The position numbers were made by a program, and so were the translations under genes. A stretch of DNA of 64,000 bases from an uncultured Marinobacter sp. (GTDB lineage: Bacteria; Pseudomonadota; Gammaproteobacteria; Pseudomonadales; Oleiphilaceae), in contig NZ_CAMYMK010000002.1 in the NCBI RefSeq assembly GCF_947259545.1, positions 62,001 to 126,000 on the forward strand. The letters are read 5' to 3'. Numbering within the stretch: position 1 is the first letter of the stretch; each line of letters opens with the position of its first letter. Shown here piece after piece: positions 1 to 64,000 of this stretch. Under the pieces are notes generated by a model, which worked only from the letters and a program-made list of their open reading frames with translations, was not told the DNA's origin and made no database searches.

Positions 1-197
1 GGATCACCCTGGACGAGATAGTTGCCTCATCAGAAGTCTCCAGGGATCGTGCTATTGCCTTCATCAATGCGGCGTCGCTCATCGGGAGTATCACTGCCGT
101 AACGGCGAATGCAGAATCTTCGCAAAGCAGGGCACCTTCGTCCTCCGGTGTAAGCAAGGGACTGTTAGCAAAAATTCGTTCTCGTCTGAAGGTCTGA
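1..197 (+). CDS. C-terminal fragment of an unidentified protein
   Basis: An open frame enters from the left edge (first complete codon at base 3) and stops with TGA at 195-197, giving about 64 residues. The visible part begins ITLDEIVASSEVSRDRAIAF and ends in a basic tail (KIRSRLKV). The first 35 residues have the rhythm of a short helix-turn-helix or winged-helix tail; the middle is Ser/Ala-rich and probably disordered. It lies 22 bases upstream of the GTPase gene on the same strand, so it is probably the first part of that operon. I cannot name the family. Confidence 0.6.
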   Translation, partial: ITLDEIVASSEVSRDRAIAFINAASLIGSITAVTANAESSQSRAPSSSGVSKGLLAKIRSRLKV

Positions 198-219
198 CGT
201 CAACAAGGGGCTGTCTTTT

Positions 220-747
220 GTGTCGGAAATAAAACTGATAATTACCGGAACGCCCGGCGCGGGGAAAACGACTGCTATTGCGGCAATCAGCGAGACCCCT
301 CCGGTCAGAACGGATCAGGCAACGACTGATGATCTTGCTGACTTGAAGGAGGAGACAACCGTCGCGATGGACTTCGGGGACCTGACCTTGGAAGACGGGC
401 AGAAAGTGTTCCTGTATGGCACCCCCGGCCAGCGCCGCTTTGAGTTTATGTGGAAAATTCTGGTGCAGGGCGGCCTTGGTTTGATCTTGCTGGTCGACTG
501 CAGCCGGGACGACCCGCTGGCTGATATGGACATGTATCTGGAGAATTTTGCCGATTTTATTGAAGAAACCGGGGTGGTCATTGGCCTGACGAGACGAGAC
601 GAATGTGAGTCTCCCGACCTTGATGACTTTTACGAGAGGCTGGATCGATGGGGAACTGTTTTTCCGATTCTGGAAGTGGATGTTCGGAAAAGAGAGGATG
701 TCAGCCTGATGATTAACGCACTTATTTCAACTATCGAGTTTGCTTGA
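220..747 (+). CDS. Small Ras-like (MglA/Gtr1-type) GTPase
   Basis: A 175-residue P-loop GTPase. The Walker A motif GTPGAGKTT is at residues 10-18. The switch II region reads YGTPGQRRFEFMW (about 66-78), the Gtr1/MglA form of DxxGQ with Gly in place of Asp. The base-recognition motif is degenerate: TRRDE around residue 124-128 instead of NKxD. The start is GTG at 220, with AAGGGG nine bases upstream. The next gene encodes a Roadblock/LC7 protein; this pairing is known from MglA-MglB polarity modules, where the Roadblock protein acts as GTPase-activating or scaffold partner. The cellular role here is unknown; polarity, motility or surface-appendage control are possibilities by analogy only. Confidence 0.8.
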   Translation: MSEIKLIITGTPGAGKTTAIAAISETPPVRTDQATTDDLADLKEETTVAMDFGDLTLEDGQKVFLYGTPGQRRFEFMWKILVQGGLGLILLVDCSRDDPLADMDMYLENFADFIEETGVVIGLTRRDECESPDLDDFYERLDRWGTVFPILEVDVRKREDVSLMINALISTIEFA

Positions 748-773
748 GCGGCACTCGCGACCGGAACGGAATC

Positions 774-1163
774 ATGAATCAGCCAAGAATCAGTGAGAGT
801 GGCGAGAAATTCTGTCAGGAAGTCTTTGCGCAGATGATGGAACAGAGCCATGCAGTCTATGGTGTTCTCATCTCAACGGTAGATGGACATGACGTGACCA
901 AACGCTTCAAAAGAGAGATGCCTGTTGCCAAACTGTCAGCCATGATGGGCTCGGTGCTGGCTCTGGGTGAGACCATTGCCAGGGAAGCTCAGCAGGAGCG
1001 TTGTCGTTATGTCATCGTTGAAAACAGTGATGGCTTTATCCTGACGCTTAAGCTCAAGGAGAAGTTGGTACTCACCGTTATTGCCTCTGCAGACGCCAAC
1101 CTGGGATTGCTCCACACCTTGAGCAGGAATGCCGTAGAGAAATTGGCAAAAAGTCTGAAATGA
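774..1163 (+). CDS. Roadblock/LC7 domain protein
   Basis: A 129-residue protein with a Roadblock/LC7 fold pattern: a long N-terminal helix containing EKFCQEVFAQMMEQS, then GVLISTVDGHDVT, a Ser/Ala/Met-rich helix (KLSAMMGSVLALGETIA), and the two strands YVIVENSDGFILTLKL and LVLTVIASADANLGLL. The frame opens at a TTG at 744 overlapping the GTPase stop, but ATG at 774 (MNQPRIS) is the more natural start. It follows the GTPase gene in the same operon and is its likely partner, as MglB is for MglA. A dyad sits just after the stop. Confidence 0.8.
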   Translation: MNQPRISESGEKFCQEVFAQMMEQSHAVYGVLISTVDGHDVTKRFKREMPVAKLSAMMGSVLALGETIAREAQQERCRYVIVENSDGFILTLKLKEKLVLTVIASADANLGLLHTLSRNAVEKLAKSLK

Positions 1164-1178
1164 GAAGTCGGCAAGCCA

Positions 1179-1200
1179 ACTGCCCGGCAGGCCGGGCAGT
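1179..1200. terminator. Perfect 10-bp dyad between convergent genes
   Basis: ACTGCCCGGC, a two-base loop, then GCCGGGCAGT. It lies between the stops of the Roadblock gene (+) and the aminotransferase gene (-), where a bidirectional transcription stop is expected. There is no clear T-run on either side, so intrinsic termination would be weak. Confidence 0.5.
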
Positions 1201-1221
1201 GGCGGACCGGGAGCCTAGGTG

Positions 1222-2523
1222 TCAGTCAGCCAGGCTCTTCAACCAGTTCTCTGTCTTGTCCATGGCCGTGACCAGGCGGGGGCAGGCCTGTGTTACGAAT
1301 GTGTCGTCCAACTCCTGCTCTGCGTAGTCACCACCTGCCAGTTTCAGGGCAGCCGCACCATCAAAATCCACGAACGCCAGTCGCGCGCCCAGATGATCCG
1401 GAACGAAACCGAAATCACTGGCGGGAAGGATGGCCACGCCGGTGTTCTCCAGTAATGCCTGGCAGAACGCCTGACTGGTTTTGATATCCTTTGCGGCCAG
1501 GGCGTCACGGAAGTTTCTGAAATCGGGGAACAGATAGAACGCCCCTTCGGGCTTCTGCACCACTGCGCCCATTTCACTCAGGCGTCGATGCATGTATTCG
1601 CCCACAACCTTGAGCACCCGCCGTGACTGCTTGAGGTATTCGTCCATATCGTCGCCCCCGTTGAACGCGGAAATGGCGGCGTACTGGATGGGGGCGCTGG
1701 TGGCGGTGTAGGTTTCGCTGGCGATGATGGCCATGGCATCCTGCAGTGGCCGTAACTCCGGCGGGAAGATAAATGTCCCCAGACGCCAGCCGCCGGCGCC
1801 GGCCCATTTGCTCAGGCCGGTGCTGATGATTGTGCCTTCCGGGTAGTAGCGGGCGATGGATTTGTGCTTGCCTTCGAAATGCACCTCGCCGTAGATCTCA
1901 TCCGACAGCAGGATCAGTCTGTACTTCCGCGCCACGTTGGCGATGGCCAGCAACTGGTCGTCGGTGTAGGTACAGCCGGTGGGGTTGGACGGGTAGTTCA
2001 TGATCAGGATGCGCGGACGTGAAGGATCGTCGCGGCAGATAATGTCCAACTCTTCTGCGGTCAGTTGCCAGTTGTTTTCCCCGTGCGTGGGCAGCCAGTG
2101 AACAGAGCGGCCGATGATCCTTGCCTGGGGTGCATAGGATACCCAGCTGGGGCGGGGAATCAGCAGGTCACCGTAGTAGGCCAGTTGCAGGATGAACAGC
2201 AGTTCCTTGGACCCGGGGCCGATCAGTACATCCTCCCAGGTAAAGCGCATGCGCTCACTGCGGTTGATGTAGCCTGCAATGGCCTCACGCAGTGATTTCA
2301 GGCCCTTGACCGGGAGGTAGTCCTTTTCATGGGCATGATCCTGCAGAGCTTTCACCACGCGGTCGGGTACCGGGAATGGTGATTGCCCCAGGCCCAGTTT
2401 GATGATGTCCCGGCCCTCCGAGCGGAGCTGATTGCTCAGTTCATTAATGCGTAGCGTGGCGGAAGGTTGAATACCCCGAACGTTGAGGTTAATCGCATAG
2501 CGGTGATCTGTCTGAATGTCCAT
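1222..2523 (-). CDS. PLP-dependent class I/II aminotransferase
   Basis: A 433-residue fold-type I aminotransferase, cytoplasmic. The PLP lysine is K239 in STGLSKWAG. Other family marks are NYPSNPTG at 176-183 (cofactor Asn), SDEIYGE at 207-213 (pyridine-nitrogen Asp) and GWRLG at 245-249 (arginine binding phosphate or carboxylate). The N-terminus (VRGIQPSATLRINELS) is typical of aspartate/aromatic aminotransferase-like proteins. The amino acid handled cannot be read from the sequence. ATG at 2523 is the only good start. It lies about 100 bases downstream of the solute-binding protein gene on the same strand and may be cotranscribed with it. Confidence 0.85.
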   Translation of the reverse strand: MDIQTDHRYAINLNVRGIQPSATLRINELSNQLRSEGRDIIKLGLGQSPFPVPDRVVKALQDHAHEKDYLPVKGLKSLREAIAGYINRSERMRFTWEDVLIGPGSKELLFILQLAYYGDLLIPRPSWVSYAPQARIIGRSVHWLPTHGENNWQLTAEELDIICRDDPSRPRILIMNYPSNPTGCTYTDDQLLAIANVARKYRLILLSDEIYGEVHFEGKHKSIARYYPEGTIISTGLSKWAGAGGWRLGTFIFPPELRPLQDAMAIIASETYTATSAPIQYAAISAFNGGDDMDEYLKQSRRVLKVVGEYMHRRLSEMGAVVQKPEGAFYLFPDFRNFRDALAAKDIKTSQAFCQALLENTGVAILPASDFGFVPDHLGARLAFVDFDGAAALKLAGGDYAEQELDDTFVTQACPRLVTAMDKTENWLKSLAD

Positions 2524-2622
2524 GGTCCCGATCTGTTGGTTGAGGGTGACACTGGCAGTATAGGAAACCCAGAGAGATCTGTGGTGAGGAGGTTGGTAGG
2601 TGATTGCCGAAGAGCAGGCGGG

Positions 2623-3363
2623 TCAGTCTGTGTTTTCCCGATTCAGGCCGGCCAGCGCCTGATTAAATTGGTCCCTGAGTTGCTCGCCGTCGGGATGTCT
2701 GCGTGAAAAAGCCGCTCGAAAGGGACGCTCTTCACCAACCATGCCTGGCACGGCTTCAATGTTGGCCAGTTCGGGATGGACCGGTTGGTGTTTCTCGAGC
2801 AGGAAGCGACACACTGACTGTTCGCAGATGAACAGGTCAATCCGGTCATAGGCCACCATTCGCAGGCTGGTAAGATCCGGCTTTTGCTGGCTGATCCTTA
2901 TGATCTTGATATCGGCGGTTTCCAGCCAGTTCATGAATTCGGGGGCGTAGCTGTAGGATGATGACAGCCCCAGGCGCAAGCCTTCCAGATCATCCAGTGT
3001 CTGCCATTCAATATCGCGGTCCGAGCGTGCGAAAAATACGTCCCGCGCGGTGTTGATCGGGGCCGTGAAATAATAATGGCGTGCCCGCTCTTCCGAGTGG
3101 GTCAGGGAAAAGATCATATCTGACTGGCCACTTCTGGCACGGGCTTCCGCACGTCTCCAGGGGACGACCACAAACGCCGGTTCCATCCCCATGCGGTCAA
3201 GGACCTTGCGGACGGTTGTTACATCCTCACCGACAAGTGCTCCATCCTCCAGGTATTCGAATGGGGGGTACTCCGATGTGGCAATACGAAGGGTAGGAGG
3301 ATCAGCCAGTGTGGAGCTGGAGAGTACCAGAAACAGCAATCCGTACGTCAATTGCAGCAGCAT
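2623..3363 (-). CDS. Periplasmic solute-binding protein, amino-acid-binding (SBP_bac_3) type
   Basis: A 246-residue protein with a signal peptide (MLLQLTYGLLFLVLSSSTLA, cleavage near ALA-DPP). The mature start, LRIATSEYPPFEYLEDGALVGEDVTTV, is the signature opening of family 3 binding proteins, and SDMIFSLTHSEERARHYYFT follows the family's ligand-pocket pattern. No permease or ATPase gene is adjacent, so it may be one of the orphan versions found in marine gammaproteobacteria that act in sensing or share a transporter elsewhere. Two cysteines (LFICEQSVCRFL) could form a disulphide. The ligand is unknown. Confidence 0.8.
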   Translation of the reverse strand: MLLQLTYGLLFLVLSSSTLADPPTLRIATSEYPPFEYLEDGALVGEDVTTVRKVLDRMGMEPAFVVVPWRRAEARARSGQSDMIFSLTHSEERARHYYFTAPINTARDVFFARSDRDIEWQTLDDLEGLRLGLSSSYSYAPEFMNWLETADIKIIRISQQKPDLTSLRMVAYDRIDLFICEQSVCRFLLEKHQPVHPELANIEAVPGMVGEERPFRAAFSRRHPDGEQLRDQFNQALAGLNRENTD

Positions 3364-3481
3364 GGGGTCTGTCGGTTCTCAGGTCATGGGTGTGTGGCTT
3401 GGCGGCGATGCCAGTATAGTCCTGATAGGCCTCTTCTGCACGGACCCAGGGGAAGGAGGAGCGACGTTCAGAGGTTTCGTC

Positions 3482-3796
3482 TCAGTTGAGCCGGTGAGGC
3501 TCCAGCTCCATATGCAGTATACGTGGGCCGAGCATAATCACCCTGCCCACGTATCTTTCCTCGCCAGTAGATGTGAAATCGAACAGGAAGCGTCGCCATA
3601 CCCGCAGTTTTCCTGTTTCATCGCGCTTGAACCAGAGCCCACGCAGGTAGACGGCGTCATCCAGCAACATTACATCCATTTTCTTGCAGTAGTTCCTGGC
3701 CGCCTGCAGGACGAAATCCTTGATGGCCTTGGCCCGCCACCAGTACCAGATGGCGAACGCGGCCCCGAACAGCCAGAACAGCGTTCCCAGAGTCAC
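3482..3796 (-). CDS. DUF3301 family small membrane-anchored protein
   Basis: A 104-residue protein with one N-terminal transmembrane segment (LGTLFWLFGAAFAIWYWW), then a soluble domain containing DFVLQAARNYCKK and RGLWFKRDETGKLRVWRRFLFDFTSTGEERYVGRV. This is the pattern of the uncharacterised DUF3301 family. The start is GTG at 3796; its GTGA overlaps the stop of the RND pump by four bases, so it is translationally coupled as the last gene of the efflux operon. Function unknown; association with the pump is inferred from coupling only. Confidence 0.8.
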   Translation of the reverse strand: MTLGTLFWLFGAAFAIWYWWRAKAIKDFVLQAARNYCKKMDVMLLDDAVYLRGLWFKRDETGKLRVWRRFLFDFTSTGEERYVGRVIMLGPRILHMELEPHRLN

Positions 3797-6700
3797 TGTG
3801 TCGGGACCGATGCGTTGTCACTGTTGCCGTTACCGTATTCCTCCGCAGCGGAACCGTGATGGTCACGGGCCAGCAGGATGTAGAATGCCGGCAACACGAA
3901 AATGGTGAACAGTGTGCCAATACCGAGACCGGCGCTGATGGTCAGGCCGATGGCAAAGCGGCTTTCCGCACCCGGGCCGATGGCAATCAACAGCGGCACC
4001 ATGGCAAAGATCAGTGCCAGTGATGTCATGATGATGGGCCGCAACCGGATAGCCGCCGCCTCGATCACCGCATCCCGCTTGTTCAGTCCCCTGTCGACCT
4101 GCAAGGCGTTGGCAAACTCTACAATCAGGATACCGTTCTTGGACACCACGCCAATCAGGGTAATCAGACCCACCTGGGTGTAGATGTTCATGGTGGCGAA
4201 TCCGAGCACAATGAATGCCATGGCACCGGCCACGGACATGGGGACCGAGACCAGGATAATGAACGGATCACGCCAGCTTTCGAACTGGGCTGCAAGCACG
4301 AGATAAATCACCAGCAGCGACAGGAAGAAGGTAACCACCAGGGCGCTGCCCTGATTGGCGAACTGTCGGGATTCACCGGTGTAGTCGGAGGTGAAGCCCT
4401 GAGGGAACACCTGGTCTGCGGTTGACTCCATGAACGCCATGGCATCTCCCATGGTCACCCCGGGCATCACCACACCTTGCAGCGTCAGCGAGTTCAGCTG
4501 GTTGAACTGGGTGCGTTGAGATGGCTCGATATCGTGCTTGAAGCTGATAACACTGCCGAGGGGAACCAGCTGGCCGTTATCGGCGCGGATGTAATAGTCG
4601 TTGAGTGCGTCCGAATCCATGCGGAAGTCCCTCTCGACCTGCGGGATCACCTGGTAGGAGCGACCTTCCATGTTGAACCGGTTGATGTAACCGCCGCCAA
4701 GCATGCTGGACATCGCCTGTCCCACATCCTGCATCGACAGCCCCAGGTCCGCGACCCGGTCACGGTCGACTTCGATGCGTGTTACCGGCCGATCAAAGTC
4801 GATGGATTTCTGCAGGAACATGAAGTTACCGCTGGCCATGGCTTTGCCAAGCATCTCATTGGCAACGTCGTTGAGACGGTTATAGTCTTCCCCTGTGGTA
4901 ATCACGAACTGGAAGGGCAGGCCGCCACCGGAACCGGGCAGGGAAGGCCGCGGAAATACCGCAGTCTGCAGGCCGGTAACCTGTTTGAGCGCACTGTTCA
5001 GTTGCGGCTGTACTTCGAACTGGCTGACCTCACGATCTCCCCAGGGTGCCATCTTGAACCCGCCAAAGACGGCGTTGGGCGCAGTAATCCCCAGAATCAT
5101 GAAGTCCTCGTTGTAGCCGGGAACCTTTTCCATGTGTTCCAGCACCTCATCCCCGTGCTCCTCAAGGTAGTCCAGGGTTGCGGTCTGAGGCGCCAGCCCC
5201 TGATAGAACAGGATGCCCTGGTCCTCGGTGGGAGCCAGTTCGCTCTGGCTCATCATCACCATAAAGTAAATGGACGCCAGCACCACAAGGGCAAAGAAGA
5301 TCACCACGGACTTGGTTGCCATCAGGGAACTCAGTGCCGCTTTGTAGCTGTTGGCAATCCCGTTGAACGACTGCTCCACCAGCTTTTCGAAGCGTCCCGG
5401 ATTGCCATGAGGCTTGAGGATTTTTCCGGACAGCATCGGTGAAAGCGTTAGCGCGACAATCCCTGAAATCACAACAGTGCCTGCCAGGGTAAAGGCAAAC
5501 TCGGTAAACAGTGATCCGACCAGTCCCCCCATGAAACCAATCGGGGCATAGACAGCTACCAGGGTGGTGGTCATGGCGATGATGGGCACGGCCATTTCCC
5601 GCGCGCCGTTGATGGCGGCGTCAAACCGGGATTCCCCCTGCTCGATGTGGCGATGAACGTTCTCCACCATGATGATGGCATCATCCACCACCAGACCTAT
5701 GGCCAGCACCATCGATAGCAGTGTCAGCAGGTTCAGGGAGAACCCCATCATCAGCATGACGAATGCGCCACCGATCAGCGACAGGGGCACGGCCACCGAT
5801 GGGACCACCGCGGCCCTGACTGAGCCCAGGCACAGGAATACAACGACCAGTACGATGAGTATGGCCTCCAGCAGAGTCTGGATAACCTCGTTGATGGAAC
5901 TGTCGATGAAGTCGGAGGCATCGTAGGCCAGTCGTACGTTCAGGCCGGAGGGTAACTGGCTTTCGATATCCGGCAGCTCGCTCTTTACCAGGTCGGCAAC
6001 CGTCAGCGGGTTGGCGCCGGGGGACAGTTCGATGGCGACATAGGTAGCGGGTTCACCCTTATAAAGGGCCAGTTGGTCGTAGGTTTCCGATCCCAATTCG
6101 ACCCTGGCAATATCCTTGAGCCGGATCAGCGAGCCATTGGATTCCTTGACCACCAGCTCCCGGAACTGGTCGGGGTCTCCCACGTCGGTGTCGCTGGTCA
6201 TGCTGATCTTGGTGTATTTGCCCTCGGTGTTACCCACGGCGGCCTGGTAGTTGTTCTTCAGCAGAACCTGAACCACCTCCTGAGGCGTCATATCGACCGC
6301 GGACAGGCGCTCCGGATCAAGCCAGGCGCGCAGAGCAAACTTGCGTCCCAACAGCTCTGCTTTGCCAACGCCCGGTAAAGCCTGGAGTTTGGGCTGGACA
6401 ACCCGTGTCAGGTAATCCGTTATCTGTGGCACTTTCAGTTCATTACCGTAGAAAGCAATGTACATCAGCGCTGTCGAATCCCCGGTGGTGGAGGAGATGA
6501 CCGGGTCCTGCGCATCTGCCGGCAGCACGTTCCGCTGACTGGCTACCTTGGCCTGGATTTCCGCCAGTGCCGCATTGGCATCGTAGTTCAGCTCCATCTT
6601 GGCTTCGATGGTGGAGAGGCCCTGGGAACTGGTGGAGGTCAGGTAGTCAATGCCACTGGCTTCGGCGATAGCCTGTTGCAGTGGGGTGGTGATAAAACCT

Positions 6701-6879
6701 TTAACCAGGTCCGAACTGGCGCCCGGATAGGCAGTGGTCACGGTAACGGTCGTGCTTTCCAGTTCGGGATACTGGCGAATTTCCATCTCCATGGCTGCCC
6801 GGGCGCCGAGCAGCAGGATCAGCAGGCTGACCACCGTCGCGAGGACGGGTCGCTGAATGAATATGTCGGTGAAACGCAT
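3793..6879 (-). CDS. RND-family (HAE1-type) efflux pump permease
   Basis: A 1028-residue inner-membrane proton-driven pump of the AcrB/MexB superfamily, the full usual length. The N-terminus MRFTDIFIQRPVLATVVSLLILLLGA is followed by the first large periplasmic loop. The proton-relay pair is visible in TM4 (IGLVVDDAIIMVENVHR). The second half repeats the architecture (SWRDPFIILVSVPMSVAGA, GVVSKNGILIVEFAN). It follows the adaptor gene with a one-base overlap (TAATG). No outer-membrane channel gene is in the cluster, so it probably borrows a TolC-like channel from elsewhere. Substrates cannot be predicted; drugs, solvents or fatty acids are typical. Confidence 0.92.
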   Translation of the reverse strand: MRFTDIFIQRPVLATVVSLLILLLGARAAMEMEIRQYPELESTTVTVTTAYPGASSDLVKGFITTPLQQAIAEASGIDYLTSTSSQGLSTIEAKMELNYDANAALAEIQAKVASQRNVLPADAQDPVISSTTGDSTALMYIAFYGNELKVPQITDYLTRVVQPKLQALPGVGKAELLGRKFALRAWLDPERLSAVDMTPQEVVQVLLKNNYQAAVGNTEGKYTKISMTSDTDVGDPDQFRELVVKESNGSLIRLKDIARVELGSETYDQLALYKGEPATYVAIELSPGANPLTVADLVKSELPDIESQLPSGLNVRLAYDASDFIDSSINEVIQTLLEAILIVLVVVFLCLGSVRAAVVPSVAVPLSLIGGAFVMLMMGFSLNLLTLLSMVLAIGLVVDDAIIMVENVHRHIEQGESRFDAAINGAREMAVPIIAMTTTLVAVYAPIGFMGGLVGSLFTEFAFTLAGTVVISGIVALTLSPMLSGKILKPHGNPGRFEKLVEQSFNGIANSYKAALSSLMATKSVVIFFALVVLASIYFMVMMSQSELAPTEDQGILFYQGLAPQTATLDYLEEHGDEVLEHMEKVPGYNEDFMILGITAPNAVFGGFKMAPWGDREVSQFEVQPQLNSALKQVTGLQTAVFPRPSLPGSGGGLPFQFVITTGEDYNRLNDVANEMLGKAMASGNFMFLQKSIDFDRPVTRIEVDRDRVADLGLSMQDVGQAMSSMLGGGYINRFNMEGRSYQVIPQVERDFRMDSDALNDYYIRADNGQLVPLGSVISFKHDIEPSQRTQFNQLNSLTLQGVVMPGVTMGDAMAFMESTADQVFPQGFTSDYTGESRQFANQGSALVVTFFLSLLVIYLVLAAQFESWRDPFIILVSVPMSVAGAMAFIVLGFATMNIYTQVGLITLIGVVSKNGILIVEFANALQVDRGLNKRDAVIEAAAIRLRPIIMTSLALIFAMVPLLIAIGPGAESRFAIGLTISAGLGIGTLFTIFVLPAFYILLARDHHGSAAEEYGNGNSDNASVPTQ

Positions 6880-7982
6880 TATTCGGACGCCTCCGCCGGG
6901 TCGTTATCGCTTTCCTGCACTTCCACCCGTTGTCCGGCGCGGAGTCTCAGCAGGCCCTTGGCGACCACTTCCTCGCCCTCTGTCAGGCCCTCTTCCACAG
7001 CAACACGGCCATTGCGTACTTCGCCGGTCTGAACCGTCCGGCGGTTGACGATCAATTCACCTTCTTCGTTCTCTTCCACCACGAAGACGAAGTCGCCGTA
7101 TGTGTTGTAGGAGATTGCAGTCCGGGGCACGGTGACAACGTCACGATCCTGGGGCTGGTTGGTCAGGATGGTGGTAAACATGCCGGGGCGCAGAGCATTT
7201 TCAGGATTGGCCAGCGTGGCACGAATGCGGACGGTCCGGGTTTCCGGGTTGACCGAGGTGTTGATGGCGCTGACCTTGCCGTCAAAGGTTTTGCCGGGAA
7301 CCGCGGCAACCGTGGCGGTAACGTCATAGCCGGTTGCGATTCTCGGAAGGTCTTTTTCGGACAACGTATAATCCACGTAGATAGGGTCCAGCATGTTGAT
7401 TTCGACGATCGGCGTGCCGGTGGGAATGTACTCGCCCTGGTCCACCAAACGAAGGCCGAGGGTGCCATCGAAGGGAGCACGAATCACTTTCTTGTTGAGC
7501 TGGGCCTCCGCCTCGTTGACCCGGGCGCGGGCAGCATCAACATTTGCTTTGGCTTCGTCGAACTGGGCTTGTGATACCGCGCGTTTCGGAAGCAGGTCGG
7601 ATATCCGCTGGAACTCCTGCTCTGCCAGTTGAGCTTCGGCCCGGCGTGTCCGCAGCGCAGCTTCGTCGATGGCGGCATCCAGTCGAATCAGGATATCGCC
7701 TTTACTGACGGTGTCGCCGGATTCAAAGCCAATCTGTTCAATCACGCCCGGAACCTCATTGGCCACCTCAATGCCATTGATGGCCTCGACGCTCCCCACA
7801 GCCTTGACGGCGGGCGTCCATCGAGCACTACTGGCTTTGGTAGTGGAAATCTGGGCCGGCGGTTGTGGCTGCGACAATTGCTTTTTAAGCTGACCGAACT
7901 GGTAAAACTTGTATCCAAATATGCCGCCAAGTACAACGCCAAGGAAGATAATGACGATCAGGAAACGGGGAGCCGTGCGCAT
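6879..7982 (-). CDS. RND efflux periplasmic adaptor (membrane fusion protein)
   Basis: A 367-residue HlyD/AcrA-like adaptor. It has an N-terminal membrane anchor (FLIVIIFLGVVLGGIFGYKFY) with no lipobox, so it is anchored by an uncleaved helix. Next comes a lipoyl half-motif (VEAINGIEVANEVPGVIEQIGFESGDTVSKGDIL), an alpha-helical hairpin (about 100-165, EAQLAEQEFQRISDLL through ARARVNEAEAQLNK), the second lipoyl half (IRAPFDGTLGLRLVDQGEYI) and beta-barrel and membrane-proximal domains. It bridges the downstream-encoded pump to an outer-membrane channel. First gene of the three-gene operon; its promoter must lie in 7983-8192. Confidence 0.9.
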   Translation of the reverse strand: MRTAPRFLIVIIFLGVVLGGIFGYKFYQFGQLKKQLSQPQPPAQISTTKASSARWTPAVKAVGSVEAINGIEVANEVPGVIEQIGFESGDTVSKGDILIRLDAAIDEAALRTRRAEAQLAEQEFQRISDLLPKRAVSQAQFDEAKANVDAARARVNEAEAQLNKKVIRAPFDGTLGLRLVDQGEYIPTGTPIVEINMLDPIYVDYTLSEKDLPRIATGYDVTATVAAVPGKTFDGKVSAINTSVNPETRTVRIRATLANPENALRPGMFTTILTNQPQDRDVVTVPRTAISYNTYGDFVFVVEENEEGELIVNRRTVQTGEVRNGRVAVEEGLTEGEEVVAKGLLRLRAGQRVEVQESDNDPAEASE

Positions 7983-8192
7983 AATTCAAGTCCTGGGTAT
8001 CAGTGTCCATTTGGAAATCGCCCAACGTGGCCGGTCAGGCTCGTGAGTGATTGTCCCTGTTTATCTGTAACGGGATGAGTGTGTAACTGATTCTTAACAG
8101 CGATGAATAAAATAGCATCCTATACAAAGCGGGGGTGTTTTGTCATCGCTTGAACACCAGAATTACGGTAGGTAAGCGTAAGGGATTTCACT

Positions 8193-8717
8193 ATGCACTG
8201 GATATTGGGGCTGGCCCTGACGGCTGCGGTTTTTGTCATACTGAAGCAGTGGGGAGCGTTGTCAGCGGAGAAAAAGAAGACCGCCGTCTGGAAGATGGCG
8301 TTGGTGATCGGTGGCGCTGTCCTTCTCTTTCTGGTGTTAACCGGCCGCGTGCATGTACTGACGGCGGCCGTGGCGGCGCTGGTTCCCCTCCTACGAAAAT
8401 TGCCGGCGTTGTTGAAGTTCACGCCCATGGTAAACCGGATGTACCGGCAACAGCGTCAATCGGGCAATGACGGGGCCGGCGCCGGTGGCGCCAGGTCGGG
8501 CGATGCGGGGCAGCGGACCGGGGCAGAGCCGATGTCTGTGCGCGAAGCCTGCGATGTGCTCGGGGTTTCTCCGGACTGCTCGGAGGATGAGGTGATCATG
8601 GCTCACCGGCGGCTGATGCAGAAGATTCATCCTGATCGTGGCGGTAATGATTACCTGGCCGCCCAGGTCAATGAGGCAAAAGCGACCTTGCTTGCGTCAC
8701 GCAAAGGGGCGGCCTGA
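8193..8717 (+). CDS. Membrane-anchored DnaJ-domain protein
   Basis: A 174-residue protein. Two hydrophobic segments at the N-terminus (WILGLALTAAVFVILKQW and ALVIGGAVLLFLVLTGRVHVLTAAVAALVPLL) are followed by a Gly/Ala-rich linker and a C-terminal J domain (about 110-174): MSVREACDVLGVSPDCSEDEV, then the HPD tripeptide in MQKIHPDRGG. The J domain would recruit an Hsp70 (DnaK-type) partner to the membrane. The architecture is like DjlA/TIM14-type proteins but shorter. ATG at 8193 has AAGGGA upstream. It stands alone between divergent and convergent neighbours. Client unknown. Confidence 0.85.
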   Translation: MHWILGLALTAAVFVILKQWGALSAEKKKTAVWKMALVIGGAVLLFLVLTGRVHVLTAAVAALVPLLRKLPALLKFTPMVNRMYRQQRQSGNDGAGAGGARSGDAGQRTGAEPMSVREACDVLGVSPDCSEDEVIMAHRRLMQKIHPDRGGNDYLAAQVNEAKATLLASRKGAA

Positions 8718-8721
8718 CGAT

Positions 8722-9543
8722 TCAGAACATCTCTACCCGAACCTCAACGGTCTGATTTTCCCTCTGGTCGCCGCCAACCTGATAGGTGATGCCGGAGCGG
8801 TTGCTGGTCTGCCTGCTTCGGGTGCTGCCAAGCTCGATCCATTGCCCGGGTTCCACCCGGCGAATGGTCATCAGAGCCTCGGTTTCATAGCCGGGTATAT
8901 CGTCCGCCGGGTCTTCCTCGAAGGAGACGATATTGAGCTCAATGGTTCGGTCGGAAATAACCTGCGGGCTGACCAGAAAGCCGCTGCGTGTCTCTATCTG
9001 TCCGAGGATGGCAGCGGGGTTACGCCCACCTCGAATGGCGATCGGGACTGTTCGCACCTGTCCGGAATGGATATGGGCTGACTGACCGTCCTGAACCACC
9101 AGGGTGCGCTCCTGATTGCGGCGAGTCGTCGTGACTCTGCGTTCAACGTTGGCACTGGCCTGGCCGTTGCTGATGGTGATATTGCCACCTCCGCTTTTGG
9201 CGTCCAGGTTGCTGCGGGTCCGCACGGTGATCCGCATCTGTACCGGGGCGACGTCCATGGTTTGCACCAGAGATCCAATTTCGTCCAACACCTCTGGCTC
9301 TCCGCGTACGATCATCTGCTGTCCCCTGGTGGTAATGGCAACCTGGCCATCGGGGTACAGCTCCCTGACTTGCGCGCCAACCTGTTCAGAGGAGCGGTTG
9401 TTGAGCTGGTAGGTACGGGCCTCTGGTGCTGCCAGTGCGGACAGGGGCATGACGAACAGGAACATCCAGAGGGCGATGATTGCTGACCCGTTCCGGGAGA
9501 CAGTCTGGTTGGTTTGTATCGCAGTCACGGCAAAAGATTCCAT
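8722..9543 (-). CDS. Exported secretin-N-domain-like protein, orphan
   Basis: About 273 residues from ATG at 9543; an upstream in-frame ATG at 9600 would add 19 unlikely residues. It has a signal segment (SAIIALWMFLFVMPLSALA, cleaved before APEAR). The mature part opens with RTYQLNNRSSEQVGAQVRELYPDGQVAITTRGQQMIVRGEPEVLDEIGSLVQTMD, which follows the N1/N3 short domain of type II/III secretins, including the 'repeat then MD' ending. After it comes a Gln/Arg/Thr-rich region and a beta-rich C-terminus with no secretin pore. It therefore looks like an isolated secretin-type periplasmic protein. No secretion genes are nearby. Function unknown. Confidence 0.7.
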   Translation of the reverse strand: MESFAVTAIQTNQTVSRNGSAIIALWMFLFVMPLSALAAPEARTYQLNNRSSEQVGAQVRELYPDGQVAITTRGQQMIVRGEPEVLDEIGSLVQTMDVAPVQMRITVRTRSNLDAKSGGGNITISNGQASANVERRVTTTRRNQERTLVVQDGQSAHIHSGQVRTVPIAIRGGRNPAAILGQIETRSGFLVSPQVISDRTIELNIVSFEEDPADDIPGYETEALMTIRRVEPGQWIELGSTRSRQTSNRSGITYQVGGDQRENQTVEVRVEMF

Positions 9544-9589
9544 CAAATTCGGGATTGCGGGTTGCAAAGCCGAAAACCGGAGGTATATA

Positions 9590-9736
9590 TTGAAAAGCAT
9601 GAAGACTACACACGCGACCTGTCAATTGAATGTTCTGAAAGCTTTCGGTGCGAAACCGGCAGCTGCGGTCGCTGCTGTGTTTTTCTGGTGGTTTGGTTAT
9701 GGCTTTTATTTTAGCCAGAGCCAGGGCCGCCCATAA
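9590..9736 (+). CDS. Aromatic-rich leader peptide upstream of DAHP synthase
   Basis: A short ORF ending with TAA at 9734-9736. GGAGGT at 9579-9584 is five bases from an in-frame TTG at 9590 (48 residues); ATG at 9599 (45 residues) is the alternative start. Codons at 9680-9712 read FFWWFGYGFYF: nine aromatic residues out of eleven, covering Phe, Trp and Tyr, the three end products of the pathway. This composition, followed by alternative hairpins and a terminator before an aromatic-biosynthesis gene, is the hallmark of an attenuation leader. The peptide itself probably has no function; its translation would sense charged tRNA-Phe, tRNA-Trp and tRNA-Tyr. Confidence 0.85.
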   Translation: MKSMKTTHATCQLNVLKAFGAKPAAAVAAVFFWWFGYGFYFSQSQGRP

Positions 9737-9836
9737 GATCTTCATCGACTGAATTACGAGGAAGGCAGCCCGGCAAAACCCAGGCTGCCACCGGACTCGA
9801 AAAAGCCCCGACTGGTAGCCCAGCCGGGGCTTTTTT
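9720..9836 (+). promoter_or_regulatory. Predicted transcription attenuator for DAHP synthase
   Basis: Hand pairing gives alternative structures. Segment 1 (9720-9727, GCCAGGGC, at the end of the leader ORF) can pair with segment 2 (9768-9774, GCCCGGC). Segment 2 (9764-9770, GGCAGCC) can instead pair with segment 3 (9783-9789, GGCTGCC). Segment 3 (9783-9790) can pair with 9813-9820 inside the terminator stem, with one G-U. A ribosome stalled in the aromatic codons leaves segment 1 free, so 1:2 forms, 3 blocks the terminator, and transcription continues. A ribosome at the stop codon covers segment 1, so 2:3 forms and the terminator folds. The logic fits feedback control, but no folding energies were computed. 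Confidence 0.65.
9803..9836 (+). terminator. Intrinsic terminator between leader peptide and DAHP synthase
   Basis: GCCCCG at 9805-9810 pairs with CGGGGC at 9825-9830; CTGG at 9812-9815 pairs with CCAG at 9820-9823 across one A/C mismatch, with loop TAGC. Six T residues follow at 9831-9836. It lies 31 bases before the DAHP synthase ATG, so it would stop transcription before the gene unless prevented. Confidence 0.85.
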
Positions 9837-9866
9837 GATTCTGACACAGGGAAACGGACAACTGAC

Positions 9867-10928
9867 ATGAACATGCCACTGAATATCGACACCCTGACTG
9901 ACGGGGCCAGCGCCGGGAATTCCACCGCCCCCAATCGCAGGGAAGAGATTCTTCCGACAGCGTCAGAGCTGAGGACCCGCCTGCCACTGGCACCTGCCGT
10001 GGAGCACCAGATCCTGCGCCAACGTGATGATATCCGCCGGGTACTTAACGGTGACGACCCGCGCACGCTGATTGTGATCGGGCCGTGCTCGATTCACGAT
10101 GAGGTGGCCGCGCTGGAGTACGCAGACAAGCTTAAGGAACTCGCAGCGTCTGTCAGCGACCGTTTCCTGATCGTGATGCGTGCCTACCTGGAAAAACCCA
10201 GAACCACCGTGGGCTGGAAAGGACTGTTGTACGATCCGGACCGTACCGGAGCCGGTAACCTCAACGACGGTCTGGTGCGGTCCCGCCGGCTGCTGTTGAA
10301 CCTGGCGGCAACCGGTCTGCCGCTGGCGACCGAAGCCCTCAGTCCATTCGCCATGGATTACCTTGGTGACCTGATCAGCTGGAGCGCTATTGGCGCCCGC
10401 ACCACGGAATCCCAGGTGCACCGGGAACTGGTCAGCGGTCTGCCGATGCCGGTGGGCTTCAAGAACGGCACGGATGGGGGCGTGACGGTGGCGATCAATG
10501 CGATGAAATCCGCTGCCCACCCGCACCACCACATGGGCATTGCCAGCACGGGCGCCCCGGCCATGATCACCACCGAGGGCAACCCGGATACCCATCTGGT
10601 CCTTCGGGGCGGACGAGGCATTACCAACTACGATGCCGACAGCATTGGCCAGGCCATTGAGTCACTGTCAGACGCTGGAGTGTCCACTGCCGTCATGGTG
10701 GACTGCAGTCACGATAATGCCTGCAAGCAGGCAGATCGTCAGCTGGATATTGCCCGGGAGGTCGTGGCCCAGCGAGCCGCCGGCAACAACTGCATTCGGG
10801 GCCTGATGCTGGAGAGCTTCCTGGAGCAGGGCCGCCAGAATGACGGCGCCGATCTCATATACGGTTGCTCCATTACCGACCCGTGTATTGGCTGGGCCCA
10901 GACGGAGGCTCTGATCCGCTCACTGTAG
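9867..10928 (+). CDS. 3-deoxy-7-phosphoheptulonate (DAHP) synthase, type I
   Basis: A 353-residue AroF/AroG/AroH-type enzyme. It condenses phosphoenolpyruvate and erythrose 4-phosphate in the first committed step of the shikimate pathway to Phe, Tyr and Trp. Visible marks: VIGPCSIHD (about 73-81), MRAYLEKPRTTVGWKG, GARTTESQVHRELVSGLPMPVGFKNGTDG, and VDCSHDNACK with the metal-binding His. Length and sequence match the family fully. Which isozyme it is, and whether Phe, Tyr or Trp inhibits it, cannot be read safely. A leader peptide and terminator upstream suggest attenuation, whereas E. coli uses the TyrR and TrpR repressors. Its 3' end overlaps the convergent LysE gene by 56 bases. Confidence 0.95.
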   Translation: MNMPLNIDTLTDGASAGNSTAPNRREEILPTASELRTRLPLAPAVEHQILRQRDDIRRVLNGDDPRTLIVIGPCSIHDEVAALEYADKLKELAASVSDRFLIVMRAYLEKPRTTVGWKGLLYDPDRTGAGNLNDGLVRSRRLLLNLAATGLPLATEALSPFAMDYLGDLISWSAIGARTTESQVHRELVSGLPMPVGFKNGTDGGVTVAINAMKSAAHPHHHMGIASTGAPAMITTEGNPDTHLVLRGGRGITNYDADSIGQAIESLSDAGVSTAVMVDCSHDNACKQADRQLDIAREVVAQRAAGNNCIRGLMLESFLEQGRQNDGADLIYGCSITDPCIGWAQTEALIRSL

Positions 10929-11544
10929 AAAACAGCAGCTGCCCGGCCAGCAACAACAGCACACCGCCCATCATCCGGTCGAGCCAGTGGCCGAATCGGT
11001 TAAAGCCGCGTCGTACCCTGGGCAGGGTGAAAAAGCTGGCCACCAGGGTGAACCACAGGCCCGTGGCCAGGGCCATATAAAGACCGTAGCTGGTTTGCAG
11101 CGCGATGGGGGTATCGGGACTGATCACCACGGAAAACAGTGATACGAAGAACAGGGTTGCCTTGGGGTTCAGAACATTGGTCAGGAATCCCAGCCTGAAC
11201 GCGGCAAAGCCACTTTGTGGCGATGCGTTGTCTGTTTCAACATGAATGCTGCCTGCCCGTGATCTTAGGCACTGCACCGCTATCCACGTCAGATACAGCG
11301 CACCAATGACCTTGAGAATAGTGAAAAGCAGCAACGACTGTTGAATGAGAATGCCAATCCCCAGCAGTGAATAGGTCACGTGCACAAGTATGCCAATGCC
11401 TATGCCGGCTGCGCTGAGCACGGCGTTGCGCCGACTCTGGCACAAAGCCTGGCGGAGCATGACCGCGAAGTCGGGCCCCGGGCTGGCAACCGCCAGCAGG
11501 TGGACGACGGCCACGGTCAGGAATTCGGCCCAGTAGGTCTGCAT
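10873..11544 (-). CDS. LysE/RhtB family amino-acid exporter
   Basis: A 223-residue inner-membrane protein with about six transmembrane segments. The family opening VAVVHLLAVASPGPDFAVMLRQAL contains the SPGPD motif, and FLTNVLNPKATLFF is the second signature. The start is ATG at 11544 with AGGAG upstream; the open frame continues to 12072, but that part is antisense to the flavoprotein gene and is not real. Exporters of this family pump out amino acids (Lys, Thr, homoserine) or related compounds; the substrate here is unknown. It is convergent with, and overlaps the end of, the DAHP synthase gene. Confidence 0.88.
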   Translation of the reverse strand: MQTYWAEFLTVAVVHLLAVASPGPDFAVMLRQALCQSRRNAVLSAAGIGIGILVHVTYSLLGIGILIQQSLLLFTILKVIGALYLTWIAVQCLRSRAGSIHVETDNASPQSGFAAFRLGFLTNVLNPKATLFFVSLFSVVISPDTPIALQTSYGLYMALATGLWFTLVASFFTLPRVRRGFNRFGHWLDRMMGGVLLLLAGQLLFSTVSGSEPPSGPSQYTGR

Positions 11545-11706
11545 GTTCTGTTCTCCTTGCCAATGCAGGACGTGATTGAAAAAAACTTGTTGGATGAAGG
11601 CAAGGATATAAGTGATGGTGAAAAATATCCTGTGCCAAGCGCAACTATTCCTGACGGCTATACTCACCAGAACCACTTTGACGGAGAACGGGCAGGAGAG
11701 GCAGTC

Positions 11707-13149
11707 ATGGAGATACGCAGGGTAGACGTTGCGATTATCGGGGCCGGCACTGCCGGCATGGGAGCTTATCGCGCGGCACGGAAACACACCGACAACCTGC
11801 TGCTGATTGAGGGCGGTCCTTTTGGCACCACCTGTGCTCGTGTTGGCTGCATGCCCAGCAAGTTGCTGATTGCCGCCGCAGACAGCGCCCATGGCATGGA
11901 GCTGGGGCCGGTTTTTGGTATCCATCCCGGCGGAGTGCAGGTTGATGGCAAGGCAGTGATGGATCGGGTCCGCAGTGAGCGCGACCGTTTTGTCGGTTTT
12001 GTCCGGGAGACCATTGATGAGATGCCGGAATCTCATCGCCTGAGCGGCCATGCCCGGTTCGTGGATACCCACCGCCTGATCGTTGATGAAAAAATTGAAG
12101 TAATCGCGGACCGGATTGTTCTGGCCACTGGCTCCCGACCCAATATTCCCGGATTTCTCGAAGAGGCCGAGGACCGGCTGGTGGTCAATGACGACGTGTT
12201 CGAGTGGAACGAGTTGCCGGCCTCGGTTGCGGTGTTCGGCCCGGGCATTATTGGCCTGGAACTGGGGCAGGCGCTTAGCCGGCTGGGCGTTCGTGTTCGC
12301 ATGTTCGGTGTCGGCGGCGCTGTTGGACCTATACGGGATGACCGCATCCGGGAGTACGCCCTGGAAACCTTCAGCCGTGACTTTCCGCTGGACCCGGATG
12401 CCAAGGTGAAAATCGTGAAGCGGACAGTCGACGGCGTCGAGATCACCTTTGTGGATAAATCAAAAGGCAAGGTGACTGAAACCTTTGACTATGTTTTGGC
12501 TGCAACCGGACGAAAAGCCAACGTTGATCATCTGGATATCCAGAATGCCGAGCTGGAGCTGGATGAACACGGTTCACCGCTGTTTAACCGATACACTCTA
12601 CAGTGTGGCGACAGTCATATTTTCATTGCCGGCGACGCCAATAACGATGCCCCGCTGCTTCACGAAGCCGCAGATGAGGGGCGCATTGCCGGTGATAACG
12701 CCGGGCGATACCCGGATGTCCGCGCGGGCTTGCGTCGCACGCCGCTGGCGGTGGTCTTTACCGACCCGCAGATAGCTACGGTGGGGCTGACCATTGATCA
12801 GGTGAATGAGCGTTGCAAGGGCTGTTTTGCCGTTGGCGAAGTGTCCTTTGAAGATCAGGGGCGCAGCCGGGTGATTGCCAGGAATAAAGGGTTGTTGCGG
12901 GTCTATGGTGAGCAGGGCAGTGGCCAGTTTCTTGGCGCGGAGATGTTTGGTCCGGCGGCTGAGCACATCAGCCACCTGCTGGCGTGGTCAGTCCAGCGGC
13001 GAATGACGGTGAGTGAGATGCTGGACATGCCGTTCTATCATCCGGTTATCGAGGAAGGAGTGAGAACGGCGTTGAGGGCGCTCAACCGCAACCTGAATAT
13101 CGGACCGGAGGTCATTACACGCTGCATGGACTGCGGTCCCGGGGGCTGA
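11707..13149 (+). CDS. Dihydrolipoamide dehydrogenase-like pyridine nucleotide-disulphide oxidoreductase
   Basis: A 480-residue class I flavoprotein disulphide reductase. It has the FAD-binding GAGTAGMGA (about 11-19), the redox-active disulphide in GTTCARVGCMPSKLL (CxxxxC, about 41-55), the NAD-binding VFGPGIIGLELG (about 178-189), a second FAD motif (SHIFIAGDANND) and a C-terminal dimerisation domain with the catalytic-base region FYHPVIEEGVRTAL (His-Pro). Lipoamide dehydrogenases usually have HAHPT there, so this is a variant. The gene is not next to any 2-oxo-acid dehydrogenase subunit, and the protein has an unusual CMDCG tail. A substrate other than lipoamide is possible. ATG at 11707 has AGGAGAGG upstream. 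Confidence 0.85.
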   Translation: MEIRRVDVAIIGAGTAGMGAYRAARKHTDNLLLIEGGPFGTTCARVGCMPSKLLIAAADSAHGMELGPVFGIHPGGVQVDGKAVMDRVRSERDRFVGFVRETIDEMPESHRLSGHARFVDTHRLIVDEKIEVIADRIVLATGSRPNIPGFLEEAEDRLVVNDDVFEWNELPASVAVFGPGIIGLELGQALSRLGVRVRMFGVGGAVGPIRDDRIREYALETFSRDFPLDPDAKVKIVKRTVDGVEITFVDKSKGKVTETFDYVLAATGRKANVDHLDIQNAELELDEHGSPLFNRYTLQCGDSHIFIAGDANNDAPLLHEAADEGRIAGDNAGRYPDVRAGLRRTPLAVVFTDPQIATVGLTIDQVNERCKGCFAVGEVSFEDQGRSRVIARNKGLLRVYGEQGSGQFLGAEMFGPAAEHISHLLAWSVQRRMTVSEMLDMPFYHPVIEEGVRTALRALNRNLNIGPEVITRCMDCGPGG

Positions 13150-13387
13150 TCACTGGTTGCGAGGGCTGGGTGCGGCGTGCCCAGATCTTCTCGTGAAAGA
13201 AGTAGGCGACGGTATTGATAGCCGGCTCCACCATGGCAATCAGACTGCCGATGAGAAGGTCGCCGGTCAGCAGAAAAGCCACACTGAACGCCACGGTGAA
13301 ATGGGTGATGGCAAAGGTGATCGTCTTTAATAGCGAATGGTCGCCGCTTGCTCCGTGGTCGTGGACAAACAATTTGAGCGCACCCAT
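13115..13387 (-). CDS. DUF2061 family small membrane protein
   Basis: A 90-residue protein with two hydrophobic segments (ITFAITHFTVAFSVAFLLTG and LIGSLIAMVEPAINTVAYFFHEKIW). The motif SLLKTITFAITHF and the ending AYFFHEKIWAR are characteristic of DUF2061 (chlorhexidine-resistance-like or PACE-neighbour small membrane proteins of unknown role). ATG at 13387 is preferred over TTG at 13393. Its last 35 bases overlap the convergent end of the flavoprotein gene. A Fur-box-like sequence lies about 45 bases upstream. Confidence 0.75.
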   Translation of the reverse strand: MGALKLFVHDHGASGDHSLLKTITFAITHFTVAFSVAFLLTGDLLIGSLIAMVEPAINTVAYFFHEKIWARRTQPSQPVISPRDRSPCSV

Positions 13388-13427
13388 GATCAACTCCGCT
13401 TATGAGATGTTTATGAGCCCATTTAAA

Positions 13428-13446
13428 GACAAATGATAATCACTGT
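13428..13446. promoter_or_regulatory. Fur-box-like sequence between DUF2061 and dps
   Basis: The core ATGATAATCAC at 13433-13443 matches ten of eleven positions of the centre of the Fur consensus (ATGATAATCAT). It lies between the divergent DUF2061 gene and dps and just upstream of the predicted dps promoter. Iron control of one or both genes is plausible because Dps stores iron. Single-site visual match only. Confidence 0.45.
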
Positions 13447-13461
13447 TAAATAAATTGTTCA

Positions 13462-13489
13462 TTGATCTTTGATAGGATCTGGCTATAAA
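13462..13489 (+). promoter_or_regulatory. Predicted sigma-70 promoter of dps
   Basis: TTGATC at 13462-13467 and TATAAA at 13484-13489, 16 bases apart. The dps start codon is at 13627, giving an untranslated leader of about 130 bases. Confidence 0.4.
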
Positions 13490-13626
13490 TAGGATTTGGT
13501 TTTGACCTTTTCAATGTCGATAGGTTAGTGCTATCGAAGGCATTGGGAGACTAAACTTCACTGATTTCAGTCTTTTGGCTTATATTTCAGCCAGATTTAC
13601 TTCATTAACTGTCAAGGAGGCATGTT

Positions 13627-14100
13627 ATGGGCAAAAATTTTATTGGACTGGACACGGAAAAAACCGAGCAGCTTGCCAACGCCCTGAACGATCTGCTGTC
13701 GAACTATCAGATCTTCTACATGAACGTTCGCGGCTATCACTGGAACATCAAGGGTGACAATTTCTTCGAATTGCACGTGAAGTTTGAGGAGCTCTACGAC
13801 GATCTGCTGCTGAAAATCGACGAGATTGCTGAGCGCGTGCTTACCCTCGGACATCGTCCGGCGCACGCTTACAGCACCTACATCGAGAAATCCGAGGTGC
13901 CTGAGCGCAAGGACGTCTCCGATGGCAAGGTGGCCATGGAGAACATTGTGGAAAGCTTCGCCAAACTGATTGGTAAGCAGCGCGAACTGTTGAGCCTCGC
14001 CGGAGATGCGGACGACGAAGGCACTGTTGCGCTGATGAGTGATTATATCTCGCAGCAGGAAAAAACGGTCTGGATGTACCGCAGTTATCTGGGGCAGTAA
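13627..14100 (+). CDS. dps: Dps family DNA-binding ferritin-like protein
   Basis: A 157-residue four-helix-bundle protein of usual Dps length. The ferroxidase-site pattern is clear: YHWNIKGDNFFELHVKFEELYDDL, with the His and Asp from one subunit and the Glu and Asp from the other. The family motif DEIAERVLTLGHRP follows. Dps dodecamers oxidise and store Fe(II) using peroxide and protect DNA in stress. The N-terminus is short (MGKNFIGLDTEKTEQLA) with few lysines, so DNA binding through an N-terminal tail may be weak. ATG at 13627 has AAGGAGG in good position. A strong terminator follows. Confidence 0.9.
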   Translation: MGKNFIGLDTEKTEQLANALNDLLSNYQIFYMNVRGYHWNIKGDNFFELHVKFEELYDDLLLKIDEIAERVLTLGHRPAHAYSTYIEKSEVPERKDVSDGKVAMENIVESFAKLIGKQRELLSLAGDADDEGTVALMSDYISQQEKTVWMYRSYLGQ

Positions 14101-14124
14101 TCCGTTTTCGGCACGTTGAGAAGG

Positions 14125-14151
14125 TGGCGGCCCTCGGGTCGCCATTTTTTT
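14125..14151 (+). terminator. Terminator after dps
   Basis: TGGCG at 14125-14129 pairs with CGCCA at 14140-14144 around a GC-rich centre (GCCCTCGGGT), followed by seven T residues. Confidence 0.85.
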
Positions 14152-14242
14152 GCCGGTTCGGTGAGCCTATCTTCGTTTCCTCGCACCAGTCACCAAACTG
14201 CCATAGATCATTAACAAATCGTTAATAAACCCTCTCCATAGT

Positions 14243-14279
14243 GTGATCACGAAATTCAACACCGATCAAACGTGATCAC
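14243..14279. promoter_or_regulatory. Two copies of palindrome GTGATCAC upstream of porin gene
   Basis: The perfect palindrome GTGATCAC occurs at 14243-14250 and again at 14272-14279, centres 29 bases apart (about three helical turns). The second copy ends 17 bases before the porin start codon. The arrangement suggests two operator sites for one regulator. It is not a good match to the Crp consensus. Confidence 0.5.
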
Positions 14280-14296
14280 TGATGGAGAACACACGA

Positions 14297-15286
14297 ATGA
14301 AAAAGCAGTTGCTGGCTCTGGCTATCGGTTCCATGGTTGTTGCGCCCTCCGTTGCGATGGCTGACAAGGGACCAATCGTTTACGGCAAAGCCAACGTGTC
14401 CTACGAAAACCAGGATAACGATGTAGAAGATGCCTGGAAGCTTCAGAGCAATGCCTCGCGCCTGGGTGTCAAAGGAGACCTGGATCTTGATTTCAACGAG
14501 ATCAAAGCGATCTACAAGGCAGAATTCGAAATCTCAATCGACGATGGTGACAAGGGCGGAGAAACCTTCAGCCAACGCAATATCTACGGCGGTTTTGCCC
14601 ACGACACCATGGGTACACTGATTGCCGGTAAATTTGATACACCGCTTAAAAAAGCTCAGGGCAAGGTTGACCAGTTCAACGACCTGCAGGGTGACATCAA
14701 GAACATCATGGCCGGCGAGAACCGCACCAGCAATATGGTGCAGTACAGCTCTCCCAGCTTCGCAGATGCGTTGTCCGTGAACGTGGCCTTGATTCCGGGT
14801 GAAGATCAGGAAGAAGGTACCGACGAGAATGGCATTGCCGACGCGGTCTCCAGTTCCATCGTATTTGATCAAGGCATGTTCTACGGTGCCCTTGCCTATG
14901 ATTCCGAGATTGAAGATGAACTGGTCGCTGATTCCACGATGGAAGGCAGGTTGAACATTCTTCGTGCCGCCGGGCTGGTTCGGCTCGACATGTTCGAGTT
15001 TGGCGCGTTGTACCAGCTGGCGGAAGAGGAGGACGGTGACGGTGAAGAAGACAGCTATCTGCTCAGTGGTGCCGTGAAGTTCGACCGGGTGAAACTGAAA
15101 GCCCAGTACGGCCTGACCAAAGCGGATCTGTCAGACGAAGAACTGACCCTTATTGGCGTTGGTGCTGATTACAAGCTTGCCAGTAAAAGCAAGGTTTACA
15201 CCTATTTCTCCCAGGTGAAACAAGACATCGGCGATCAGGAAGACACCACTTTCGGTGTGGGCTTTGAACACAAGTTCTCTATGTAA
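14297..15286 (+). CDS. Gram-negative general porin
   Basis: A 329-residue outer-membrane beta-barrel. Signal peptide MKKQLLALAIGSMVVAPSVAMA is cleaved before DKGPIVYGKANVSYE, the typical first strand of gammaproteobacterial trimeric porins. Later landmarks are SRLGVKGDLDL, GGFAHDTMGTLIAGKFDTPLKKAQGKVDQFND (constriction loop region) and the C-terminal TTFGVGFEHKFSM. The final residue is Met rather than the usual Phe. Start ATG at 14297 has GGAG nine bases upstream; the in-frame ATG at 14282 would add residues before the signal. Very acidic loops. Paired palindromes precede the gene and a strong terminator follows. Confidence 0.9.
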   Translation: MKKQLLALAIGSMVVAPSVAMADKGPIVYGKANVSYENQDNDVEDAWKLQSNASRLGVKGDLDLDFNEIKAIYKAEFEISIDDGDKGGETFSQRNIYGGFAHDTMGTLIAGKFDTPLKKAQGKVDQFNDLQGDIKNIMAGENRTSNMVQYSSPSFADALSVNVALIPGEDQEEGTDENGIADAVSSSIVFDQGMFYGALAYDSEIEDELVADSTMEGRLNILRAAGLVRLDMFEFGALYQLAEEEDGDGEEDSYLLSGAVKFDRVKLKAQYGLTKADLSDEELTLIGVGADYKLASKSKVYTYFSQVKQDIGDQEDTTFGVGFEHKFSM

Positions 15287-15329
15287 GACGGAAGTAAAGA
15301 AGCGCAGTATCGTGTTGGCGTCATTGTTT

Positions 15330-15355
15330 GCCGGGGCAATAGCCCCGGCTTTTTT
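15330..15355 (+). terminator. Terminator after porin gene
   Basis: GCCGGGGC at 15330-15337, loop AATA, GCCCCGGC at 15342-15349, then six T residues. Confidence 0.9.
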
Positions 15356-15364
15356 GTTGCAGCC

Positions 15365-16489
15365 CTACACGGCAACATCCAGTAGCGGCACCTCCTGATG
15401 CAGGAACCACTTCTCGGTCACAACCTTGCGGGTAAACCAGTGTGAGCGCATAAGGGCACTGGCCACTGGTGCTTTCACCCATTCCGGGAGATGCCAGCCC
15501 TGTTCCGCCTCTGCCGCACGGTTACCAAACCGTTGGGCAATGGTTTCACCATAGGCCTGCAGCGTCTGGGCTGAATAATCATCCGCCTCGCGAATCACCT
15601 GGGCTGCGATCAGGGCGGATTCAATGGCCGGGCGAATACCTTCCCCGCTCTGGGTATAGGCCAGTCCAGCGGAGTCGCCGATCAACATGACGCCGTCGTC
15701 CACCAGCGGGCGTTCCGCATGATCGTACAATAGATAGGCATGGCCCTTGAAACGTCCGGGCAGATCGGCCGGGATACGGCCACTGGCCTTCATTTCCGCC
15801 ACAAACCGTTCGAGATGGTCGGAGAGCTTGTGGTTGTCCTCCCGGCCCAACCCGATATTCAGGAAATTACCCTTGCGGAACACCCAGGCATAACCTTTCA
15901 GATCCTTGCAGAACCACAGCTCCGGCGTGTCTCCCCGGGCCTGGCAGACCTCGGATTGTTCCGGCGTCATTTCAAACTCGACTTCCTTGGCGGCAACCAC
16001 GGTCTCATGGCTTCCGGGCCCATCACCCAGGAGTTTGGCCACCGGGCAGAAGTGGCCGCCGGCACCGACTATGAGTGGCGCTTCCCAGGTGTCATTAACT
16101 ACCCAGTTGCCGTTTTTTCGGGTAATGGATTTGACCGGGGTGCCCAATTCCTGCGAAGCGGTCACCCGATTGAGCAGGTAGTGGTCAAACTCACAGCGGC
16201 GAATGCCGTAGCTGACCACGTCATCGTGATTGTTCTCTACGGCAGGTTGTCCCATCATGCCGATGCGAAAGCGGCGAATGGGTTGCAGGGTGCGCTCCCT
16301 GGCGTAGTCTGATAGATCAATGTCGAGACTCGCCATCACCGCCGGGGTCACCCAGCCTGCACAGGTCTTGTCGCGGGGGAAGGTTTTCTTGTCGATGACA
16401 AGAATGCGCTTGCCACTGTCCCGAAGCGAATGAGCGAGCGTGGCGCCGGCGGGGCCGGCGCCGACGATGATCAGGTCATAATAATCCAT
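15365..16489 (-). CDS. FAD-dependent oxidoreductase, geranylgeranyl-reductase-like
   Basis: A 374-residue flavoprotein of the geranylgeranyl reductase/PHBH-like superfamily. It has the N-terminal dinucleotide motif VGAGPAGATLAHSLRDSG (about 9-26), the DKKTFPRDKTCAGWVTP region typical of this family, and the second FAD motif GVMLIGDSAGLAYTQSGEGI. The gene starts with a one-base overlap (TAATG) at the stop of the cyclopropane fatty acid synthase gene, so the two are coupled. Reduction or oxidation of a lipid chain made or modified by the synthase is an attractive guess but is not shown. A menaquinone, archaeal-type or isoprenoid lipid role seems unlikely here. Confidence 0.82.
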   Translation of the reverse strand: MDYYDLIIVGAGPAGATLAHSLRDSGKRILVIDKKTFPRDKTCAGWVTPAVMASLDIDLSDYARERTLQPIRRFRIGMMGQPAVENNHDDVVSYGIRRCEFDHYLLNRVTASQELGTPVKSITRKNGNWVVNDTWEAPLIVGAGGHFCPVAKLLGDGPGSHETVVAAKEVEFEMTPEQSEVCQARGDTPELWFCKDLKGYAWVFRKGNFLNIGLGREDNHKLSDHLERFVAEMKASGRIPADLPGRFKGHAYLLYDHAERPLVDDGVMLIGDSAGLAYTQSGEGIRPAIESALIAAQVIREADDYSAQTLQAYGETIAQRFGNRAAEAEQGWHLPEWVKAPVASALMRSHWFTRKVVTEKWFLHQEVPLLDVAV

Positions 16490-17808
16490 TAACGGGCCTC
16501 CGGTGCTGCGGGCGTTGTATAAAGGTCCTGGCGGCTTTGTGGTAACCGGTTATTGTCGCCGTGGGTGAAGACGACCTGAAAGAGCTGTAGAGAGCCGGCA
16601 CGGAAGGCGGCGATGGAGCCGGCCAGGTACATGCTCCAGGCCCGGGTGAAGTGCTCGTCGTACATCTCGGACACCTGGTCTTCGTTAGCCGTAAACCGCT
16701 CCATCCAGTGGGTGAGAGTCTGGGCGTAGTGCAGGCGCAGGTTCTCCACATCCAGCACGGAAAAATCGCCGTGTTCACAGAGAGTCATGAATTCGCCGAT
16801 GCTGGGAGGGTAGGCACCGGGGAAGATCCGTTTTTCGATCCAGGCATTCATTAGCATCGGGCGGTTCCGACCAATGCTGTGGAGCAGGGCAATACCGTCC
16901 GGCTTCAGGGAGCGCTTGATCAGCTCCGATAATGCCGGGTAGTTGTCCTTGCCGACGTGTTCGAGCATGCCAATGGATACGAAGGCGTCGTACTGGCCCT
17001 GAATGTTGCGGTAATCGTCTTCCACATACTCAATCAGGTGGCCCAGTTGCTGGCGTTCAGCCTCGGCGCGGGCGTAGGCGAGCTGTTCCTTCGAAATGTT
17101 GTAGGAATACACTTTTACGCCATAGTTCCTGGCCATATAGCGGGCGAGACCACCCCAGCCGCACCCGGCTTCCACTACTGTCATGCCGGGCTTGAGACGG
17201 AGTTTGCGACAGACATGCTCCAGTTTGGCCAGTTGTGCCTGCTCCAGAGTCAGGTCCGGACTTTCGTAATAGGCGCAGGTGTACTGCATTTCGGCCTCGT
17301 CCAGCCATAGCTGGTAGAACTCATTGCCGAGATCATAATGGTGGTGAATATTTTCCTTGGCCTCGGATATGCCGGTTGGACGGGGGTTATGATTGCGCCA
17401 CAGAGCGTCCAGCCATCTGGGCCAGCGCTGACGGGCCTGGTGAACCGAGCGATAGAGTGCTTCCATCAAATCAGGCAGGTCGCCGTCGACCACGAGGCGA
17501 CCGGCGCTGTACAGGTCGCCAAACGCCAGGTTGGGATTGGTCACCAGAGAAACCAGCGCCTTGGGGTCGGTCAGGTGAATCGTAAAGCGGGCCTCGCCGC
17601 AGTCAGGCTCAATGACCTCGTCATTCCACAACCGGAACCGCACCGGCGGCGAGCCTGCCATTCTCATCAGCTTGGCGACCAGCCAAAGCTCGTAGGAATG
17701 AGGTTCACGGTCAGCCTGAAGGTTTTCCAGGGGGAGCTTCAGAACGTGTGCTTTCTGGTCGTCCTGGTGTTTGGAATCATCCGTTTTCCGAACAGTGCTC
17801 TGATTCAT
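16489..17808 (-). CDS. cfa: Cyclopropane-fatty-acyl-phospholipid synthase family methyltransferase
   Basis: A 439-residue SAM-dependent enzyme. The N-terminal lipid-interacting domain (about 50-140) includes LVTNPNLAFGDLYSAGRLVVDGDL. The catalytic domain starts with ENIHHHYDLGNEFYQLWLDE and has the SAM-binding site VVEAGCGWGGLARYMARNYG. The active-site region is FVSIGMLEHVGKDNYPALSELIKRSL. It methylenates cis double bonds of membrane phospholipid acyl chains, usually on entry to stationary phase or under acid or osmotic stress. Paralogs with other lipid-methylating activities exist, so true CFA activity is likely but unproven. It is cotranscribed with the downstream flavoprotein. Confidence 0.88.
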   Translation of the reverse strand: MNQSTVRKTDDSKHQDDQKAHVLKLPLENLQADREPHSYELWLVAKLMRMAGSPPVRFRLWNDEVIEPDCGEARFTIHLTDPKALVSLVTNPNLAFGDLYSAGRLVVDGDLPDLMEALYRSVHQARQRWPRWLDALWRNHNPRPTGISEAKENIHHHYDLGNEFYQLWLDEAEMQYTCAYYESPDLTLEQAQLAKLEHVCRKLRLKPGMTVVEAGCGWGGLARYMARNYGVKVYSYNISKEQLAYARAEAERQQLGHLIEYVEDDYRNIQGQYDAFVSIGMLEHVGKDNYPALSELIKRSLKPDGIALLHSIGRNRPMLMNAWIEKRIFPGAYPPSIGEFMTLCEHGDFSVLDVENLRLHYAQTLTHWMERFTANEDQVSEMYDEHFTRAWSMYLAGSIAAFRAGSLQLFQVVFTHGDNNRLPQSRQDLYTTPAAPEAR

Positions 17809-17944
17809 GAACTCTCGTCTCCCATAGCCTACTGTTTAATTCAGTATAGAAAACGATCAGGTTTTGTCATGTGGAGACGGCACTAAAGATCTTTATCAAA
17901 GGAATAGAGGGTCGGGATTCGGGGGCTTGAGCAGGAGGGGCAAA

Positions 17945-17971
17945 CAGGGCCGGAGCGTGCCTCCGGCCCTG
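17945..17971 (-). terminator. Terminator after TRAP transporter operon
   Basis: CAGGGCCGGAG at 17945-17955 and CTCCGGCCCTG at 17961-17971 form an 11-bp stem with a five-base loop. On the minus strand it follows the large-permease stop by eight bases and is followed by a short T-run. Confidence 0.8.
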
Positions 17972-17978
17972 GTCGGGG

Positions 17979-19274
17979 TCAATAGGAAGAGCTCATCCCG
18001 AACCATTCCGGGAAAATCACAATGAGCGCAAGCACCAGCATCTGCAGCAGGATAAAAGGAAGAACCCCTTTGTAAATATCCGTTGTCTGCACATTGGGTG
18101 GAGCGACGCCCTTGAGGTAGAACAACGAGAACCCGAACGGGGGCGTCAGGAAACTGGTTTGCAGGTTCATGGCGATCAGGATGGCAAACCACAGCATGTT
18201 GATGCCCAGGGCTTCAGCCACCGGCGCGAGGATCGGCACGATGATGAACGAAATCTCCACGAAATCGATAAAGAAGCCCAGTACCAGAATGACCAGCATG
18301 GCCAGGATGATAAAGCCCCATTTCTCGCCCGGCAGCTGCAGTAACCATTCTTCAAGCAGGTAGTCGCCACCGGTATAGCTGAACACCATGGAGAACGCGG
18401 TGGCACCGATCAGGATGGCGAACACCATGGCGGTGACCTTGACGGTATCCTTGGAGGCATCCCACACCATTTTGAAGGAAAACTGCCGATAGATAATCGC
18501 CAGAACGACAGCCCCCACGCCGCCCAGTGCAGAGGATTCAGTGGGTGTGGCAATACCGGTGAAAATTGAACCCAGCACCACGACGATCAGTGCCAGCGGC
18601 GGAATGATGGCCAGCAGCGCATTGAAAACTTCCTGTTTACGGGATACGCCGCTTTCATCAGGCATGGCCGGTGCCGTTTCCGGTTTGAAACGCGTCATGA
18701 TCAGGATGTAGCCAATGTACAGGCCGATCAGCACGACGCCGGGCCATACGGCGGCCTTGAACAGGTCGCCCACCGGCAGGCCGAGTACGTCACCCAGAAT
18801 GATCAGTATGATCGAAGGTGGAACGATCTGTCCCAGAGTACCGGAGGCGCAAATGGTACCGGTCGCAAGACGCTTGTCGTATTTGTGAGCCAGCATTACC
18901 GGTAAGGAGATCAGGCCCATGGCCACAACGCTTGCACCCACCACGCCGGTTGATGCCGCGAGGAGTGCTCCCACCAGGATGGTGGAGATAGCCAGACCGC
19001 CGGGCAAGCCGCCAAACAGGCGACCCATGGAGGTCAGTAACTGTTCCGCCAGTTTGGTGCGCTGAAGCACAACGCCCATGAAAATGAACAGTGGGACAGC
19101 CATCAGTACGGTATTCTGCATTACGCTCATGATGCGGTAGGGCATGAAGGCAAACAGATCCATGCCTTCTGCAAACACACCAAAGAAGAGCGCTACGCCA
19201 CCAAAGGTGAACGCCACGGGGAAGCCCAGCATCAGCATGATGAGGGCGGCGCCAAACATTATCATACCGATCAT
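17979..19274 (-). CDS. TRAP transporter large permease (DctM type)
   Basis: A 431-residue inner-membrane protein with about 12-13 hydrophobic segments, the expected length for DctM. Recognisable segments: the start (MIGMIMFGAALIMLMLGFPVAFTFGGVALFFG), STGVVGASVVAMGLISLPVMLAHKYDKRLATGTICASGTLGQIVPPSIILIILGD, GIATPTESSALGGVGAV, and LTPPFGFSLFYLKGVAPPNVQT. It forms the sodium-coupled transport channel with the small subunit; the start overlaps the small-subunit stop by four bases (ATGA). Third gene of the dctP-dctQ-dctM-type operon. Confidence 0.93.
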   Translation of the reverse strand: MIGMIMFGAALIMLMLGFPVAFTFGGVALFFGVFAEGMDLFAFMPYRIMSVMQNTVLMAVPLFIFMGVVLQRTKLAEQLLTSMGRLFGGLPGGLAISTILVGALLAASTGVVGASVVAMGLISLPVMLAHKYDKRLATGTICASGTLGQIVPPSIILIILGDVLGLPVGDLFKAAVWPGVVLIGLYIGYILIMTRFKPETAPAMPDESGVSRKQEVFNALLAIIPPLALIVVVLGSIFTGIATPTESSALGGVGAVVLAIIYRQFSFKMVWDASKDTVKVTAMVFAILIGATAFSMVFSYTGGDYLLEEWLLQLPGEKWGFIILAMLVILVLGFFIDFVEISFIIVPILAPVAEALGINMLWFAILIAMNLQTSFLTPPFGFSLFYLKGVAPPNVQTTDIYKGVLPFILLQMLVLALIVIFPEWFGMSSSY

Positions 19275-19816
19275 GCCAGTCCCCCTCCGCTGTGCTCGCC
19301 TTCGTATTCTTTTTCACCGGACATGACGCGCAATGCGAACGTCGCCATGTTGAGGCCGGCGATGGCGGTGAAGATGGCGGTCAGGGGGATTACTGACTTG
19401 ATGATCCAGCGATGGGGTAGACCGCCGGGATCGCCGCTACCTTCACCCATGTTGTATGAATTCACGGCGAAGTCGTAGCCATAGATGCCGATCAGGTAGG
19501 CGAACGGGATAACGAAAATGAACGCGCCCAGCAGGTTGATCCACGCTTTCGCCTTGTTGCTCCAGCGCGTGTAGAACACATCAACCCGCACGTGCCCGTC
19601 AGTGCGCAGCGCATAGGGAATGCCGAACAGGAAGACCACCGAATAGAGGTGCCATTCCATTTCCTGCATGCCGATTGAAACGTCATTGAATGCGTAGCGG
19701 GCGACAACATCGTAAAAGACGTTGGCTGCCATCAGTATCATTGCGACACAGGCAATCCAGCCACAAAGAATAGACAGTCGGGCCAGGCCCTCGTCCAGTT
19801 TGATAATCCACCGCAT
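19271..19816 (-). CDS. TRAP transporter small permease (DctQ type)
   Basis: A 181-residue membrane protein with four predicted helices (first ILCGWIACVAMILMAANVFYDVVARYAF). The motif GMQEMEWHLYSVVFLFGIPYALRTDGHVRVDVFY is the DctQ signature. It partners the large permease, whose gene overlaps its last four bases. It lies about 100 bases downstream of the binding-protein gene across an intercistronic hairpin. Confidence 0.92.
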   Translation of the reverse strand: MRWIIKLDEGLARLSILCGWIACVAMILMAANVFYDVVARYAFNDVSIGMQEMEWHLYSVVFLFGIPYALRTDGHVRVDVFYTRWSNKAKAWINLLGAFIFVIPFAYLIGIYGYDFAVNSYNMGEGSGDPGGLPHRWIIKSVIPLTAIFTAIAGLNMATFALRVMSGEKEYEGEHSGGGLA

Positions 19817-19870
19817 TGATGATCCCCTGCCAGGTGGTCTGGCGATTTTTCGTTACTAGAAACGACAAAG

Positions 19871-19897
19871 CCGGGATCACTTCTGGAGCGATCCCGG
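19871..19897 (-). other. Intercistronic hairpin between TRAP binding-protein and small-permease genes
   Basis: CCGGGATC at 19871-19878 and GATCCCGG at 19890-19897 form an 8-bp stem. On the minus strand it follows the binding-protein stop, without a long T-run. Such hairpins commonly stabilise the upstream message or partly terminate, so that the periplasmic protein is made in excess over the membrane subunits. Confidence 0.55.
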
Positions 19898-19916
19898 CCC
19901 TGTTACTACCCGTATC

Positions 19917-20993
19917 TTACTCGACTTCGGTCATGGTGTTGAGGTACGCCCGCTCGGAAATGTTCGTATAGGCGCGGCTCTGTTCCAGGTAGTTCTGCTG
20001 GGACTCAATGATCTTGGCCGCCATTTCACTGCCTTCTGCAGATTCCTTCAGCAGTTTCTCGTTGGCATCGTACATCGCCTGGAAGATGTCATTCGGGAAC
20101 TGCTTGATCTGCACGTTCGGATATTCCTCCTTGATGCTGGCCCAGGCTTTGGCGTTTTCATGCTGGGAGTGCACCAGCATGTCGTAGGACGCGGTGCGCA
20201 TGGCCACACGCATGATTTCCTGCAGGTCCGCCGGCAGCTTGTCCCACACGCGCTTGTTCACCAGGAACTGGAGTTCGGTAGCAGGTTCGTGCCAGCCGGT
20301 GTAGTAATAGTCAGCAATCTGCTGGAAGCCCAGGCGCAGATCCAGGGCCGGACCGACCCACTCAACCGCATCAATGGTGTTGCGTTCAAGGGCGGTATAG
20401 AGTTCGCCCGGCGCGATGTTGGTCGGGTTGACGCCCACTTCCGCAAAGACTTCGCCTGCGAAGCCGGGAATGCGCATTTTCAGGCCTTCGAGATCTTCCA
20501 GCGATTTGATTTCCTTGCGGAACCAGCCGCCCATCTGTACGCCGGTGTTACCGCCCGGGAAAGACAGCATGTTGTGGGGCTCATAGACTTCCTGTATCAG
20601 CTCCATGCCGCCGCCATGGTAGAACCAGGCATACTGCTCCATGGCATTCATGCCGAATGGCATGCTGGTGAAAAACAGTGTCTCGGGAACCTTACCTTTC
20701 CAGTAGTAAGACGCGGAGTGGCCCATGTCATACTGACCGGCCTTGACCATGTCAAAGACACCGAAAGGGGCCTTGTGCTTGTTGGCAGAATCAATGCGAA
20801 CCTTCAGCCGTCCGTCGGACATTTTTTCGACAGTTTCGGCGAAGCGCTTGGTGGTGTCACCAAAGATCGGGAAGTTCGGTCCCCAGGTTTCGGCGAGACG
20901 GAGTGTAAAGGTATCTTGGGCAAGCGCCTGTGCGGAGGCAAGGGTAGTTGCGACTGCCAGCACAGTTGCGGAAAGAACAGAACGGATCTTCAT
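19917..20993 (-). CDS. TRAP transporter substrate-binding protein (DctP family, possibly 2-oxo-acid type)
   Basis: A 358-residue periplasmic protein with signal peptide (VLSATVLAVATTLASAQALA, cleaved before QDTF). The mature sequence FTLRLAETWGPNFPIFGDTTKRFAETVEKMSDGRLKVRI opens like DctP-family proteins. The central MGGWFRKEIKSLEDLEGLKMRIPGFAGEVFAEVG carries the conserved substrate arginine, and IDAVEWVGPALDLRLGF resembles TakP-like binders of 2-oxo acids. The substrate is therefore likely a small carboxylate, but the exact one is uncertain. First gene of the operon; promoter expected in 20994-21127. Confidence 0.9.
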   Translation of the reverse strand: MKIRSVLSATVLAVATTLASAQALAQDTFTLRLAETWGPNFPIFGDTTKRFAETVEKMSDGRLKVRIDSANKHKAPFGVFDMVKAGQYDMGHSASYYWKGKVPETLFFTSMPFGMNAMEQYAWFYHGGGMELIQEVYEPHNMLSFPGGNTGVQMGGWFRKEIKSLEDLEGLKMRIPGFAGEVFAEVGVNPTNIAPGELYTALERNTIDAVEWVGPALDLRLGFQQIADYYYTGWHEPATELQFLVNKRVWDKLPADLQEIMRVAMRTASYDMLVHSQHENAKAWASIKEEYPNVQIKQFPNDIFQAMYDANEKLLKESAEGSEMAAKIIESQQNYLEQSRAYTNISERAYLNTMTEVE

Positions 20994-21127
20994 TGCTCTT
21001 CTATCCTCTGATGTGATTATTGTCTTATTGGGTGTGTCGGGAGCGTTATCCGTTTGGGATTAACAACCCTTTACTCTAGTCCAAAGTAGCAGTAAATGTG
21101 GGGAAACGGAAAGCAAATACCGGGTTT

Positions 21128-22171
21128 CTAAGACGTAGGTCGTAGGGGGATTTCGAGGTGTTTCACAGGTTTGTTCCGGATTTTCCGGAACCATCCCAGT
21201 GCTGGTTTCTCGATGGTGTAGTGGATGGCGGAGGCGATTGCCAGCGCCAGCGAGAGGGCCAGGCAGACACCGACCCATCCGGGCAGGCCGACCTCGTAGC
21301 CCCAGGCGATCACACCGTAGCCAATGTTCTGATGTACCAGGTAGAGGGCATAGGACAGGCTGCCGAGCCAAAGCATGGCGCGATTCGCCAGTAGGTTGAG
21401 ATAACCCGCCACCGCAAGCACGAACACCCCGTAACAACCCAGCACGAAGACGTTGAACGGTGCTTTGTACGCCACTGCTGCATGGCCGATGGCGAGCGCG
21501 AGCAAGAGCATGTCCAGGGCCATGGGCCGGCCGTGCTGGTGCCAACGGTAAATCAGCATGCCACTGACAAACAGCGGTGCGTATTTCACGAACAGCAGAT
21601 CCTTGATCAGAAAATCCAGGGCATCGGGGATGGCGTTCCACCAGATGACGCCGGCATAGCTGATTGCCACCCAGATCCACAGGGCGATGCGAATACGGCC
21701 CCATTCTTTCAGGCCGTAGAACAGCAGGGTTATCCAGCAATAAAAGGTGGCTTCAATCACCAGGCTCCAGTAGGCGCCGTCTACGTGAGGGAATTCCAGA
21801 TATTCATGCAGCAGGGTGACATTCAGCAGGGCGCTGCCGAAGCTCACAGCGCGATCCTCCGGTCCCAGGGCATGGACCATCAGGAAGGTGATGGCGATGC
21901 CGGCCCACAGCGCGGGCATCAATCGAAAGGCCCGCGCCAGGCCGAACCAGCCTGCGGTCCGGGTCCTTTCCAGGGTCATGAAGATCACAAAGCCGCTCAG
22001 AATAAAGAACAGGTGCACGCCGTAGCGGCCATAATCCAGCATGGCAGGAGGAGTGAACGTATGGCCGTACAATCGATCGTAATAAGGCAGGTAATGAAAC
22101 AGCACCACGCCGAGAGCAGCAATGCCCCGGAGTGCATCAAGAGCTGACAGCCGCTGTGAAGATTCTGCCAT
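21128..22171 (-). CDS. Acyltransferase 3 family membrane protein (OafA/YrhL-like)
   Basis: A 347-residue protein with about ten transmembrane segments. The family signature is at the start: LSALDALRGIAALGVVLFHYLPYYDRL (R and H of RxxA...FH), with GVHLFFILSGFVIFMTLERTR after it and a C-terminal LGSLSYALYLVHQNIG. Such enzymes acetylate or succinylate cell-surface sugars (O-antigen, peptidoglycan, exopolysaccharide) or small glycolipids. ATG at 22171 is preferred to the GTG at 22177. It has no SGNH domain and no neighbouring polysaccharide genes, so the acceptor is unknown. It is divergent from the GH84-like gene. Confidence 0.85.
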   Translation of the reverse strand: MAESSQRLSALDALRGIAALGVVLFHYLPYYDRLYGHTFTPPAMLDYGRYGVHLFFILSGFVIFMTLERTRTAGWFGLARAFRLMPALWAGIAITFLMVHALGPEDRAVSFGSALLNVTLLHEYLEFPHVDGAYWSLVIEATFYCWITLLFYGLKEWGRIRIALWIWVAISYAGVIWWNAIPDALDFLIKDLLFVKYAPLFVSGMLIYRWHQHGRPMALDMLLLALAIGHAAVAYKAPFNVFVLGCYGVFVLAVAGYLNLLANRAMLWLGSLSYALYLVHQNIGYGVIAWGYEVGLPGWVGVCLALSLALAIASAIHYTIEKPALGWFRKIRNKPVKHLEIPLRPTS

Positions 22172-22296
22172 AGTCACGATTCCGTGTAGGTTCAGGCTAT
22201 AGTAGCCTGCTTTGGGGCATAGCAGTACTAGTCAGATATACCGTTGTCTTGCCGCTGGCTTAAGATGTATTAACCTGCTTGTATCGGGAGGGAACC

Positions 22297-23364
22297 ATGA
22301 GTACTGAACTTGGCATTATCGAAGGCTTTTACGGTCCCCTGTGGAGCTGGGAGGAGCGGAAAGAGCTGGTGATGGCGCTGGAACCTCATGGTTATGGGTT
22401 CTACCTTTATGCGCCCAAGGCGGACGCGTTCCTGCGCCGACGCTGGGATGAGCCTCATCCACACGATGCGGCAGTCAGTCTGGCGGATTTTGCCCATTTT
22501 TGCCGCCGGCATGGGGTGCGTTTCGGCGTTGGTCTGAGCCCCTTTGAAGTGTTTAACGACTTTAATGAGGCTGCGCGGCAGGCTCTGACCAGGAAGCTGG
22601 CGTTCCTGGATGAAATCGGTGTTCAGGAGCTGGCGATCCTGTTTGATGACATGCGCAGTGATACCCCGGACCTGGCTGCCCGGCAGGTGGACATTGTGCA
22701 CTGGATCCGCGACCGGACCCACGCGGAACAGCTGACAATCTGCCCCAGCTACTATTCTGATGATCCGGTGCTGGACCGGGTGTTCGGAGACCGCCCCAGT
22801 GATTATCTGAGCACTCTGGGCGAGAGGCTGGACCCCGCTATCCGGGTGTTCTGGACCGGGGAGGAGGTCTGCTCGCGGGAGATATCACCGGGGCACCTCA
22901 AGCGGGTCAGCAAGGCGCTCGGTCGTAAGCCACTGTTGTGGGACAACTACCCGGTCAATGACGGTGACCGCATGTCCCGGCATCTGCACCTCAGGGGCTT
23001 TACCGGCCGACCGGCGGCCAATGCTGCCTATCTGGCCGGGCATGCCATCAACCCGGCGCTGCAGCCGACGCTCACCGCCATTCCCGCCATTACCCTGGCG
23101 GAAAGCTACCGGCAGGGGCCGGAGTACCAGTACGGCCAGGCGTTTCGCCATGCCACGCGGGAAGTCCTGGGCATCGATCTTGCCGACGAGGTGATGGCAG
23201 ACCTGCTGGTCCTGCAGGATGCTGGCCTTCATCGGATCAGCGATGACAAGAAACAGGCCCTGCTGGAGAAATACCGGGGCTATTCCCACGCCGGTGCCGA
23301 GGAAGTTGTTCGTTGGTTATCGGGTGAATATCAGGTTACGGATGAAATGGTGCAGACTCAGTAA
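22297..23364 (+). CDS. Beta-N-acetylglucosaminidase (GH84/O-GlcNAcase-like catalytic domain)
   Basis: A 355-residue single-domain protein. It begins GIIEGFYGPLWSWEERKELV, the GH84 signature, has YAPKADAF (K41, matching the substrate-binding Lys of O-GlcNAcases) and the catalytic Asp pair in ILFDDMRSD (D117-D118), used in substrate-assisted catalysis. WDNYPVNDG is also typical. Start ATG at 22297 has GGGAGG upstream. There is no signal peptide, so it is cytoplasmic, unlike secreted hyaluronidases. It would hydrolyse terminal beta-GlcNAc or a similar sugar; the substrate is unknown. The gene is followed 38 bases later by a macro-domain gene on the same strand. Confidence 0.85.
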   Translation: MSTELGIIEGFYGPLWSWEERKELVMALEPHGYGFYLYAPKADAFLRRRWDEPHPHDAAVSLADFAHFCRRHGVRFGVGLSPFEVFNDFNEAARQALTRKLAFLDEIGVQELAILFDDMRSDTPDLAARQVDIVHWIRDRTHAEQLTICPSYYSDDPVLDRVFGDRPSDYLSTLGERLDPAIRVFWTGEEVCSREISPGHLKRVSKALGRKPLLWDNYPVNDGDRMSRHLHLRGFTGRPAANAAYLAGHAINPALQPTLTAIPAITLAESYRQGPEYQYGQAFRHATREVLGIDLADEVMADLLVLQDAGLHRISDDKKQALLEKYRGYSHAGAEEVVRWLSGEYQVTDEMVQTQ

Positions 23365-23402
23365 CTCCCGGGGGCCCAGTATCGCAGGAGAGGAGAGCAG
23401 CG

Positions 23403-23918
23403 ATGACGGATTTCACCATTGAATGTATCCAGGGCAACATTGCCCATCAGCCGGACATGGATGCCGTGGTTAACGCCGCCAATGCCCAGCTGATGCCGGG
23501 CGGTGGCGTTGCCGGCGCCATTCATGCGGCGGCCGGGCCGGGGCTGGCGGACGAGTGTCGCGCCAAGGCGCCTATCAAGCCCGGAGAAGCGGTGATCACC
23601 ACCGCCCATGACATGCCGAATGCCCATATTATTCATTGTCTCGGGCCGGTTTACGGCGTGGACGAGCCGTCAGACCGGTTGTTGGCAGACTGCTACCGTA
23701 ATGCCCTGAAACTGGCGGATCAGGCCGGGCTTGAATCCGTGGCGTTCCCGGCGATCTCCGCCGGGGCGTTCGGTTATCCATTGGAAGACGGGCTTGTCAT
23801 AGCCGTGCGCACCCTTCGGGACGCCGCCCCCGAGTGCCGTCGTGTGCGCAAGGCGCGATTTGTCCTGTTCGGTGAGGATGATCTGCGGGTGTGTCAGGCG
23901 GTTCTGGGTCGTACGTAA
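23403..23918 (+). CDS. Macro-domain protein, O-acetyl-ADP-ribose deacetylase/ADP-ribosyl hydrolase (YmdB-like)
   Basis: A 171-residue macro domain. Its ADP-ribose-binding motifs are DAVVNAANAQLMPGGGVAGAIHAAAGPGL (about 20-48; the NAAN...GGG loop with catalytic Asn) and FPAISAGAFGYPLEDGL. The family removes ADP-ribose from Asp/Glu side chains, nucleic acids or O-acetyl-ADP-ribose. ATG at 23403 follows GGAGAGGAG. It probably shares an operon with the preceding glycosidase. No ADP-ribosyltransferase gene is visible nearby. Confidence 0.9.
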   Translation: MTDFTIECIQGNIAHQPDMDAVVNAANAQLMPGGGVAGAIHAAAGPGLADECRAKAPIKPGEAVITTAHDMPNAHIIHCLGPVYGVDEPSDRLLADCYRNALKLADQAGLESVAFPAISAGAFGYPLEDGLVIAVRTLRDAAPECRRVRKARFVLFGEDDLRVCQAVLGRT

Positions 23919-24004
23919 GTTCAAGTTCGGGCACGACTATCGAACGGTACGCTGGATTGCTTCGGGCGCGTACACTCCGGCCATAACAACAAAACCATGG
24001 GGGG

Positions 24005-24862
24005 GTGCTTGTGGTCCAGCTACGCGTGTTTTGCTTAACCGCCCTTGCGATGACCGCCTTTGCAGGAAACTCCTTGCTGTGTCGGGTGGCGTTGCGGGAC
24101 ACCGACATCGATGCCGCGAGTTTTACGTCGGTGCGTCTGGTGTCCGGAGCCCTGATGCTCTGGCTGCTGTTGTCACTTCGTGGTAATCGGCAGCCCCTCA
24201 AATACGGTTCCTGGGGATCCGCATTGGCGCTGTTTGCCTACGCAGCCACTTTTTCCTTTGCCTACGGTGGGGTGTCGGCAGCCATGGGAGCGCTGCTGTT
24301 GTTTGGTGCGGTGCAGGCAACCATGATCGGCATTGGTATCTGGCATGGCAATCGCCCCAATGGGATGCAGTGGGCAGGTTTTGTCGTGGCGTTTTCAGGA
24401 CTGATCGGCTTGCTGCTTCCGGGGCTCTCTGCGCCGCCCGTTGGCAGTGCGATGTTGATGATTCTCGCGGGTGTTTCCTGGGGAATCTATTCCCTTCGGG
24501 CGAAAGGGGCGGGTGAACCGACTGCTGTTACAACCGGCAATTTTATCCGTTCGGTACCATTGGCGCTGGCCCTCAGCCTGGTCATGCTTTTCCGTGTGGA
24601 AATGGATGCCGACGGATTCCTCTACGCGGTCGCTTCCGGAGCGATTACCTCTGGTATGGGCTATGCCATCTGGTACATGGCGCTGCCTCTGTTGCGGGCA
24701 ACATCGGCCGCCACCGTTCAGCTTAGTGTGCCGGTGATCGCCGCTTTGGGCGGCGTTCTGCTGTTGAGCGAACCCCTGACCCTGCGGCTGGTGGTGGCCG
24801 GGGTGGCCATTCTGGGCGGTATTGCCATTGTGATCCTGGCCGGTAACAGAAAGCCGGCCTGA
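24005..24862 (+). CDS. DMT/EamA family membrane transporter
   Basis: A 285-residue protein with ten predicted transmembrane helices in two EamA repeats. Landmarks: TAFAGNSLLCRVALRDTDIDAASFTSVRLVSGALML (first repeat opening), AALLLFGAVQATMIGIGIW, LAGVSWGIYSLRAKG (second repeat) and IWYMALPLLRATSAATVQLSVPVIAALGGVLLLSEPLTLRL, the classic EamA ending. The start is GTG at 24005 or GTG at 24011. Members export metabolites or drugs; substrate unknown. It converges with the ChaN-like gene seven bases away. Confidence 0.87.
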   Translation: MLVVQLRVFCLTALAMTAFAGNSLLCRVALRDTDIDAASFTSVRLVSGALMLWLLLSLRGNRQPLKYGSWGSALALFAYAATFSFAYGGVSAAMGALLLFGAVQATMIGIGIWHGNRPNGMQWAGFVVAFSGLIGLLLPGLSAPPVGSAMLMILAGVSWGIYSLRAKGAGEPTAVTTGNFIRSVPLALALSLVMLFRVEMDADGFLYAVASGAITSGMGYAIWYMALPLLRATSAATVQLSVPVIAALGGVLLLSEPLTLRLVVAGVAILGGIAIVILAGNRKPA

Positions 24863-24868
24863 GTTGGG

Positions 24869-25858
24869 TCAGTCGCAGGATATGTCCGCGGCCTGGCGAA
24901 ACTGCTCCCGGATGGCATTCCTGCGGCGCTCGTTGTCTGTGTATTCCTGCGGCAGGGGCTGCAGGAAGTACAGAAAATCCCCTTTCTGCTGATGGGCTTC
25001 GACCAGGCCCTGGAAGTCATCCCCGGGCTGCCAGAACGCCGGACTGATAACGGCCACGGATAAATCTGGGCGTTTCTTCTCCAGTACGGCCACCATGCCC
25101 AGGCGACTTTCAGCGTGGAAGGTGCCCGTCAGGTGAATTACCTGGTGACCGGGGTAGTCCCGCAGCGCCTGGATTACCTGGTCTGCCATGGTGTTATCCC
25201 GCAGGAGCTGGGCCTTGTAGCTGTTTTCAAAGCGGGCATCGGTGCCGGAGCTGTGGTTTTTCCCCAGGGTGTCAAAGAATTTCTCCCGGTAAGCTGGGGT
25301 GTCTGTGAACGGCGACTTTGGTAACTGGCTGCGCTCAGCCATTTCCAGAGAATCCAGGTAGACCTCACCCTGGCGTCCGATACAACGAACGGTATCCGCG
25401 GGGGCGTTGGCGGCAACGACCGGAATGTTCCGGGACTTGGAAAACTCCACCAGGGGGCGATAGGAGGCCTTGTAATTCGACCAGGCCCGGGCATCGGCAA
25501 TCAGCTCGGATTCTCCGGACAGTCCGGCCAGGTAGCGATCCAGTTCCTGCTGATGGTCCAGAGTGAACTGTTCCATAGTCAGCACCTGATGCGGGCGCTG
25601 TTGGTATAGCGCGGACTGGAGCAACGATTGCAGCAGGTGGGAACCGTGGTGGCCGTGATATTCCCCGATGACGATCACGTCGGCAGCCCGCAGCTGGCTG
25701 GCCAGCTGGTTAATAGAGAGCAAAGCCCCTTTGCCATTCGTGATGATGGCATCGTATTGCGTTTGCGGCGGCAGCACCTGCGTCCGATGGCTGGGCAGGG
25801 CCGTGCAGCCCGCAAGGAGCAGGTATGTAAGCAGCAGGGTCAGGCGCAAGGCATTCAT
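24869..25858 (-). CDS. ChaN family (DUF399) lipoprotein, putative haem-binding
   Basis: A 329-residue lipoprotein: signal MNALRLTLLLTYLLLAGC with lipobox LLAGC (Cys18). The mature domain carries the ChaN pattern: ADVIVIGEYHGHHGSHLLQSLLQSALYQQRPHQVLTMEQFTLDHQQELDRYL, with the conserved GE.H..H and MEQF motifs, and DNTMADQVIQALRDYPGHQVIHLTGTFHAESRLGM near the end. Known ChaN binds haem at the outer membrane and is iron-regulated; that role is likely here. It follows a small ribbon-helix-helix gene by 34 bases, so the two may be cotranscribed. Confidence 0.87.
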   Translation of the reverse strand: MNALRLTLLLTYLLLAGCTALPSHRTQVLPPQTQYDAIITNGKGALLSINQLASQLRAADVIVIGEYHGHHGSHLLQSLLQSALYQQRPHQVLTMEQFTLDHQQELDRYLAGLSGESELIADARAWSNYKASYRPLVEFSKSRNIPVVAANAPADTVRCIGRQGEVYLDSLEMAERSQLPKSPFTDTPAYREKFFDTLGKNHSSGTDARFENSYKAQLLRDNTMADQVIQALRDYPGHQVIHLTGTFHAESRLGMVAVLEKKRPDLSVAVISPAFWQPGDDFQGLVEAHQQKGDFLYFLQPLPQEYTDNERRRNAIREQFRQAADISCD

Positions 25859-25892
25859 GGTTCTCTATACGACCACGAAACACATTCGGTTG

Positions 25893-26069
25893 TCAGCTTT
25901 CAGGTGGGTTTTCTCGCCAGTTTTCACCAAGTCTCGCTTCCACGTATTCGCGAATGAACTGCCGGACCTTCTGTGATGGTGTGACATCCTCTTCTTTGCA
26001 CAGGGCTTCAAAGGCGGCTTTCTTTTGGGGATCTATCAGCAGGGTCAGGCGGGCTGTACGGTTTTCCAT
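25893..26069 (-). CDS. 58-residue ribbon-helix-helix (CopG-like) candidate DNA-binding protein
   Basis: A short ORF starting with ATG at 26069: MENRTARLTLLIDPQKKAAF, then a helix (EALCKEED), a turn (VTPSQ), and a second helix (KVRQFIREYVEARLGENW). A basic beta strand (RTARLTLLID) followed by two helices with TPSQ at the second helix start is the Arc/CopG/MetJ ribbon-helix-helix pattern. It is divergent from the sulP gene, with a 19-bp palindrome in the gap, and upstream of the ChaN-like gene. No toxin gene is adjacent, so it looks like a transcriptional regulator, perhaps autoregulatory, rather than an antitoxin. Confidence 0.72.
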   Translation of the reverse strand: MENRTARLTLLIDPQKKAAFEALCKEEDVTPSQKVRQFIREYVEARLGENWRENPPES

Positions 26070-26118
26070 GGTTGTTCATCACGCTCGTGCAGTTGTTGGC
26101 GGGTCTTGCATACATCAT

Positions 26119-26137
26119 ATGTTAATCAGATTAACAT
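26119..26137. promoter_or_regulatory. 19-bp palindrome, candidate operator
   Basis: ATGTTAATCAGATTAACAT is a perfect palindrome apart from its central base. It lies between the divergent ribbon-helix-helix gene and sulP and touches the predicted -35 element of the sulP promoter. Binding here would block sulP transcription and could control the small gene as well. Confidence 0.6.
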
Positions 26138-26164
26138 TGAATGACATTATGATGAGAATATAAT
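26137..26164 (+). promoter_or_regulatory. Predicted sigma-70 promoter of sulP gene
   Basis: TTGAAT at 26137-26142 and a consensus TATAAT at 26159-26164, 16 bases apart; the start codon is at 26199. Confidence 0.55.
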
Positions 26165-26198
26165 GTAAGCATAGCTGATTCAACAGTCGAGAACCTTC

Positions 26199-27932
26199 AT
26201 GCCGCACCGCGCCCACCTGTTTTCCCTGCGACTGGCACACGCCTTCCGGGAGGCCTGTCTCTATGAGCCTTACACTGGCCGGCGCCTGTCCCGGGATGTG
26301 ATGGCCGGGTTGACGGTGGGGATTATTGCCATTCCGCTGGCCATGGCTCTGGCCATCGCCAGTGGTGTTCCGCCCCAATACGGGCTTTATACCGCATTCA
26401 TTGCCGGTTTCCTGATCGCCCTGTTGGGCGGCAGCCGGTTCAGTATCTCAGGGCCGACCGCTGCGTTTGTTGTCATCCTTTATCCCATTGCGCAATCCCA
26501 TGGTCTGGGTGGCCTGTTGCTGGCGACGCTGATGTCCGGTGTGCTGCTGGTGATCATGGCGCTTATGCGTCTGGGGCGGTTCATTGAGTATATTCCGGAA
26601 TCCGTCACGCTGGGGTTCACTGGCGGTATTGCTGTAGTCATTGCAACTCTGCAGGTAAAAGACTTTTTCGGGCTGAGCCTGGAGACCATGCCCGAGCATT
26701 TCTGGGACAAACTTGCTGCGCTGGCTCAGGCGCTGCCAGGCGTGGATGCCATGAGTACACTGGTGGCGGTCACGACACTGGCCGTTATGCTGCTGTGGCC
26801 CCGCCTGAGAACGCCTATCCCGCCCCACCTGCCTGCTGTGCTGTTTGGCAGTCTGCTGGCACTGTTTCTGAACACCAACGGTGCCGACATTGCAACGATC
26901 GGTTCCCGTTTCAGCTATCTGATGCCTGGCGGTTCAGCGGGGACCGGTATTCCCCCCTTCCTGCCGGAATTTAACTGGCCCTGGCTGCGCCCGGATGCTG
27001 AGGGCCACCCACTCGGCATCAGTTGGACCATGGTGCAGGAGCTGCTGCCAGCGGCGTTTGCTATTGCCATGCTTGGCGCCATTGAATCCCTGTTATGCGC
27101 GGTTGTACTCGATGGCATGACCGGAAAACGCCACAGTGCCAACAGCGAGTTGCTCGGCCAGGGCATTGGCAACATTGTCACCCCGTTCTTTGGAGGGATT
27201 ACGGCAACGGCTGCAATCGCCCGTTCCGCTGCCAACTACAAGGCTGGAGCCGAGTCGCCGGTGGCGGCGATGATTCACGCTGCTGTGGTGTTGCTGGCCC
27301 TGGTTTTTCTGTCCCCATTGTTGGCGTACCTGCCGATGGCGGCCATGGCCTCGTTGTTGATCATGGTGGCCTGGAACATGAGTGAAGCGCCGAAATCGGT
27401 GCACCTGCTGAAAACCGCTCCGAGGAGCGATGTGCTGGTTTTCCTCACCTGTTTTTCCCTGACCGTGGCACTGGACATGGTGATCGCCATTACCACCGGT
27501 ATCCTGCTGGCGGCCGTTCTGTTCATGCGGGAAATGGCTCAGATGACCAGGGTCACGGATATTACCGGCAACCAGCGCATAGTGAGCGCCGGACTGCCTG
27601 AGGGCTGGCAGGTCTTCAAGATCAATGGTCCGCTGTTCTTCGCGGCGGCTGATCGTATCTTTGGCGAATTGGCCGGTCTGTCCCGTAATGCCCGTGGCTT
27701 TATCCTTTACATGGACGGTGTAACGGTCCTGGACGCTGGCGGGTTGTCGGCCCTGAACAAGCTGGTTGAGGTCTGCCAGGCAGAAGGCACCCGGATCGTG
27801 GTCGCCGATCTTCAGTTCCAGCCGCTGAAAACCCTGGCGCGGGCCGGCGTAGGACCTGTTGAGGGTGTCAGCAGTTTCTACTCCTCCCTGGAGGCCGCCC
27901 TGACCGCGGTCAGGGCCCGGCCCAGCCGGTAG
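26199..27932 (+). CDS. SulP family anion transporter with STAS domain
   Basis: A 577-residue SLC26/SulP protein. The N-terminal helices open with YTGRRLSRDVMAGLTVGIIAIPLAMALAIASGVPPQYGLYTAFIAGFLIALLGGSRFSISGPTAAF, the SulP signature. About 12-14 transmembrane segments follow, with GQGIGNIVTPFFGGITATAAIARSAANYKAG at the substrate site. The C-terminal STAS domain (about 440-570) includes FKINGPLFFAAADRIFGEL and LYMDGVTVLDAGGLSALNKL; the loop Thr/Asp position that can be phosphorylated in anti-sigma antagonists reads LDAGG. The transported ion may be sulphate, bicarbonate or a dicarboxylate; it cannot be told from sequence. Confidence 0.92.
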   Translation: MPHRAHLFSLRLAHAFREACLYEPYTGRRLSRDVMAGLTVGIIAIPLAMALAIASGVPPQYGLYTAFIAGFLIALLGGSRFSISGPTAAFVVILYPIAQSHGLGGLLLATLMSGVLLVIMALMRLGRFIEYIPESVTLGFTGGIAVVIATLQVKDFFGLSLETMPEHFWDKLAALAQALPGVDAMSTLVAVTTLAVMLLWPRLRTPIPPHLPAVLFGSLLALFLNTNGADIATIGSRFSYLMPGGSAGTGIPPFLPEFNWPWLRPDAEGHPLGISWTMVQELLPAAFAIAMLGAIESLLCAVVLDGMTGKRHSANSELLGQGIGNIVTPFFGGITATAAIARSAANYKAGAESPVAAMIHAAVVLLALVFLSPLLAYLPMAAMASLLIMVAWNMSEAPKSVHLLKTAPRSDVLVFLTCFSLTVALDMVIAITTGILLAAVLFMREMAQMTRVTDITGNQRIVSAGLPEGWQVFKINGPLFFAAADRIFGELAGLSRNARGFILYMDGVTVLDAGGLSALNKLVEVCQAEGTRIVVADLQFQPLKTLARAGVGPVEGVSSFYSSLEAALTAVRARPSR

Positions 27933-27949
27933 TGCGTTCCCTGAAACCG

Positions 27950-29194
27950 TTACATTGGCCAGTGCAGTTGAAGGTTGCCGCCGCCGAACCCGAATTTGTG
28001 CAAGTAGAATGTCGGGTTCAGTGTCAGTACCGCATGATCCTGTTTGGAAATGATGGTTTCGAACGGCAGCGCAAGCTTGCCGGTAAAGCCATGATGGCGG
28101 CGGTCGCGGTTCTCGGCAAAGCTCTGGCGAATGTCGGGAGTGCTCAGATATAGCCCCGGGGATAACCGGGACCTGGGAGATAATGGAAGGGATAAGCCGC
28201 CGTATACAGTGGGCTCCCGGCGCCGGACGGATCCGATATCGTTCAGCGCCCTGCCGAAGAATCCTTCCTCATCCAGGTCAAGGTATGACAGACCGATATG
28301 GGGATGAAAGCGTCGTCCGGTATCCGTCACGCGGCTATCCAGCTTGATGTGGTCGCGGGAGAAGGCGGAGGAAGCCGGCTTATCTGCGCCGAATAGCTGG
28401 TAGTCCCGGCGTGTCCGTTCGCCGCTGACTTCCAGGTGCCAGCGCCAGTTATTCCAGCGGAAGCGATGGGTCAGCGCGGCCTTGAGGGATTCGTTTACCA
28501 CTTGCAGGTTTTCGGTTCGGCTCAGAAACTCGGACTTTGGTGACACTGTGAGGGAGGCTGTAGTGCCGAGGGTCGGGTGTGTCGCTTCCGGCGCCTGGTG
28601 CCATTGCATGAAAAAACTCTGGGGCTTGTGAATGAACTCGTCGTCGGTATCGGATTTGTCATTGAAATACGTGTCCGGCAGGATCCAGCTGCCATGAATC
28701 CAGCTGTTTCCGTTGAGATATTGGCGGGCACTGAAATAGACGTCAGACTCTGATTTATTGGAGAACACGTCCCCCTGAATCCACAGCTCCGTGCGGTCCG
28801 TCAGGTTATGGCGGAAACCCACTAGCTGGCGTTGGTAGGCTCCGTCCAGGTCCTCGCTGCGCTGGATATCGAGCAGGAACCCTTGCCGGTCGTGGTCAAA
28901 CCCGAAGTCGTTGCGGAAACGGAAATCCAGATACAGGCGTCGGCTACTGACACTTCCCCCGGTGCCTCTGATGCCGTTATCCGTGACGGCCGGGATTGCC
29001 TGCAGGTGATCAAACGTCAGTTCATGGAGGAAGCGTTCGGTGTTGTAGGCCTCATCCCGCCCCTGAACCACTGCATCCTGTCGCCAGGGTTGGGGAAGGT
29101 GAGCATTGCTGGATAAGGCATGGGGAGCCAGGGCGCCCGAGATGGTCAGGGTGATGCCAAGAACGATTCCGTTGGAAATCAGGCGCCGCTTCAT
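27950..29194 (-). CDS. Predicted outer-membrane beta-barrel protein, unknown family
   Basis: A 414-residue exported protein with signal peptide (LISNGIVLGITLTISGALAPHALS). The mature part is rich in alternating polar/hydrophobic strands (RRLYLDFRFRNDFGFDHDRQGFLLDIQRS, ELWIQGDVFSNKSESDVYFSARQYL, HRFRWNNWRWHLEVSGER) and ends NLQLHWPM, consistent with a barrel of about 14-16 strands. I do not recognise the family. It converges with sulP (17 bases) and diverges from the channel gene. Confidence 0.6.
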   Translation of the reverse strand: MKRRLISNGIVLGITLTISGALAPHALSSNAHLPQPWRQDAVVQGRDEAYNTERFLHELTFDHLQAIPAVTDNGIRGTGGSVSSRRLYLDFRFRNDFGFDHDRQGFLLDIQRSEDLDGAYQRQLVGFRHNLTDRTELWIQGDVFSNKSESDVYFSARQYLNGNSWIHGSWILPDTYFNDKSDTDDEFIHKPQSFFMQWHQAPEATHPTLGTTASLTVSPKSEFLSRTENLQVVNESLKAALTHRFRWNNWRWHLEVSGERTRRDYQLFGADKPASSAFSRDHIKLDSRVTDTGRRFHPHIGLSYLDLDEEGFFGRALNDIGSVRRREPTVYGGLSLPLSPRSRLSPGLYLSTPDIRQSFAENRDRRHHGFTGKLALPFETIISKQDHAVLTLNPTFYLHKFGFGGGNLQLHWPM

Positions 29195-29268
29195 GCTCTT
29201 CGGGACCTTCGTCAGTGTTATTACGCTATGCTACGTGTGTTTTGCATCCAGGGGCAAAAGGAAGCCAC

Positions 29269-31215
29269 ATGCTGCCATTTCGCATTATTGATCGAATCAA
29301 ATTTATTGTAGAACGTCAGCTGGTTAAGGGGGCGGGATTTCAGTTGCTGGTGGTCGGCGTGTTCATCGGTCTGATCTCTCTGATTGGCGGTTTGCTGGTG
29401 ATGCCCCAGGACGATGCCTTTGACACCACCGGCTCGGCCATCTGGTGGGCTTTCCTGCGTCTGACCGACCCGGGGTATCTGGGGGACGATGTCGGCACCT
29501 GGCAGAGGTTCGTGTCCACGCTGCTGACCATCAGTGGTTACGTGGTTTTCATGGGCACGCTGGTGGCGATCCTGACCCGCTGGTTGATCGCCAAGATGGC
29601 TGATCTCGAGCGCGGGCTGACACCGGTCACCCTGAAGAATCACGTGGTGGTACTGGGCTGGACCAGTCAGACCCTGCCGCTGCTTTCTGAACTGCTGGGC
29701 TCGTCGGGGCGAATGCGCCGGTTTCTGGAAAAGCACGATACCCAGACGCTCAATCTGGTGGTGCTCTCGGAACATGCTTCGGCGTTACAGGTCCATGAAT
29801 TGAGGAACGAGCCGGGCATCAGGGGTAAGGCTCGTCGAGTTATTCTGCGCGCCGGGTTGGCCATCCAGCCGGACGCGTTGCATCGGGTCGCCTGCCTGGA
29901 CGCAGCGGCGGTGATTGTTCCCAGTGCTGTCCATGAGGCGGGCACGCTGGTGACCTCCGATGTGGAAACGGTCAAGGCATTGTTGTCGATTGCGGCCCAG
30001 GCGCGGCATTTCGGCGCCCCCCTGCCTTTTGTAGTGGCGGAAATTCAGGATATCCGCAAGCATCCGGTCATCGAGCGCGCCTACCCGGGGGCGGTAGAAG
30101 TGGTGGGTGGCGATGCCACCATCAGTCGGTTGATGGTACAGAATATCCTGCATCCGGGATTATCCGAGGTTTACAACGAACTCCTCACCGCTGGTGAAGG
30201 GAATGAAATCTATGTGCGTGGCGGTGAGTCCGTTGCTGGTATGACTCTGGGAGAAATCGCGGCCCAACGTCCGTTGGCTGTTGTGCTGGGGATTCTGAAG
30301 CCGAGAGGGAGCAGTTGGGATGTGCGACTGGTTGCCCCCTCAGATACTCCGATTGAAATGACGGATCGGGTCATCATGCTGGCCCGCGATTATTCGGAAA
30401 CTGAAGCCAATTCCAAGCTCGCTCCGTTGTCCGTCATTACCCGGGGGGAACCCGGTCGGTACCTTCACAAGACCGCAGGCCGTCCTCGTACGGTGCTGGT
30501 GTTGGGGTGGAATCGCCGGGTGCCCAGTTTGATTGCGGAGTTTGGCAGTTATGTGCGGCAGCCGTTTAATGTGGATATTGTTTCTGTCGTGTCGGCGACA
30601 GAAAGGGAGCGGGATATCGCCAGGTACATACAGGATCACCACCAGGTCACCTGCCATCATATTGAGGCGGATTATATGGTCGAGGATGAATTGCGCAATG
30701 TCCGCCCTGCCGATTACGACGCCGTCATCCTGCTGAGTAGTGACCGCCTGGCTTCAGGTGAGGAGGCCGATGCCCGGGCGATGGTGGGGTATCTGCAACT
30801 GGAAGATATTCTTGCCGAGAGCTACCGCAGGCCTCAGATAATCATGGAGCTGAGCGATCCTGACAATCGCCATCTGTTATGCGGTCACCAGAGTGAGATG
30901 ATGATCAGCCCGATGATTCTCAGCCATGTCCTGGCGCAGGTGGCCTTGCGAAGGGAATTGCGGGTAGTGCTCGACGAACTGTTTACCGTGGGTGGTGCGG
31001 AAATACAGTTTCGTGATCCTCGGGATTACCCGTTGCCCGCGAGTGTCGATTTTCATCTGCTGGAGCGAATCCTGTCAGAGCGAGGCGAACTGGCATTGGG
31101 AGTGTTTCGACACAGTGGGGGCTCAGATGGCAGGCGCCTGGAATTAAATCCACCGCGCAAGCGGTTTCTGGACCTTCAGCCGGATGACCAGTTGGTTGTG
31201 ATGGCGAATACCTGA
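29269..31215 (+). CDS. CASTOR/POLLUX-type ion channel with two RCK-like NAD-binding domains
   Basis: A 648-residue protein. Two or three N-terminal hydrophobic segments include LLVVGVFIGLISLIGGLLVM and a pore-like stretch (AIWWAFLRLTDPGYLGDDVGTWQRFVSTLLTISGYVVFMGTLVAIL). A CASTOR/POLLUX RCK domain follows (LKNHVVVLGWTSQTLPLLSELL and RVILRAGLAIQPDALHRVACLDAAAVIVPS), then a second Rossmann-like domain (RTVLVLGWNRRVPSLIAEFGSY). The plant homologues are nuclear cation channels in symbiosis; bacterial ones are probably K+ or Ca2+ channels gated through the RCK ring. ATG at 29269 has AAGGAAG upstream. Confidence 0.85.
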   Translation: MLPFRIIDRIKFIVERQLVKGAGFQLLVVGVFIGLISLIGGLLVMPQDDAFDTTGSAIWWAFLRLTDPGYLGDDVGTWQRFVSTLLTISGYVVFMGTLVAILTRWLIAKMADLERGLTPVTLKNHVVVLGWTSQTLPLLSELLGSSGRMRRFLEKHDTQTLNLVVLSEHASALQVHELRNEPGIRGKARRVILRAGLAIQPDALHRVACLDAAAVIVPSAVHEAGTLVTSDVETVKALLSIAAQARHFGAPLPFVVAEIQDIRKHPVIERAYPGAVEVVGGDATISRLMVQNILHPGLSEVYNELLTAGEGNEIYVRGGESVAGMTLGEIAAQRPLAVVLGILKPRGSSWDVRLVAPSDTPIEMTDRVIMLARDYSETEANSKLAPLSVITRGEPGRYLHKTAGRPRTVLVLGWNRRVPSLIAEFGSYVRQPFNVDIVSVVSATERERDIARYIQDHHQVTCHHIEADYMVEDELRNVRPADYDAVILLSSDRLASGEEADARAMVGYLQLEDILAESYRRPQIIMELSDPDNRHLLCGHQSEMMISPMILSHVLAQVALRRELRVVLDELFTVGGAEIQFRDPRDYPLPASVDFHLLERILSERGELALGVFRHSGGSDGRRLELNPPRKRFLDLQPDDQLVVMANT

Positions 31216-31452
31216 CGCCGAATGGCGAGGCAGCAGGATCGGGGCCAGGTGTGTTTATTCTGGCTGTCTTGATCATTCACCAGGAAAATGCCGAAAATAG
31301 ATAATATAAATTTCAATTATAAATTCAAAGGTACTAAAGTAGCTTCCATCGTCAGCAGCCTGAGCGATTTTTGAGCGGGTTGTTGGCTCACTGGAGTAGT
31401 ATTCTGCTTCTGATGAAGAGCACCTCAAACCCTAAACGACAGGACTGAGATC

Positions 31453-33045
31453 ATGCCATACGCAAAAGACGTTGACGCCATTGCTTCTATCCTGAAGCAA
31501 AACCCGACCTGGAACGCCATCAATCCGAAGCACGCAGCCCGCATGCGCGCTCAGAACAAGTTCAAGACCGGTCTGGATATCGCCAAGTACACCGCCAAGA
31601 TCATGCGCGAAGACATGGCGAACTACGACAACGACACTTCCCAGTACACCCAGTCTCTGGGCTGCTGGCACGGCTTCATTGGCCAGCAGAAGATGCTGTC
31701 CATCAAGAAGCACTTCGGTACCACCAAGCGTCGTTACCTGTACCTGTCTGGCTGGATGGTTGCTGCCCTGCGCTCCGAGTTCGGTCCGCTGCCTGACCAG
31801 TCCATGCACGAGAAGACCGCTGTATCTGGTCTGATCGAAGAGCTGTACACCTTCCTGCGTCAGGCGGATGCCTGGGAACTGAACCACCTGTTCCGTGCTC
31901 TGGAAGAAGCTGAGAACGCCGGCGACACTGCCAAAGCTGAAGAGCTGATCAAGCAGATCGACAACCACGAAACTCACGTTGTGCCGATCATTGCTGACAT
32001 CGACGCTGGTTTCGGTAACGCCGAAGCGACCTACCTGCTGGCCAAGCAGATGATTGAAGCGGGCGCTTGCTGTATCCAGATCGAGAACCAGGTTTCTGAC
32101 GAGAAGCAGTGTGGCCACCAGGACGGTAAAGTAACCGTTCCTCACGCGGACTTCCTGTCCAAGATCAACGCCGTACGTCTGGCGTTCCTGGAACTGGGTG
32201 TGGACGACGGTGTTATCGTTGCCCGTACTGACTCCCTGGGCGCAGGCCTGACCCAGAAGATTGCGGTGACCAACGAGCCGGGTGATCTGGGTGACCAGTA
32301 CAACAGCTTCATCGATGGCGAAGTTATCGAGAAGGCTGAAGACATCAACAACGGCGACGTTGTTATCAAGCAGAAGGGCCAGCTGGTTCGTCCGAAGCGT
32401 CTGGCTTCTGGCCTGTTCCAGTTCAAGCCGGGCACCGGCGAGGACCGTGTGGTTCTGGACTGTATCACCAGCCTGCAGAACGGCGCTGACCTGCTGTGGA
32501 TCGAAACCGAGAAGCCGCACGTTGGCCAGATTGCTTCCATGGTTAACCGCATCAAGGAAGTGGTACCCGACGCCAAGCTGGTTTACAACAACAGCCCGTC
32601 CTTCAACTGGACTCTGAACTTCCGTCAGCAGGTATTCGACGCATGGCAGGAAGAAGGCAAGGATGTATCTGCCTACGACCGCGCCAAGCTGATGAGCGAA
32701 GAGTACGACAACACCGAGCTGGGTCAGCTGGCAGACGAGTGGTGCCGTAACTTCCAGCGTGACGGTTCACGCGAAGCAGGTATCTTCCACCACCTGATCA
32801 CGCTGCCGACGTACCACACTGCAGCCCTGTCCACCGACAACCTGGCCAAAGGCTACTTCGGTGACGAAGGCATGCTGGCCTACGTAGCAGGCGTTCAGCG
32901 TAAGGAAATCCGTCAGGGTATCGCCACCGTTAAGCACCAGGATATGGCTGGTTCCAACATCGGTGACGACCACAAAGAGTTCTTCGCAGGTGATGCGGCT
33001 CTGAAAGCTGGTGGTAAAGACAACACCATGAACCAGTTCGGTTAA
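31453..33045 (+). CDS. aceA: Isocitrate lyase
   Basis: A 530-residue glyoxylate-cycle enzyme (isocitrate to succinate plus glyoxylate), needed for growth on acetate, fatty acids and alkanes. The catalytic loop reads EKQCGHQDGK (C220), the KQCGH variant of the larger Pseudomonas-type isocitrate lyases rather than KKCGH. ADIDAGFGNAEATYLLAKQMIEAGA and SPSFNW are other active-site segments. Codon choice is very strongly biased (CTG, CGT, GGT, AAC, GAA), unlike its neighbours, which indicates high expression. It has AGGACTGAG ahead of ATG and a strong terminator behind it. The malate synthase gene is not in the window. Confidence 0.96.
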   Translation: MPYAKDVDAIASILKQNPTWNAINPKHAARMRAQNKFKTGLDIAKYTAKIMREDMANYDNDTSQYTQSLGCWHGFIGQQKMLSIKKHFGTTKRRYLYLSGWMVAALRSEFGPLPDQSMHEKTAVSGLIEELYTFLRQADAWELNHLFRALEEAENAGDTAKAEELIKQIDNHETHVVPIIADIDAGFGNAEATYLLAKQMIEAGACCIQIENQVSDEKQCGHQDGKVTVPHADFLSKINAVRLAFLELGVDDGVIVARTDSLGAGLTQKIAVTNEPGDLGDQYNSFIDGEVIEKAEDINNGDVVIKQKGQLVRPKRLASGLFQFKPGTGEDRVVLDCITSLQNGADLLWIETEKPHVGQIASMVNRIKEVVPDAKLVYNNSPSFNWTLNFRQQVFDAWQEEGKDVSAYDRAKLMSEEYDNTELGQLADEWCRNFQRDGSREAGIFHHLITLPTYHTAALSTDNLAKGYFGDEGMLAYVAGVQRKEIRQGIATVKHQDMAGSNIGDDHKEFFAGDAALKAGGKDNTMNQFG

Positions 33046-33097
33046 TCGAACGGTCAGGTGTCTGTCGGCCGGGGGAAAAAGTCCCTGGCTGAATCCC

Positions 33098-33130
33098 AAA
33101 ACCCCGCCCTGGTGCGGGGTTTTGTTTTTT
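33098..33130 (+). terminator. Terminator after aceA
   Basis: AAAACCCCGC at 33098-33107 pairs with GCGGGGTTTT at 33114-33123 (10 bp), followed by a T-rich tract. Confidence 0.92.
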
Positions 33131-33205
33131 TAACACTGATCGTTTTCTCTATATTTCTGAATTTCCTGCATAAACTATCCGCATTGAGCGCATGCGCCGT
33201 AAATG

Positions 33206-33225
33206 CTGTTTCAGTGTTGAAACAG
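33206..33225. promoter_or_regulatory. 20-bp dyad upstream of sigma-54-like promoter, candidate activator site
   Basis: CTGTTTCA at 33206-33213, spacer GTGT, TGAAACAG at 33218-33225: a perfect 8+8 inverted repeat. Its centre is about 100 bases upstream of the -24/-12 promoter, the usual place for a bacterial enhancer-binding site. A related TTTCA...TGAAA dyad occurs at 38476-38491 upstream of the regulator gene. The rest of the gap from 33131 to 33424 is AT-rich and holds nothing else I recognise besides the promoter. Confidence 0.5.
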
Positions 33226-33312
33226 TTTTAATAACCAGTCATTGCTTAAAGCCCCACCTTAATTCAGTAAAAGCCCTTTTAAAACAGCACGTTAAATTTT
33301 ATTAAGAAAAGC

Positions 33313-33328
33313 TGGCACGGTAATCGCT
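33313..33328 (+). promoter_or_regulatory. Sigma-54-type (-24/-12) promoter of the exported-protein operon
   Basis: TGGCACG at 33313-33319, four bases, then TCGCT at 33324-33328. The invariant GG and GC are ten bases apart as required; the consensus is TGGCACG-N4-TTGCW, so there is one mismatch. Transcription would start near 33339, leaving about 85 bases before the first ATG. Confidence 0.65.
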
Positions 33329-33424
33329 GAGGTATAGGGGCGGGTCTGACCATGTGTTGACGGTAGTCAGTTCAGGTGGAGCGGATCCTTTCGAAGCTGA
33401 AACCATGGATAAGGAAGGTATGTC

Positions 33425-34216
33425 ATGAAAACCAGAAAGAGCTTGCTAGCGATTGCTATTGCTATGGGACTCGGGCTGTATGGAACCGCCGTGGCCGATC
33501 AGGGCGGCGATGGCAGCCCGAACACCAACGCTGATGATGGAAGCTTTGCCGCCAACGTTGCCGATAGTGCGAATGACAATTCGGACAACTCAACCAATGT
33601 GGACGTTGCGGACAGCGGCAATGACAACTCCACGGATAGTTCAGACAACAGCACCAATGTGGCTGATAGCGCCAACGACAATTCGGACAATAGCACTGAT
33701 GTGGACGTCGCAGACAGCGGCAATGACAACTCCACTGATAACTCAAACAACAGCACCAACGTTTCGGATAGCGCGAACGATAACGACGATAACAGCACTA
33801 ATGTGACTGATTCGTTCAAGATCAAGGACAGCGGTAACGACGAGTCGGACAACAGCACCAATGTTGATGTTGCTGACAGCGGTAATGACAACTCCGATAA
33901 CAGCATCAACGATTCGTTCAAGATTGCGGACAGTGGTAATGACAATTCGGACAACTCCGATAACAGCACTACCGACCTGGATCTGCATGTGTTCCTGAAC
34001 GAAGCCGATCTGGATGGTACTGTTTCAGGTGTTGCGACTGTCAACGCCCTTGACGGTGATAAGGGTGGTATGGCCGCAGTGACCAACCACAATGAGATTT
34101 CCGGTGGTTCTGCAAACTACACCGGTGTAGGGGCCTTTGCCCAGAGTGCTGGCACAGGCAATGTCACACAGGCGAACGTCAGTGTGATGTCCAACCTGAG
34201 TACCAGTGGCAACTGA
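33425..34216 (+). CDS. Exported Asp/Asn/Ser-repeat protein, putative surface or matrix polymer subunit
   Basis: A 263-residue protein. Signal peptide MKTRKSLLAIAIAMGLGLYG...AVA is cleaved before DQGG. Residues 46-183 contain eight imperfect units of the type DSGNDNSDNSTNVDVA, two of them separated by DSFKI inserts; at DNA level the first four form two copies of a unit of about 102 bases. The repeats are very acidic with no Lys or Arg except in the inserts. The C-terminal 80 residues are different: DLDLHVFLNEADL, then VTNHNEISGG and TGVGAFAQSAGTGNVTQANV, Gly/Asn/Gln-rich strands like those of amyloid subunits. ATG at 33425 has AAGGAAGG. First gene of a sigma-54-type operon. Not a recognised family; its repeats do not match FapC or curlin. 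Confidence 0.72.
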   Translation: MKTRKSLLAIAIAMGLGLYGTAVADQGGDGSPNTNADDGSFAANVADSANDNSDNSTNVDVADSGNDNSTDSSDNSTNVADSANDNSDNSTDVDVADSGNDNSTDNSNNSTNVSDSANDNDDNSTNVTDSFKIKDSGNDESDNSTNVDVADSGNDNSDNSINDSFKIADSGNDNSDNSDNSTTDLDLHVFLNEADLDGTVSGVATVNALDGDKGGMAAVTNHNEISGGSANYTGVGAFAQSAGTGNVTQANVSVMSNLSTSGN

Positions 34217-34224
34217 TGGTAACT

Positions 34225-34249
34225 GGCCGCACCCATACCGGGTGCGGCC
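34225..34249 (+). other. Intercistronic hairpin after repeat-protein gene
   Basis: GGCCGCACCC at 34225-34234, loop ATACC, GGGTGCGGCC at 34240-34249. There is no T-run. In operons for abundant surface subunits such a hairpin often stabilises the first message segment or partly terminates, so that the subunit is made in excess. Confidence 0.6.
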
Positions 34250-34270
34250 CCGTTACCCGGGAGAACGAAC

Positions 34271-34621
34271 ATGGGTAATGTCATCAGATGCAAACTGGGC
34301 GCTGCCCTGTTGATGCTGGCGTTGGGATGGGGAGTGCAAGCCCAGGCTGAGGACTGGTTGGCGGGCGAAACTCTCTCTGCTGATCAGTTGTCGGATGCCA
34401 GCGGGCGTCAGGGTATTCCGTTGCAATGGCAGATCAACGATACCCAGCAGAATGCCGCAGTTTCCGACAACCTGCTGTCAGGTCATGTGGTTACGGGGGA
34501 TAACATTATCTCGGACCATGCATTTGACAATATGAATGGGGTTGCCACGGTGATCCAGAATACCGGGAACCAGGTGGTCATTCAGGACAGCACCCAGATC
34601 AACGTAATGATTAACCATTAA
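34271..34621 (+). CDS. Small exported Gln/Asn-rich protein with C39-type processing motif candidate
   Basis: A 116-residue protein. Signal peptide (LGAALLMLALGWGVQAQA) is cleaved before EDW. Just inside the mature end is LSADQLSDASGRQG, which fits the LS..(E/Q)L...xG pattern of double-glycine-type leaders (Leu at -12, Gln at -8, Leu at -7, Gly at -2). It also resembles the 'L.D..L..V.GQ.G' N-terminal motif of exported proteins in Acinetobacter fil-type clusters. The C-terminus (VATVIQNTGNQVVIQDSTQI, then NVMINH) has spaced Gln/Asn residues as in amyloid repeats, and the same pattern recurs in the 35337 gene. Possibly a nucleator or minor subunit. Unknown family. Confidence 0.7.
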   Translation: MGNVIRCKLGAALLMLALGWGVQAQAEDWLAGETLSADQLSDASGRQGIPLQWQINDTQQNAAVSDNLLSGHVVTGDNIISDHAFDNMNGVATVIQNTGNQVVIQDSTQINVMINH

Positions 34622-34639
34622 ACAGGAAGGAGGTGGGTC

Positions 34640-35332
34640 ATGGCTGCACGCACGCTGACAATCTTGTGTGTGGGAGTCGGGCTGCTGTGGTCCACCGCAT
34701 TTGCCGGTTCTGTAATGGTGCCGGGCATCGGCGGTGATGTAAGCGTCAGTGTCACAAACTATCAGGAGCGGCGGTTTTCCACTATTTTGCGGCAACAGTA
34801 CGATTTCAGCTGTGGTTCGGCTGCACTCGCCTCGTTGTTGTCCTACCACTATAGCCACAGGGTATCGGAACAGGATGTTTTCTTTTCCATGCTGAAACTG
34901 GCAGACGAGGAAAAGGTCCGCCAGGAAGGGTTTTCGATGTTGGATATGAAGCGGTTTCTGGAATCCGAGGGCTATCGGGCCGATGGCTTTCGCATGCCGT
35001 TGTCAGGGCTCAAGGAAAAAGTGCGTCTACCCACCATTGTGCTGCTCAATCTGGACGGCTTCAGGCACTTTGTCGTGATCAAGGGGATCAGTGATACCGA
35101 GGTGCTGGTGGGTGACCCGGCCCGCGGGCTGAAAGTCTACTCGTATCGACAGTTCGAGGAGTACTGGGATGGAACAGCCTTCGTCATCCGGAGCCATCTC
35201 CAGCAAGGCCGGGAGTCGTTCCTGGGGGATGGCAATTGGCCACAGGTCGCCCGGGCTCCCCTGCAAAAGGGGCAGGGTGATACGTCGCTGGGGCATACAT
35301 TGCCTTATTGGCCTTCGTCTAGGGAGTGGTGA
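34640..35332 (+). CDS. Exported C39-family cysteine peptidase (FapD/FilB-like)
   Basis: A 230-residue papain-like C39 peptidase with its own signal peptide (ILCVGVGLLWSTAFA). The catalytic Cys is C58 in QQYDFSCGSAALASLLSYHY, with the oxyanion Gln just before it; the His is H143 in GFRHFVVIKGI and the Asp is D159 in VGDPARG. C39 domains are normally the N-terminal part of bacteriocin ABC exporters and cut after double-glycine leaders; here the domain is free and periplasmic, as in the Pseudomonas fap and Acinetobacter fil clusters. ATG at 34640 has a strong AAGGAGG. It sits between two small exported proteins with double-glycine-like motifs, its likely substrates. Confidence 0.85.
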   Translation: MAARTLTILCVGVGLLWSTAFAGSVMVPGIGGDVSVSVTNYQERRFSTILRQQYDFSCGSAALASLLSYHYSHRVSEQDVFFSMLKLADEEKVRQEGFSMLDMKRFLESEGYRADGFRMPLSGLKEKVRLPTIVLLNLDGFRHFVVIKGISDTEVLVGDPARGLKVYSYRQFEEYWDGTAFVIRSHLQQGRESFLGDGNWPQVARAPLQKGQGDTSLGHTLPYWPSSREW

Positions 35333-35336
35333 CATC

Positions 35337-35825
35337 ATGAAATCGGGAAGATTATTGATCGTGGCTGCACTGGCATGTTTACTCTGGAATCCGACACTCC
35401 GGGCCGAACTTGTGTTACCTGTCACCCCTCTGGCTGACCCCGAATTGGCCAAACTGAGGGGGGGATTTGAAATGGGCAATCTGGAGATCGCTATTGGTCT
35501 GGAGCAGATCGTGTCAGTGAATGGCGATACTCTGGTGGTGAACCGATTGACCATTCCCAACCTGAATCAGGCCGTCCGTGATGGTACCGTGGAGCACCAT
35601 ATGGAGACTGTATTGCAGGTGGCAGGGCCGGACCAGAAAATCGGTTCACGGGTGTCAGGCGACCTGAGTGATTCTTCCGGTTGGATGACCCTCATCCAGA
35701 ATAACCTGGACCAGACCATGATCCAGAATGTTCAGCACCTCAATATCGAATTGAACAATGTCGGTAACGGTACGCAGCTGCCGAACAGTCTGAATGACCA
35801 CCTGATGCAGTTCCTGGGGCGCTGA
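35337..35825 (+). CDS. Exported protein with a double-glycine processing motif, paralogous tail to the 34271 product
   Basis: A 162-residue protein. Signal peptide (LLIVAALACLLWNPTLRA) is cleaved before ELVLPV. The mature N-terminus contains PLADPELAKLRGG, which has every key position of a double-glycine leader (Leu -12, Glu -8, Leu -7, Leu -4, Gly -2, Gly -1). After it come FEMGNLEIAIGLEQIVSVNGDTLVV and, near the end, WMTLIQNNLDQTMIQN followed by VQHLNIELNN, which follows the same Gln/Asn spacing as the tail of the 34271 product. ATG at 35337 starts four bases after the protease stop. It is last in the operon and converges with the barrel gene. Unknown family; possibly an assembly factor like FapE. 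Confidence 0.7.
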   Translation: MKSGRLLIVAALACLLWNPTLRAELVLPVTPLADPELAKLRGGFEMGNLEIAIGLEQIVSVNGDTLVVNRLTIPNLNQAVRDGTVEHHMETVLQVAGPDQKIGSRVSGDLSDSSGWMTLIQNNLDQTMIQNVQHLNIELNNVGNGTQLPNSLNDHLMQFLGR

Positions 35826-35830
35826 GTTAG

Positions 35831-36892
35831 TCAGAGGCTAATGGGTAGTTTCAGGGTGATCTCGCTATTGGGTGCGTTGTCGGTCACCCCGACGCTGACC
35901 GTAAGGCTCAGACTGGTGCTGTTACTGAGGCGCTGGGAAAGTCCAAAGGACAGGGAGCCGACCTGAATCCGGCTAAAACTCGCGTCCAGCAGGTTGTTGT
36001 TGTCCTGCTCAAAGGTTGTTTCGCGGATGACCGAGTGATCATAGCCAAGACTGAACGAGGTTCTCTCGTTAAATGCGAATCCCATACCGAAACCGAAGCG
36101 TACGACATCGCCGGGATCCACCTCACCTCCATTCTCGATGCCCTGGTCTTCCTCTACAGTCCAGACATAGCTTAGATTGCCAAACAACACGGCGGGATCA
36201 CTGGGATAAATAAAGGAGAATCCGGGCTCAACAGACCAGAACCCGGACCCCGTGGGGCGCTCTCTGAGCTCGATGCCAATCGGGTTACCTTCGCTATCCT
36301 CAATCACCCGCTGCTCCACATCATAGGGGCCTTCCCCTGTCGGCGGTTTTACCCGGAGTACACTGATGATATAGGGCATGCCATCAAGCCCATCGTTCAG
36401 TTGGTAACGGAGCGAGAGCTCCACGTCCCCCAAGCCTCTTCCGGTAGACTCCCTGACAGTATCCACCGGCGTACCCTGGAACGCCTGCCGTTCTCGCAAG
36501 TCCTCATTGATGCTCAGATGAGGAACACGCAATGCAGCTTCAAACCTGCTGGTGAAGCCATACTTCAGCGACAGCGCAGTGACGAAAATATCCCGCTGGA
36601 TCTCGGAAATATTAATCAGTCCGACCAGCAGGGCGGGTATAACGGTGAAACCCTCTATCGCAACGACCGTTGAGTTGCTGTGAGCGTGGGAAAACGAGGG
36701 TTCAAGGGTCAGCCGACCGGGCCGGGTAACAATCCCCCGATCCGACGTGATGGAGGCGATGTCCGTTGCGAAGTCGCCGGCAGTCTCCGCCTCCCGGCTC
36801 TGGCCATAGTCGTCGTACTCCGGCTCAGCGATAGCGCTGAGCGGGAGAACTAACGTGGTCAGTAACAGAGGGGTTATATGACTGTTGGCCAT
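35831..36892 (-). CDS. Outer-membrane beta-barrel protein, candidate secretion channel of the cluster
   Basis: A 353-residue exported protein (signal MANSHITPLLLTTLVLPLSAIA, cleaved before EPEYDDYG). The mature part has a 40-residue polar N-terminus and then alternating strands (GRLTLEPSFSHAHSN, LSLKYGFTSRFEAALRVPHLS, GLGDVELSLRYQLNDG, VRFGFGMGFAFNERTSFSLGYDHSVI, SLTVSVGVTDN), ending ITLKLPISL. It resembles the phenol-degradation 'MetA' barrel superfamily. It begins 19 bases after the regulator gene and converges with the exported-protein operon, so it is probably the outer-membrane component, a counterpart of FapF by position and not by clear homology. Confidence 0.72.
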   Translation of the reverse strand: MANSHITPLLLTTLVLPLSAIAEPEYDDYGQSREAETAGDFATDIASITSDRGIVTRPGRLTLEPSFSHAHSNSTVVAIEGFTVIPALLVGLINISEIQRDIFVTALSLKYGFTSRFEAALRVPHLSINEDLRERQAFQGTPVDTVRESTGRGLGDVELSLRYQLNDGLDGMPYIISVLRVKPPTGEGPYDVEQRVIEDSEGNPIGIELRERPTGSGFWSVEPGFSFIYPSDPAVLFGNLSYVWTVEEDQGIENGGEVDPGDVVRFGFGMGFAFNERTSFSLGYDHSVIRETTFEQDNNNLLDASFSRIQVGSLSFGLSQRLSNSTSLSLTVSVGVTDNAPNSEITLKLPISL

Positions 36893-36911
36893 TTTTACTG
36901 CTCCCTGTTAA

Positions 36912-38291
36912 TTAATGATGGTTCCTCAATGGCTTATCCTGGCGGGGTTGATTGTGTGGGCCATATTTATCCATTAATCGATAAAAGGACACCCGTGAGA
37001 TATTGAGAATCCGTGCGGCCGCGGATACGTTCTGGTGGGAAAGCTCGAGGCTGCAAGTCAGCGCCTGTCGATCGGCCCTTGCGCGGAAGGCTTCAAGGCT
37101 GAGGCCAGACTTCCCCGGCGAGGATGCAGTGAGTTCAGCCAGGCCCAGATCTGCCGGCTCGATCATGGCCGACTCACTGAGCAGCATCGCCTGGCGCAGC
37201 CGGTTTTGTAACTCGCGCAGGTTCCCGGGCCAGTCATGCAGCGCGAGGCTCTGCATAGCCTGGTTGCTGAGTTTGCGGACTCCGAATGCTGTATGGATAT
37301 TGGCCAGGAGTTTGTTGGCAACGATCGGAATGTCCTCGGGCCTGTCACGCAAGGCCGGAAGTTGCACCTCCAGGCTGCCTAACCGATAGTAGACGTCGCT
37401 CCGGAATTCTTCCGTCTCCACCAGTTTCTTCAGGGGGCGGGAGCTGGTAGCGATAACCCTTACGTCCACCTTCCTGGACTGGCTACCCCCGATTCTCTCG
37501 ATCTGGCCGTCCTGCAGGAACCGTAGAATGGCGGATTGCTGCTCGGGCACCAGTTCATCGATTCCCGACAGGAGCAGGGTGCCCCCATCTGCTGATTCCA
37601 GACGACCACGGCGACTGTCAAGCGCATGAGTAAAAGCGCCTTTCTCATAACCGAACAGCTCGCTTTGAGTCAGGGAGACTGGCAACGCTGCGCAATTGAC
37701 GGTGACCATTGGGTGCGTACTGCGGGACGAGTGGGCATGGATGAAACGGGCTGCGGTATCTTTGCCAGTACCGTTTTCTCCGAAAATCAGTACGGGCTCC
37801 TGGGTCTTGGCAAATCGCCGAAGCATGGCCCGGACCTGCCGGATGGCCTGGGATGCGCCTTCCAGTGCGGCCTCCCGATAACTATCTTGGGGTTCGGCGC
37901 CGGACTGACGTTGCAGTTGGGCCATGCCCCACAGGTGCCCAATGACCGTATTCAAGCGATCTGGGTCCAGGGGCAGGGTATGATAATCGGTGCAGTGCCG
38001 GGAAATGAGTGTTCCCGGTGGTGTGTTCTGGTGGGGAGGGGACGGCAATATACCGACCCAGTAAGGGATCTGGAAAGCTTCAATCCACTGGTCCAGATAG
38101 GGCGTGCCCTGATCCGGATAGGTGCTCAGGTCCAGCACCCCAACCCTGGTCTTACCGGCGCCGGCAAGACCAAATGGGGGTGGCTCGGTCAGATCAAAAG
38201 GATGTATGTTCCATTGTGATAGAAGTGCTGGATTGAGAGGCTTGTCGGCGCTGGTAGCTGACAGCCAGACAAGCGGTCGTTTTTCCTGCAT
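36912..38291 (-). CDS. VpsR-like AAA+ transcription regulator with degenerate ATPase and sigma-54 motifs
   Basis: A 459-residue protein in the bacterial enhancer-binding fold: an N-terminal receiver-like domain without phosphorylation residues (about 1-125), a AAA+ domain (about 145-370) and a Fis-type HTH at the C-terminus (QNVSAAARILNISRVSFYRLMDKYG). Walker A is GENGTGKD (171-178). The Walker B acidic pair is lost: GGTLLLSGIDEL has Ser-Gly (242-243) where Asp-Glu is expected. The GAFTGA loop reads GAFTHA (218-223) and sensor I reads TSSR instead of TNR. Vibrio VpsR, a c-di-GMP-binding biofilm activator, shows comparable loss. ATG at 38291 has AGGAG seven bases upstream; an upstream in-frame start at 38372 is weaker. 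Confidence 0.8.
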   Translation of the reverse strand: MQEKRPLVWLSATSADKPLNPALLSQWNIHPFDLTEPPPFGLAGAGKTRVGVLDLSTYPDQGTPYLDQWIEAFQIPYWVGILPSPPHQNTPPGTLISRHCTDYHTLPLDPDRLNTVIGHLWGMAQLQRQSGAEPQDSYREAALEGASQAIRQVRAMLRRFAKTQEPVLIFGENGTGKDTAARFIHAHSSRSTHPMVTVNCAALPVSLTQSELFGYEKGAFTHALDSRRGRLESADGGTLLLSGIDELVPEQQSAILRFLQDGQIERIGGSQSRKVDVRVIATSSRPLKKLVETEEFRSDVYYRLGSLEVQLPALRDRPEDIPIVANKLLANIHTAFGVRKLSNQAMQSLALHDWPGNLRELQNRLRQAMLLSESAMIEPADLGLAELTASSPGKSGLSLEAFRARADRQALTCSLELSHQNVSAAARILNISRVSFYRLMDKYGPHNQPRQDKPLRNHH

Positions 38292-38475
38292 GGCGGATCT
38301 CCTGGAAATGGCGTTCTTGAAAACGGACACCACGACCTTCAGTAACGTGTTAACTGCTGCTGGGACTGCCAAACGCGGCCACTGCCCTGTGACTGGTTAC
38401 AACCGGAAGAGCGGGTAAAAGAGGCCTTGCCATGACAACATTCATGTAATGTGCCAGATGATAGAGCCCGCGTAT

Positions 38476-38491
38476 TTTCAGTGAGTTGAAA
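38476..38491. promoter_or_regulatory. Second TTTCA/TGAAA dyad, in regulator-transporter gap
   Basis: TTTCA at 38476-38480, six bases, TGAAA at 38487-38491. It shares TTTCAGTG...TTGAAA with the 33206-33225 dyad upstream of the exported-protein operon. It lies in the divergent gap between the AAA+ regulator and the SLC13 transporter, so it may be an autoregulatory site. Short match; could be chance. Confidence 0.3.
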
Positions 38492-38546
38492 TGGACTGAA
38501 GGATTGAGACGCGAAAACCTGTAAATTTTGCCGACAGGGGGATTGG

Positions 38547-40358
38547 GTGAGTACGGAACAGGGGTTGGTGTTTGGCATCCTGATAGCCACTCTGGGTTTG
38601 TTCATCTGGAACAGACTGCGTTTTGACGTTGTCTCGATGTTGGCCCTGTTAGCAATTGCTCTAACAGGGCTGGTACCTTCTGGCGAACTGTTTTCCGGTT
38701 TCGGTCATCCCGCTGTAGTGACGGTTGCCGCGGTGTTGGTGATCAGTCAGGGACTGGTCAATGGGGGATTGGTTGACAGTATTGCCCGCTTGCTTGGCCG
38801 GGTGGGCCATCGTCCTACCCTGCAGGTGTTGATGTTGACGGGGGTGGTTGCGCTCTGCTCCGGTTTTATCAACAACGTTGGTGCCCTCGCCCTACTGATG
38901 CCGGTAGCTGTGTGGATGTCGCGGGAAGCGGGCCGGTCGCCCTCCCTGCTGCTGATGCCCCTGGCCTTTGGTTCCCTGTTGGGAGGCACCATGACGCTGA
39001 TCGGGACGCCGCCCAATATCATCATCGCCAGTTACCGTGAGGCCGGCTCCTTCGGATTGTTCGATTTCGCCCCCGTCGGCGCAGCAATCACGCTCGCCGG
39101 TATAGCGTTCATTACCCTGGCAGGCTGGCGCCTCACGCCTCAGCGGCAAGATAGTGAGGAGGAGGGGGGCAAGCTGTTCAGTGTCGGTGATTATGTCACC
39201 GAACTGCAGGTGCCCGAGGCATCGTCCTACGCTGGGGGCACCCTCCACAACCTGTTAACCGACGCTGACAGTGAGGAGGATGTGGTCGTTCTTGCCCTGA
39301 TCCGGGGAGAAAGCCGGTCATTGGCGCCATCCACCTATAAGGTCCTCAAAGAGGGTGATGTCCTGTTGGTGGAGGCCGACACGGAGAGCCTGCAGGAATT
39401 TCTGGATCACACGGGGCTCGCCCTTGCCAGTGCCAGTGACGACGAGGGTGATGAATCCGCGCAGGAAGAGTCCGCAGCCCGATCCCGCAAGGAACTGTCT
39501 GCCGGCGAAGTGCGGCTTATGGAGGTCGTGGTTACCCCCGAGTCAAGCCTGGTAGGGCAGACGGCCAACCGCCTTAACCTGAGGGAATACCACGGTGTTA
39601 ACATTGTTGCACTGGCGCGTCAGGGGCACCGGTTAAAGCGTCGGCTGGGAGATGTGCATATTCAGGCCGGGGATATCCTGTTAGTGCAAGGGCACGAGGA
39701 TTCCCTCAGCGGGACCCTGCAGCGATTGGGATGCCTACCATTGGCTGAGCGCGGGCTCAGGCTGGGGCGGGATCGCAATGCGCCGTTGGCCGGTGGCCTG
39801 TTCATCGCTGCCATCGTCACTATTGTCGCCGGTTGGCTGTCACCACCGGTGGCACTGGTCGGCTGTGCATTGTCGATGGTGCTGACGGGCCTGCTTAGCG
39901 CCCCTGACGCCTACAAGGCCATCGATTGGTCAGTCATCGTTCTGCTTGCCGCAATGATTCCGGTTGGTCAGGCGCTGGAAACCACCGGCGGTGCCGAGCT
40001 GATTGCCACGCAGGTGCTGGCGCTGAGTGAAGGGCTGGCACCGGCCGTTGTACTTACGGTGGTATTGGTGGGCACCATGCTGCTGTCCAACGTGGTTAAT
40101 AACGCGGCTGCGGCGATCCTTGTGGCACCTATTGCACTCAGCCTGTCGGCGGAGCTGGGCATGGCCTCCGACGCGGTGTTGATGGCTGTTGCCGTGGGAG
40201 CATCCTGTGCATTCCTGACGCCCATCGGCCATCAGTCCAATGCGCTGGTTATGGAGCCGGGAGGGTACCGGTTCGGAGACTATTGGCGTCTGGGGCTACC
40301 CATGTCAGTTCTGGTGACAGTAGTGGCCGTGCCCATGATCATGCTGGTCTGGGGGTAG
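38547..40358 (+). CDS. SLC13/DASS family permease with two TrkA-C domains
   Basis: A 603-residue inner-membrane protein. The first half-transporter includes SGFINNVGALALLMPVAVWM and GTMTLIGTPPNIIIASYRE (the SNT sodium/anion-site motifs). A central soluble part has two TrkA-C (RCK-C) domains (about 205-300 and 325-405; YKVLKEGDVLLVEAD and VHIQAGDILLVQGHEDSL). The second half includes LLSNVVNNAAAAILVAPIAL. Members move sulphate, dicarboxylates or other anions with Na+; the TrkA-C-bearing bacterial branch is often linked to sulphur compounds. GTG start at 38547 with AGGGGGA upstream. Substrate not determinable. Confidence 0.88.
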   Translation: MSTEQGLVFGILIATLGLFIWNRLRFDVVSMLALLAIALTGLVPSGELFSGFGHPAVVTVAAVLVISQGLVNGGLVDSIARLLGRVGHRPTLQVLMLTGVVALCSGFINNVGALALLMPVAVWMSREAGRSPSLLLMPLAFGSLLGGTMTLIGTPPNIIIASYREAGSFGLFDFAPVGAAITLAGIAFITLAGWRLTPQRQDSEEEGGKLFSVGDYVTELQVPEASSYAGGTLHNLLTDADSEEDVVVLALIRGESRSLAPSTYKVLKEGDVLLVEADTESLQEFLDHTGLALASASDDEGDESAQEESAARSRKELSAGEVRLMEVVVTPESSLVGQTANRLNLREYHGVNIVALARQGHRLKRRLGDVHIQAGDILLVQGHEDSLSGTLQRLGCLPLAERGLRLGRDRNAPLAGGLFIAAIVTIVAGWLSPPVALVGCALSMVLTGLLSAPDAYKAIDWSVIVLLAAMIPVGQALETTGGAELIATQVLALSEGLAPAVVLTVVLVGTMLLSNVVNNAAAAILVAPIALSLSAELGMASDAVLMAVAVGASCAFLTPIGHQSNALVMEPGGYRFGDYWRLGLPMSVLVTVVAVPMIMLVWG

Positions 40359-40452
40359 GTCAGCCACGGACTGGCAAGAAACATGGTAAAAATTCAACGT
40401 CCGGACACTCATCCGGCGGGCAGTTTGTTATCGTACTATCAGACCGGCGTGT

Positions 40453-41799
40453 ATGGAGAGCGAGAGCGTGGACAAAGCAACCCTGTTGGCCGAACTGGAT
40501 CATACCCGACAACGTACACGGGCGCTGATTACCTCGTTGCCAGATGACATGCTTGATGTGCCCTATCACCCTGGCGTTAATCCCCCATTGTGGGAGATGG
40601 GGCATGCCGTTTTTTTCTACGAAGTGTTTGTGTTTAACCTGTTGGATGGAACGTCAAGCTATGATCCCTCCATGGATGACCTGTGGGATTCGTTCCATGT
40701 TGACCACAAGGATCGCTGGTGCCGGGAGCTGTTCCCTGGCCGTGAGGACACCCTGGCCTATTTCGATACCATCTATGATCGTCTGAAGGAGCGGATTAAC
40801 AGTAAGCCGCTGACCGACGAGGAACTGTATCTGTACCGTTACGCCATCTTCCACCAGAACATGCATATCGAGTCATTGATTTGGTGCCGACAGACAGTGG
40901 GGTATCCCGCACCTCCCGACCATAATCCTGAACGCGTTGCGCCCGGCGACCGGGTTGACGGCGATGTCACCATCCCGGCAGGTCGATGGGTGATCGGGAT
41001 GCCCGGCGAGTCCCCGGAATACGCTACCAATGATTTTGCATTTGATAATGAGAAGCCCGGTTTTGAGGTGGAGCTGGAGTCCTTCGCGATCTCCCGTCTA
41101 CCGGTGTCCAATCGGGAGTTTCTCGATTTTGTCGAGGATGGTGGATACCGGCGCCCCGAACTCTGGTCCTTCGGGGGGCGCAAGTGGCTGCAGACCGAGA
41201 TCGATGTTTCACTGGTCCATAACTGTGCCGGTCCGCTGATGCACCTGCCGAAACAGCCGCTCTACTGGCGCTGGCACGACAACCAATGGCAGGAGCGCCT
41301 TTTCGATGACTGGCAACCGCTGAACCTGGACGCTCCGGTGATCCATGTGAGCTACTGGGAAGCGGAAGCTTGGTGTCGTTGGGCTGGCCGGAGGCTGCCG
41401 ACTGAATATGAGTGGGAAGTCGCAGCGTTGGGTAACCGGCCTGGTGAGCCTTTCCGCCGATTCCCCTGGGGGAACGACCCGGTGGGCCCGGCACGTGCCG
41501 ATATGAGTGGTCGCACCATGGCACAAAATCCGGTCTGGGATTACCCTGAGGGAGAGAGCCCGTTTGGTTGTCGCCAGATGATCGGTACTGTCTGGGAATG
41601 GACCAGTAGCCAGTTTTTCCCCTACGACGGCTTCAGGATCGATATGTACCCATTCATGTCGACACTGCAGTTCGGTGACCACAAGGTCACACGCGGTGGC
41701 AGCTGCGCCACGTCCGCCTCACTGATTCGGGGTACCTATCGGCAGGCGTATCTGCCCATGAGAAGCGACGTCTACACCGGGTTCCGCAGTTGTGCGTGA
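40453..41799 (+). CDS. EgtB/OvoA-type nonhaem-iron sulphoxide synthase
   Basis: A 448-residue protein with an N-terminal DinB-like domain and a C-terminal FGE-sulphatase (SUMF1-like) domain. The iron ligands are visible: H51 in WEMGHAVFFYE and H134/H138 in IFHQNMHIES, the same residue numbers as in mycobacterial EgtB. The C-terminal core has YEWEVAALG, GTVWEWTSSQFFPYDGF and VTRGGSCATSASLIRGTYR. The family joins a thiol (cysteine, gamma-glutamylcysteine or selenosugar) to histidine or hercynine in ergothioneine, ovothiol or selenoneine synthesis. The next gene encodes an OvoA-C-like N-methyltransferase, which favours ovothiol-type chemistry in split form. No EgtD, EgtE or SenB/SenC gene is adjacent. 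Confidence 0.85.
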   Translation: MESESVDKATLLAELDHTRQRTRALITSLPDDMLDVPYHPGVNPPLWEMGHAVFFYEVFVFNLLDGTSSYDPSMDDLWDSFHVDHKDRWCRELFPGREDTLAYFDTIYDRLKERINSKPLTDEELYLYRYAIFHQNMHIESLIWCRQTVGYPAPPDHNPERVAPGDRVDGDVTIPAGRWVIGMPGESPEYATNDFAFDNEKPGFEVELESFAISRLPVSNREFLDFVEDGGYRRPELWSFGGRKWLQTEIDVSLVHNCAGPLMHLPKQPLYWRWHDNQWQERLFDDWQPLNLDAPVIHVSYWEAEAWCRWAGRRLPTEYEWEVAALGNRPGEPFRRFPWGNDPVGPARADMSGRTMAQNPVWDYPEGESPFGCRQMIGTVWEWTSSQFFPYDGFRIDMYPFMSTLQFGDHKVTRGGSCATSASLIRGTYRQAYLPMRSDVYTGFRSCA

Positions 41800-41823
41800 C
41801 CGAAACACTGCTGAGGACCAACC

Positions 41824-42567
41824 ATGAACGTGTACGAAACCGATGAACTGCTCAGTCAGTATTTGGGATTTCATTTCGGCGATCACTATTTTGGCGTGAG
41901 TAATTACCCCGCACGATGTGCCGGTATCTGTCAGGAAATGATGGCTGGGCGGGACAAGCGCAAAGCGCTGGATCTGGGGTGCGCCGTGGGCCGCACGGCC
42001 TTTGAACTGGGCCGGGTGTTTGAAGAGGTCGTGGGCATCGATCTTTCCAAGCGGTTTGTGGATGCCGCCCATCACCTCAAGCAACACGGTGAAATCGATT
42101 ACTTCCGCCGGGATGAAGGTGAACTGGGTGAGCGAGTGACCATAAGCCTGGAAGAGCTGGGCCTGGCCAGGGCCGCCGAGCGGGTGTCGTTCGCCACGGA
42201 AGATGCCTGTCAGCTGTCGGCGGAACATCAGGATTATGACCTGATTTTTGCTGGTAACTTGATCGACCGGCTACAGGCCCCCGGATCGTTTCTTGCCGGC
42301 ATCCACGAACGTCTTGCGATAGGAGGTACACTGGTTATCAGTTCCCCCTACACCCTGATGGAGGAATTCACACCCCGAAACAACTGGATTGGCGGTTTCG
42401 AACTGAACGGGCAACCGAGGAGTGTATTGGATGGCATGCGGGACATATTGTCCGATCATTTCGAGCTGATCCAGCCCCCGATGGATGTGACATTTGTGAT
42501 CCGGGAAACCCGGCGCAAGTTTCAGCACACGATTGCCGAGCTGACGGCCTGGCGAAGAGTTCGCTGA
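41824..42567 (+). CDS. OvoA C-terminal-like 4-mercaptohistidine N1-methyltransferase
   Basis: A 247-residue class I SAM methyltransferase. It opens with MNVYETDELLSQYLGFHFGDHYFGVSNYP, which I recognise as the OvoA C-terminal (putative 4-mercaptohistidine N1-methyltransferase) signature. The SAM loop is ALDLGCAVGRTAFELGR (about 48-64), followed by VVGIDLSKRFVDAA. In most ovothiol producers this domain is fused behind the sulphoxide synthase as one OvoA protein; here it is a separate gene 24 bases after the synthase gene. It would add the ring N-methyl group in the last step of ovothiol A synthesis. The OvoB lyase is not in the window. Confidence 0.8.
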   Translation: MNVYETDELLSQYLGFHFGDHYFGVSNYPARCAGICQEMMAGRDKRKALDLGCAVGRTAFELGRVFEEVVGIDLSKRFVDAAHHLKQHGEIDYFRRDEGELGERVTISLEELGLARAAERVSFATEDACQLSAEHQDYDLIFAGNLIDRLQAPGSFLAGIHERLAIGGTLVISSPYTLMEEFTPRNNWIGGFELNGQPRSVLDGMRDILSDHFELIQPPMDVTFVIRETRRKFQHTIAELTAWRRVR

Positions 42568-42598
42568 GCCCGGGTATGATCTGATAACAGGTAGATTG

Positions 42599-42642
42599 CC
42601 AAGCAATGCGGGGGCGCCAAGTTCGCCCTCGCATTGCTTGGG
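42599..42642. terminator. Long hairpin between convergent genes
   Basis: CCAAGCAATGCG at 42599-42610 pairs with CGCATTGCTTGG at 42630-42641, extended inward by GGGGCG/CGCCCT with mismatches. It lies between the methyltransferase gene (+) and the lipoprotein gene (-) and probably serves both, although T-runs are weak. Confidence 0.6.
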
Positions 42643-42647
42643 AAGAA

Positions 42648-44654
42648 TCAGGGTAGCTCGACCAAAACGACCAGTCCCAGTTCTTCGAAAGCTACTGGTC
42701 CCGTGCCGTCTGGATCAAAAGACGTACGTAGCACGCCCAGGGACCCATCGTGGCTGATGAAGCCATCCATGGTGGTTACACCGTCTCCACCACTGGCCTG
42801 GGACGCGCTCATGCTGAGTGCTCCGCCACCGGTGACGCTGACATCCAGAGTATTATCCAGCGCAAAGGTCTCTTTGCCCACTTCCGCGGCGAGACCTCCA
42901 CTTTTCACGACGGAGACATAATCGGCCGTAATCTCCGCCGCTGTTTCGTTGGTGAAGGTCACGGTGGAGTCAAAGCCCGTGTTGTTGAGGAAAATGCTGC
43001 CATTGTCCCTGAAGGTCACCGACAGCAAAAATACCCGGTAGGTGCGGTCGGTCAGGCTCGGTGCCGAGCCGTCTGGTAGTTTGACCATCAGGGTATGCTG
43101 GATATCTGCGAAGTCAGTGCCATCGTTGGGGTTGGCCCCGTCGAAATCCGGTACAGCCAGGAAGTCGAAGGTATCGTTGATAAAGCCATTGGCTGGCCCT
43201 CCGATATCGCTGATGGTGCCATCAGCCTCCAAAGTGATAGATCCTGATCCACCATCAGGGGTGCTGGACAGTGTGGTAGTGCCGCCGGTGGCGTCGCGGT
43301 TGATTTCAAGAAGACTGCCACCGCTCAGGGTAAAGTTACCGGCACCGTCAAAGTTGACCGTGCTTTGTTCGCTCTCGACACGAATGCCGGCGCCCTCTTC
43401 CAGGTAAGTGGACAGGCTGATCAAACCAAAATCACCACTCAGGTCGCTGTTTGTGGCGTTTTCTGGCAGGCGGGCAAAGTATTCCAGGGAGCGCATGACT
43501 TCGTCACCGTCCTTCTGATCCGGGTCGACGGCATCTTTCTCACCGTCTTCATCGGTGTCGATGGTGCGGTAGCGGACCGCGGCCTCCTGCGCAAGCAGGA
43601 AGAACAGGTTGTTCTCTGTGTTCTTCTGCAGCCGATAGGTCACGGGTGGGTGGCGGAAGCCGAAGTCGCCATCGATATCCTCTTCGAACTCGCCATCCAG
43701 CGTCAGCACGCCATTGCTGCTGTAGGTGCCGGTGAAGGACTCAGTCTCGTTATCCGCGAGTTCCGGGAAGTACTCCACCATCGCGCTGCCATCGTCGGCG
43801 CCGCCCAGGAAGGCGTAGGCCGAGGCATTGGCGCTCAGGGTCACGCCCACCTCGCCATCACCGTTGTCAGTAAAGGTGAAATCGTCACTGTATGTATCGG
43901 TGGCGAAGCTGCCAAAGCCCTGACCATCGGAATCGTGCAACTCCAGGTTCAGGGCAGAGCTGCGAAAATCGCCGGCGATTTCAGTGACGTCCCCTTCGGG
44001 TGTGGAAATGGAATCCACCTGGCCTTCGACGAAGTCACCGATTTCCTCATCCAGTTTGGCGAACATTGACGAAAGATCCGCCTCTGCGGTCAGGTCAAAT
44101 TCATCCGCCTGGCCGCGCAACTTGACAACTTTATCGGTTTCCAGGCTGTCGAGATCGGCTCCCCTGTCGATAAATTTCTGCAGGACAAACTCCGATATCG
44201 GATCAATGTCCACCTCCTGGTCGACCACCTGGGAGCGTAATTGTTGGTTGTTGCTGCCGGTTATCCGCACAATGAGATTGCCGGCAAGGCTGGTACCATC
44301 GGGCACTGTCAGGGTGTAGTCGCCGGTGATGGAGGTGGTTGTCCGGGCCAGCACGTCACCGACCTGGTTACCGGCGTTATCAACACGGATGAGTTCGACA
44401 TCCGCTCCGTCCACTGGCTCGAGTCCGGTGATGGCTGCAGCAGCGCCTGGAACAAAAAACGCAACCGCCACCTCAAGCGGAGACCTTGATTCCAGCTGGG
44501 CGACCATGCCGCCTGGCGCTGTTACTTTGCCGCCTACCTCTGTGCCTGTTGTGTCCGCCGTATCGTCGCTGCTGCTGGACGAATTACTGCAGCCGGTAAC
44601 CGCCAGACTGGCCGTAATCGCCGATAACAATGCTAACCGTTTGAATGAATGCAT
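42648..44654 (-). CDS. Large predicted surface lipoprotein, unknown family
   Basis: A 668-residue lipoprotein. MHSFKRLALLSAITASLAVTGC has a clear lipobox (VTGC), followed by a Ser/Asp/Thr linker (SNSSSSSDDTADTTGTE). A carboxypeptidase-regulatory-like beta domain follows (about 30-140, VELIRVDNAGNQVGDVLARTTTSITGDYTLTVPDG). The remainder is acidic, beta-rich and without catalytic motifs; DTDEDGEKDAVDPDQKDGDE looks like a calcium-binding loop similar to thrombospondin type 3 repeats. ATG at 44654 is preferred to GTG at 44663. The protein probably sits on the outer membrane. Role unknown. Confidence 0.7.
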   Translation of the reverse strand: MHSFKRLALLSAITASLAVTGCSNSSSSSDDTADTTGTEVGGKVTAPGGMVAQLESRSPLEVAVAFFVPGAAAAITGLEPVDGADVELIRVDNAGNQVGDVLARTTTSITGDYTLTVPDGTSLAGNLIVRITGSNNQQLRSQVVDQEVDIDPISEFVLQKFIDRGADLDSLETDKVVKLRGQADEFDLTAEADLSSMFAKLDEEIGDFVEGQVDSISTPEGDVTEIAGDFRSSALNLELHDSDGQGFGSFATDTYSDDFTFTDNGDGEVGVTLSANASAYAFLGGADDGSAMVEYFPELADNETESFTGTYSSNGVLTLDGEFEEDIDGDFGFRHPPVTYRLQKNTENNLFFLLAQEAAVRYRTIDTDEDGEKDAVDPDQKDGDEVMRSLEYFARLPENATNSDLSGDFGLISLSTYLEEGAGIRVESEQSTVNFDGAGNFTLSGGSLLEINRDATGGTTTLSSTPDGGSGSITLEADGTISDIGGPANGFINDTFDFLAVPDFDGANPNDGTDFADIQHTLMVKLPDGSAPSLTDRTYRVFLLSVTFRDNGSIFLNNTGFDSTVTFTNETAAEITADYVSVVKSGGLAAEVGKETFALDNTLDVSVTGGGALSMSASQASGGDGVTTMDGFISHDGSLGVLRTSFDPDGTGPVAFEELGLVVLVELP

Positions 44655-44747
44655 TTCGATCACCCGTATCGATTTATTGGTGTTTGCCGGGTGACTATTG
44701 CAAAAGCAAGGCGAGGCAAAATCCCCTAAATAGGGTATTCGTCGGAT

Positions 44748-45389
44748 TCAGTCCCGTTGGGTGAAGACCGCTGTCTGAGTTGGGTGGCCAAATTCCGGAT
44801 GGCATTCCCCGATGCCGCCAAACTCCACCTGATAGCCATTGCGTTTTGCTACACCACTGGCCCAGCGACGAAACTTGCAGCGATCCCATTCGAACCGGTG
44901 GTCCTCCTCGCGAAATTGATCGGCCGCCAAACCAAACAGCGGGTTGTATTCACGATTAGGTGTGGTCATGAACAGGTAGCGTGGCCGGTATTCTCCAAAA
45001 ACCACTGTTTCTACCCGGGAGAGTGCCCCGGGATGCACATGTTCAATGGTTTCCACCATGGCGGCTGCATCATATCCGGCCAGCGCCGGGTTACTCTCGG
45101 CATAGGAGCCGCGGATCAGCTGGATACGGGGGGCACTCTCGGAAAGGTAGGTGGCCAGGATCGTGCGGGCCTGTTGCAATGAAAGGCCGGAGTTTTCCAG
45201 TCCGGTTACTTCCTGAAATTGGGGGTCGGAAAGCAGTCGGTACAACAGGGAGCCAGAGCCACACCCGAGATCCAGCACACGGGTGGCTCCGGTTGCCTTG
45301 AGTGCCTGAAAGGCGAGGTCCAGACGTTGCTCGTGTAGGCAGGTCATCTGGGTCATCCGGCTGCCGCTGGACTTCGCTGGCGCCGACAT
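44748..45389 (-). CDS. Short Hen1-like SAM-dependent RNA methyltransferase
   Basis: A 213-residue class I methyltransferase: SAM loop VLDLGCGSGSLL (about 38-49). Hen1-specific residues are present: metal-ligand Glu/Glu/His in MVETIEHVHP (E113, E116, H117), TTPNREYN (142-149) and EEDHRFEWDRCKFRRWA (H164, DHRFEW). Hen1 adds 2'-O-methyl to the 3'-terminal ribose of RNA; bacterial Hen1 normally has a long N-terminal extension and pairs with the RNA-repair enzyme Pnkp. Here only the catalytic domain exists and there is no pnkp nearby. It overlaps the antiporter stop by one base (TGATG), so it is coupled to it. Confidence 0.78.
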   Translation of the reverse strand: MSAPAKSSGSRMTQMTCLHEQRLDLAFQALKATGATRVLDLGCGSGSLLYRLLSDPQFQEVTGLENSGLSLQQARTILATYLSESAPRIQLIRGSYAESNPALAGYDAAAMVETIEHVHPGALSRVETVVFGEYRPRYLFMTTPNREYNPLFGLAADQFREEDHRFEWDRCKFRRWASGVAKRNGYQVEFGGIGECHPEFGHPTQTAVFTQRD

Positions 45390-46960
45390 CAGGACTCGGC
45401 TCTGTTGCTGTGCGGCGGCTTACTCTGCCGTTTTTTCAATTGGCTGGCCAGCGCCACGCCGGTTTCACTCATAGTGAGGTAGGCCTGGTCTGCGCCTGCC
45501 GCGCGGATCTGCTGGGCTTCATCCTCGTACAGAGTGTGAGCCACAATGTATCCGGAAAAGCCCTTCTTGCGGAGATTCCTGGCGGCAATGAGCTTGCCCT
45601 CTATATCACCCATAGTAAGGATAACTGCCTCAACAGCCGGCATATGGAGACCCTGCCAGAAGGAGATGTCCTCTGCGTCTGCGAAGACCACATTACGGTC
45701 GGCTTTCTGGTGCTGGGATACTTTAGCCGGGTCAGAGTCGAGCCCCATAACACGGGGTTCTTCGTCCGACAGGTGGTCGTAGGCTGCAGTGCCTGTCCGT
45801 CCCATCCCCATGATCAGTACTTTTGTGCTTCCCAGGGAGATCGGCTGTTCGTCCGGGTGATGGCGTCTGCCCTCGTAAGGCGTCAGGCGGGTATTGAAGC
45901 GCTCATAGAGCGTGTGGGCAAAGCGATTGACCGGCGCGGAAACAAGGAAGGAAATCGCGACCGTGAGGGCGAGTGGCACCAGCCACTCTGGCAGAGCGAC
46001 ACTGGCGACAATCAGTCCAAACTCGCTGTAATTGGTGAGCGACAGGGCGCTCAGAAAGCTGCTGCGGGCTCGCAGCCGGAAGGCGAGTAACAGAAAGAAG
46101 AACAGCGCGCCTTTTAACGGCAACACCAGTGATGCGATCAGAGCGAATAACAATGCGTTGCCGTCCGGCAGTCCCCCGATGCCGATCTGCAGGAAAAAAC
46201 CGACCAGGAAAACTTCCTTGACGCTCCACAGGGACTTGGACAGCTCCTGGGAACGCGGGTGGTTGGCAAGCATGGCGCCAAACACCAGGGCCCCCAGTTC
46301 CGGGCTTAAGCCGACGGCCTCAAAACCAAGCCCTCCGAGGGCCAGGGCTAGCAACAGTCCCAGAAGGACCAGCAACTCGTCGTGGCCGCTGGCGTCCAAA
46401 AGCCGGAAAAGGAGGGGGCGGAGCAGGGGCAGGCCAAAGACCACGAGTGCCCATTGCGAAGGTGTCTGTCCAGCAGCCAGGCTCATGACGACCAGGGCGA
46501 TCAGGTCCTGCATGATCAGGATGCCAATGGCGACACGGCCATGAAACGCCCGCAGTTCCCGTTTGCTTTCCAGAACCTTGGCAGCGAGTACGGTACTGGA
46601 AAAAGACAGGGCAATGGACAGTAACACGGCAGTCTGCCATGTCAGGTCCATCAACCAGTGCAGTCCTGGCGCAAACACAGCACAGGTGATCGCAAAGTGG
46701 AACAGGCTGCCGCCTATGACCTCGGTGCTGATGATGGAGCGCAGCTTGAGTTTGAGCCCCACGGTGAACAGCAACAACAGGACACCGAGATGAGCAATAT
46801 GCTCCAGTGCGTTGGTCGCCTCCACCGTAATGTTAAGGGGGGCTGCCAGACCACTTAGCAAGAACCCGGCCGCCAGGTATCCGACCAAGGGCGGCAAACC
46901 AACGGTTTTCACCAATAGCCCCAGGCCAAAGGCGAATGTAATCCAGATAGCTTCGGGCAT
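45389..46960 (-). CDS. CPA2 (KefB-like) cation:proton antiporter with TrkA-N domain
   Basis: About 523 residues from ATG at 46960; a TTG at 46981 is also possible. Roughly 12 transmembrane helices open with MPEAIWITFAFGLGLLVKTVGLPPLVGYLAAGFLLSG and include SIALSFSSTVLAAKVLESKRE and AIGILIMQDLIALVV, the CPA2 ion-site signature. A C-terminal TrkA-N Rossmann domain follows (about 390-510; VLIMGMGRTGTAAYDHLSDEEPRVMGLDSDPAKVSQHQ) and would sense a nucleotide. It exchanges K+ or Na+ for H+. It is downstream of the lipoprotein hydrolase gene and upstream of the Hen1-like gene in one apparent operon. Confidence 0.88.
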   Translation of the reverse strand: MPEAIWITFAFGLGLLVKTVGLPPLVGYLAAGFLLSGLAAPLNITVEATNALEHIAHLGVLLLLFTVGLKLKLRSIISTEVIGGSLFHFAITCAVFAPGLHWLMDLTWQTAVLLSIALSFSSTVLAAKVLESKRELRAFHGRVAIGILIMQDLIALVVMSLAAGQTPSQWALVVFGLPLLRPLLFRLLDASGHDELLVLLGLLLALALGGLGFEAVGLSPELGALVFGAMLANHPRSQELSKSLWSVKEVFLVGFFLQIGIGGLPDGNALLFALIASLVLPLKGALFFFLLLAFRLRARSSFLSALSLTNYSEFGLIVASVALPEWLVPLALTVAISFLVSAPVNRFAHTLYERFNTRLTPYEGRRHHPDEQPISLGSTKVLIMGMGRTGTAAYDHLSDEEPRVMGLDSDPAKVSQHQKADRNVVFADAEDISFWQGLHMPAVEAVILTMGDIEGKLIAARNLRKKGFSGYIVAHTLYEDEAQQIRAAGADQAYLTMSETGVALASQLKKRQSKPPHSNRAES

Positions 46961-46977
46961 GGTGGTCTTCTGTTGGA

Positions 46978-47910
46978 TCAATTACTGGATTGAATGAACT
47001 GTCGGAACAGTCTAGCGGATTCTTCCGGCACTTCTATCATGGGTGCATGGCCTACGCCATCCAATAGGACCTTTCGGGCATGGGGAATGCGCTCGACAAA
47101 AATATCGGAATTGCGATAATTGATTACGCGGTCTTTCTTTCCCCACACTACCAGTACCGGTGCCTCAATGCGCTCGATGTCGTTGCGGAAACCTGGTTCG
47201 TAGCCGCTGTCCCGAATGGCGGCGAAGATCACCTCATTGACTTCACGGTTGGCGATGGCTTTTTCTTCCATCACATCGAGGATCGGCCAGGGCGCAAATG
47301 GCCTTTTTTCCAGGGCAAAGTCCAGAAGCCGATCGAAATCCCCGGGCTTCTTGGGAATCAATGGGTTATCCCCTTCTGTCACCAGCTCCACGAGCTCACT
47401 GTCATACTCGAAGATTCCGGCCGGATCGAACAGGACTGCAGAACGGACCTGGCCGGGAAAGGTTGCGGCATAGAGGGCAGTGATGGCTCCCCCCATGGAG
47501 TTGCCCATCATGTGCGGCTGGTCGATGTCCAGCGCGGCTATAATGCGGGACACGTGCTGCACCTGATCCTCGAAACGGTAACCAAGGTCCAGTTCCTTAC
47601 TGCTGTCACCGTGACCGGGTAGGTCGATGGCATAGACGTTGAAGTCGTCGGTCAGCTCTCCGGCAAAGCGGATCCAGTTGTCTTTATTGGCTCCAAAACC
47701 GTGTAATAGAACCACAGGAGTACCATTGGTGATCTTTTGATTTCGTAGATAGGCGATGTCCAGCTCACCAATCTGGATGCGGTCCTCCGTCAGCCCGGCG
47801 CGGGAACGTTCCCATTCGATGGCCGTCTCATAAATACTCTGACGGGAGCAGGCTGTCAGAAACAGGCTGATGAAAATCAGCAGGACAATGGGAAGTGAAG
47901 ACCGGTGCAT
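46978..47910 (-). CDS. Alpha/beta-hydrolase lipoprotein
   Basis: A 310-residue lipoprotein with lipobox LTAC (MHRSSLPIVLLIFISLFLTAC). The alpha/beta-hydrolase fold is clear: oxyanion motif VVLLHGFGANKDNW, nucleophile elbow GNSMGGA (Ser), acid in VVWGKKDRVIN and catalytic His in VGHAPMIE. An inserted lid lies between about 170 and 220. Probably an esterase or lipase held in the periplasm or outer membrane; substrate unknown. First gene of the group with the antiporter and Hen1-like genes. Confidence 0.85.
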   Translation of the reverse strand: MHRSSLPIVLLIFISLFLTACSRQSIYETAIEWERSRAGLTEDRIQIGELDIAYLRNQKITNGTPVVLLHGFGANKDNWIRFAGELTDDFNVYAIDLPGHGDSSKELDLGYRFEDQVQHVSRIIAALDIDQPHMMGNSMGGAITALYAATFPGQVRSAVLFDPAGIFEYDSELVELVTEGDNPLIPKKPGDFDRLLDFALEKRPFAPWPILDVMEEKAIANREVNEVIFAAIRDSGYEPGFRNDIERIEAPVLVVWGKKDRVINYRNSDIFVERIPHARKVLLDGVGHAPMIEVPEESARLFRQFIQSSN

Positions 47911-47952
47911 GCGCAGTTCCTTCTATCAAACTCGGGTTGCTAACAGTACCGC

Positions 47953-47979
47953 AAAAAAAAGCCCGGTCAATGACCGGGC
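47953..47979 (-). terminator. Terminator after TonB-dependent receptor gene
   Basis: GCCCGGTCA at 47961-47969 and TGACCGGGC at 47971-47979 form a 9-bp stem. Eight A residues at 47953-47960 are a T-run on the minus strand, after the receptor stop. Confidence 0.9.
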
Positions 47980-48010
47980 GAAATACCTGAGTGGAGACGT
48001 GAGGCTGGGC

Positions 48011-50167
48011 TCAGAAACTGACGCTCACGCCCAGCGACGCTGTGCGCGGCAGGTTCGGCCGAGCGCCATCGGGCAGTCGTGACACAATGCTCCGTTCGTC
48101 GAGCAGGTTGTCTACCTTGAAGAAGACATCTGCGCTCGGTGTTAGGGCGTAGCGGCTGATATAGTCGACAACGAACAGGGACTCGGTTTCATCCAGGCTG
48201 GTGGATGTGTTGTTGCAGCCTGCGCTGACACACATCTCATCCAGATAACTGGCCACCAGGTAGTTGTCCCAGCCATTCTGATGCTCAAGACCTACCCGCA
48301 GGCTCAGCTGGTTCTCGGGTACGTCCTTGAGTTGCTCACCCTTCTGCAGGCCCGATGCAGCATTATCTTTACTGATTTCCGCCTGTGTGTACGTGTAGGT
48401 GAAGTTGACGGGCACATAGAACTCACCGGCCCGGGTTCCGGTCTCCAGTTGGAATTCGACACCGGCAATCTCCGCCTCACCCGTTACAAAGCTGCCTGAC
48501 GTGGCGCCATTGCTACAGGGGGAGCCCACAGAACAGTTCTCTGCTTTGTTGGAGAAGTCGCTGTAGAAGCCGATCATCTCTGCAAAGAATGCCTCGCCAA
48601 AGTAGCGGGCACCGAGCTCATAGTTGTCACTGGTTTCCGGATCTTCATTTTCTTTAGCGCCGCCACCAAGGGGGGAGAAGCCGCGATGCACGCCACCGAG
48701 TACCTGCCAGCTTTGGGACAGATCGTAGGTGAAGGAAGCGCCTGGCAGAAGCTCGCTGCTGTTGTTGCTGCGGGTACCGTCTACGGTCGTGCGCCCTGCG
48801 TCGGCGTACTGAGTGCGGCTGGTTTCCACGTCCTCGTAGCGGAGGGCGAAGTTCAGGGCGAGCCTGTCGGTAGCCTGCCAGCTGTCAAGAATCCAGAGGC
48901 TCAGGGCCTCGCCGGTCTCGAAGCGGTTATTGCCACCGGTGGGAGCAACGGTGTTCTGGAACACGAGGGAGCCGTTGACCTGGTCGTAAACATCTACCGG
49001 CTGGAAGCGGTCCATTTCATCTTCGTGGTAACGGGCGCCGACGGAAACCCGGTGTGCGCCCAGGTCGATGTCGACGTTGGTCTGCAGACCTTCGGACACG
49101 TATTCACGGGCGTTGTTTTTGTAATCAAGTCCAGCGACGTCCACGTTACCGTCGAGAATGCCCTGAGCAATAGCGTCACCGGCGTTTGCCTGATCGACGA
49201 AGGTTCCGCCACCGCTGAGTTTGAACCAGTTTCTCTCGAACTCGTTGCGGTAGAGGGTGGTGGTACTGCTCAGAGTGTCCGTCCAGGCAAATTGGTGGGT
49301 CAGGCTGAAGCCGTAATGTTCGTTGTTCATCTGATCGATGCTGGACAGGCCATAGCGGCGATCAGGGTCCTGGTCAAAGTCTGCATCGGTGAGGCCAAGG
49401 TAGCTGGCATTGGAAGTCTCCTCGGAGTACTGCAGTTTGGCGATTACGCTCTGGCGTTCACCCTGCCAACGGACCTTGCCAACATAGTCCTCGATATCGA
49501 AACCGGTATCGCGGTTGCTGCTATCAATATTCTTGAAACCCTGTCCAGAGCGCTGCACGGTCTCCAGCAGGTATCCCCAATCGCCAGCTACATCACCGAA
49601 GCTTGCATGAACGTCTGTGGAGCCTCGCTCATTGGTAACGGCTTCCAGCTGCCCCTGACGCTTTTCGGGAATTGGCGTTGAAATCAGGTTAACGACACCG
49701 CCCGTGGTTTGCGGGCCATGACGCAGCAGGGGGGCGCCCTTGAGCACTTCAACTGAGGACATGCGCTTCATTGTCGGGAAGTAGTACGCAGCGGGATTGG
49801 AGTAGGGCGCCGGAGCGATCAGGATACCGTCCTCCATCAGTGTCACGTTGCTGCTGCGCTCGGCAGTGGCTCCGCGAATACCTATATTGGGACGCAGGCC
49901 ATAGCCTTCTTCCTCACGCACGTATACACCCGGGACGGTTTTCAGCACCTGGTGGATGTCAGTGACGACCTCAACCTCCATCTGTTCCTCACCGACAACG
50001 TAGCCGGATCCCGGCAGTGTCTGGGCCGCGGATGCCTCACCAATGATTTCCATGGGCTGAAGGGCTTTGGGCTCTTCATTATTTGCCGCCCAGCTGGCGC
50101 CGGGAGCAAGGCAAACTGCCACTGCTAGTGACAAGGGGGAGTGCTTGAACATGCAGTTGATCTCCAT
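48011..50167 (-). CDS. TonB-dependent outer-membrane receptor (FecA/siderophore type)
   Basis: A 718-residue outer-membrane transporter. Signal peptide MFKHSPLSLAVAVCLAPGASWA (ATG at 50152; the frame opens five residues earlier at 50167). The plug domain has VTDIHQVLKTVPGVYVREEEGYGLRPNIGIRGATAERSSNVTLMEDGILIAPAPYSNPAAYYFP, strongly FecA-like, and EVLKGAPLLRHGPQTTGGVVNLIS. The barrel ends with ASLGVSVSF (terminal Phe). There is no N-terminal signalling extension before the plug. A cysteine pair (CSVGSPC) lies in an extracellular loop. It probably takes up a ferric chelate such as citrate or a siderophore. A Fur-box-like sequence precedes it and a strong terminator follows. Confidence 0.92.
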   Translation of the reverse strand: MEINCMFKHSPLSLAVAVCLAPGASWAANNEEPKALQPMEIIGEASAAQTLPGSGYVVGEEQMEVEVVTDIHQVLKTVPGVYVREEEGYGLRPNIGIRGATAERSSNVTLMEDGILIAPAPYSNPAAYYFPTMKRMSSVEVLKGAPLLRHGPQTTGGVVNLISTPIPEKRQGQLEAVTNERGSTDVHASFGDVAGDWGYLLETVQRSGQGFKNIDSSNRDTGFDIEDYVGKVRWQGERQSVIAKLQYSEETSNASYLGLTDADFDQDPDRRYGLSSIDQMNNEHYGFSLTHQFAWTDTLSSTTTLYRNEFERNWFKLSGGGTFVDQANAGDAIAQGILDGNVDVAGLDYKNNAREYVSEGLQTNVDIDLGAHRVSVGARYHEDEMDRFQPVDVYDQVNGSLVFQNTVAPTGGNNRFETGEALSLWILDSWQATDRLALNFALRYEDVETSRTQYADAGRTTVDGTRSNNSSELLPGASFTYDLSQSWQVLGGVHRGFSPLGGGAKENEDPETSDNYELGARYFGEAFFAEMIGFYSDFSNKAENCSVGSPCSNGATSGSFVTGEAEIAGVEFQLETGTRAGEFYVPVNFTYTYTQAEISKDNAASGLQKGEQLKDVPENQLSLRVGLEHQNGWDNYLVASYLDEMCVSAGCNNTSTSLDETESLFVVDYISRYALTPSADVFFKVDNLLDERSIVSRLPDGARPNLPRTASLGVSVSF

Positions 50168-50186
50168 TCGTATGTGGATATGAGTA

Positions 50187-50206
50187 TTAAAATAATAATC
50201 ATTTGC
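50187..50206 (-). promoter_or_regulatory. Fur-box-like sequence upstream of TonB-dependent receptor
   Basis: On the minus strand the core ATGATTATTAT (50202-50192) matches nine of eleven positions of the Fur consensus centre, inside an AT-rich stretch about 25-35 bases before the receptor start. Iron repression of the receptor is expected from its family. Confidence 0.5.
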
Positions 50207-50311
50207 AACAATGTCGGCGGGAGATTACGGGGGTTTAATGACAGAGTCAACTGGGAGTATGGGCCAGATGCGCGGAGGGGGCCCGGAGTGAGTCGGGGGT
50301 GTAGAAGGAAA

Positions 50312-50336
50312 CAATCCCCGGGGAGGCCGGGGATTG
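50312..50336 (-). terminator. Terminator after purD
   Basis: CAATCCCCGG at 50312-50321 and CCGGGGATTG at 50327-50336, with a five-base loop; a TTT run follows on the minus strand. It marks the end of the dusB-fis-purH-purD unit. Confidence 0.8.
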
Positions 50337-50359
50337 TGGAGAGGTAGTCTGGATCGGTC

Positions 50360-51646
50360 TCAGTCGGTTTCCCGGGCGATGGCCCGGAATGCTATATCCT
50401 TGCGATAGAACGCCCCATTCCATTGGATCTGTGAGGCCAGTTCGTAGGCACGCTGTTGGGCTTCGGTGACGGTATTGCCCAGTGCCGTTGCACAGAGCAC
50501 TCGTCCGCCGTTGGTGACCACCTGGTCTCCGTTTAGCCGAGTCCCGGCGTGGAATACTTTTTCGCCTTCGGTTTCGGTTTCCGGCAGGCCGGAGATAGCG
50601 TCGCCCTTGTTGTAACTGCCAGGATAGCCACCGGCCGCCAGTACAATGCCGACAGAGGCGCGGTCATCCCATTCGGAGTCACACTGTTCCAGTTTGCCAT
50701 CAATGGCGGCACCACACAGTTCCACCAGATCGGACTTCATGCGCAACATGATCGGCTGGGTTTCCGGGTCGCCGAAGCGGCAGTTGAACTCAATCACCTT
50801 GGGGGAGCCGGAGCTGTCGATCATCAGGCCGGCGTACAGGAAGCCCTTGTACGGGTGGCCTTCGGCCGCCATGCCACGCACGGTCGGGTAGATCACCTCA
50901 TCCATAATGCGCTGATGAATATCCGCCGTCACCACCGGAGCCGGTGAGTAGGCGCCCATGCCACCGGTATTGGGTCCGGTGTCTCCGTCGCCAACCCGTT
51001 TGTGATCCTGGGAAGTAGCCATGGGCAGGACGTGTTCGCCGTCCACCATGACGATGAAGCTGGCTTCCTCGCCGTCCAGGAATTCCTCGATGACAACCCG
51101 GCTACCGGCGTCACCGAAGGCATTGCCGGCGAGCATGTCACGGATGGCGTCTTCCGCTTCTTTCAGGGTCATGGCCACAATCACGCCCTTGCCTGCCGCC
51201 AGGCCGTCGGCCTTGACCACAATGGGAGCGCCTTGTTCGCGTACATAGGCGAGGGCGTCGTCAACATCGGTAAAGTTGGCGTAAGCGGCGGTGGGAATGT
51301 TCTGGCGTGCCAGGAAGTCCTTGGTGAAGGCCTTGGAGCCCTCCAGCTGTGCCGCCCCGGCACTGGGGCCAAAGACCCGAAGGCCGCGTGCTTCAAACTT
51401 GTCGACGATACCGGCGACCAGAGGGGCCTCCGGACCGACAATGGTCAGGCCCACGTTGTTGGCGGCAGCAAAATCCGCCAGACCGTCCAGGTCCATAACG
51501 TCGATGTTGATGTTCTCCAGGCCCGGTTCCCGGGCGGTGCCGGCGTTGCCTGGGGCCACGAAGACCCGGTCAGCATCCGCAGACTGGGCGGCTTTCCAGG
51601 CCAGTGCGTGTTCACGGCCGCCGGCGCCAATAACAAGAATATTCAT
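50360..51646 (-). CDS. purD: Phosphoribosylamine-glycine ligase (GAR synthetase)
   Basis: A 428-residue ATP-grasp enzyme of standard length that makes glycinamide ribonucleotide, the second step of purine synthesis. The start MNILVIGAGGREHALAWKA is diagnostic, and ATG at 51646 is chosen although the frame opens earlier. ATP-grasp segments include APIVVKADGLAAGKGVIVA and GVLYAGL-like KGFLYAGLMID; metal and substrate residues lie in VIEFNCRFGDPETQPIMLRM. It lies 22 bases after purH on the same strand, as in many gammaproteobacteria. Confidence 0.97.
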   Translation of the reverse strand: MNILVIGAGGREHALAWKAAQSADADRVFVAPGNAGTAREPGLENINIDVMDLDGLADFAAANNVGLTIVGPEAPLVAGIVDKFEARGLRVFGPSAGAAQLEGSKAFTKDFLARQNIPTAAYANFTDVDDALAYVREQGAPIVVKADGLAAGKGVIVAMTLKEAEDAIRDMLAGNAFGDAGSRVVIEEFLDGEEASFIVMVDGEHVLPMATSQDHKRVGDGDTGPNTGGMGAYSPAPVVTADIHQRIMDEVIYPTVRGMAAEGHPYKGFLYAGLMIDSSGSPKVIEFNCRFGDPETQPIMLRMKSDLVELCGAAIDGKLEQCDSEWDDRASVGIVLAAGGYPGSYNKGDAISGLPETETEGEKVFHAGTRLNGDQVVTNGGRVLCATALGNTVTEAQQRAYELASQIQWNGAFYRKDIAFRAIARETD

Positions 51647-51668
51647 AGTCGTTTTCCTGTTTGTCGGA

Positions 51669-53249
51669 TTAATGCCGGAAATGGCGCATGCCGGTGAACA
51701 CCATGGCAATGCCATGTTCGTTAGCGGCGTCGATCACTTCCTGGTCGCGCATGGAGCCACCGGGCTGGATCACGGCGGTAATGCCGGCTTGTGCGGCAGC
51801 GTCGATGCCATCCCGGAACGGGAAGAAGGCATCGGAAGCCATAACGGAACCTTTCACTTCCAGGTTTTCATCGGCGGCCTTGATGCCGGCAATTTTCGCG
51901 CTGTAGACGCGGCTCATCTGGCCAGCGCCGACACCGATGGTGCGACCGGCCCTGGCGTAGACAATGGCGTTGGATTTGACGTACTTGGCCACTTCCCAGG
52001 CGAACAGCAGGTCGTTCAGTTCCTGCTCGGAAGGCTGACGCTCAGTCACTACCTTAACGTCTTCCATGGCCACCATGCCCAGATCCCGGTCCTGGACCAG
52101 CAGGCCGCCGGTGACGCGCTTGTAGTCCATGGATTTGGCGCGCTCGTCATCAAGTTCGCCGCAGGCCAGCAGGCGCACGTTTTTCTTTGCTGCAACCAGT
52201 TCTACCGCTTCCGGGGCGATAGTCGGGGCAATGATTACTTCCACGAACTGCCGGTCAATAATGGCCTTGGCGGTATCAGCATCCAGTTCCCGGTTAAACG
52301 CGATGATGCCGCCAAAGGCAGATGTGGGGTCGGTGGCAAAGGCCAGATCATAGGCCTGACCAATGTCGGTACCAATGGCAACCCCACAGGGGTTCGCGTG
52401 CTTGACGATAACGCAGGCGGGATCCGCGAAGGGTTTCACGCATTCCAGTGCCGCATCGGTGTCAGCCACATTGTTGTAGGACAGTTCTTTGCCCTGAAGC
52501 TGCTTGGCGGTGGCAACGCAGGCCTCCTTCGGACTACGCTCAGCGTAGAAGGCGGCGCGCTGGTGGGGGTTTTCCCCATAACGCATGTCCTGAACCTTTA
52601 CATACTGGGCGTTGAAGGTGCGGGGGAAGTCAGCGTTGTCATTGTCCGGGGTGCGCCCGCCAAGGTAGTTGGCGATGGCACCGTCGTAGCCGGCGGTGTG
52701 CTCGAAGGCTTTGACCGCCAGGTCGAAGCGGGTGTTGTAGGTCAGTTGACCATCGTTTTCTTCCAGCTCTGCCAGCACCCGGCTGTAGTCCGATGCATTG
52801 ACCACGATGGCCACATCGTTGTGATTCTTGGCGGCGGCACGCACCATGGTCGGGCCACCGATATCGATGTTTTCGATCGCGGTGGGCAGGTCACAGTCCG
52901 GATTGGCCACGGTGTCTTCGAACGGATAGAGGTTCACCACCACCATATCAATGGGGTTAATGCCGTGTTCGCCCATAATGCTGTCATCGGTTCCCCGCCG
53001 ACCGAGAATGCCGCCATGGATTTTCGGGTGCAGGGTTTTCACCCGGCCGTCCATCATTTCCGGGAAGCCGGTGTAATCGGACACCTCGGTGACCGGAATG
53101 TTGTTTTCCTTCAGAAGGCGAAAAGTACCACCGGTGGAGAGCAGTTCAATACCGCGCTCGGTCAGGGCACGGCCGAAGTCGACAATGCCGGATTTGTCAC
53201 TGACGCTGATCAGCGCGCGACGGACGGGAGTGTTAGCCTGGTTTGCCAT
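51669..53249 (-). CDS. purH: Bifunctional AICAR transformylase/IMP cyclohydrolase
   Basis: A 526-residue enzyme that catalyses the last two steps of IMP synthesis. The N-terminal cyclohydrolase domain (1 to about 200) starts [37 protein letters not shown] and contains [15 protein letters not shown]. The transformylase domain includes [22 protein letters not shown], the catalytic [11 protein letters not shown] and [12 protein letters not shown]. Full length and intact. It lies between fis and purD on the same strand with a hairpin in front. Confidence 0.97.
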
Positions 53250-53287
53250 GGGTTGGTCACATTCTTTAGCTGGGGATGAACGAATAA

Positions 53288-53316
53288 GGGCCTCGCGAAT
53301 GGTGTCCGGGAGGCCC
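53288..53316 (-). other. Intercistronic hairpin between fis and purH
   Basis: GGGCCTC at 53288-53294 and GAGGCCC at 53310-53316. On the minus strand it lies after the fis stop and before purH. The T-run is weak, so it may only partly terminate and let fis and purH be expressed at different levels. Confidence 0.5.
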
Positions 53317-53338
53317 TCGTTTCAATCGGGTAGCTGGA

Positions 53339-53656
53339 TTATAGCAGACCGTATTGCTTAAGCTTCTTGCGCAGGGTGCCGCGATTCAGGCCAAGCATGG
53401 TGGAGGCCTTGGTCTGGTTGTTGCGGGTGTACTTCATCACCTGCTCCAACAGGGGCGCCTCCACTTCGGACAGCACCAGCTGATACACCTCTGTGACGGG
53501 TGCTCCGTCCAGCTGGGCAAAGTAGTTTTTCAGGGCAACTTCTACGCTGTCACGCAGGGTGACGCTGTTGCCGCTGCTGTTCACCGTCTGCAACTGATGA
53601 ATGTCATCGTTGGCCGATGTGCTCAGGTTGTCGTTTGCCAAAGTCTCAGCGGTCAT
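53339..53656 (-). CDS. fis: DNA-binding protein Fis
   Basis: A 105-residue nucleoid protein and growth-phase regulator, usual length. The C-terminal half is the most conserved: [37 protein letters not shown], with the Fis helix-turn-helix. The N-terminal arms are more variable ([19 protein letters not shown]). The start codon overlaps the dusB stop by four bases (ATGA), the classic dusB-fis arrangement, so translation is coupled. Confidence 0.96.
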
Positions 53657-54651
53657 GCTGCGAATACCTCTCCATTTCGTAAGCCTGCAAAGTACTGTTG
53701 AATGCTGTCTCTTTGCTCCGCCGCCTCGTCCAGGGCGTTGAAGCGTTTGCGGAACTGTTTGCTCTCGTCGTGTGACTGCAGGTACCAGCCCACGTGCTTT
53801 CTGGCTATGCGCACACCCATGAAGTCCCCATAAAACTGGTGCAGGGCATCCAGGTGCTGTGTCAGGATCTCTTCTACCTCGGCCAGCGGAGGCGCCGCCA
53901 GGTGTTTTCCGGTCTCCAGGAAATGCAGGATTTCCCGGAAGATCCAGGGCCGGCCCTGAGCTGCCCGGCCAATCAACAGACCGTCGGCGCCGGTGTGCTG
54001 GAGTACCAGTTTTGCCTTCTCCGGGGACGTGATATCGCCGTTGGCAAACACCGGAATGCTGACGCGGGATTTTACTTCCGCAATGGTGTCGTACTCGGCG
54101 TCACCTTTGTAAGCGTCCTTACGAGTGCGGCCGTGAACCGCCAGTGCCTGTATGCCTGCATCTTCTGCCATGCGCGCGATCAGGGGCGCGTTACGATGGT
54201 CCCGGTCCCAGCCAGTCCTCATCTTCAGGGTGACGGGGATATCCACGGCGGCGACGACGGCCTCCAGAATCTCTCTGACTAGACTTTCGTCCTTCATCAG
54301 CGCGGAACCCGCTGCCTTGTTACAGACTTTCTTGGCGGGGCAACCCATGTTGATATCAATGATCTGGGCCCCGTACTCGGCATTCAGTTTCGCGGCGTGG
54401 GCCAGCATCTCGGGGTCGCCGCCGGCAATCTGGACCGACCTGGGTTCCGGTTCGCCGGCATGGTCCATGCGGGTCCTGGATTTACGCGTGTGCCAGAGCT
54501 TGCTGTCCGCTATGACCATTTCCGATACGGCCAGCCCGGCTCCCATGTTCCGGCACAGCAGACGGAACGGGCGGTCCGTCACACCCGCCATGGGTGCAAC
54601 AATCAGCGGGTTGGGCAAGGTGTACGGCCCGATTTTTGCCGTTGGCAGCAT
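53653..54651 (-). CDS. dusB: tRNA-dihydrouridine synthase B
   Basis: A 332-residue FMN enzyme reducing a D-loop uridine of t[32 protein letters not shown] is the FMN-site opening; the catalytic Cys is in [33 protein letters not shown] and [17 protein letters not shown] follow. Start ATG at 54651 is preferred to GTG at 54669. First gene of the dusB-fis unit; its promoter must lie in the AT-rich stretch near 54780-54830. Confidence 0.95.
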
Positions 54652-54866
54652 GATCTGAGTCCGTGTCACAGCGGTTTAAGCAAGGGTCGGAATGGAACGA
54701 TTGCTCAATAAGTGACCGATCCTGATCCGAAGGGCGGTAATGATACCGCCGGGACGCCGGTGATTGAAGGGGCAAAGGGGTGAAAAAATTGATTATTTTT
54801 CGTGCTTTCTGGTTGACTTTTAGTCTGTTCGATGGCGTCTGCCGTGGTTAACGAGTGAATGTTGGC

Positions 54867-56126
54867 TTACTCGGGGTTGTAGGCCCGAAAGGCAATGTTG
54901 TAGTTCACCGCATCCCTGCCCGGATCCCGGATATTGATCGCAATTCGCACCGGCGTGTCCGTTGGCATGGCTGACAATTCATGACCTTCGCCGGCGATGT
55001 ATTCATCCGGAGTGAACACGCTTTGAGCAACCACGTCTCCGTTCAGGTTGGAGAAGGTGAGGGCAATGGCGGGGAAAGGTTGAGAAAACGTGGCCCGATT
55101 GATAATCACGGCTTCCACCAGCAGTTGGCTGCGGTTGTCGGGATTGGTTCGAACCACCAGTTTGCGACTCTGGATGGCATCGACGTCAATCAGAGGCTTG
55201 AGTTCACAGCCGGCCAGTTCGCAGCCTCTTTCGTAAAAAGGCCTCAATTCAGGGATTGAGGACAGACGGTCAAACTGGAACCAGGCAACCTGAGCCACCA
55301 ATACGCCCATCAGTGCCAATACCACCAGGCTCCATGCTATCGTACGCACGCGTCCACCGGAGCTGCGATGAACGGAGACGGGTTCCCGCCGGAGGTCGCT
55401 GTAGGGATGGTGGGATGTCAGCGGCTCCTCCGTGTCGGCTTCATCTATTACGGGGCTTTCGACAGCCACTGTCTCTCGATGGTCCCTTGTGGGCTCGAGG
55501 CTGAGGTCGAGGGCGGTATCGGTCGGAGTAGCCGGCGCATCTTCGGATGGCGTCTGATCTTCCTGGGACTCACTGCCCGCACCGGGCGGGACGGAAGGCT
55601 CGATTTCCGGTTGCGGCTCGTCATCGGGTTCTGCCAGTGGCTCAGGCTCACGGGTGGCTGACAAACCGCTGTGTCCTCCGCTGATGTCATCGTCGACAAG
55701 CATGGCTTCGGCCCAGCTCTCATCGATATCATCGTCGGTACGATTGTCCTCGGCATCAAATTCCGATTTGGCTTCTTTGTCAACGGACCGAAAGCTGTCA
55801 CTGAGCTCATCGTCGGAGAAGGTCATCCGGGAGCCGGCGTATCGTCCTTCTTCTGCATCCTCTTCAGGATTGTCGGCGAAGACAAAATCATCGTCTGCAG
55901 AGAAGCCGCTGGCGGAGCTGGCCGGTTCTGTATCCGGCGAAGCAGGCGGAGTGGGTTGCGACGGTGTCGTTGACGCAGCGGGTTTTACCTGGTGCTCCAC
56001 TGCGTTGAAGACTTCCATGCAGTTTCCGCAGCGCACTTTGCCTCTGGCAATGCTGAGTTGCTCATCCGTTACCCGGAACCGGGTATCGCAATTGGGGCAC
56101 TGTGTCTGCAGGCTGCTTTGGGTCAT
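54867..56126 (-). CDS. Zinc-ribbon, DUF3426 membrane protein
   Basis: A 419-residue protein. An MJ0042-type zinc ribbon is at the N-terminus (QCPNCDTRFRVTDEQL...VRCGNCMEVFNA, two CxxC pairs). A long acidic Pro/Glu/Asp-rich disordered region (about 50-260) and one transmembrane helix (TIAWSLVVLALMGVLVAQVAWFQF, about 268-291) come next. The C-terminal DUF3426 domain (about 305-419) contains GCELAGCELKPL, SQPFPAIALTFSNLNGDVVAQSVFTPDEYI and IAINIRDPGRDAVNYNIAF. The family is common between prmA and dusB in gammaproteobacteria; function unknown. Confidence 0.85.
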   Translation of the reverse strand: MTQSSLQTQCPNCDTRFRVTDEQLSIARGKVRCGNCMEVFNAVEHQVKPAASTTPSQPTPPASPDTEPASSASGFSADDDFVFADNPEEDAEEGRYAGSRMTFSDDELSDSFRSVDKEAKSEFDAEDNRTDDDIDESWAEAMLVDDDISGGHSGLSATREPEPLAEPDDEPQPEIEPSVPPGAGSESQEDQTPSEDAPATPTDTALDLSLEPTRDHRETVAVESPVIDEADTEEPLTSHHPYSDLRREPVSVHRSSGGRVRTIAWSLVVLALMGVLVAQVAWFQFDRLSSIPELRPFYERGCELAGCELKPLIDVDAIQSRKLVVRTNPDNRSQLLVEAVIINRATFSQPFPAIALTFSNLNGDVVAQSVFTPDEYIAGEGHELSAMPTDTPVRIAINIRDPGRDAVNYNIAFRAYNPE

Positions 56127-56188
56127 GCTTCGTTCCTGTAAGCGACTTCGCTACGAGTCACGGAGTTTAGTCGTTCACAATGGATTCG

Positions 56189-57085
56189 TCACCTGTCGCT
56201 ACGTCGTCCTGTGAGGCGTATCCACTCTTCCTGTTGTTCGGGCTCATCCATCACAAACCAGGGTTCATAGGCCTCCATGACCTCGCGTGCCTGGTTGGCC
56301 AGAATCCCGGAGAGCACCAGGTCGCCGCCGGGTTTGACCCGGGCGGCCAGATGCGGCGCAAGGCCGATCAGCGGTTGGGCCAGGATGTTGGCCAGCATGA
56401 TATCCGCTTTGGTATCGGGTTCATGCTCGGGCAGGTACAGGTCCAGGCGACGGTTTTCGACGCCGTTACGCTGAGAGTTGTCGCGGCTGGCTTCCAGCGC
56501 CTGTGGGTCTGTATCCACGCCAATAACGTGATCAGCGCCCAGTAACAACGCTGCCAGGCCGAGAATGCCGGAGCCGCAACCGTAATCGATTACCTGTTTA
56601 TCCTGCACGTCCTGGCCGTCCAGCCACTGCAGGCAAAGGGCGGTGGTAGGATGGGTGCCGGTGCCAAAAGCCAGACCGGGGTCGAGCATCAGGTTGGCCG
56701 CGTCAGGGTCGGGAGCGTCGTGCCAGCTGGGGACAATCCACAGCCGTTCGCCGAACTGCAAAGGTTGAAAGTCGTCCATCCAGGCACGCTCCCAGTCCTT
56801 GTCTTCCACCAGGGACACGGCAATCTCTGGCAGGGATTGCTGGGTCTGCTGATGCCAGGCATCGCTGACCGCAGCGCACAGCTGGTCGATGTCCCGTTCC
56901 GAGTCGAACAGGCCGGTGACGCTGGTCTGGTGCCATAGTGGGGTGGTGCCGGGGTCGGGCTCGTATAGCGGCTGGTCAGCTGCGTCTTCCATGGAGACGG
57001 CTTCGGCACCCATCTCCATGAGCAGATCTTCCAGCTGATCCGCGTTGTCCGGATCAGCTGGGATCTGTAGTTGTATCCAAGGCAT
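56189..57085 (-). CDS. prmA: Ribosomal protein L11 methyltransferase
   Basis: A 298-residue SAM enzyme that trimethylates lysines and the N-terminus of ribosomal protein L11. The N-terminal substrate domain starts MPWIQLQIPADPDNADQLEDLLMEMGAEAVSMEDAADQPLYEPDPG, as in E. coli PrmA. The catalytic domain has MLDPGLAFGTGTHPTTALCLQWLD, VIDYGCGSGILGLAALLLGAD and MLANILAQPL. Usual length. It follows accC by seven bases on the same strand. Confidence 0.96.
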   Translation of the reverse strand: MPWIQLQIPADPDNADQLEDLLMEMGAEAVSMEDAADQPLYEPDPGTTPLWHQTSVTGLFDSERDIDQLCAAVSDAWHQQTQQSLPEIAVSLVEDKDWERAWMDDFQPLQFGERLWIVPSWHDAPDPDAANLMLDPGLAFGTGTHPTTALCLQWLDGQDVQDKQVIDYGCGSGILGLAALLLGADHVIGVDTDPQALEASRDNSQRNGVENRRLDLYLPEHEPDTKADIMLANILAQPLIGLAPHLAARVKPGGDLVLSGILANQAREVMEAYEPWFVMDEPEQQEEWIRLTGRRSDR

Positions 57086-57092
57086 GTTTGGT

Positions 57093-58433
57093 TCAATCCC
57101 GCATCAGTTTTTCCAGGTAATGGATGGTGAAGTCTACCTGTTTAAAGCCACCATCGCGTACCAGTTTTCTATGCAGGGGTTGATTGGTCTTGATGCCTTC
57201 GACAACCAGCTCATCCAGGGCGTTCTTCATGCGCCGACGAGCAATCTCTCGGTCATCGCCCCAGGTGATCAGCTTGGCCACCAGGGAATCGTAGTACGGG
57301 GGTACCGTGTATCCGCTGTACAGGTGCGAATCGACCCGGATGCCGTTGCCGCCGGGGGCATGGAAATGCTTGACCTTGCCCGGACTGGGTACGAACGTCT
57401 TGGGATCTTCGGCGTTGATCCGGCATTCCAGAGCGTGGCCGGAAATGCGGATATCGTCCTGGGTGTATTGCAGTGGCAGGCCGCTGGCAACGCGGAGCTG
57501 TTCGCGCACAATATCCACGCCGGTGACCATCTCGGAAACAGGATGCTCCACCTGCACCCGCGTGTTCATCTCGATGAAATAGAACTCACCGTCCTGATAC
57601 AGGAATTCGAAGGTACCGGCACCGACGTAGCCGATTTCCTTGCAGGCGTCGACGCAGGCCTTGAGCGTGCGCTCGCGGGATTCCGGGTTGATATTCGGAG
57701 CCGGCGCCTCTTCAATCACTTTCTGGTTGCGGCGCTGCATGGAGCAGTCGCGGTCACCCAGGTGGATGCAGTTGCCGTGCATGTCAGCCAGCACCTGAAC
57801 TTCGACGTGCCGTGGATGCTCCAGGAACTTTTCGAGGTAGACCGTCGGGTCGCCAAAAGCATTGCGGGCTTCGCTTTGGGTAATCTGAACACCCTTTAGC
57901 AGTGCCGCTTCCGAGTGAACCACCTGCATGCCACGGCCACCGCCACCGGACGCGGCCTTGATCATCACCGGATAGCCGATCTCACGGGCAATGTGCAGGG
58001 TGCGCTCCTCGTCGTCGGTCAGTGGACCATCGGAACCGGGAACCGTGGGAACACCCGCCTTGATCATTGCATTAATGGCGGACACCTTGTTGCCCATGAG
58101 GCGAATGGTTTCTGCTCTGGGGCCGATGAAGCGGAAGCCGCTTTTTTCCACCTGTTCGGCGAAATCGGCGTTCTCGGCGAGGAAGCCGTAGCCAGGGTGA
58201 ATGCCGACAGAGTCGGTCACTTCCGCCGCGCTGATAATGGTGGGGATGTTGAGGTAGCTGTCCGTCGCGCTGTTTGGGCCGATACACACGGATTCATCCG
58301 CGAGGCGTACATGCATCAGGTCACGGTCGACTTGTGAGTGGATGGCGACCGTCTTGATGCCCAACTCTTTACAGGCGCGCAGAATGCGGAGTGCAATCTC
58401 TCCCCGGTTTGCGATCAGAACTTTTTCTAACAT
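57093..58433 (-). CDS. accC: Biotin carboxylase subunit of acetyl-CoA carboxylase
   Basis: A 446-residue ATP-grasp enzyme that carboxylates the biotin on AccB, the first half of malonyl-CoA formation. It begins [30 protein letters not shown] (ATG at 58433; ATGs at 58439 and 58448 are also in frame). Key segments: [21 protein letters not shown] (Gly-rich ATP loop), [38 protein letters not shown] (catalytic Glu, Arg) and [13 protein letters not shown]. It sits directly behind accB. Confidence 0.97.
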
Positions 58434-58457
58434 AGCCATGATGTGCAATCACCGAGT

Positions 58458-58922
58458 TCAGGAAATGACGACCAGAGGCTGGTCGAACTCTACCGGCTGA
58501 CCGTTCTCTACCAGGATTTCGGTGACGGTGCCGCTCTTGTCTGATTCGATCTGGTTCATCATCTTCATGGCTTCTACGATGCAGACCACTTCACCTGCTT
58601 TGACCTCCTGACCCACTTCCACGAAAGCCTTTGCCGTCGGCGACGGTGAGCGATAGAAGGTGCCCACCATGGGTGAATTGACGGTGTGGCCAGTGGGGCC
58701 GGTCGGCTTGCTCTCCGTGGCTGCCGGTGCTGGCGCATCGGCGGCCGCAGCCGGCTGCGGTGCAGGCGCTGGCGCCGGATAGTGAGCCATGTACTGAGTG
58801 GCGGCCGCGTGTTCACCGCGACGGGAGATGCGGACGGAATCGTCACCCTCATGAATCTCCAGCTCCTCGACGTCGGATTCCTCCAGGAGCTCAATCAGCT
58901 TCTTGATTTTACGAATGTCCAT
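58458..58922 (-). CDS. accB: Biotin carboxyl carrier protein of acetyl-CoA carboxylase
   Basis: A 154-residue protein. An N-terminal helical segment ([34 protein letters not shown]) is followed by an Ala/Pro linker (about 38-75), and the biotinyl domain has the thumb sequence [21 protein letters not shown]. The biotinylated lysine is K120 in EAMKM. It works with AccC (next gene) and AccAD. ATG at 58922. Confidence 0.97.
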
Positions 58923-58955
58923 AGTCAGTTAAGTCCCGTATTTGTCTGTGGTCTA

Positions 58956-59393
58956 TCAGTGAATTCGCTGCAGGGCCGCCTGAAGCGCGAGGTCATACCC
59001 CTGACTGCCCAGCCCGCAGATAACGCCTTCGGCGATATCGGAAAAATAGGAGTGATGGCGGAATGCTTCCCGCGCATGCACGTTGGAAAGATGCACCTCG
59101 ATAAAGGGAATACCCGATGCCAGCAAGGCGTCTCTCAGGGCCACGCTGGTGTGGGTAAACGCCGCCGGGTTGAAAATAATGAAATCCACGCCTTCATTAC
59201 GTGCATCATGGATCCGTTCAATCAGCTCATACTCCGCGTTGGATTGCAGGTGGAGCAGGTGATGACCCTGTTGTGCCGCCTGGTGGTGAAGCCGGTCGTC
59301 AATATCCGCCAGGGTCTCGCGGCCATACAGCTCCGGTTCCCGGGTGCCCAACATGTTCAGGTTGGGCCCATGGAGTACGAGTATAGTCGACAT
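58956..59393 (-). CDS. aroQ: Type II 3-dehydroquinate dehydratase
   Basis: A 145-residue dodecameric enzyme of the shikimate pathway (3-dehydroquinate to 3-dehydroshikimate). It starts [23 protein letters not shown]; the catalytic Tyr is in ELYG, and [18 protein letters not shown] and [18 protein letters not shown] hold the catalytic His and anion-binding residues. ATG at 59393; the frame opens 21 residues earlier without support. It heads the aroQ-accB-accC-prmA run. Confidence 0.96.
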
Positions 59394-59736
59394 GATGATA
59401 CGTGCCTTGTTTCCATTATTTGCTACAGGATCGCCGAAAATGGCGACATTTTCCATTCATGGTGCGTTTTCATGGCTTTCGGATCAATACATTTCGACGT
59501 TCCGGATGTGACAGCGGGAAAGTCTCATATTGCGGATCATTGTCGGAGGGTGCCGGCCAGACGTCCATAAGACGTTTGTTTCATTTCCGGTGGTTTGATC
59601 GTCTTTTTAGACCATAGTCTAGCAATATCGGTCGTGGCGGATGTGGTGCGGAGTCCACGCCACACCCGGGGATGAACCGGAACGGGGCCGTAGCTTGCAA
59701 TGGCGGGTATGTCAGCAGACTTTGTACTGCCGGGCG
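59394..59736. other. 343-base gap without a gene
   Basis: The gap lies upstream of aroQ and downstream of the diguanylate cyclase gene. It must hold the minus-strand promoter of aroQ-accB-accC, but no convincing -35/-10 pair stands out. Only minor inverted repeats are visible (TCGCC...GGCGA near 59430; TAGAC...GTCTA near 59610). The short open frames here have no coding character. Confidence 0.5.
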
Positions 59737-61350
59737 TCAGTCCGTTGCTGCCGTCACACAGTTCCTGCCCAGCTCCTTGGATTTATACAGCGCCCGGTCA
59801 GCGCGCTCACACAGGGCCTGGGAGCTGTCCCCCGTCCATGCCGCAACACCACAGCTGAAAGTGACATTGAAATCTCGATCTCCGGCGGGCTGTTGCAGCT
59901 CCGAAAAGCGCTCACGGATTTCGTTGAGTACATTGCGGGCATCGCTCTCCCGGGTATCGGGCAGAATGATGGCAAATTCCTCGCCACCATACCGTCCGAT
60001 ATGGTCGGTCTTGCGCAGGCGTTGCTTGAGGAACATGGACAGACTACGTAGCACCCGGTCCCCGATGGGGTGGCCGAAGGTGTCGTTCACTTTCTTGAAA
60101 TAATCGATGTCGATCATGGCGAAGCACAATGGTTGGTCCTTCTGCTTCGCACGAACAATCTCCTGGTCCAGCAGGTGGAGAGTGTGGGTGTGGTTGTACA
60201 GGCCCGTCAGGCTATCGCGAATCATCAGAGCCAGCAGAGAGCGCGCGCGTCGCCCGCGGTTGTGAATGGTAGCGACCAGGTGTTTGGGGTCAATGGGCTT
60301 GGTAAGGAAGTCATCGCCCCCCAGGCTCATGGCGTGCAGCTGCTTGGAGACGTCCTCCTCGGCGGACAGGTAGATAATGGGAACGCTGTGCAGTTTGTCC
60401 TGCTGGCGAATCACCCGGGCGATCTCCATACCGGTGCATCCGGGCATGTACATATCGAGGACGATGATTTCCGGTGAGAATTCTTCCAGTGCGTGAATGA
60501 TCTGCATCGGATCGGTAATGATATGGGCGGTCATACCGGCTTTTTTCAGGACCGTTTCCATGAATTTGGCCTGGGCGCGGGAATCGTCCAGCACCAGTAC
60601 CCGATATGGCTCTATTGTGTTGCCGTGGGTGTAGCTTTCGATTTTTTCAATCAGTTGTCCCGGGTCAACTGCCGGGTAGAAGAACTCTTCCCCCCCACAG
60701 CGTGAAGCGCGCAGGCGGGTTTCGATGGTGCCATCCTCACTGCTCATGAAAATGACGGGAATGGGCGTGTCATGTCGTTCCTGCAGGCACTCAATGGTGG
60801 CAATCCCGGCGTTGTCCCTGTCGCCGAAATTGACGTCCATCAGGATGGTTTCGGGTTTGTGCAGGGCGCAGGCTTCAATGAGCTGGTCGGCGTCACTGAA
60901 GGCTGTGGCCCGGAAACCGAAAAACTCCAACTGGCGGATCATCCGCCTGGCCATTTCGTCATTGGCCAGGGCAATATAAACCGGCGTCCTGCGGAATTGT
61001 TGGGGGGCATCCGGAGTGTTTATGTCGGTGCGGCGCAGGGTGTTGCGAGACAACAGTTCAATGGCGTCCTGCAGTTGCCGTTCCAGAGCGTCCGGAAGGT
61101 TCTCGCCGGTCGGCCAGTCCTCCAGGAGTGTCAGGACCTTTTTGCCGGCTTCGGAGTGACCGTCCATCTCGAAGCGCTGGGCGTAGCGAACCAGTTTCTC
61201 CGTGGCGATGGCGAAGTCCCCGTGAAAGGCCGCCGATTGCTGGTTGTTCCCATGGATTTTCTGCCAGGTGTCGAGCACCACTCTTGCCTGTGTTGTGACG
61301 CGGCGGGCAAAGTGCTGCTTGAGTTTCTCTTTCTGGCTTTCGTCGGTCAT
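59737..61350 (-). CDS. Diguanylate cyclase with two receiver domains
   Basis: A 537-residue cytoplasmic protein from ATG at 61350. Order: helical N-terminal region (1 to about 115); receiver 1 (about 122-240), which keeps an Asp (ILMDVNF) but lacks the usual acidic pair and the conserved Lys; receiver 2 (about 249-364), complete (LVLDDS, IIVLDMYMPG with Asp near 299, YLSAEE, TKPID); and a GGDEF domain (about 375-530) with an intact GGEEF site (455-459) and an RxxD inhibitory site (RKTD, 446-449). It should make c-di-GMP when receiver 2 is phosphorylated, like PleD. No histidine kinase is adjacent. Divergent from lapD. Confidence 0.9.
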   Translation of the reverse strand: MTDESQKEKLKQHFARRVTTQARVVLDTWQKIHGNNQQSAAFHGDFAIATEKLVRYAQRFEMDGHSEAGKKVLTLLEDWPTGENLPDALERQLQDAIELLSRNTLRRTDINTPDAPQQFRRTPVYIALANDEMARRMIRQLEFFGFRATAFSDADQLIEACALHKPETILMDVNFGDRDNAGIATIECLQERHDTPIPVIFMSSEDGTIETRLRASRCGGEEFFYPAVDPGQLIEKIESYTHGNTIEPYRVLVLDDSRAQAKFMETVLKKAGMTAHIITDPMQIIHALEEFSPEIIVLDMYMPGCTGMEIARVIRQQDKLHSVPIIYLSAEEDVSKQLHAMSLGGDDFLTKPIDPKHLVATIHNRGRRARSLLALMIRDSLTGLYNHTHTLHLLDQEIVRAKQKDQPLCFAMIDIDYFKKVNDTFGHPIGDRVLRSLSMFLKQRLRKTDHIGRYGGEEFAIILPDTRESDARNVLNEIRERFSELQQPAGDRDFNVTFSCGVAAWTGDSSQALCERADRALYKSKELGRNCVTAATD

Positions 61351-61548
61351 TGTATTCCGGCCTGTCTCTTTCTCTTTATCGTGTCGCCCCTCTCCGGGAC
61401 ACGAGTCCTTCACAGAGTCTATAGTGTTTAATGTTGTCGGCGTAGATCATGCTATGTAAATGTTTGTCAACTCTGCGGGGCAGGTCACATCAGGAGCCCG
61501 GCAGAACCTCATTTTTCAGGGCCAGACGGGCCCCGGGGGCCGCCAGTT

Positions 61549-63543
61549 ATGGCACGGATGCAGTCTCTAACTTTACCTATGCGCCAGAGGGGCCTGATTT
61601 CCCTTCGTTCCCTTCTGCTGCTTTATACCGGCAGCCTGCTGTTGCTGATTCTGCTGGCCAGTCTCGCCTTCAGTTTTGATCGCTTCCGGGACTATGTGTC
61701 GGATCAGTTGGAAGGGCATGCCCGAGATGGGGCAACAGCGGTTGGGCTGTCGCTGTCGAACGCCATCGATGGCCGTGATCCGGTTGCGTCCGAGTCCCTG
61801 ATTGACTCGGTGTTCGACAGTGGTCGCTACCTGTCGATGGTGTATTTCGATCATCAGGATGAGTGGGTGGCGGGGCGGCAAACCACCTTGTCCGGGGCTG
61901 GCGTGCCATCCTGGTTTGTGACCCTGGCGGATCTACCCTTGCCAGTGGGGCGAGCGGAAGTCGTTCGGGGGTGGTCCCGTCTCGGGTATGTCGAAGTGAT
62001 CAGTCACCCGGGACGTGCCTATCGTGATCTCTGGCATGTGACCGTCGGAATGATTGCCGGAACCATCGTGGTTGGTGGGGTCGGGTTATTGCTGTTGTTC
62101 TGGATGGTCAGATGGATACTCAAGCCATTGAAGGCGCTTGAAATACAGGCAGAGGCATTGGGGCGACGGGATTTTCGCAAGCGTGTTGAGATAAATTCCA
62201 CCCGTGACCTGAACCAGGTCACCCGTGCGATGAACCTGATGGCGGATGACCTCGGCGCACTGTTCGAGGGGCAGGCCAAACTGATTCAGCATTTGCGCCG
62301 GGTCAGCAACGAGGACACTGTCACGGGCCTGGCCAGCCGGAGCGCATTCGATCAACGTCTGAAGGTTGAAGTGGAGTCGGAGGAGCGGGCAGCGCCTGGG
62401 GTATTGTTTCTTATACATCTGGACGACTTTGCGTTGTATAACCAGACGTACGGTCGTAGTGAAGGTGATCGCTTACTGCTGAGCGTTGCCGATGTGATCA
62501 ATCAGTTTGTCCGGTCCCATACGGGGGCGTTCGCCGGCCGTAGAAATGGTGCCGAGTTCGCAATTTTTTTGCCGGGTGTTACGCAGGCGGATGGCATCGT
62601 CTGGTGTCATCAACTGCTGGAAGAGCTGGATGGTGTTTATGCTGACCGTGCATCGCCCATGGATGTCATGGTTCATGGTGGCGTCGCCCAGGCTACGGAA
62701 GACCGGAGTGCCCGAGACTTGATGGTTGCCGCCGACGAAGCGTTGCGACAGGCACAGACCAGGCCTCAGACCGATTGTCACGCGGCGGATCCTGAGCGCG
62801 CTGGGCACCATAATCTGGAAACCTGGCGCGCCATCATTCGTCAGGCGATTGATTTGGATCGGTTGTCACTGTGGCTTCAGCCCATGGTGGTCAACGGTAA
62901 TGGCCATCTGGTCTATCATCAGGTGTTTTCGCGTATTGAGAGCGATGAGGGAGAGCTCCGGGCAGCTGTGTTTGTGCCGATAGCCGAGCGCTTCGGTATG
63001 ATCGCGGAAATTGATCGGCTGGTGATGCGGCATGCGCTTGTCCTGCTTGAGCGCCAGTCGCAGGCGAGTCTGGCATTATCTCTGGGTGCTTCATCCGTAG
63101 CCAGTGAGTCGTTCCGGCAAGACCTGATTGAATGCCTGGAATCGGCCGGGCCTTCGCGGGAACGTCTCTGGGTTGGTATTTCGGAACAAACCGTGCACCA
63201 TCACCGGACGGCAGTTGGCTTGCTGGTACGAGCACTGAACCGGCTCAATGTTGCGGTACTGGTGGACCGTTTCGGAGTCGGCGGTGTGCCTTTCAGCTAC
63301 CTGAGAAATCTGAGGTTCCAGGGGCTTCGTATTGATAACAGCTTCATTCATGGTATCGATAGCCATGAGGAAAACCGCTTTTATCTGGAGGCTGTGGTGG
63401 CCATCGCCCACAGTCGGGGGGTAAAAGTGTTCGCGACGGGCGTGGAAACCGCTGAAGAATATGAGGTTTTGTGTACATTAGGCGTGGATGGTGCGATGGG
63501 GTACCATCTGGGCCGACCGTTCCAGGCTGATAACGATAACTGA
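61549..63543 (+). CDS. lapD: LapD-type c-di-GMP receptor with degenerate GGDEF and EAL domains
   Basis: A 664-residue inner-membrane protein. Order: TM1 (about 21-41), periplasmic LapD/MoxY-like domain (about 42-162, with EGHARDGATAVGLSLSNAI and SVFDSGRYLSMVYFD), TM2 (about 165-188), HAMP (about 189-240), GGDEF domain with the active site degraded to RRNGAEF (331-337), and a C-terminal EAL domain whose catalytic Glu motif is lost (LQPMVVNGN region). These changes fit a binding receptor and not an enzyme. In Pseudomonas, c-di-GMP-bound LapD holds the protease LapG and keeps large adhesins on the surface. No lapG is seen in the window. Start uncertain: ATGs at 61549, 61558 and 61579 are in frame. 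Confidence 0.87.
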   Translation: MARMQSLTLPMRQRGLISLRSLLLLYTGSLLLLILLASLAFSFDRFRDYVSDQLEGHARDGATAVGLSLSNAIDGRDPVASESLIDSVFDSGRYLSMVYFDHQDEWVAGRQTTLSGAGVPSWFVTLADLPLPVGRAEVVRGWSRLGYVEVISHPGRAYRDLWHVTVGMIAGTIVVGGVGLLLLFWMVRWILKPLKALEIQAEALGRRDFRKRVEINSTRDLNQVTRAMNLMADDLGALFEGQAKLIQHLRRVSNEDTVTGLASRSAFDQRLKVEVESEERAAPGVLFLIHLDDFALYNQTYGRSEGDRLLLSVADVINQFVRSHTGAFAGRRNGAEFAIFLPGVTQADGIVWCHQLLEELDGVYADRASPMDVMVHGGVAQATEDRSARDLMVAADEALRQAQTRPQTDCHAADPERAGHHNLETWRAIIRQAIDLDRLSLWLQPMVVNGNGHLVYHQVFSRIESDEGELRAAVFVPIAERFGMIAEIDRLVMRHALVLLERQSQASLALSLGASSVASESFRQDLIECLESAGPSRERLWVGISEQTVHHHRTAVGLLVRALNRLNVAVLVDRFGVGGVPFSYLRNLRFQGLRIDNSFIHGIDSHEENRFYLEAVVAIAHSRGVKVFATGVETAEEYEVLCTLGVDGAMGYHLGRPFQADNDN

Positions 63544-63561
63544 CAGGGGGTTGAATAACCG

Positions 63562-64000
63562 ATGCCGGGCAGAATTAGACAGTATTTCAGGGATCGTAAG
63601 GACGATGTACAGGATTACACCGACGGAAGCGGTGTGATTGGTAAATTCATCCTCATTGTACTGGGTGTTTATCTGCTGGTAGCGGTGATACTGGGCATGT
63701 TCTGGAGCAGTGAGCCGGACACCTTCTCGGTTCGGGAGCACACCCGTACCGTCGCATCTGAAATGGGCCGCGAGCCGGTTGCCGGGTTTGCCACCACGGT
63801 GACCATGATTCGTTTGGCGGAAACCTTGCTGGACAAGCCCGGCGGCTATATTTCCAATGACATTTTCCCGCCCGGCCTATGGCTGGACAATATGCCGAGC
63901 TGGGAGTTCGGCGCGCTGGTACAGCTGCGCGACCTGGCCCGGGCCATGCGTAAGGACATCAGCCGGTCCCAGAGCCAGTCGGCGGAAGATCCGGACCTGA
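63562..64000 (+). CDS. DUF2333 family protein, truncated by window edge
   Basis: The start is ATG at 63562 and the frame runs off the right edge (146 codons visible). The N-terminus RQYFRDRKDDVQDYTDGSG is cytoplasmic, followed by one transmembrane helix (FILIVLGVYLLVAVILGMFW) and a periplasmic part containing VAGFATTVTMIRLAETLLDKPGGYISNDIFPPGLWLDNMPSWEFGALVQLRDLARAMRKDISRSQSQS, the pattern of DUF2333. Function unknown. It starts 18 bases after lapD on the same strand and is probably cotranscribed. Confidence 0.82.
   Translation, partial: MPGRIRQYFRDRKDDVQDYTDGSGVIGKFILIVLGVYLLVAVILGMFWSSEPDTFSVREHTRTVASEMGREPVAGFATTVTMIRLAETLLDKPGGYISNDIFPPGLWLDNMPSWEFGALVQLRDLARAMRKDISRSQSQSAEDPDL

Follow-up and report, generated by a model that had tools for sequence, protein, structure and literature searches.

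Transcription attenuation is already known, as is a leader with codons for two aromatic residues in front of a DAHP synthase gene, according to the abstracts and excerpts available to us. In E. coli, the leaders of pheA (pheL) and trp (trpL) carry codons for the product of the pathway and act by attenuation (PMC4046766, PMC11802643, excerpts). The closest multi-amino-acid leader in these excerpts is aroR of Corynebacterium glutamicum, which places Phe-Tyr-Phe before the DAHP synthase operon (aroF) and on which the ribosome stalls under Phe limitation (PMC4046766, PMC11802643). Among gammaproteobacteria, the available passages of one paper place predicted attenuators from the Merino database upstream of Vibrio aroAI-alpha-Y > tyrA (PMC1173090). 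In the titles, abstracts, and passages we searched, no description of such a leader in Marinobacter or Pseudomonas was found.

Here, we analyze the leader of a DAHP synthase gene in an uncultured Marinobacter sp., located in a 64,000-nucleotide stretch of DNA that we refer to as a whole as the window. Very probably, this leader is a ribosome-mediated transcription attenuator, through which DAHP synthase expression would depend on charged tRNA-Phe, tRNA-Trp, and tRNA-Tyr.

The window belongs to an assembly of 4.08 Mb, and its features are listed in Table 1. The product of the gene downstream of the leader matches DAHP_synth_1 with 254 bits and scores over the cut-off of the NCBIfam aroFGH equivalog, in agreement with a preliminary description of this DNA. 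The ORF of 45 to 48 residues reported there, with FFWWFGYGFYF at 9680-9712 and a stop at 9736, was recovered with 45 residues and these same coordinates, and the strong terminator that it placed at 9803-9836 lies within the computed hairpin. Pathway-product codons in a short upstream ORF and an intrinsic terminator between leader and gene, 30 nt before the start of the latter, are both characteristic of attenuators. A further characteristic, an exclusive antiterminator chosen by ribosome position, was found by folding. Of 54 loci, 51 have the divergent secretin-like gene beside the leader; it was not found in L040, L042, and L044.

Table 1. Features of the leader region and its adjoining genes in the window
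Feature	Position	Strand	Details
Divergent neighbor with Secretin_N domain, outside the switch	8722-9540	-	33.8 bits, cut-off 28.2
-35-like TTGCAA of leader promoter	9562-9567	+	9 of 12 consensus matches together with the -10
-10-like TATATT	9586-9591	+	Ends 7 nt 5' of leader ATG
Possible divergent promoter over leader ORF start	9596-9625	-	TTGACA 9625-9620, CATGCT 9601-9596, spacer 18
Leader peptide ORF, 45 aa	9599-9736	+	MKTTHATCQLNVLKAFGAKPAAAVAAVFFWWFGYGFYFSQSQGRP; ATG 9599, TAA 9734-9736
Regulatory codons FFWWFGYGFYF	9680-9712	+	5 Phe, 2 Trp, 2 Tyr
Segment 0, on aromatic codons	9687-9704	+	Predicted to pair with A if ribosome absent
Segment A, in last leader codons	9713-9731	+	Partner 0 or (9720-9731) B
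Segment B	9760-9774	+	Partner A (by 9764-9774) or C
Segment C	9780-9794	+	Partner B (anti-antiterminator) or, by 9783-9794, D (antiterminator)
Intrinsic terminator	9797-9838	+	D 9797-9815, E 9820-9838; core 9803-9832, U-tract 9831-9836
DAHP synthase, type I, AroFGH family, 353 aa	9867-10928	+	Domain and equivalog matches

The leader peptide is present in 59 of 61 Marinobacter genomes (E <= 0.01) and, by profile search, in 134 of 163 genomes of the family, a few of these matches being partial. More distant families of the same order also carry it. An order-wide profile search matched 51 of 390 genomes at E <= 0.05, and its weaker matches (from about 0.003, several within long frames) were left out of the leader count. 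A DNA pattern of the aromatic codons gave 56 matches in a collection of named genomes, all of them in Marinobacter. The preliminary description had named loss of the aromatic codons or helices in related species as evidence against its reading; instead, Phe, Trp, and Tyr all occur within a 14-codon cluster in 103 of 103 collected leaders, with 6 to 10 aromatic codons each, the distant leaders having been chosen by aromatic density without requiring all three amino acids. Forty-two of 66 leaders have exactly 45 codons; all 42 of these keep one of the two Trp codons, and 41 keep the other. Gly-35, Phe-36, and Tyr-37 are kept in all 42, with the third base identical in 40 to 42, a constancy that is expected if RNA pairing also constrains the codons. 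Our counts exclude L043, a weak match with an internal stop, and L110, which has no TTTT-tailed terminator under the rule used. Another two leaders, L105 and L113, escaped the aromatic-density rule but were picked up by R1 (a model built from 28 sequences, none Pseudomonas-type) and then read in the sequence. Neither entered a simulation, and L113 has just four aromatic codons (Y, Y, W, F) close to the leader end.

A consensus scan of positions 9400 to 9960 identified the pair at 9562-9591 as the sole promoter-like site, which the preliminary description had missed. Both of its elements recur among the leaders: TTGC[ACT]A lies at most 50 nt upstream of ATG in 62 of 66, and a TATAAT-like hexamer (at least 4 of 6 matches) is present in all 66, ending 7 nt from ATG in 62. 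No Shine-Dalgarno-like motif was found in 65 of the 66 leaders, and most Pseudomonas-type leaders show a GGAG-like motif. The distance of the -10 from ATG suggests that transcription probably begins at or beside the ATG, and the leader ORF in the window thus looks probably leaderless. Excerpts from the literature provide precedents in the trpL transcript of Sinorhizobium meliloti, which starts at the leader ATG (PMC7298713), and in leaders of Streptomyces lividans (PMC8079986). Unlike the window leader, trpL is a Trp leader that serves trpE(G) in an alphaproteobacterium, and the window would offer a gammaproteobacterial example of a leaderless leader ORF that can be tested directly. On the opposite strand, the TTGACA/CATGCT pair may serve the divergent secretin-like gene as a promoter and, as such, could explain the near-fixed DNA of leader codons CQLNV. 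TGTCAA occurs within the first 60 nt of the leader ORF in 61 of 66 leaders, and the consensus scan of 9400-9960 did not recover this minus-strand pair.

Folding of the window revealed five alternating helices, of which 0:A, B:C, and D:E are mutually compatible and exclude A:B and C:D. In ViennaRNA, A:B joins 9720-9727 to 9768-9774 and 9729-9731 to 9764-9766, B:C includes 9764-9770 with 9783-9789, and C:D includes 9783-9790 with 9813-9820. The antiterminator draws on 9808-9820 of the terminator. Three exclusive helices paired by hand in the preliminary description are identical to those from ViennaRNA, to which the computation added the 9729-9731 pairing and 0:A. The regions 9590-9840 (z = -5.0) and 9750-9840 (z = -6.9) were both more stable than dinucleotide shuffles, with 0 of 200 equally stable in each case, and a terminator hairpin with TTTT is present in 102 of 103 leaders.

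We evaluated the conservation of these helices in an alignment of 28 diverse sequences (A2), in which counts refer to sequences and not to independent events. The termination structure is paired in 89.2% of the alignment cells, with 11 pairs changed on both sides and 31 cells of both-side change compared to 11.6 in shuffles. C:D is paired in 94.8% of cells, compared to 3.6 to 44.4% for slid partners, and 0:A is paired in 83.5% of cells across 28 aligned sequences, with 5 of its 16 pairs changed on both sides. In 4 to 5 of the 28 sequences, one B-C-D triple has changed as a whole, C-G-C being replaced by U-A-U. The covariation of A:B in A2 does not exceed that of column shuffles (81.8% versus 80.9%, score 0.121 versus 0.128). 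Since segments A to D vary strongly between families, we ran a swap test across six taxonomic groups, in which the pairing of own segments was equaled by 3 (A:B), 15 (B:C), and 1 (C:D) of 2,000 derangements, and some exchanged segments paired as well as or better than their own. This test supports the co-evolution of the three competing helices between families, being the sole support in the case of A:B. With RNAalifold, 13 Pseudomonas-type sequences gave an A:C helix in place of B:C, which counts against the scheme.

We simulated ribosome positions with a mask of 13 nt downstream of the A-site codon and with a transcript extending as far as the terminator loop. With the ribosome on codons 9683 to 9707 of the window, A:B and C:D appeared in the codons folded, before E is made; they were not obtained when it occupied the Phe codon at either end of the cluster (9680 or 9710). 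When the ribosome stood at the stop codon, or when there was none, B:C formed and then the terminator. The same order of events had been proposed in the preliminary description, along with masked folding as its check. Across the leaders, we scored a switch when B:C was lost on stalling and restored at the stop codon with a difference over 0.5, and 81 of the 102 leaders with a terminator qualified. Removal of near-duplicates reduced the 102 leaders to 47 representatives, of which 34 switch, compared to 26 of 564 controls in which the intervening region was shuffled, and this number varies from 32 to 39 when the footprint is set between 9 and 17 nt. Readthrough on stalling and termination at the stop codon, as originally proposed, thus agree with the folds of the window and of these 34, but among Pseudomonas-type representatives only 1 of 8 switches at the later 3' end, with 7 of 8 doing so at an earlier one. 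Seven of the 13 representatives that do not switch are Pseudomonas-type, and in these C:D already rivals B:C at equilibrium. Making RNA available only to the start of D, the earlier 3' end, weakens the contrast over all representatives (20 of 47 versus 88 of 564 shuffles). All seven diverse loci that were folded singly with a mid-cluster stall formed A:B and C:D. Our initial and cruder measure, the expected pairs of D with everything upstream, gained at least 4 pairs in 16 of 102 leaders; it was replaced because D pairs nonspecifically with other segments, and its result counts against the reading.

The enterobacterial his attenuator has six alternating segments and also terminates without translation. 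The corresponding topology, in which 0:A, B:C, and D:E exclude A:B and C:D and termination occurs without translation, is seen in the window. When B:C must also return with no ribosome present, in addition to the switch, 15 of 47 representatives qualify compared to 5 of 564 shuffles, which makes the 0:A step uncertain outside Marinobacter. From the computed ORF, codons, and helices, with their exclusivity, conservation, and co-evolution, we infer the start site, translation, stalling, and effect on the gene as follows. RNA polymerase would initiate at about 9599, and a ribosome would translate the leader ORF from a message that is probably leaderless. When Phe, Trp, or Tyr is scarce, the ribosome would pause at 9683-9707 and cover segment 0, leaving A free to form A:B and C free to form C:D; the D:E hairpin would then come too late, and transcription would continue into the DAHP synthase gene. 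When all three amino acids are ample, the ribosome would reach the stop codon and cover A, so that B:C and then D:E would form and transcription would end at about 9836. In the absence of translation, 0:A would again leave B:C and D:E to form. The same alternating chain operates in his-type attenuators.

To assess how the leader is distributed relative to the enzyme, we surveyed DAHP synthases across the order in a sample of 194 genomes. All 26 DAHP synthases of at least 372 bits are preceded by an aromatic leader, eight of them from Marinobacter and its family and eighteen from others. The 17 regions before lower-scoring DAHP synthases (L002, L115-L130) comprise two with a leader, L117 and L121, two doubtful cases, L126 and L127, and 13 without a convincing leader; the second DAHP synthase of the window's genome (L002) has no leader by the rule applied. 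The two doubtful regions match R1 with about 30 bits without a convincing aromatic run and are possibly diverged versions. Across the class, R1 matched 17 of 274 genomes (loci L195-L214), and a scan of these loci for short aromatic-rich frames found a convincing leader with helices, besides the window (L195), only in L205, from genome G095 within the order, and in L201, from genome G703 outside it. In L201, the leader is P15-like and ends in MYFYGYWFSRYGV, with similar repeats and a terminator after it.

A second aromatic-rich ORF lies between the terminator and the DAHP synthase start in 11 of 17 distant loci examined (L098, L099, L100, L101, L103, L104, L110, L111, L112, L114, and L121). One example contains MNTTYYRYYRNSDWRFSS; YYRN..WRFS is recurrent, and the ORF often follows a GAGGA-like motif. 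In L110 and L121, a few bases separate the stop of this second ORF from the probable ATG of DAHP synthase, a spacing suggestive of translational coupling. The 30 nt before DAHP synthase in the window leave no room for such an ORF.

Pseudomonas-type leaders match the Rfam family P15 (RF00627), with 70.6 to 125.6 bits in L098, L099, L103, L106, L111, and L112. RF00627 matches at E <= 0.01 occur in 24 of 244 genomes, 11 of which reach the cut-off. In all 18 genomes examined for both, the P15 match is found upstream of the orthologous DAHP synthase at a distance of no more than about 0.5 kb, with 10 of these matches over the Rfam cut-off. The window resembles these loci in its position before the same enzyme, in its aromatic ORF (P15-type endings include FGYWFS..RA), and in the order of its three hairpins ending in a terminator, since the P15 consensus structure in Rfam consists of 0:A, B:C, and D:E. 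It differs from P15-type leaders, which in most cases carry a GGAG-like ribosome site and in many cases also another aromatic ORF. R1 finds the P15 loci over their full length at 24 to 47.5 bits, a range of which only the upper part is telling because wrong-strand matches, mostly of the terminator alone, reach 23 bits. At the gathering score, Rfam has no match in the window: RF00627 reaches 20.5 bits where gathering requires 70, with the terminator alone giving 16.3 on the other strand, and the amino acid leader families (Trp, His, and similar) are not among the window's matches. We thus regard the window leader and P15 as equivalent and probably homologous elements that do not belong to the same Rfam family.

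RF00627 is entered in Rfam as the Pseudomonas sRNA P15, which has reportedly been seen on Northern blots. The excerpts available to us list P15 among the RNAs detected by Livny et al. (PMC2375449), and the literature examined, in the parts seen, nowhere reads it as an attenuator. Its catalogued role raises the alternative of a trans-acting small RNA that ends by chance just before the DAHP synthase gene. We consider this very improbable given the 18 of 18 genomes with P15 just upstream of the same enzyme, the conserved ORF with its aromatic codons, and the conserved antiterminator that is incompatible with the terminator. An attenuated leader may act in trans as well, as excerpts on rnTrpL of S. 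meliloti indicate (PMC7298713). In an attenuator reading, the P15 sRNA would be the prematurely terminated leader in Pseudomonas-type genomes.

Another possibility is that the nascent leader peptide arrests the ribosome on a free aromatic amino acid, as in TnaC, instead of codons being slowed by empty tRNA. The peptide is well conserved over its entire length in Marinobacter, and the pattern G-Y-G/YWFS-Q/R recurs across families. However, Phe, Tyr, and Trp interchange at some positions between leaders, and the Gly and the GR(P) tail fall on bases paired in 0:A and A:B. The logic would also be reversed, as arrest in excess should give readthrough in this geometry, and we attach very little weight to this explanation. 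Control could instead lie mainly with a TyrR/PhhR-like protein at the promoter, with the leader minor or a relic. The window's genome encodes one TyrR-like HTH_50 match over the cut-off, in a 502-aa frame (G000:C2:1043255-1043401, L194), which could supply extra promoter control. No TrpR match was found in this genome, and a maintained chain of helices is unexpected for a relic, making it highly unlikely that a protein is the main regulator. Attenuation by the translating ribosome remains our preferred reading.

A broader proposal, to which we give about even chances, is that a single ancient attenuator family spanning at least six families of one order uses one leader to sense all three aromatic aminoacyl-tRNAs where a branched pathway makes its first committed step, a task divided among three enzymes in E. 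coli, with P15 as its terminated product and the second aromatic ORF adding a translation-coupled sensing layer in Pseudomonas-type genomes. If the attenuator reading holds, it would assign a function to P15, an RNA family catalogued as an sRNA, and explain how entry into the shikimate pathway is tuned in Marinobacter and its Pseudomonas-type relatives. It would also provide a natural combined Phe/Tyr/Trp sensor for metabolic engineering.

Compared to described systems, the window shares with Vibrio aroAI-alpha-Y > tyrA an attenuator-like structure before a gammaproteobacterial DAHP synthase (PMC1173090, excerpts), although the Vibrio case is a structure prediction alone and the word "leader" is absent from the text of that paper. 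The enterobacterial his attenuator differs in its histidine codons, and the window has no his-leader match in Rfam. The preliminary description had set three-amino-acid sensing apart from pheL and trpL, and this distinction stands in that pheL and trpL respond to one amino acid each and precede different enzymes. It is narrowed by the existence of other multi-amino-acid leaders, such as aroR-aroF in the excerpts available. That leader combines Phe and Tyr, but it belongs to an actinobacterium, the excerpts name no Trp codon in it, and the response they report is to Phe limitation. Within the literature searched, what seems new is one leader for all three aromatic amino acids, together with its breadth and layout and the identity of P15.
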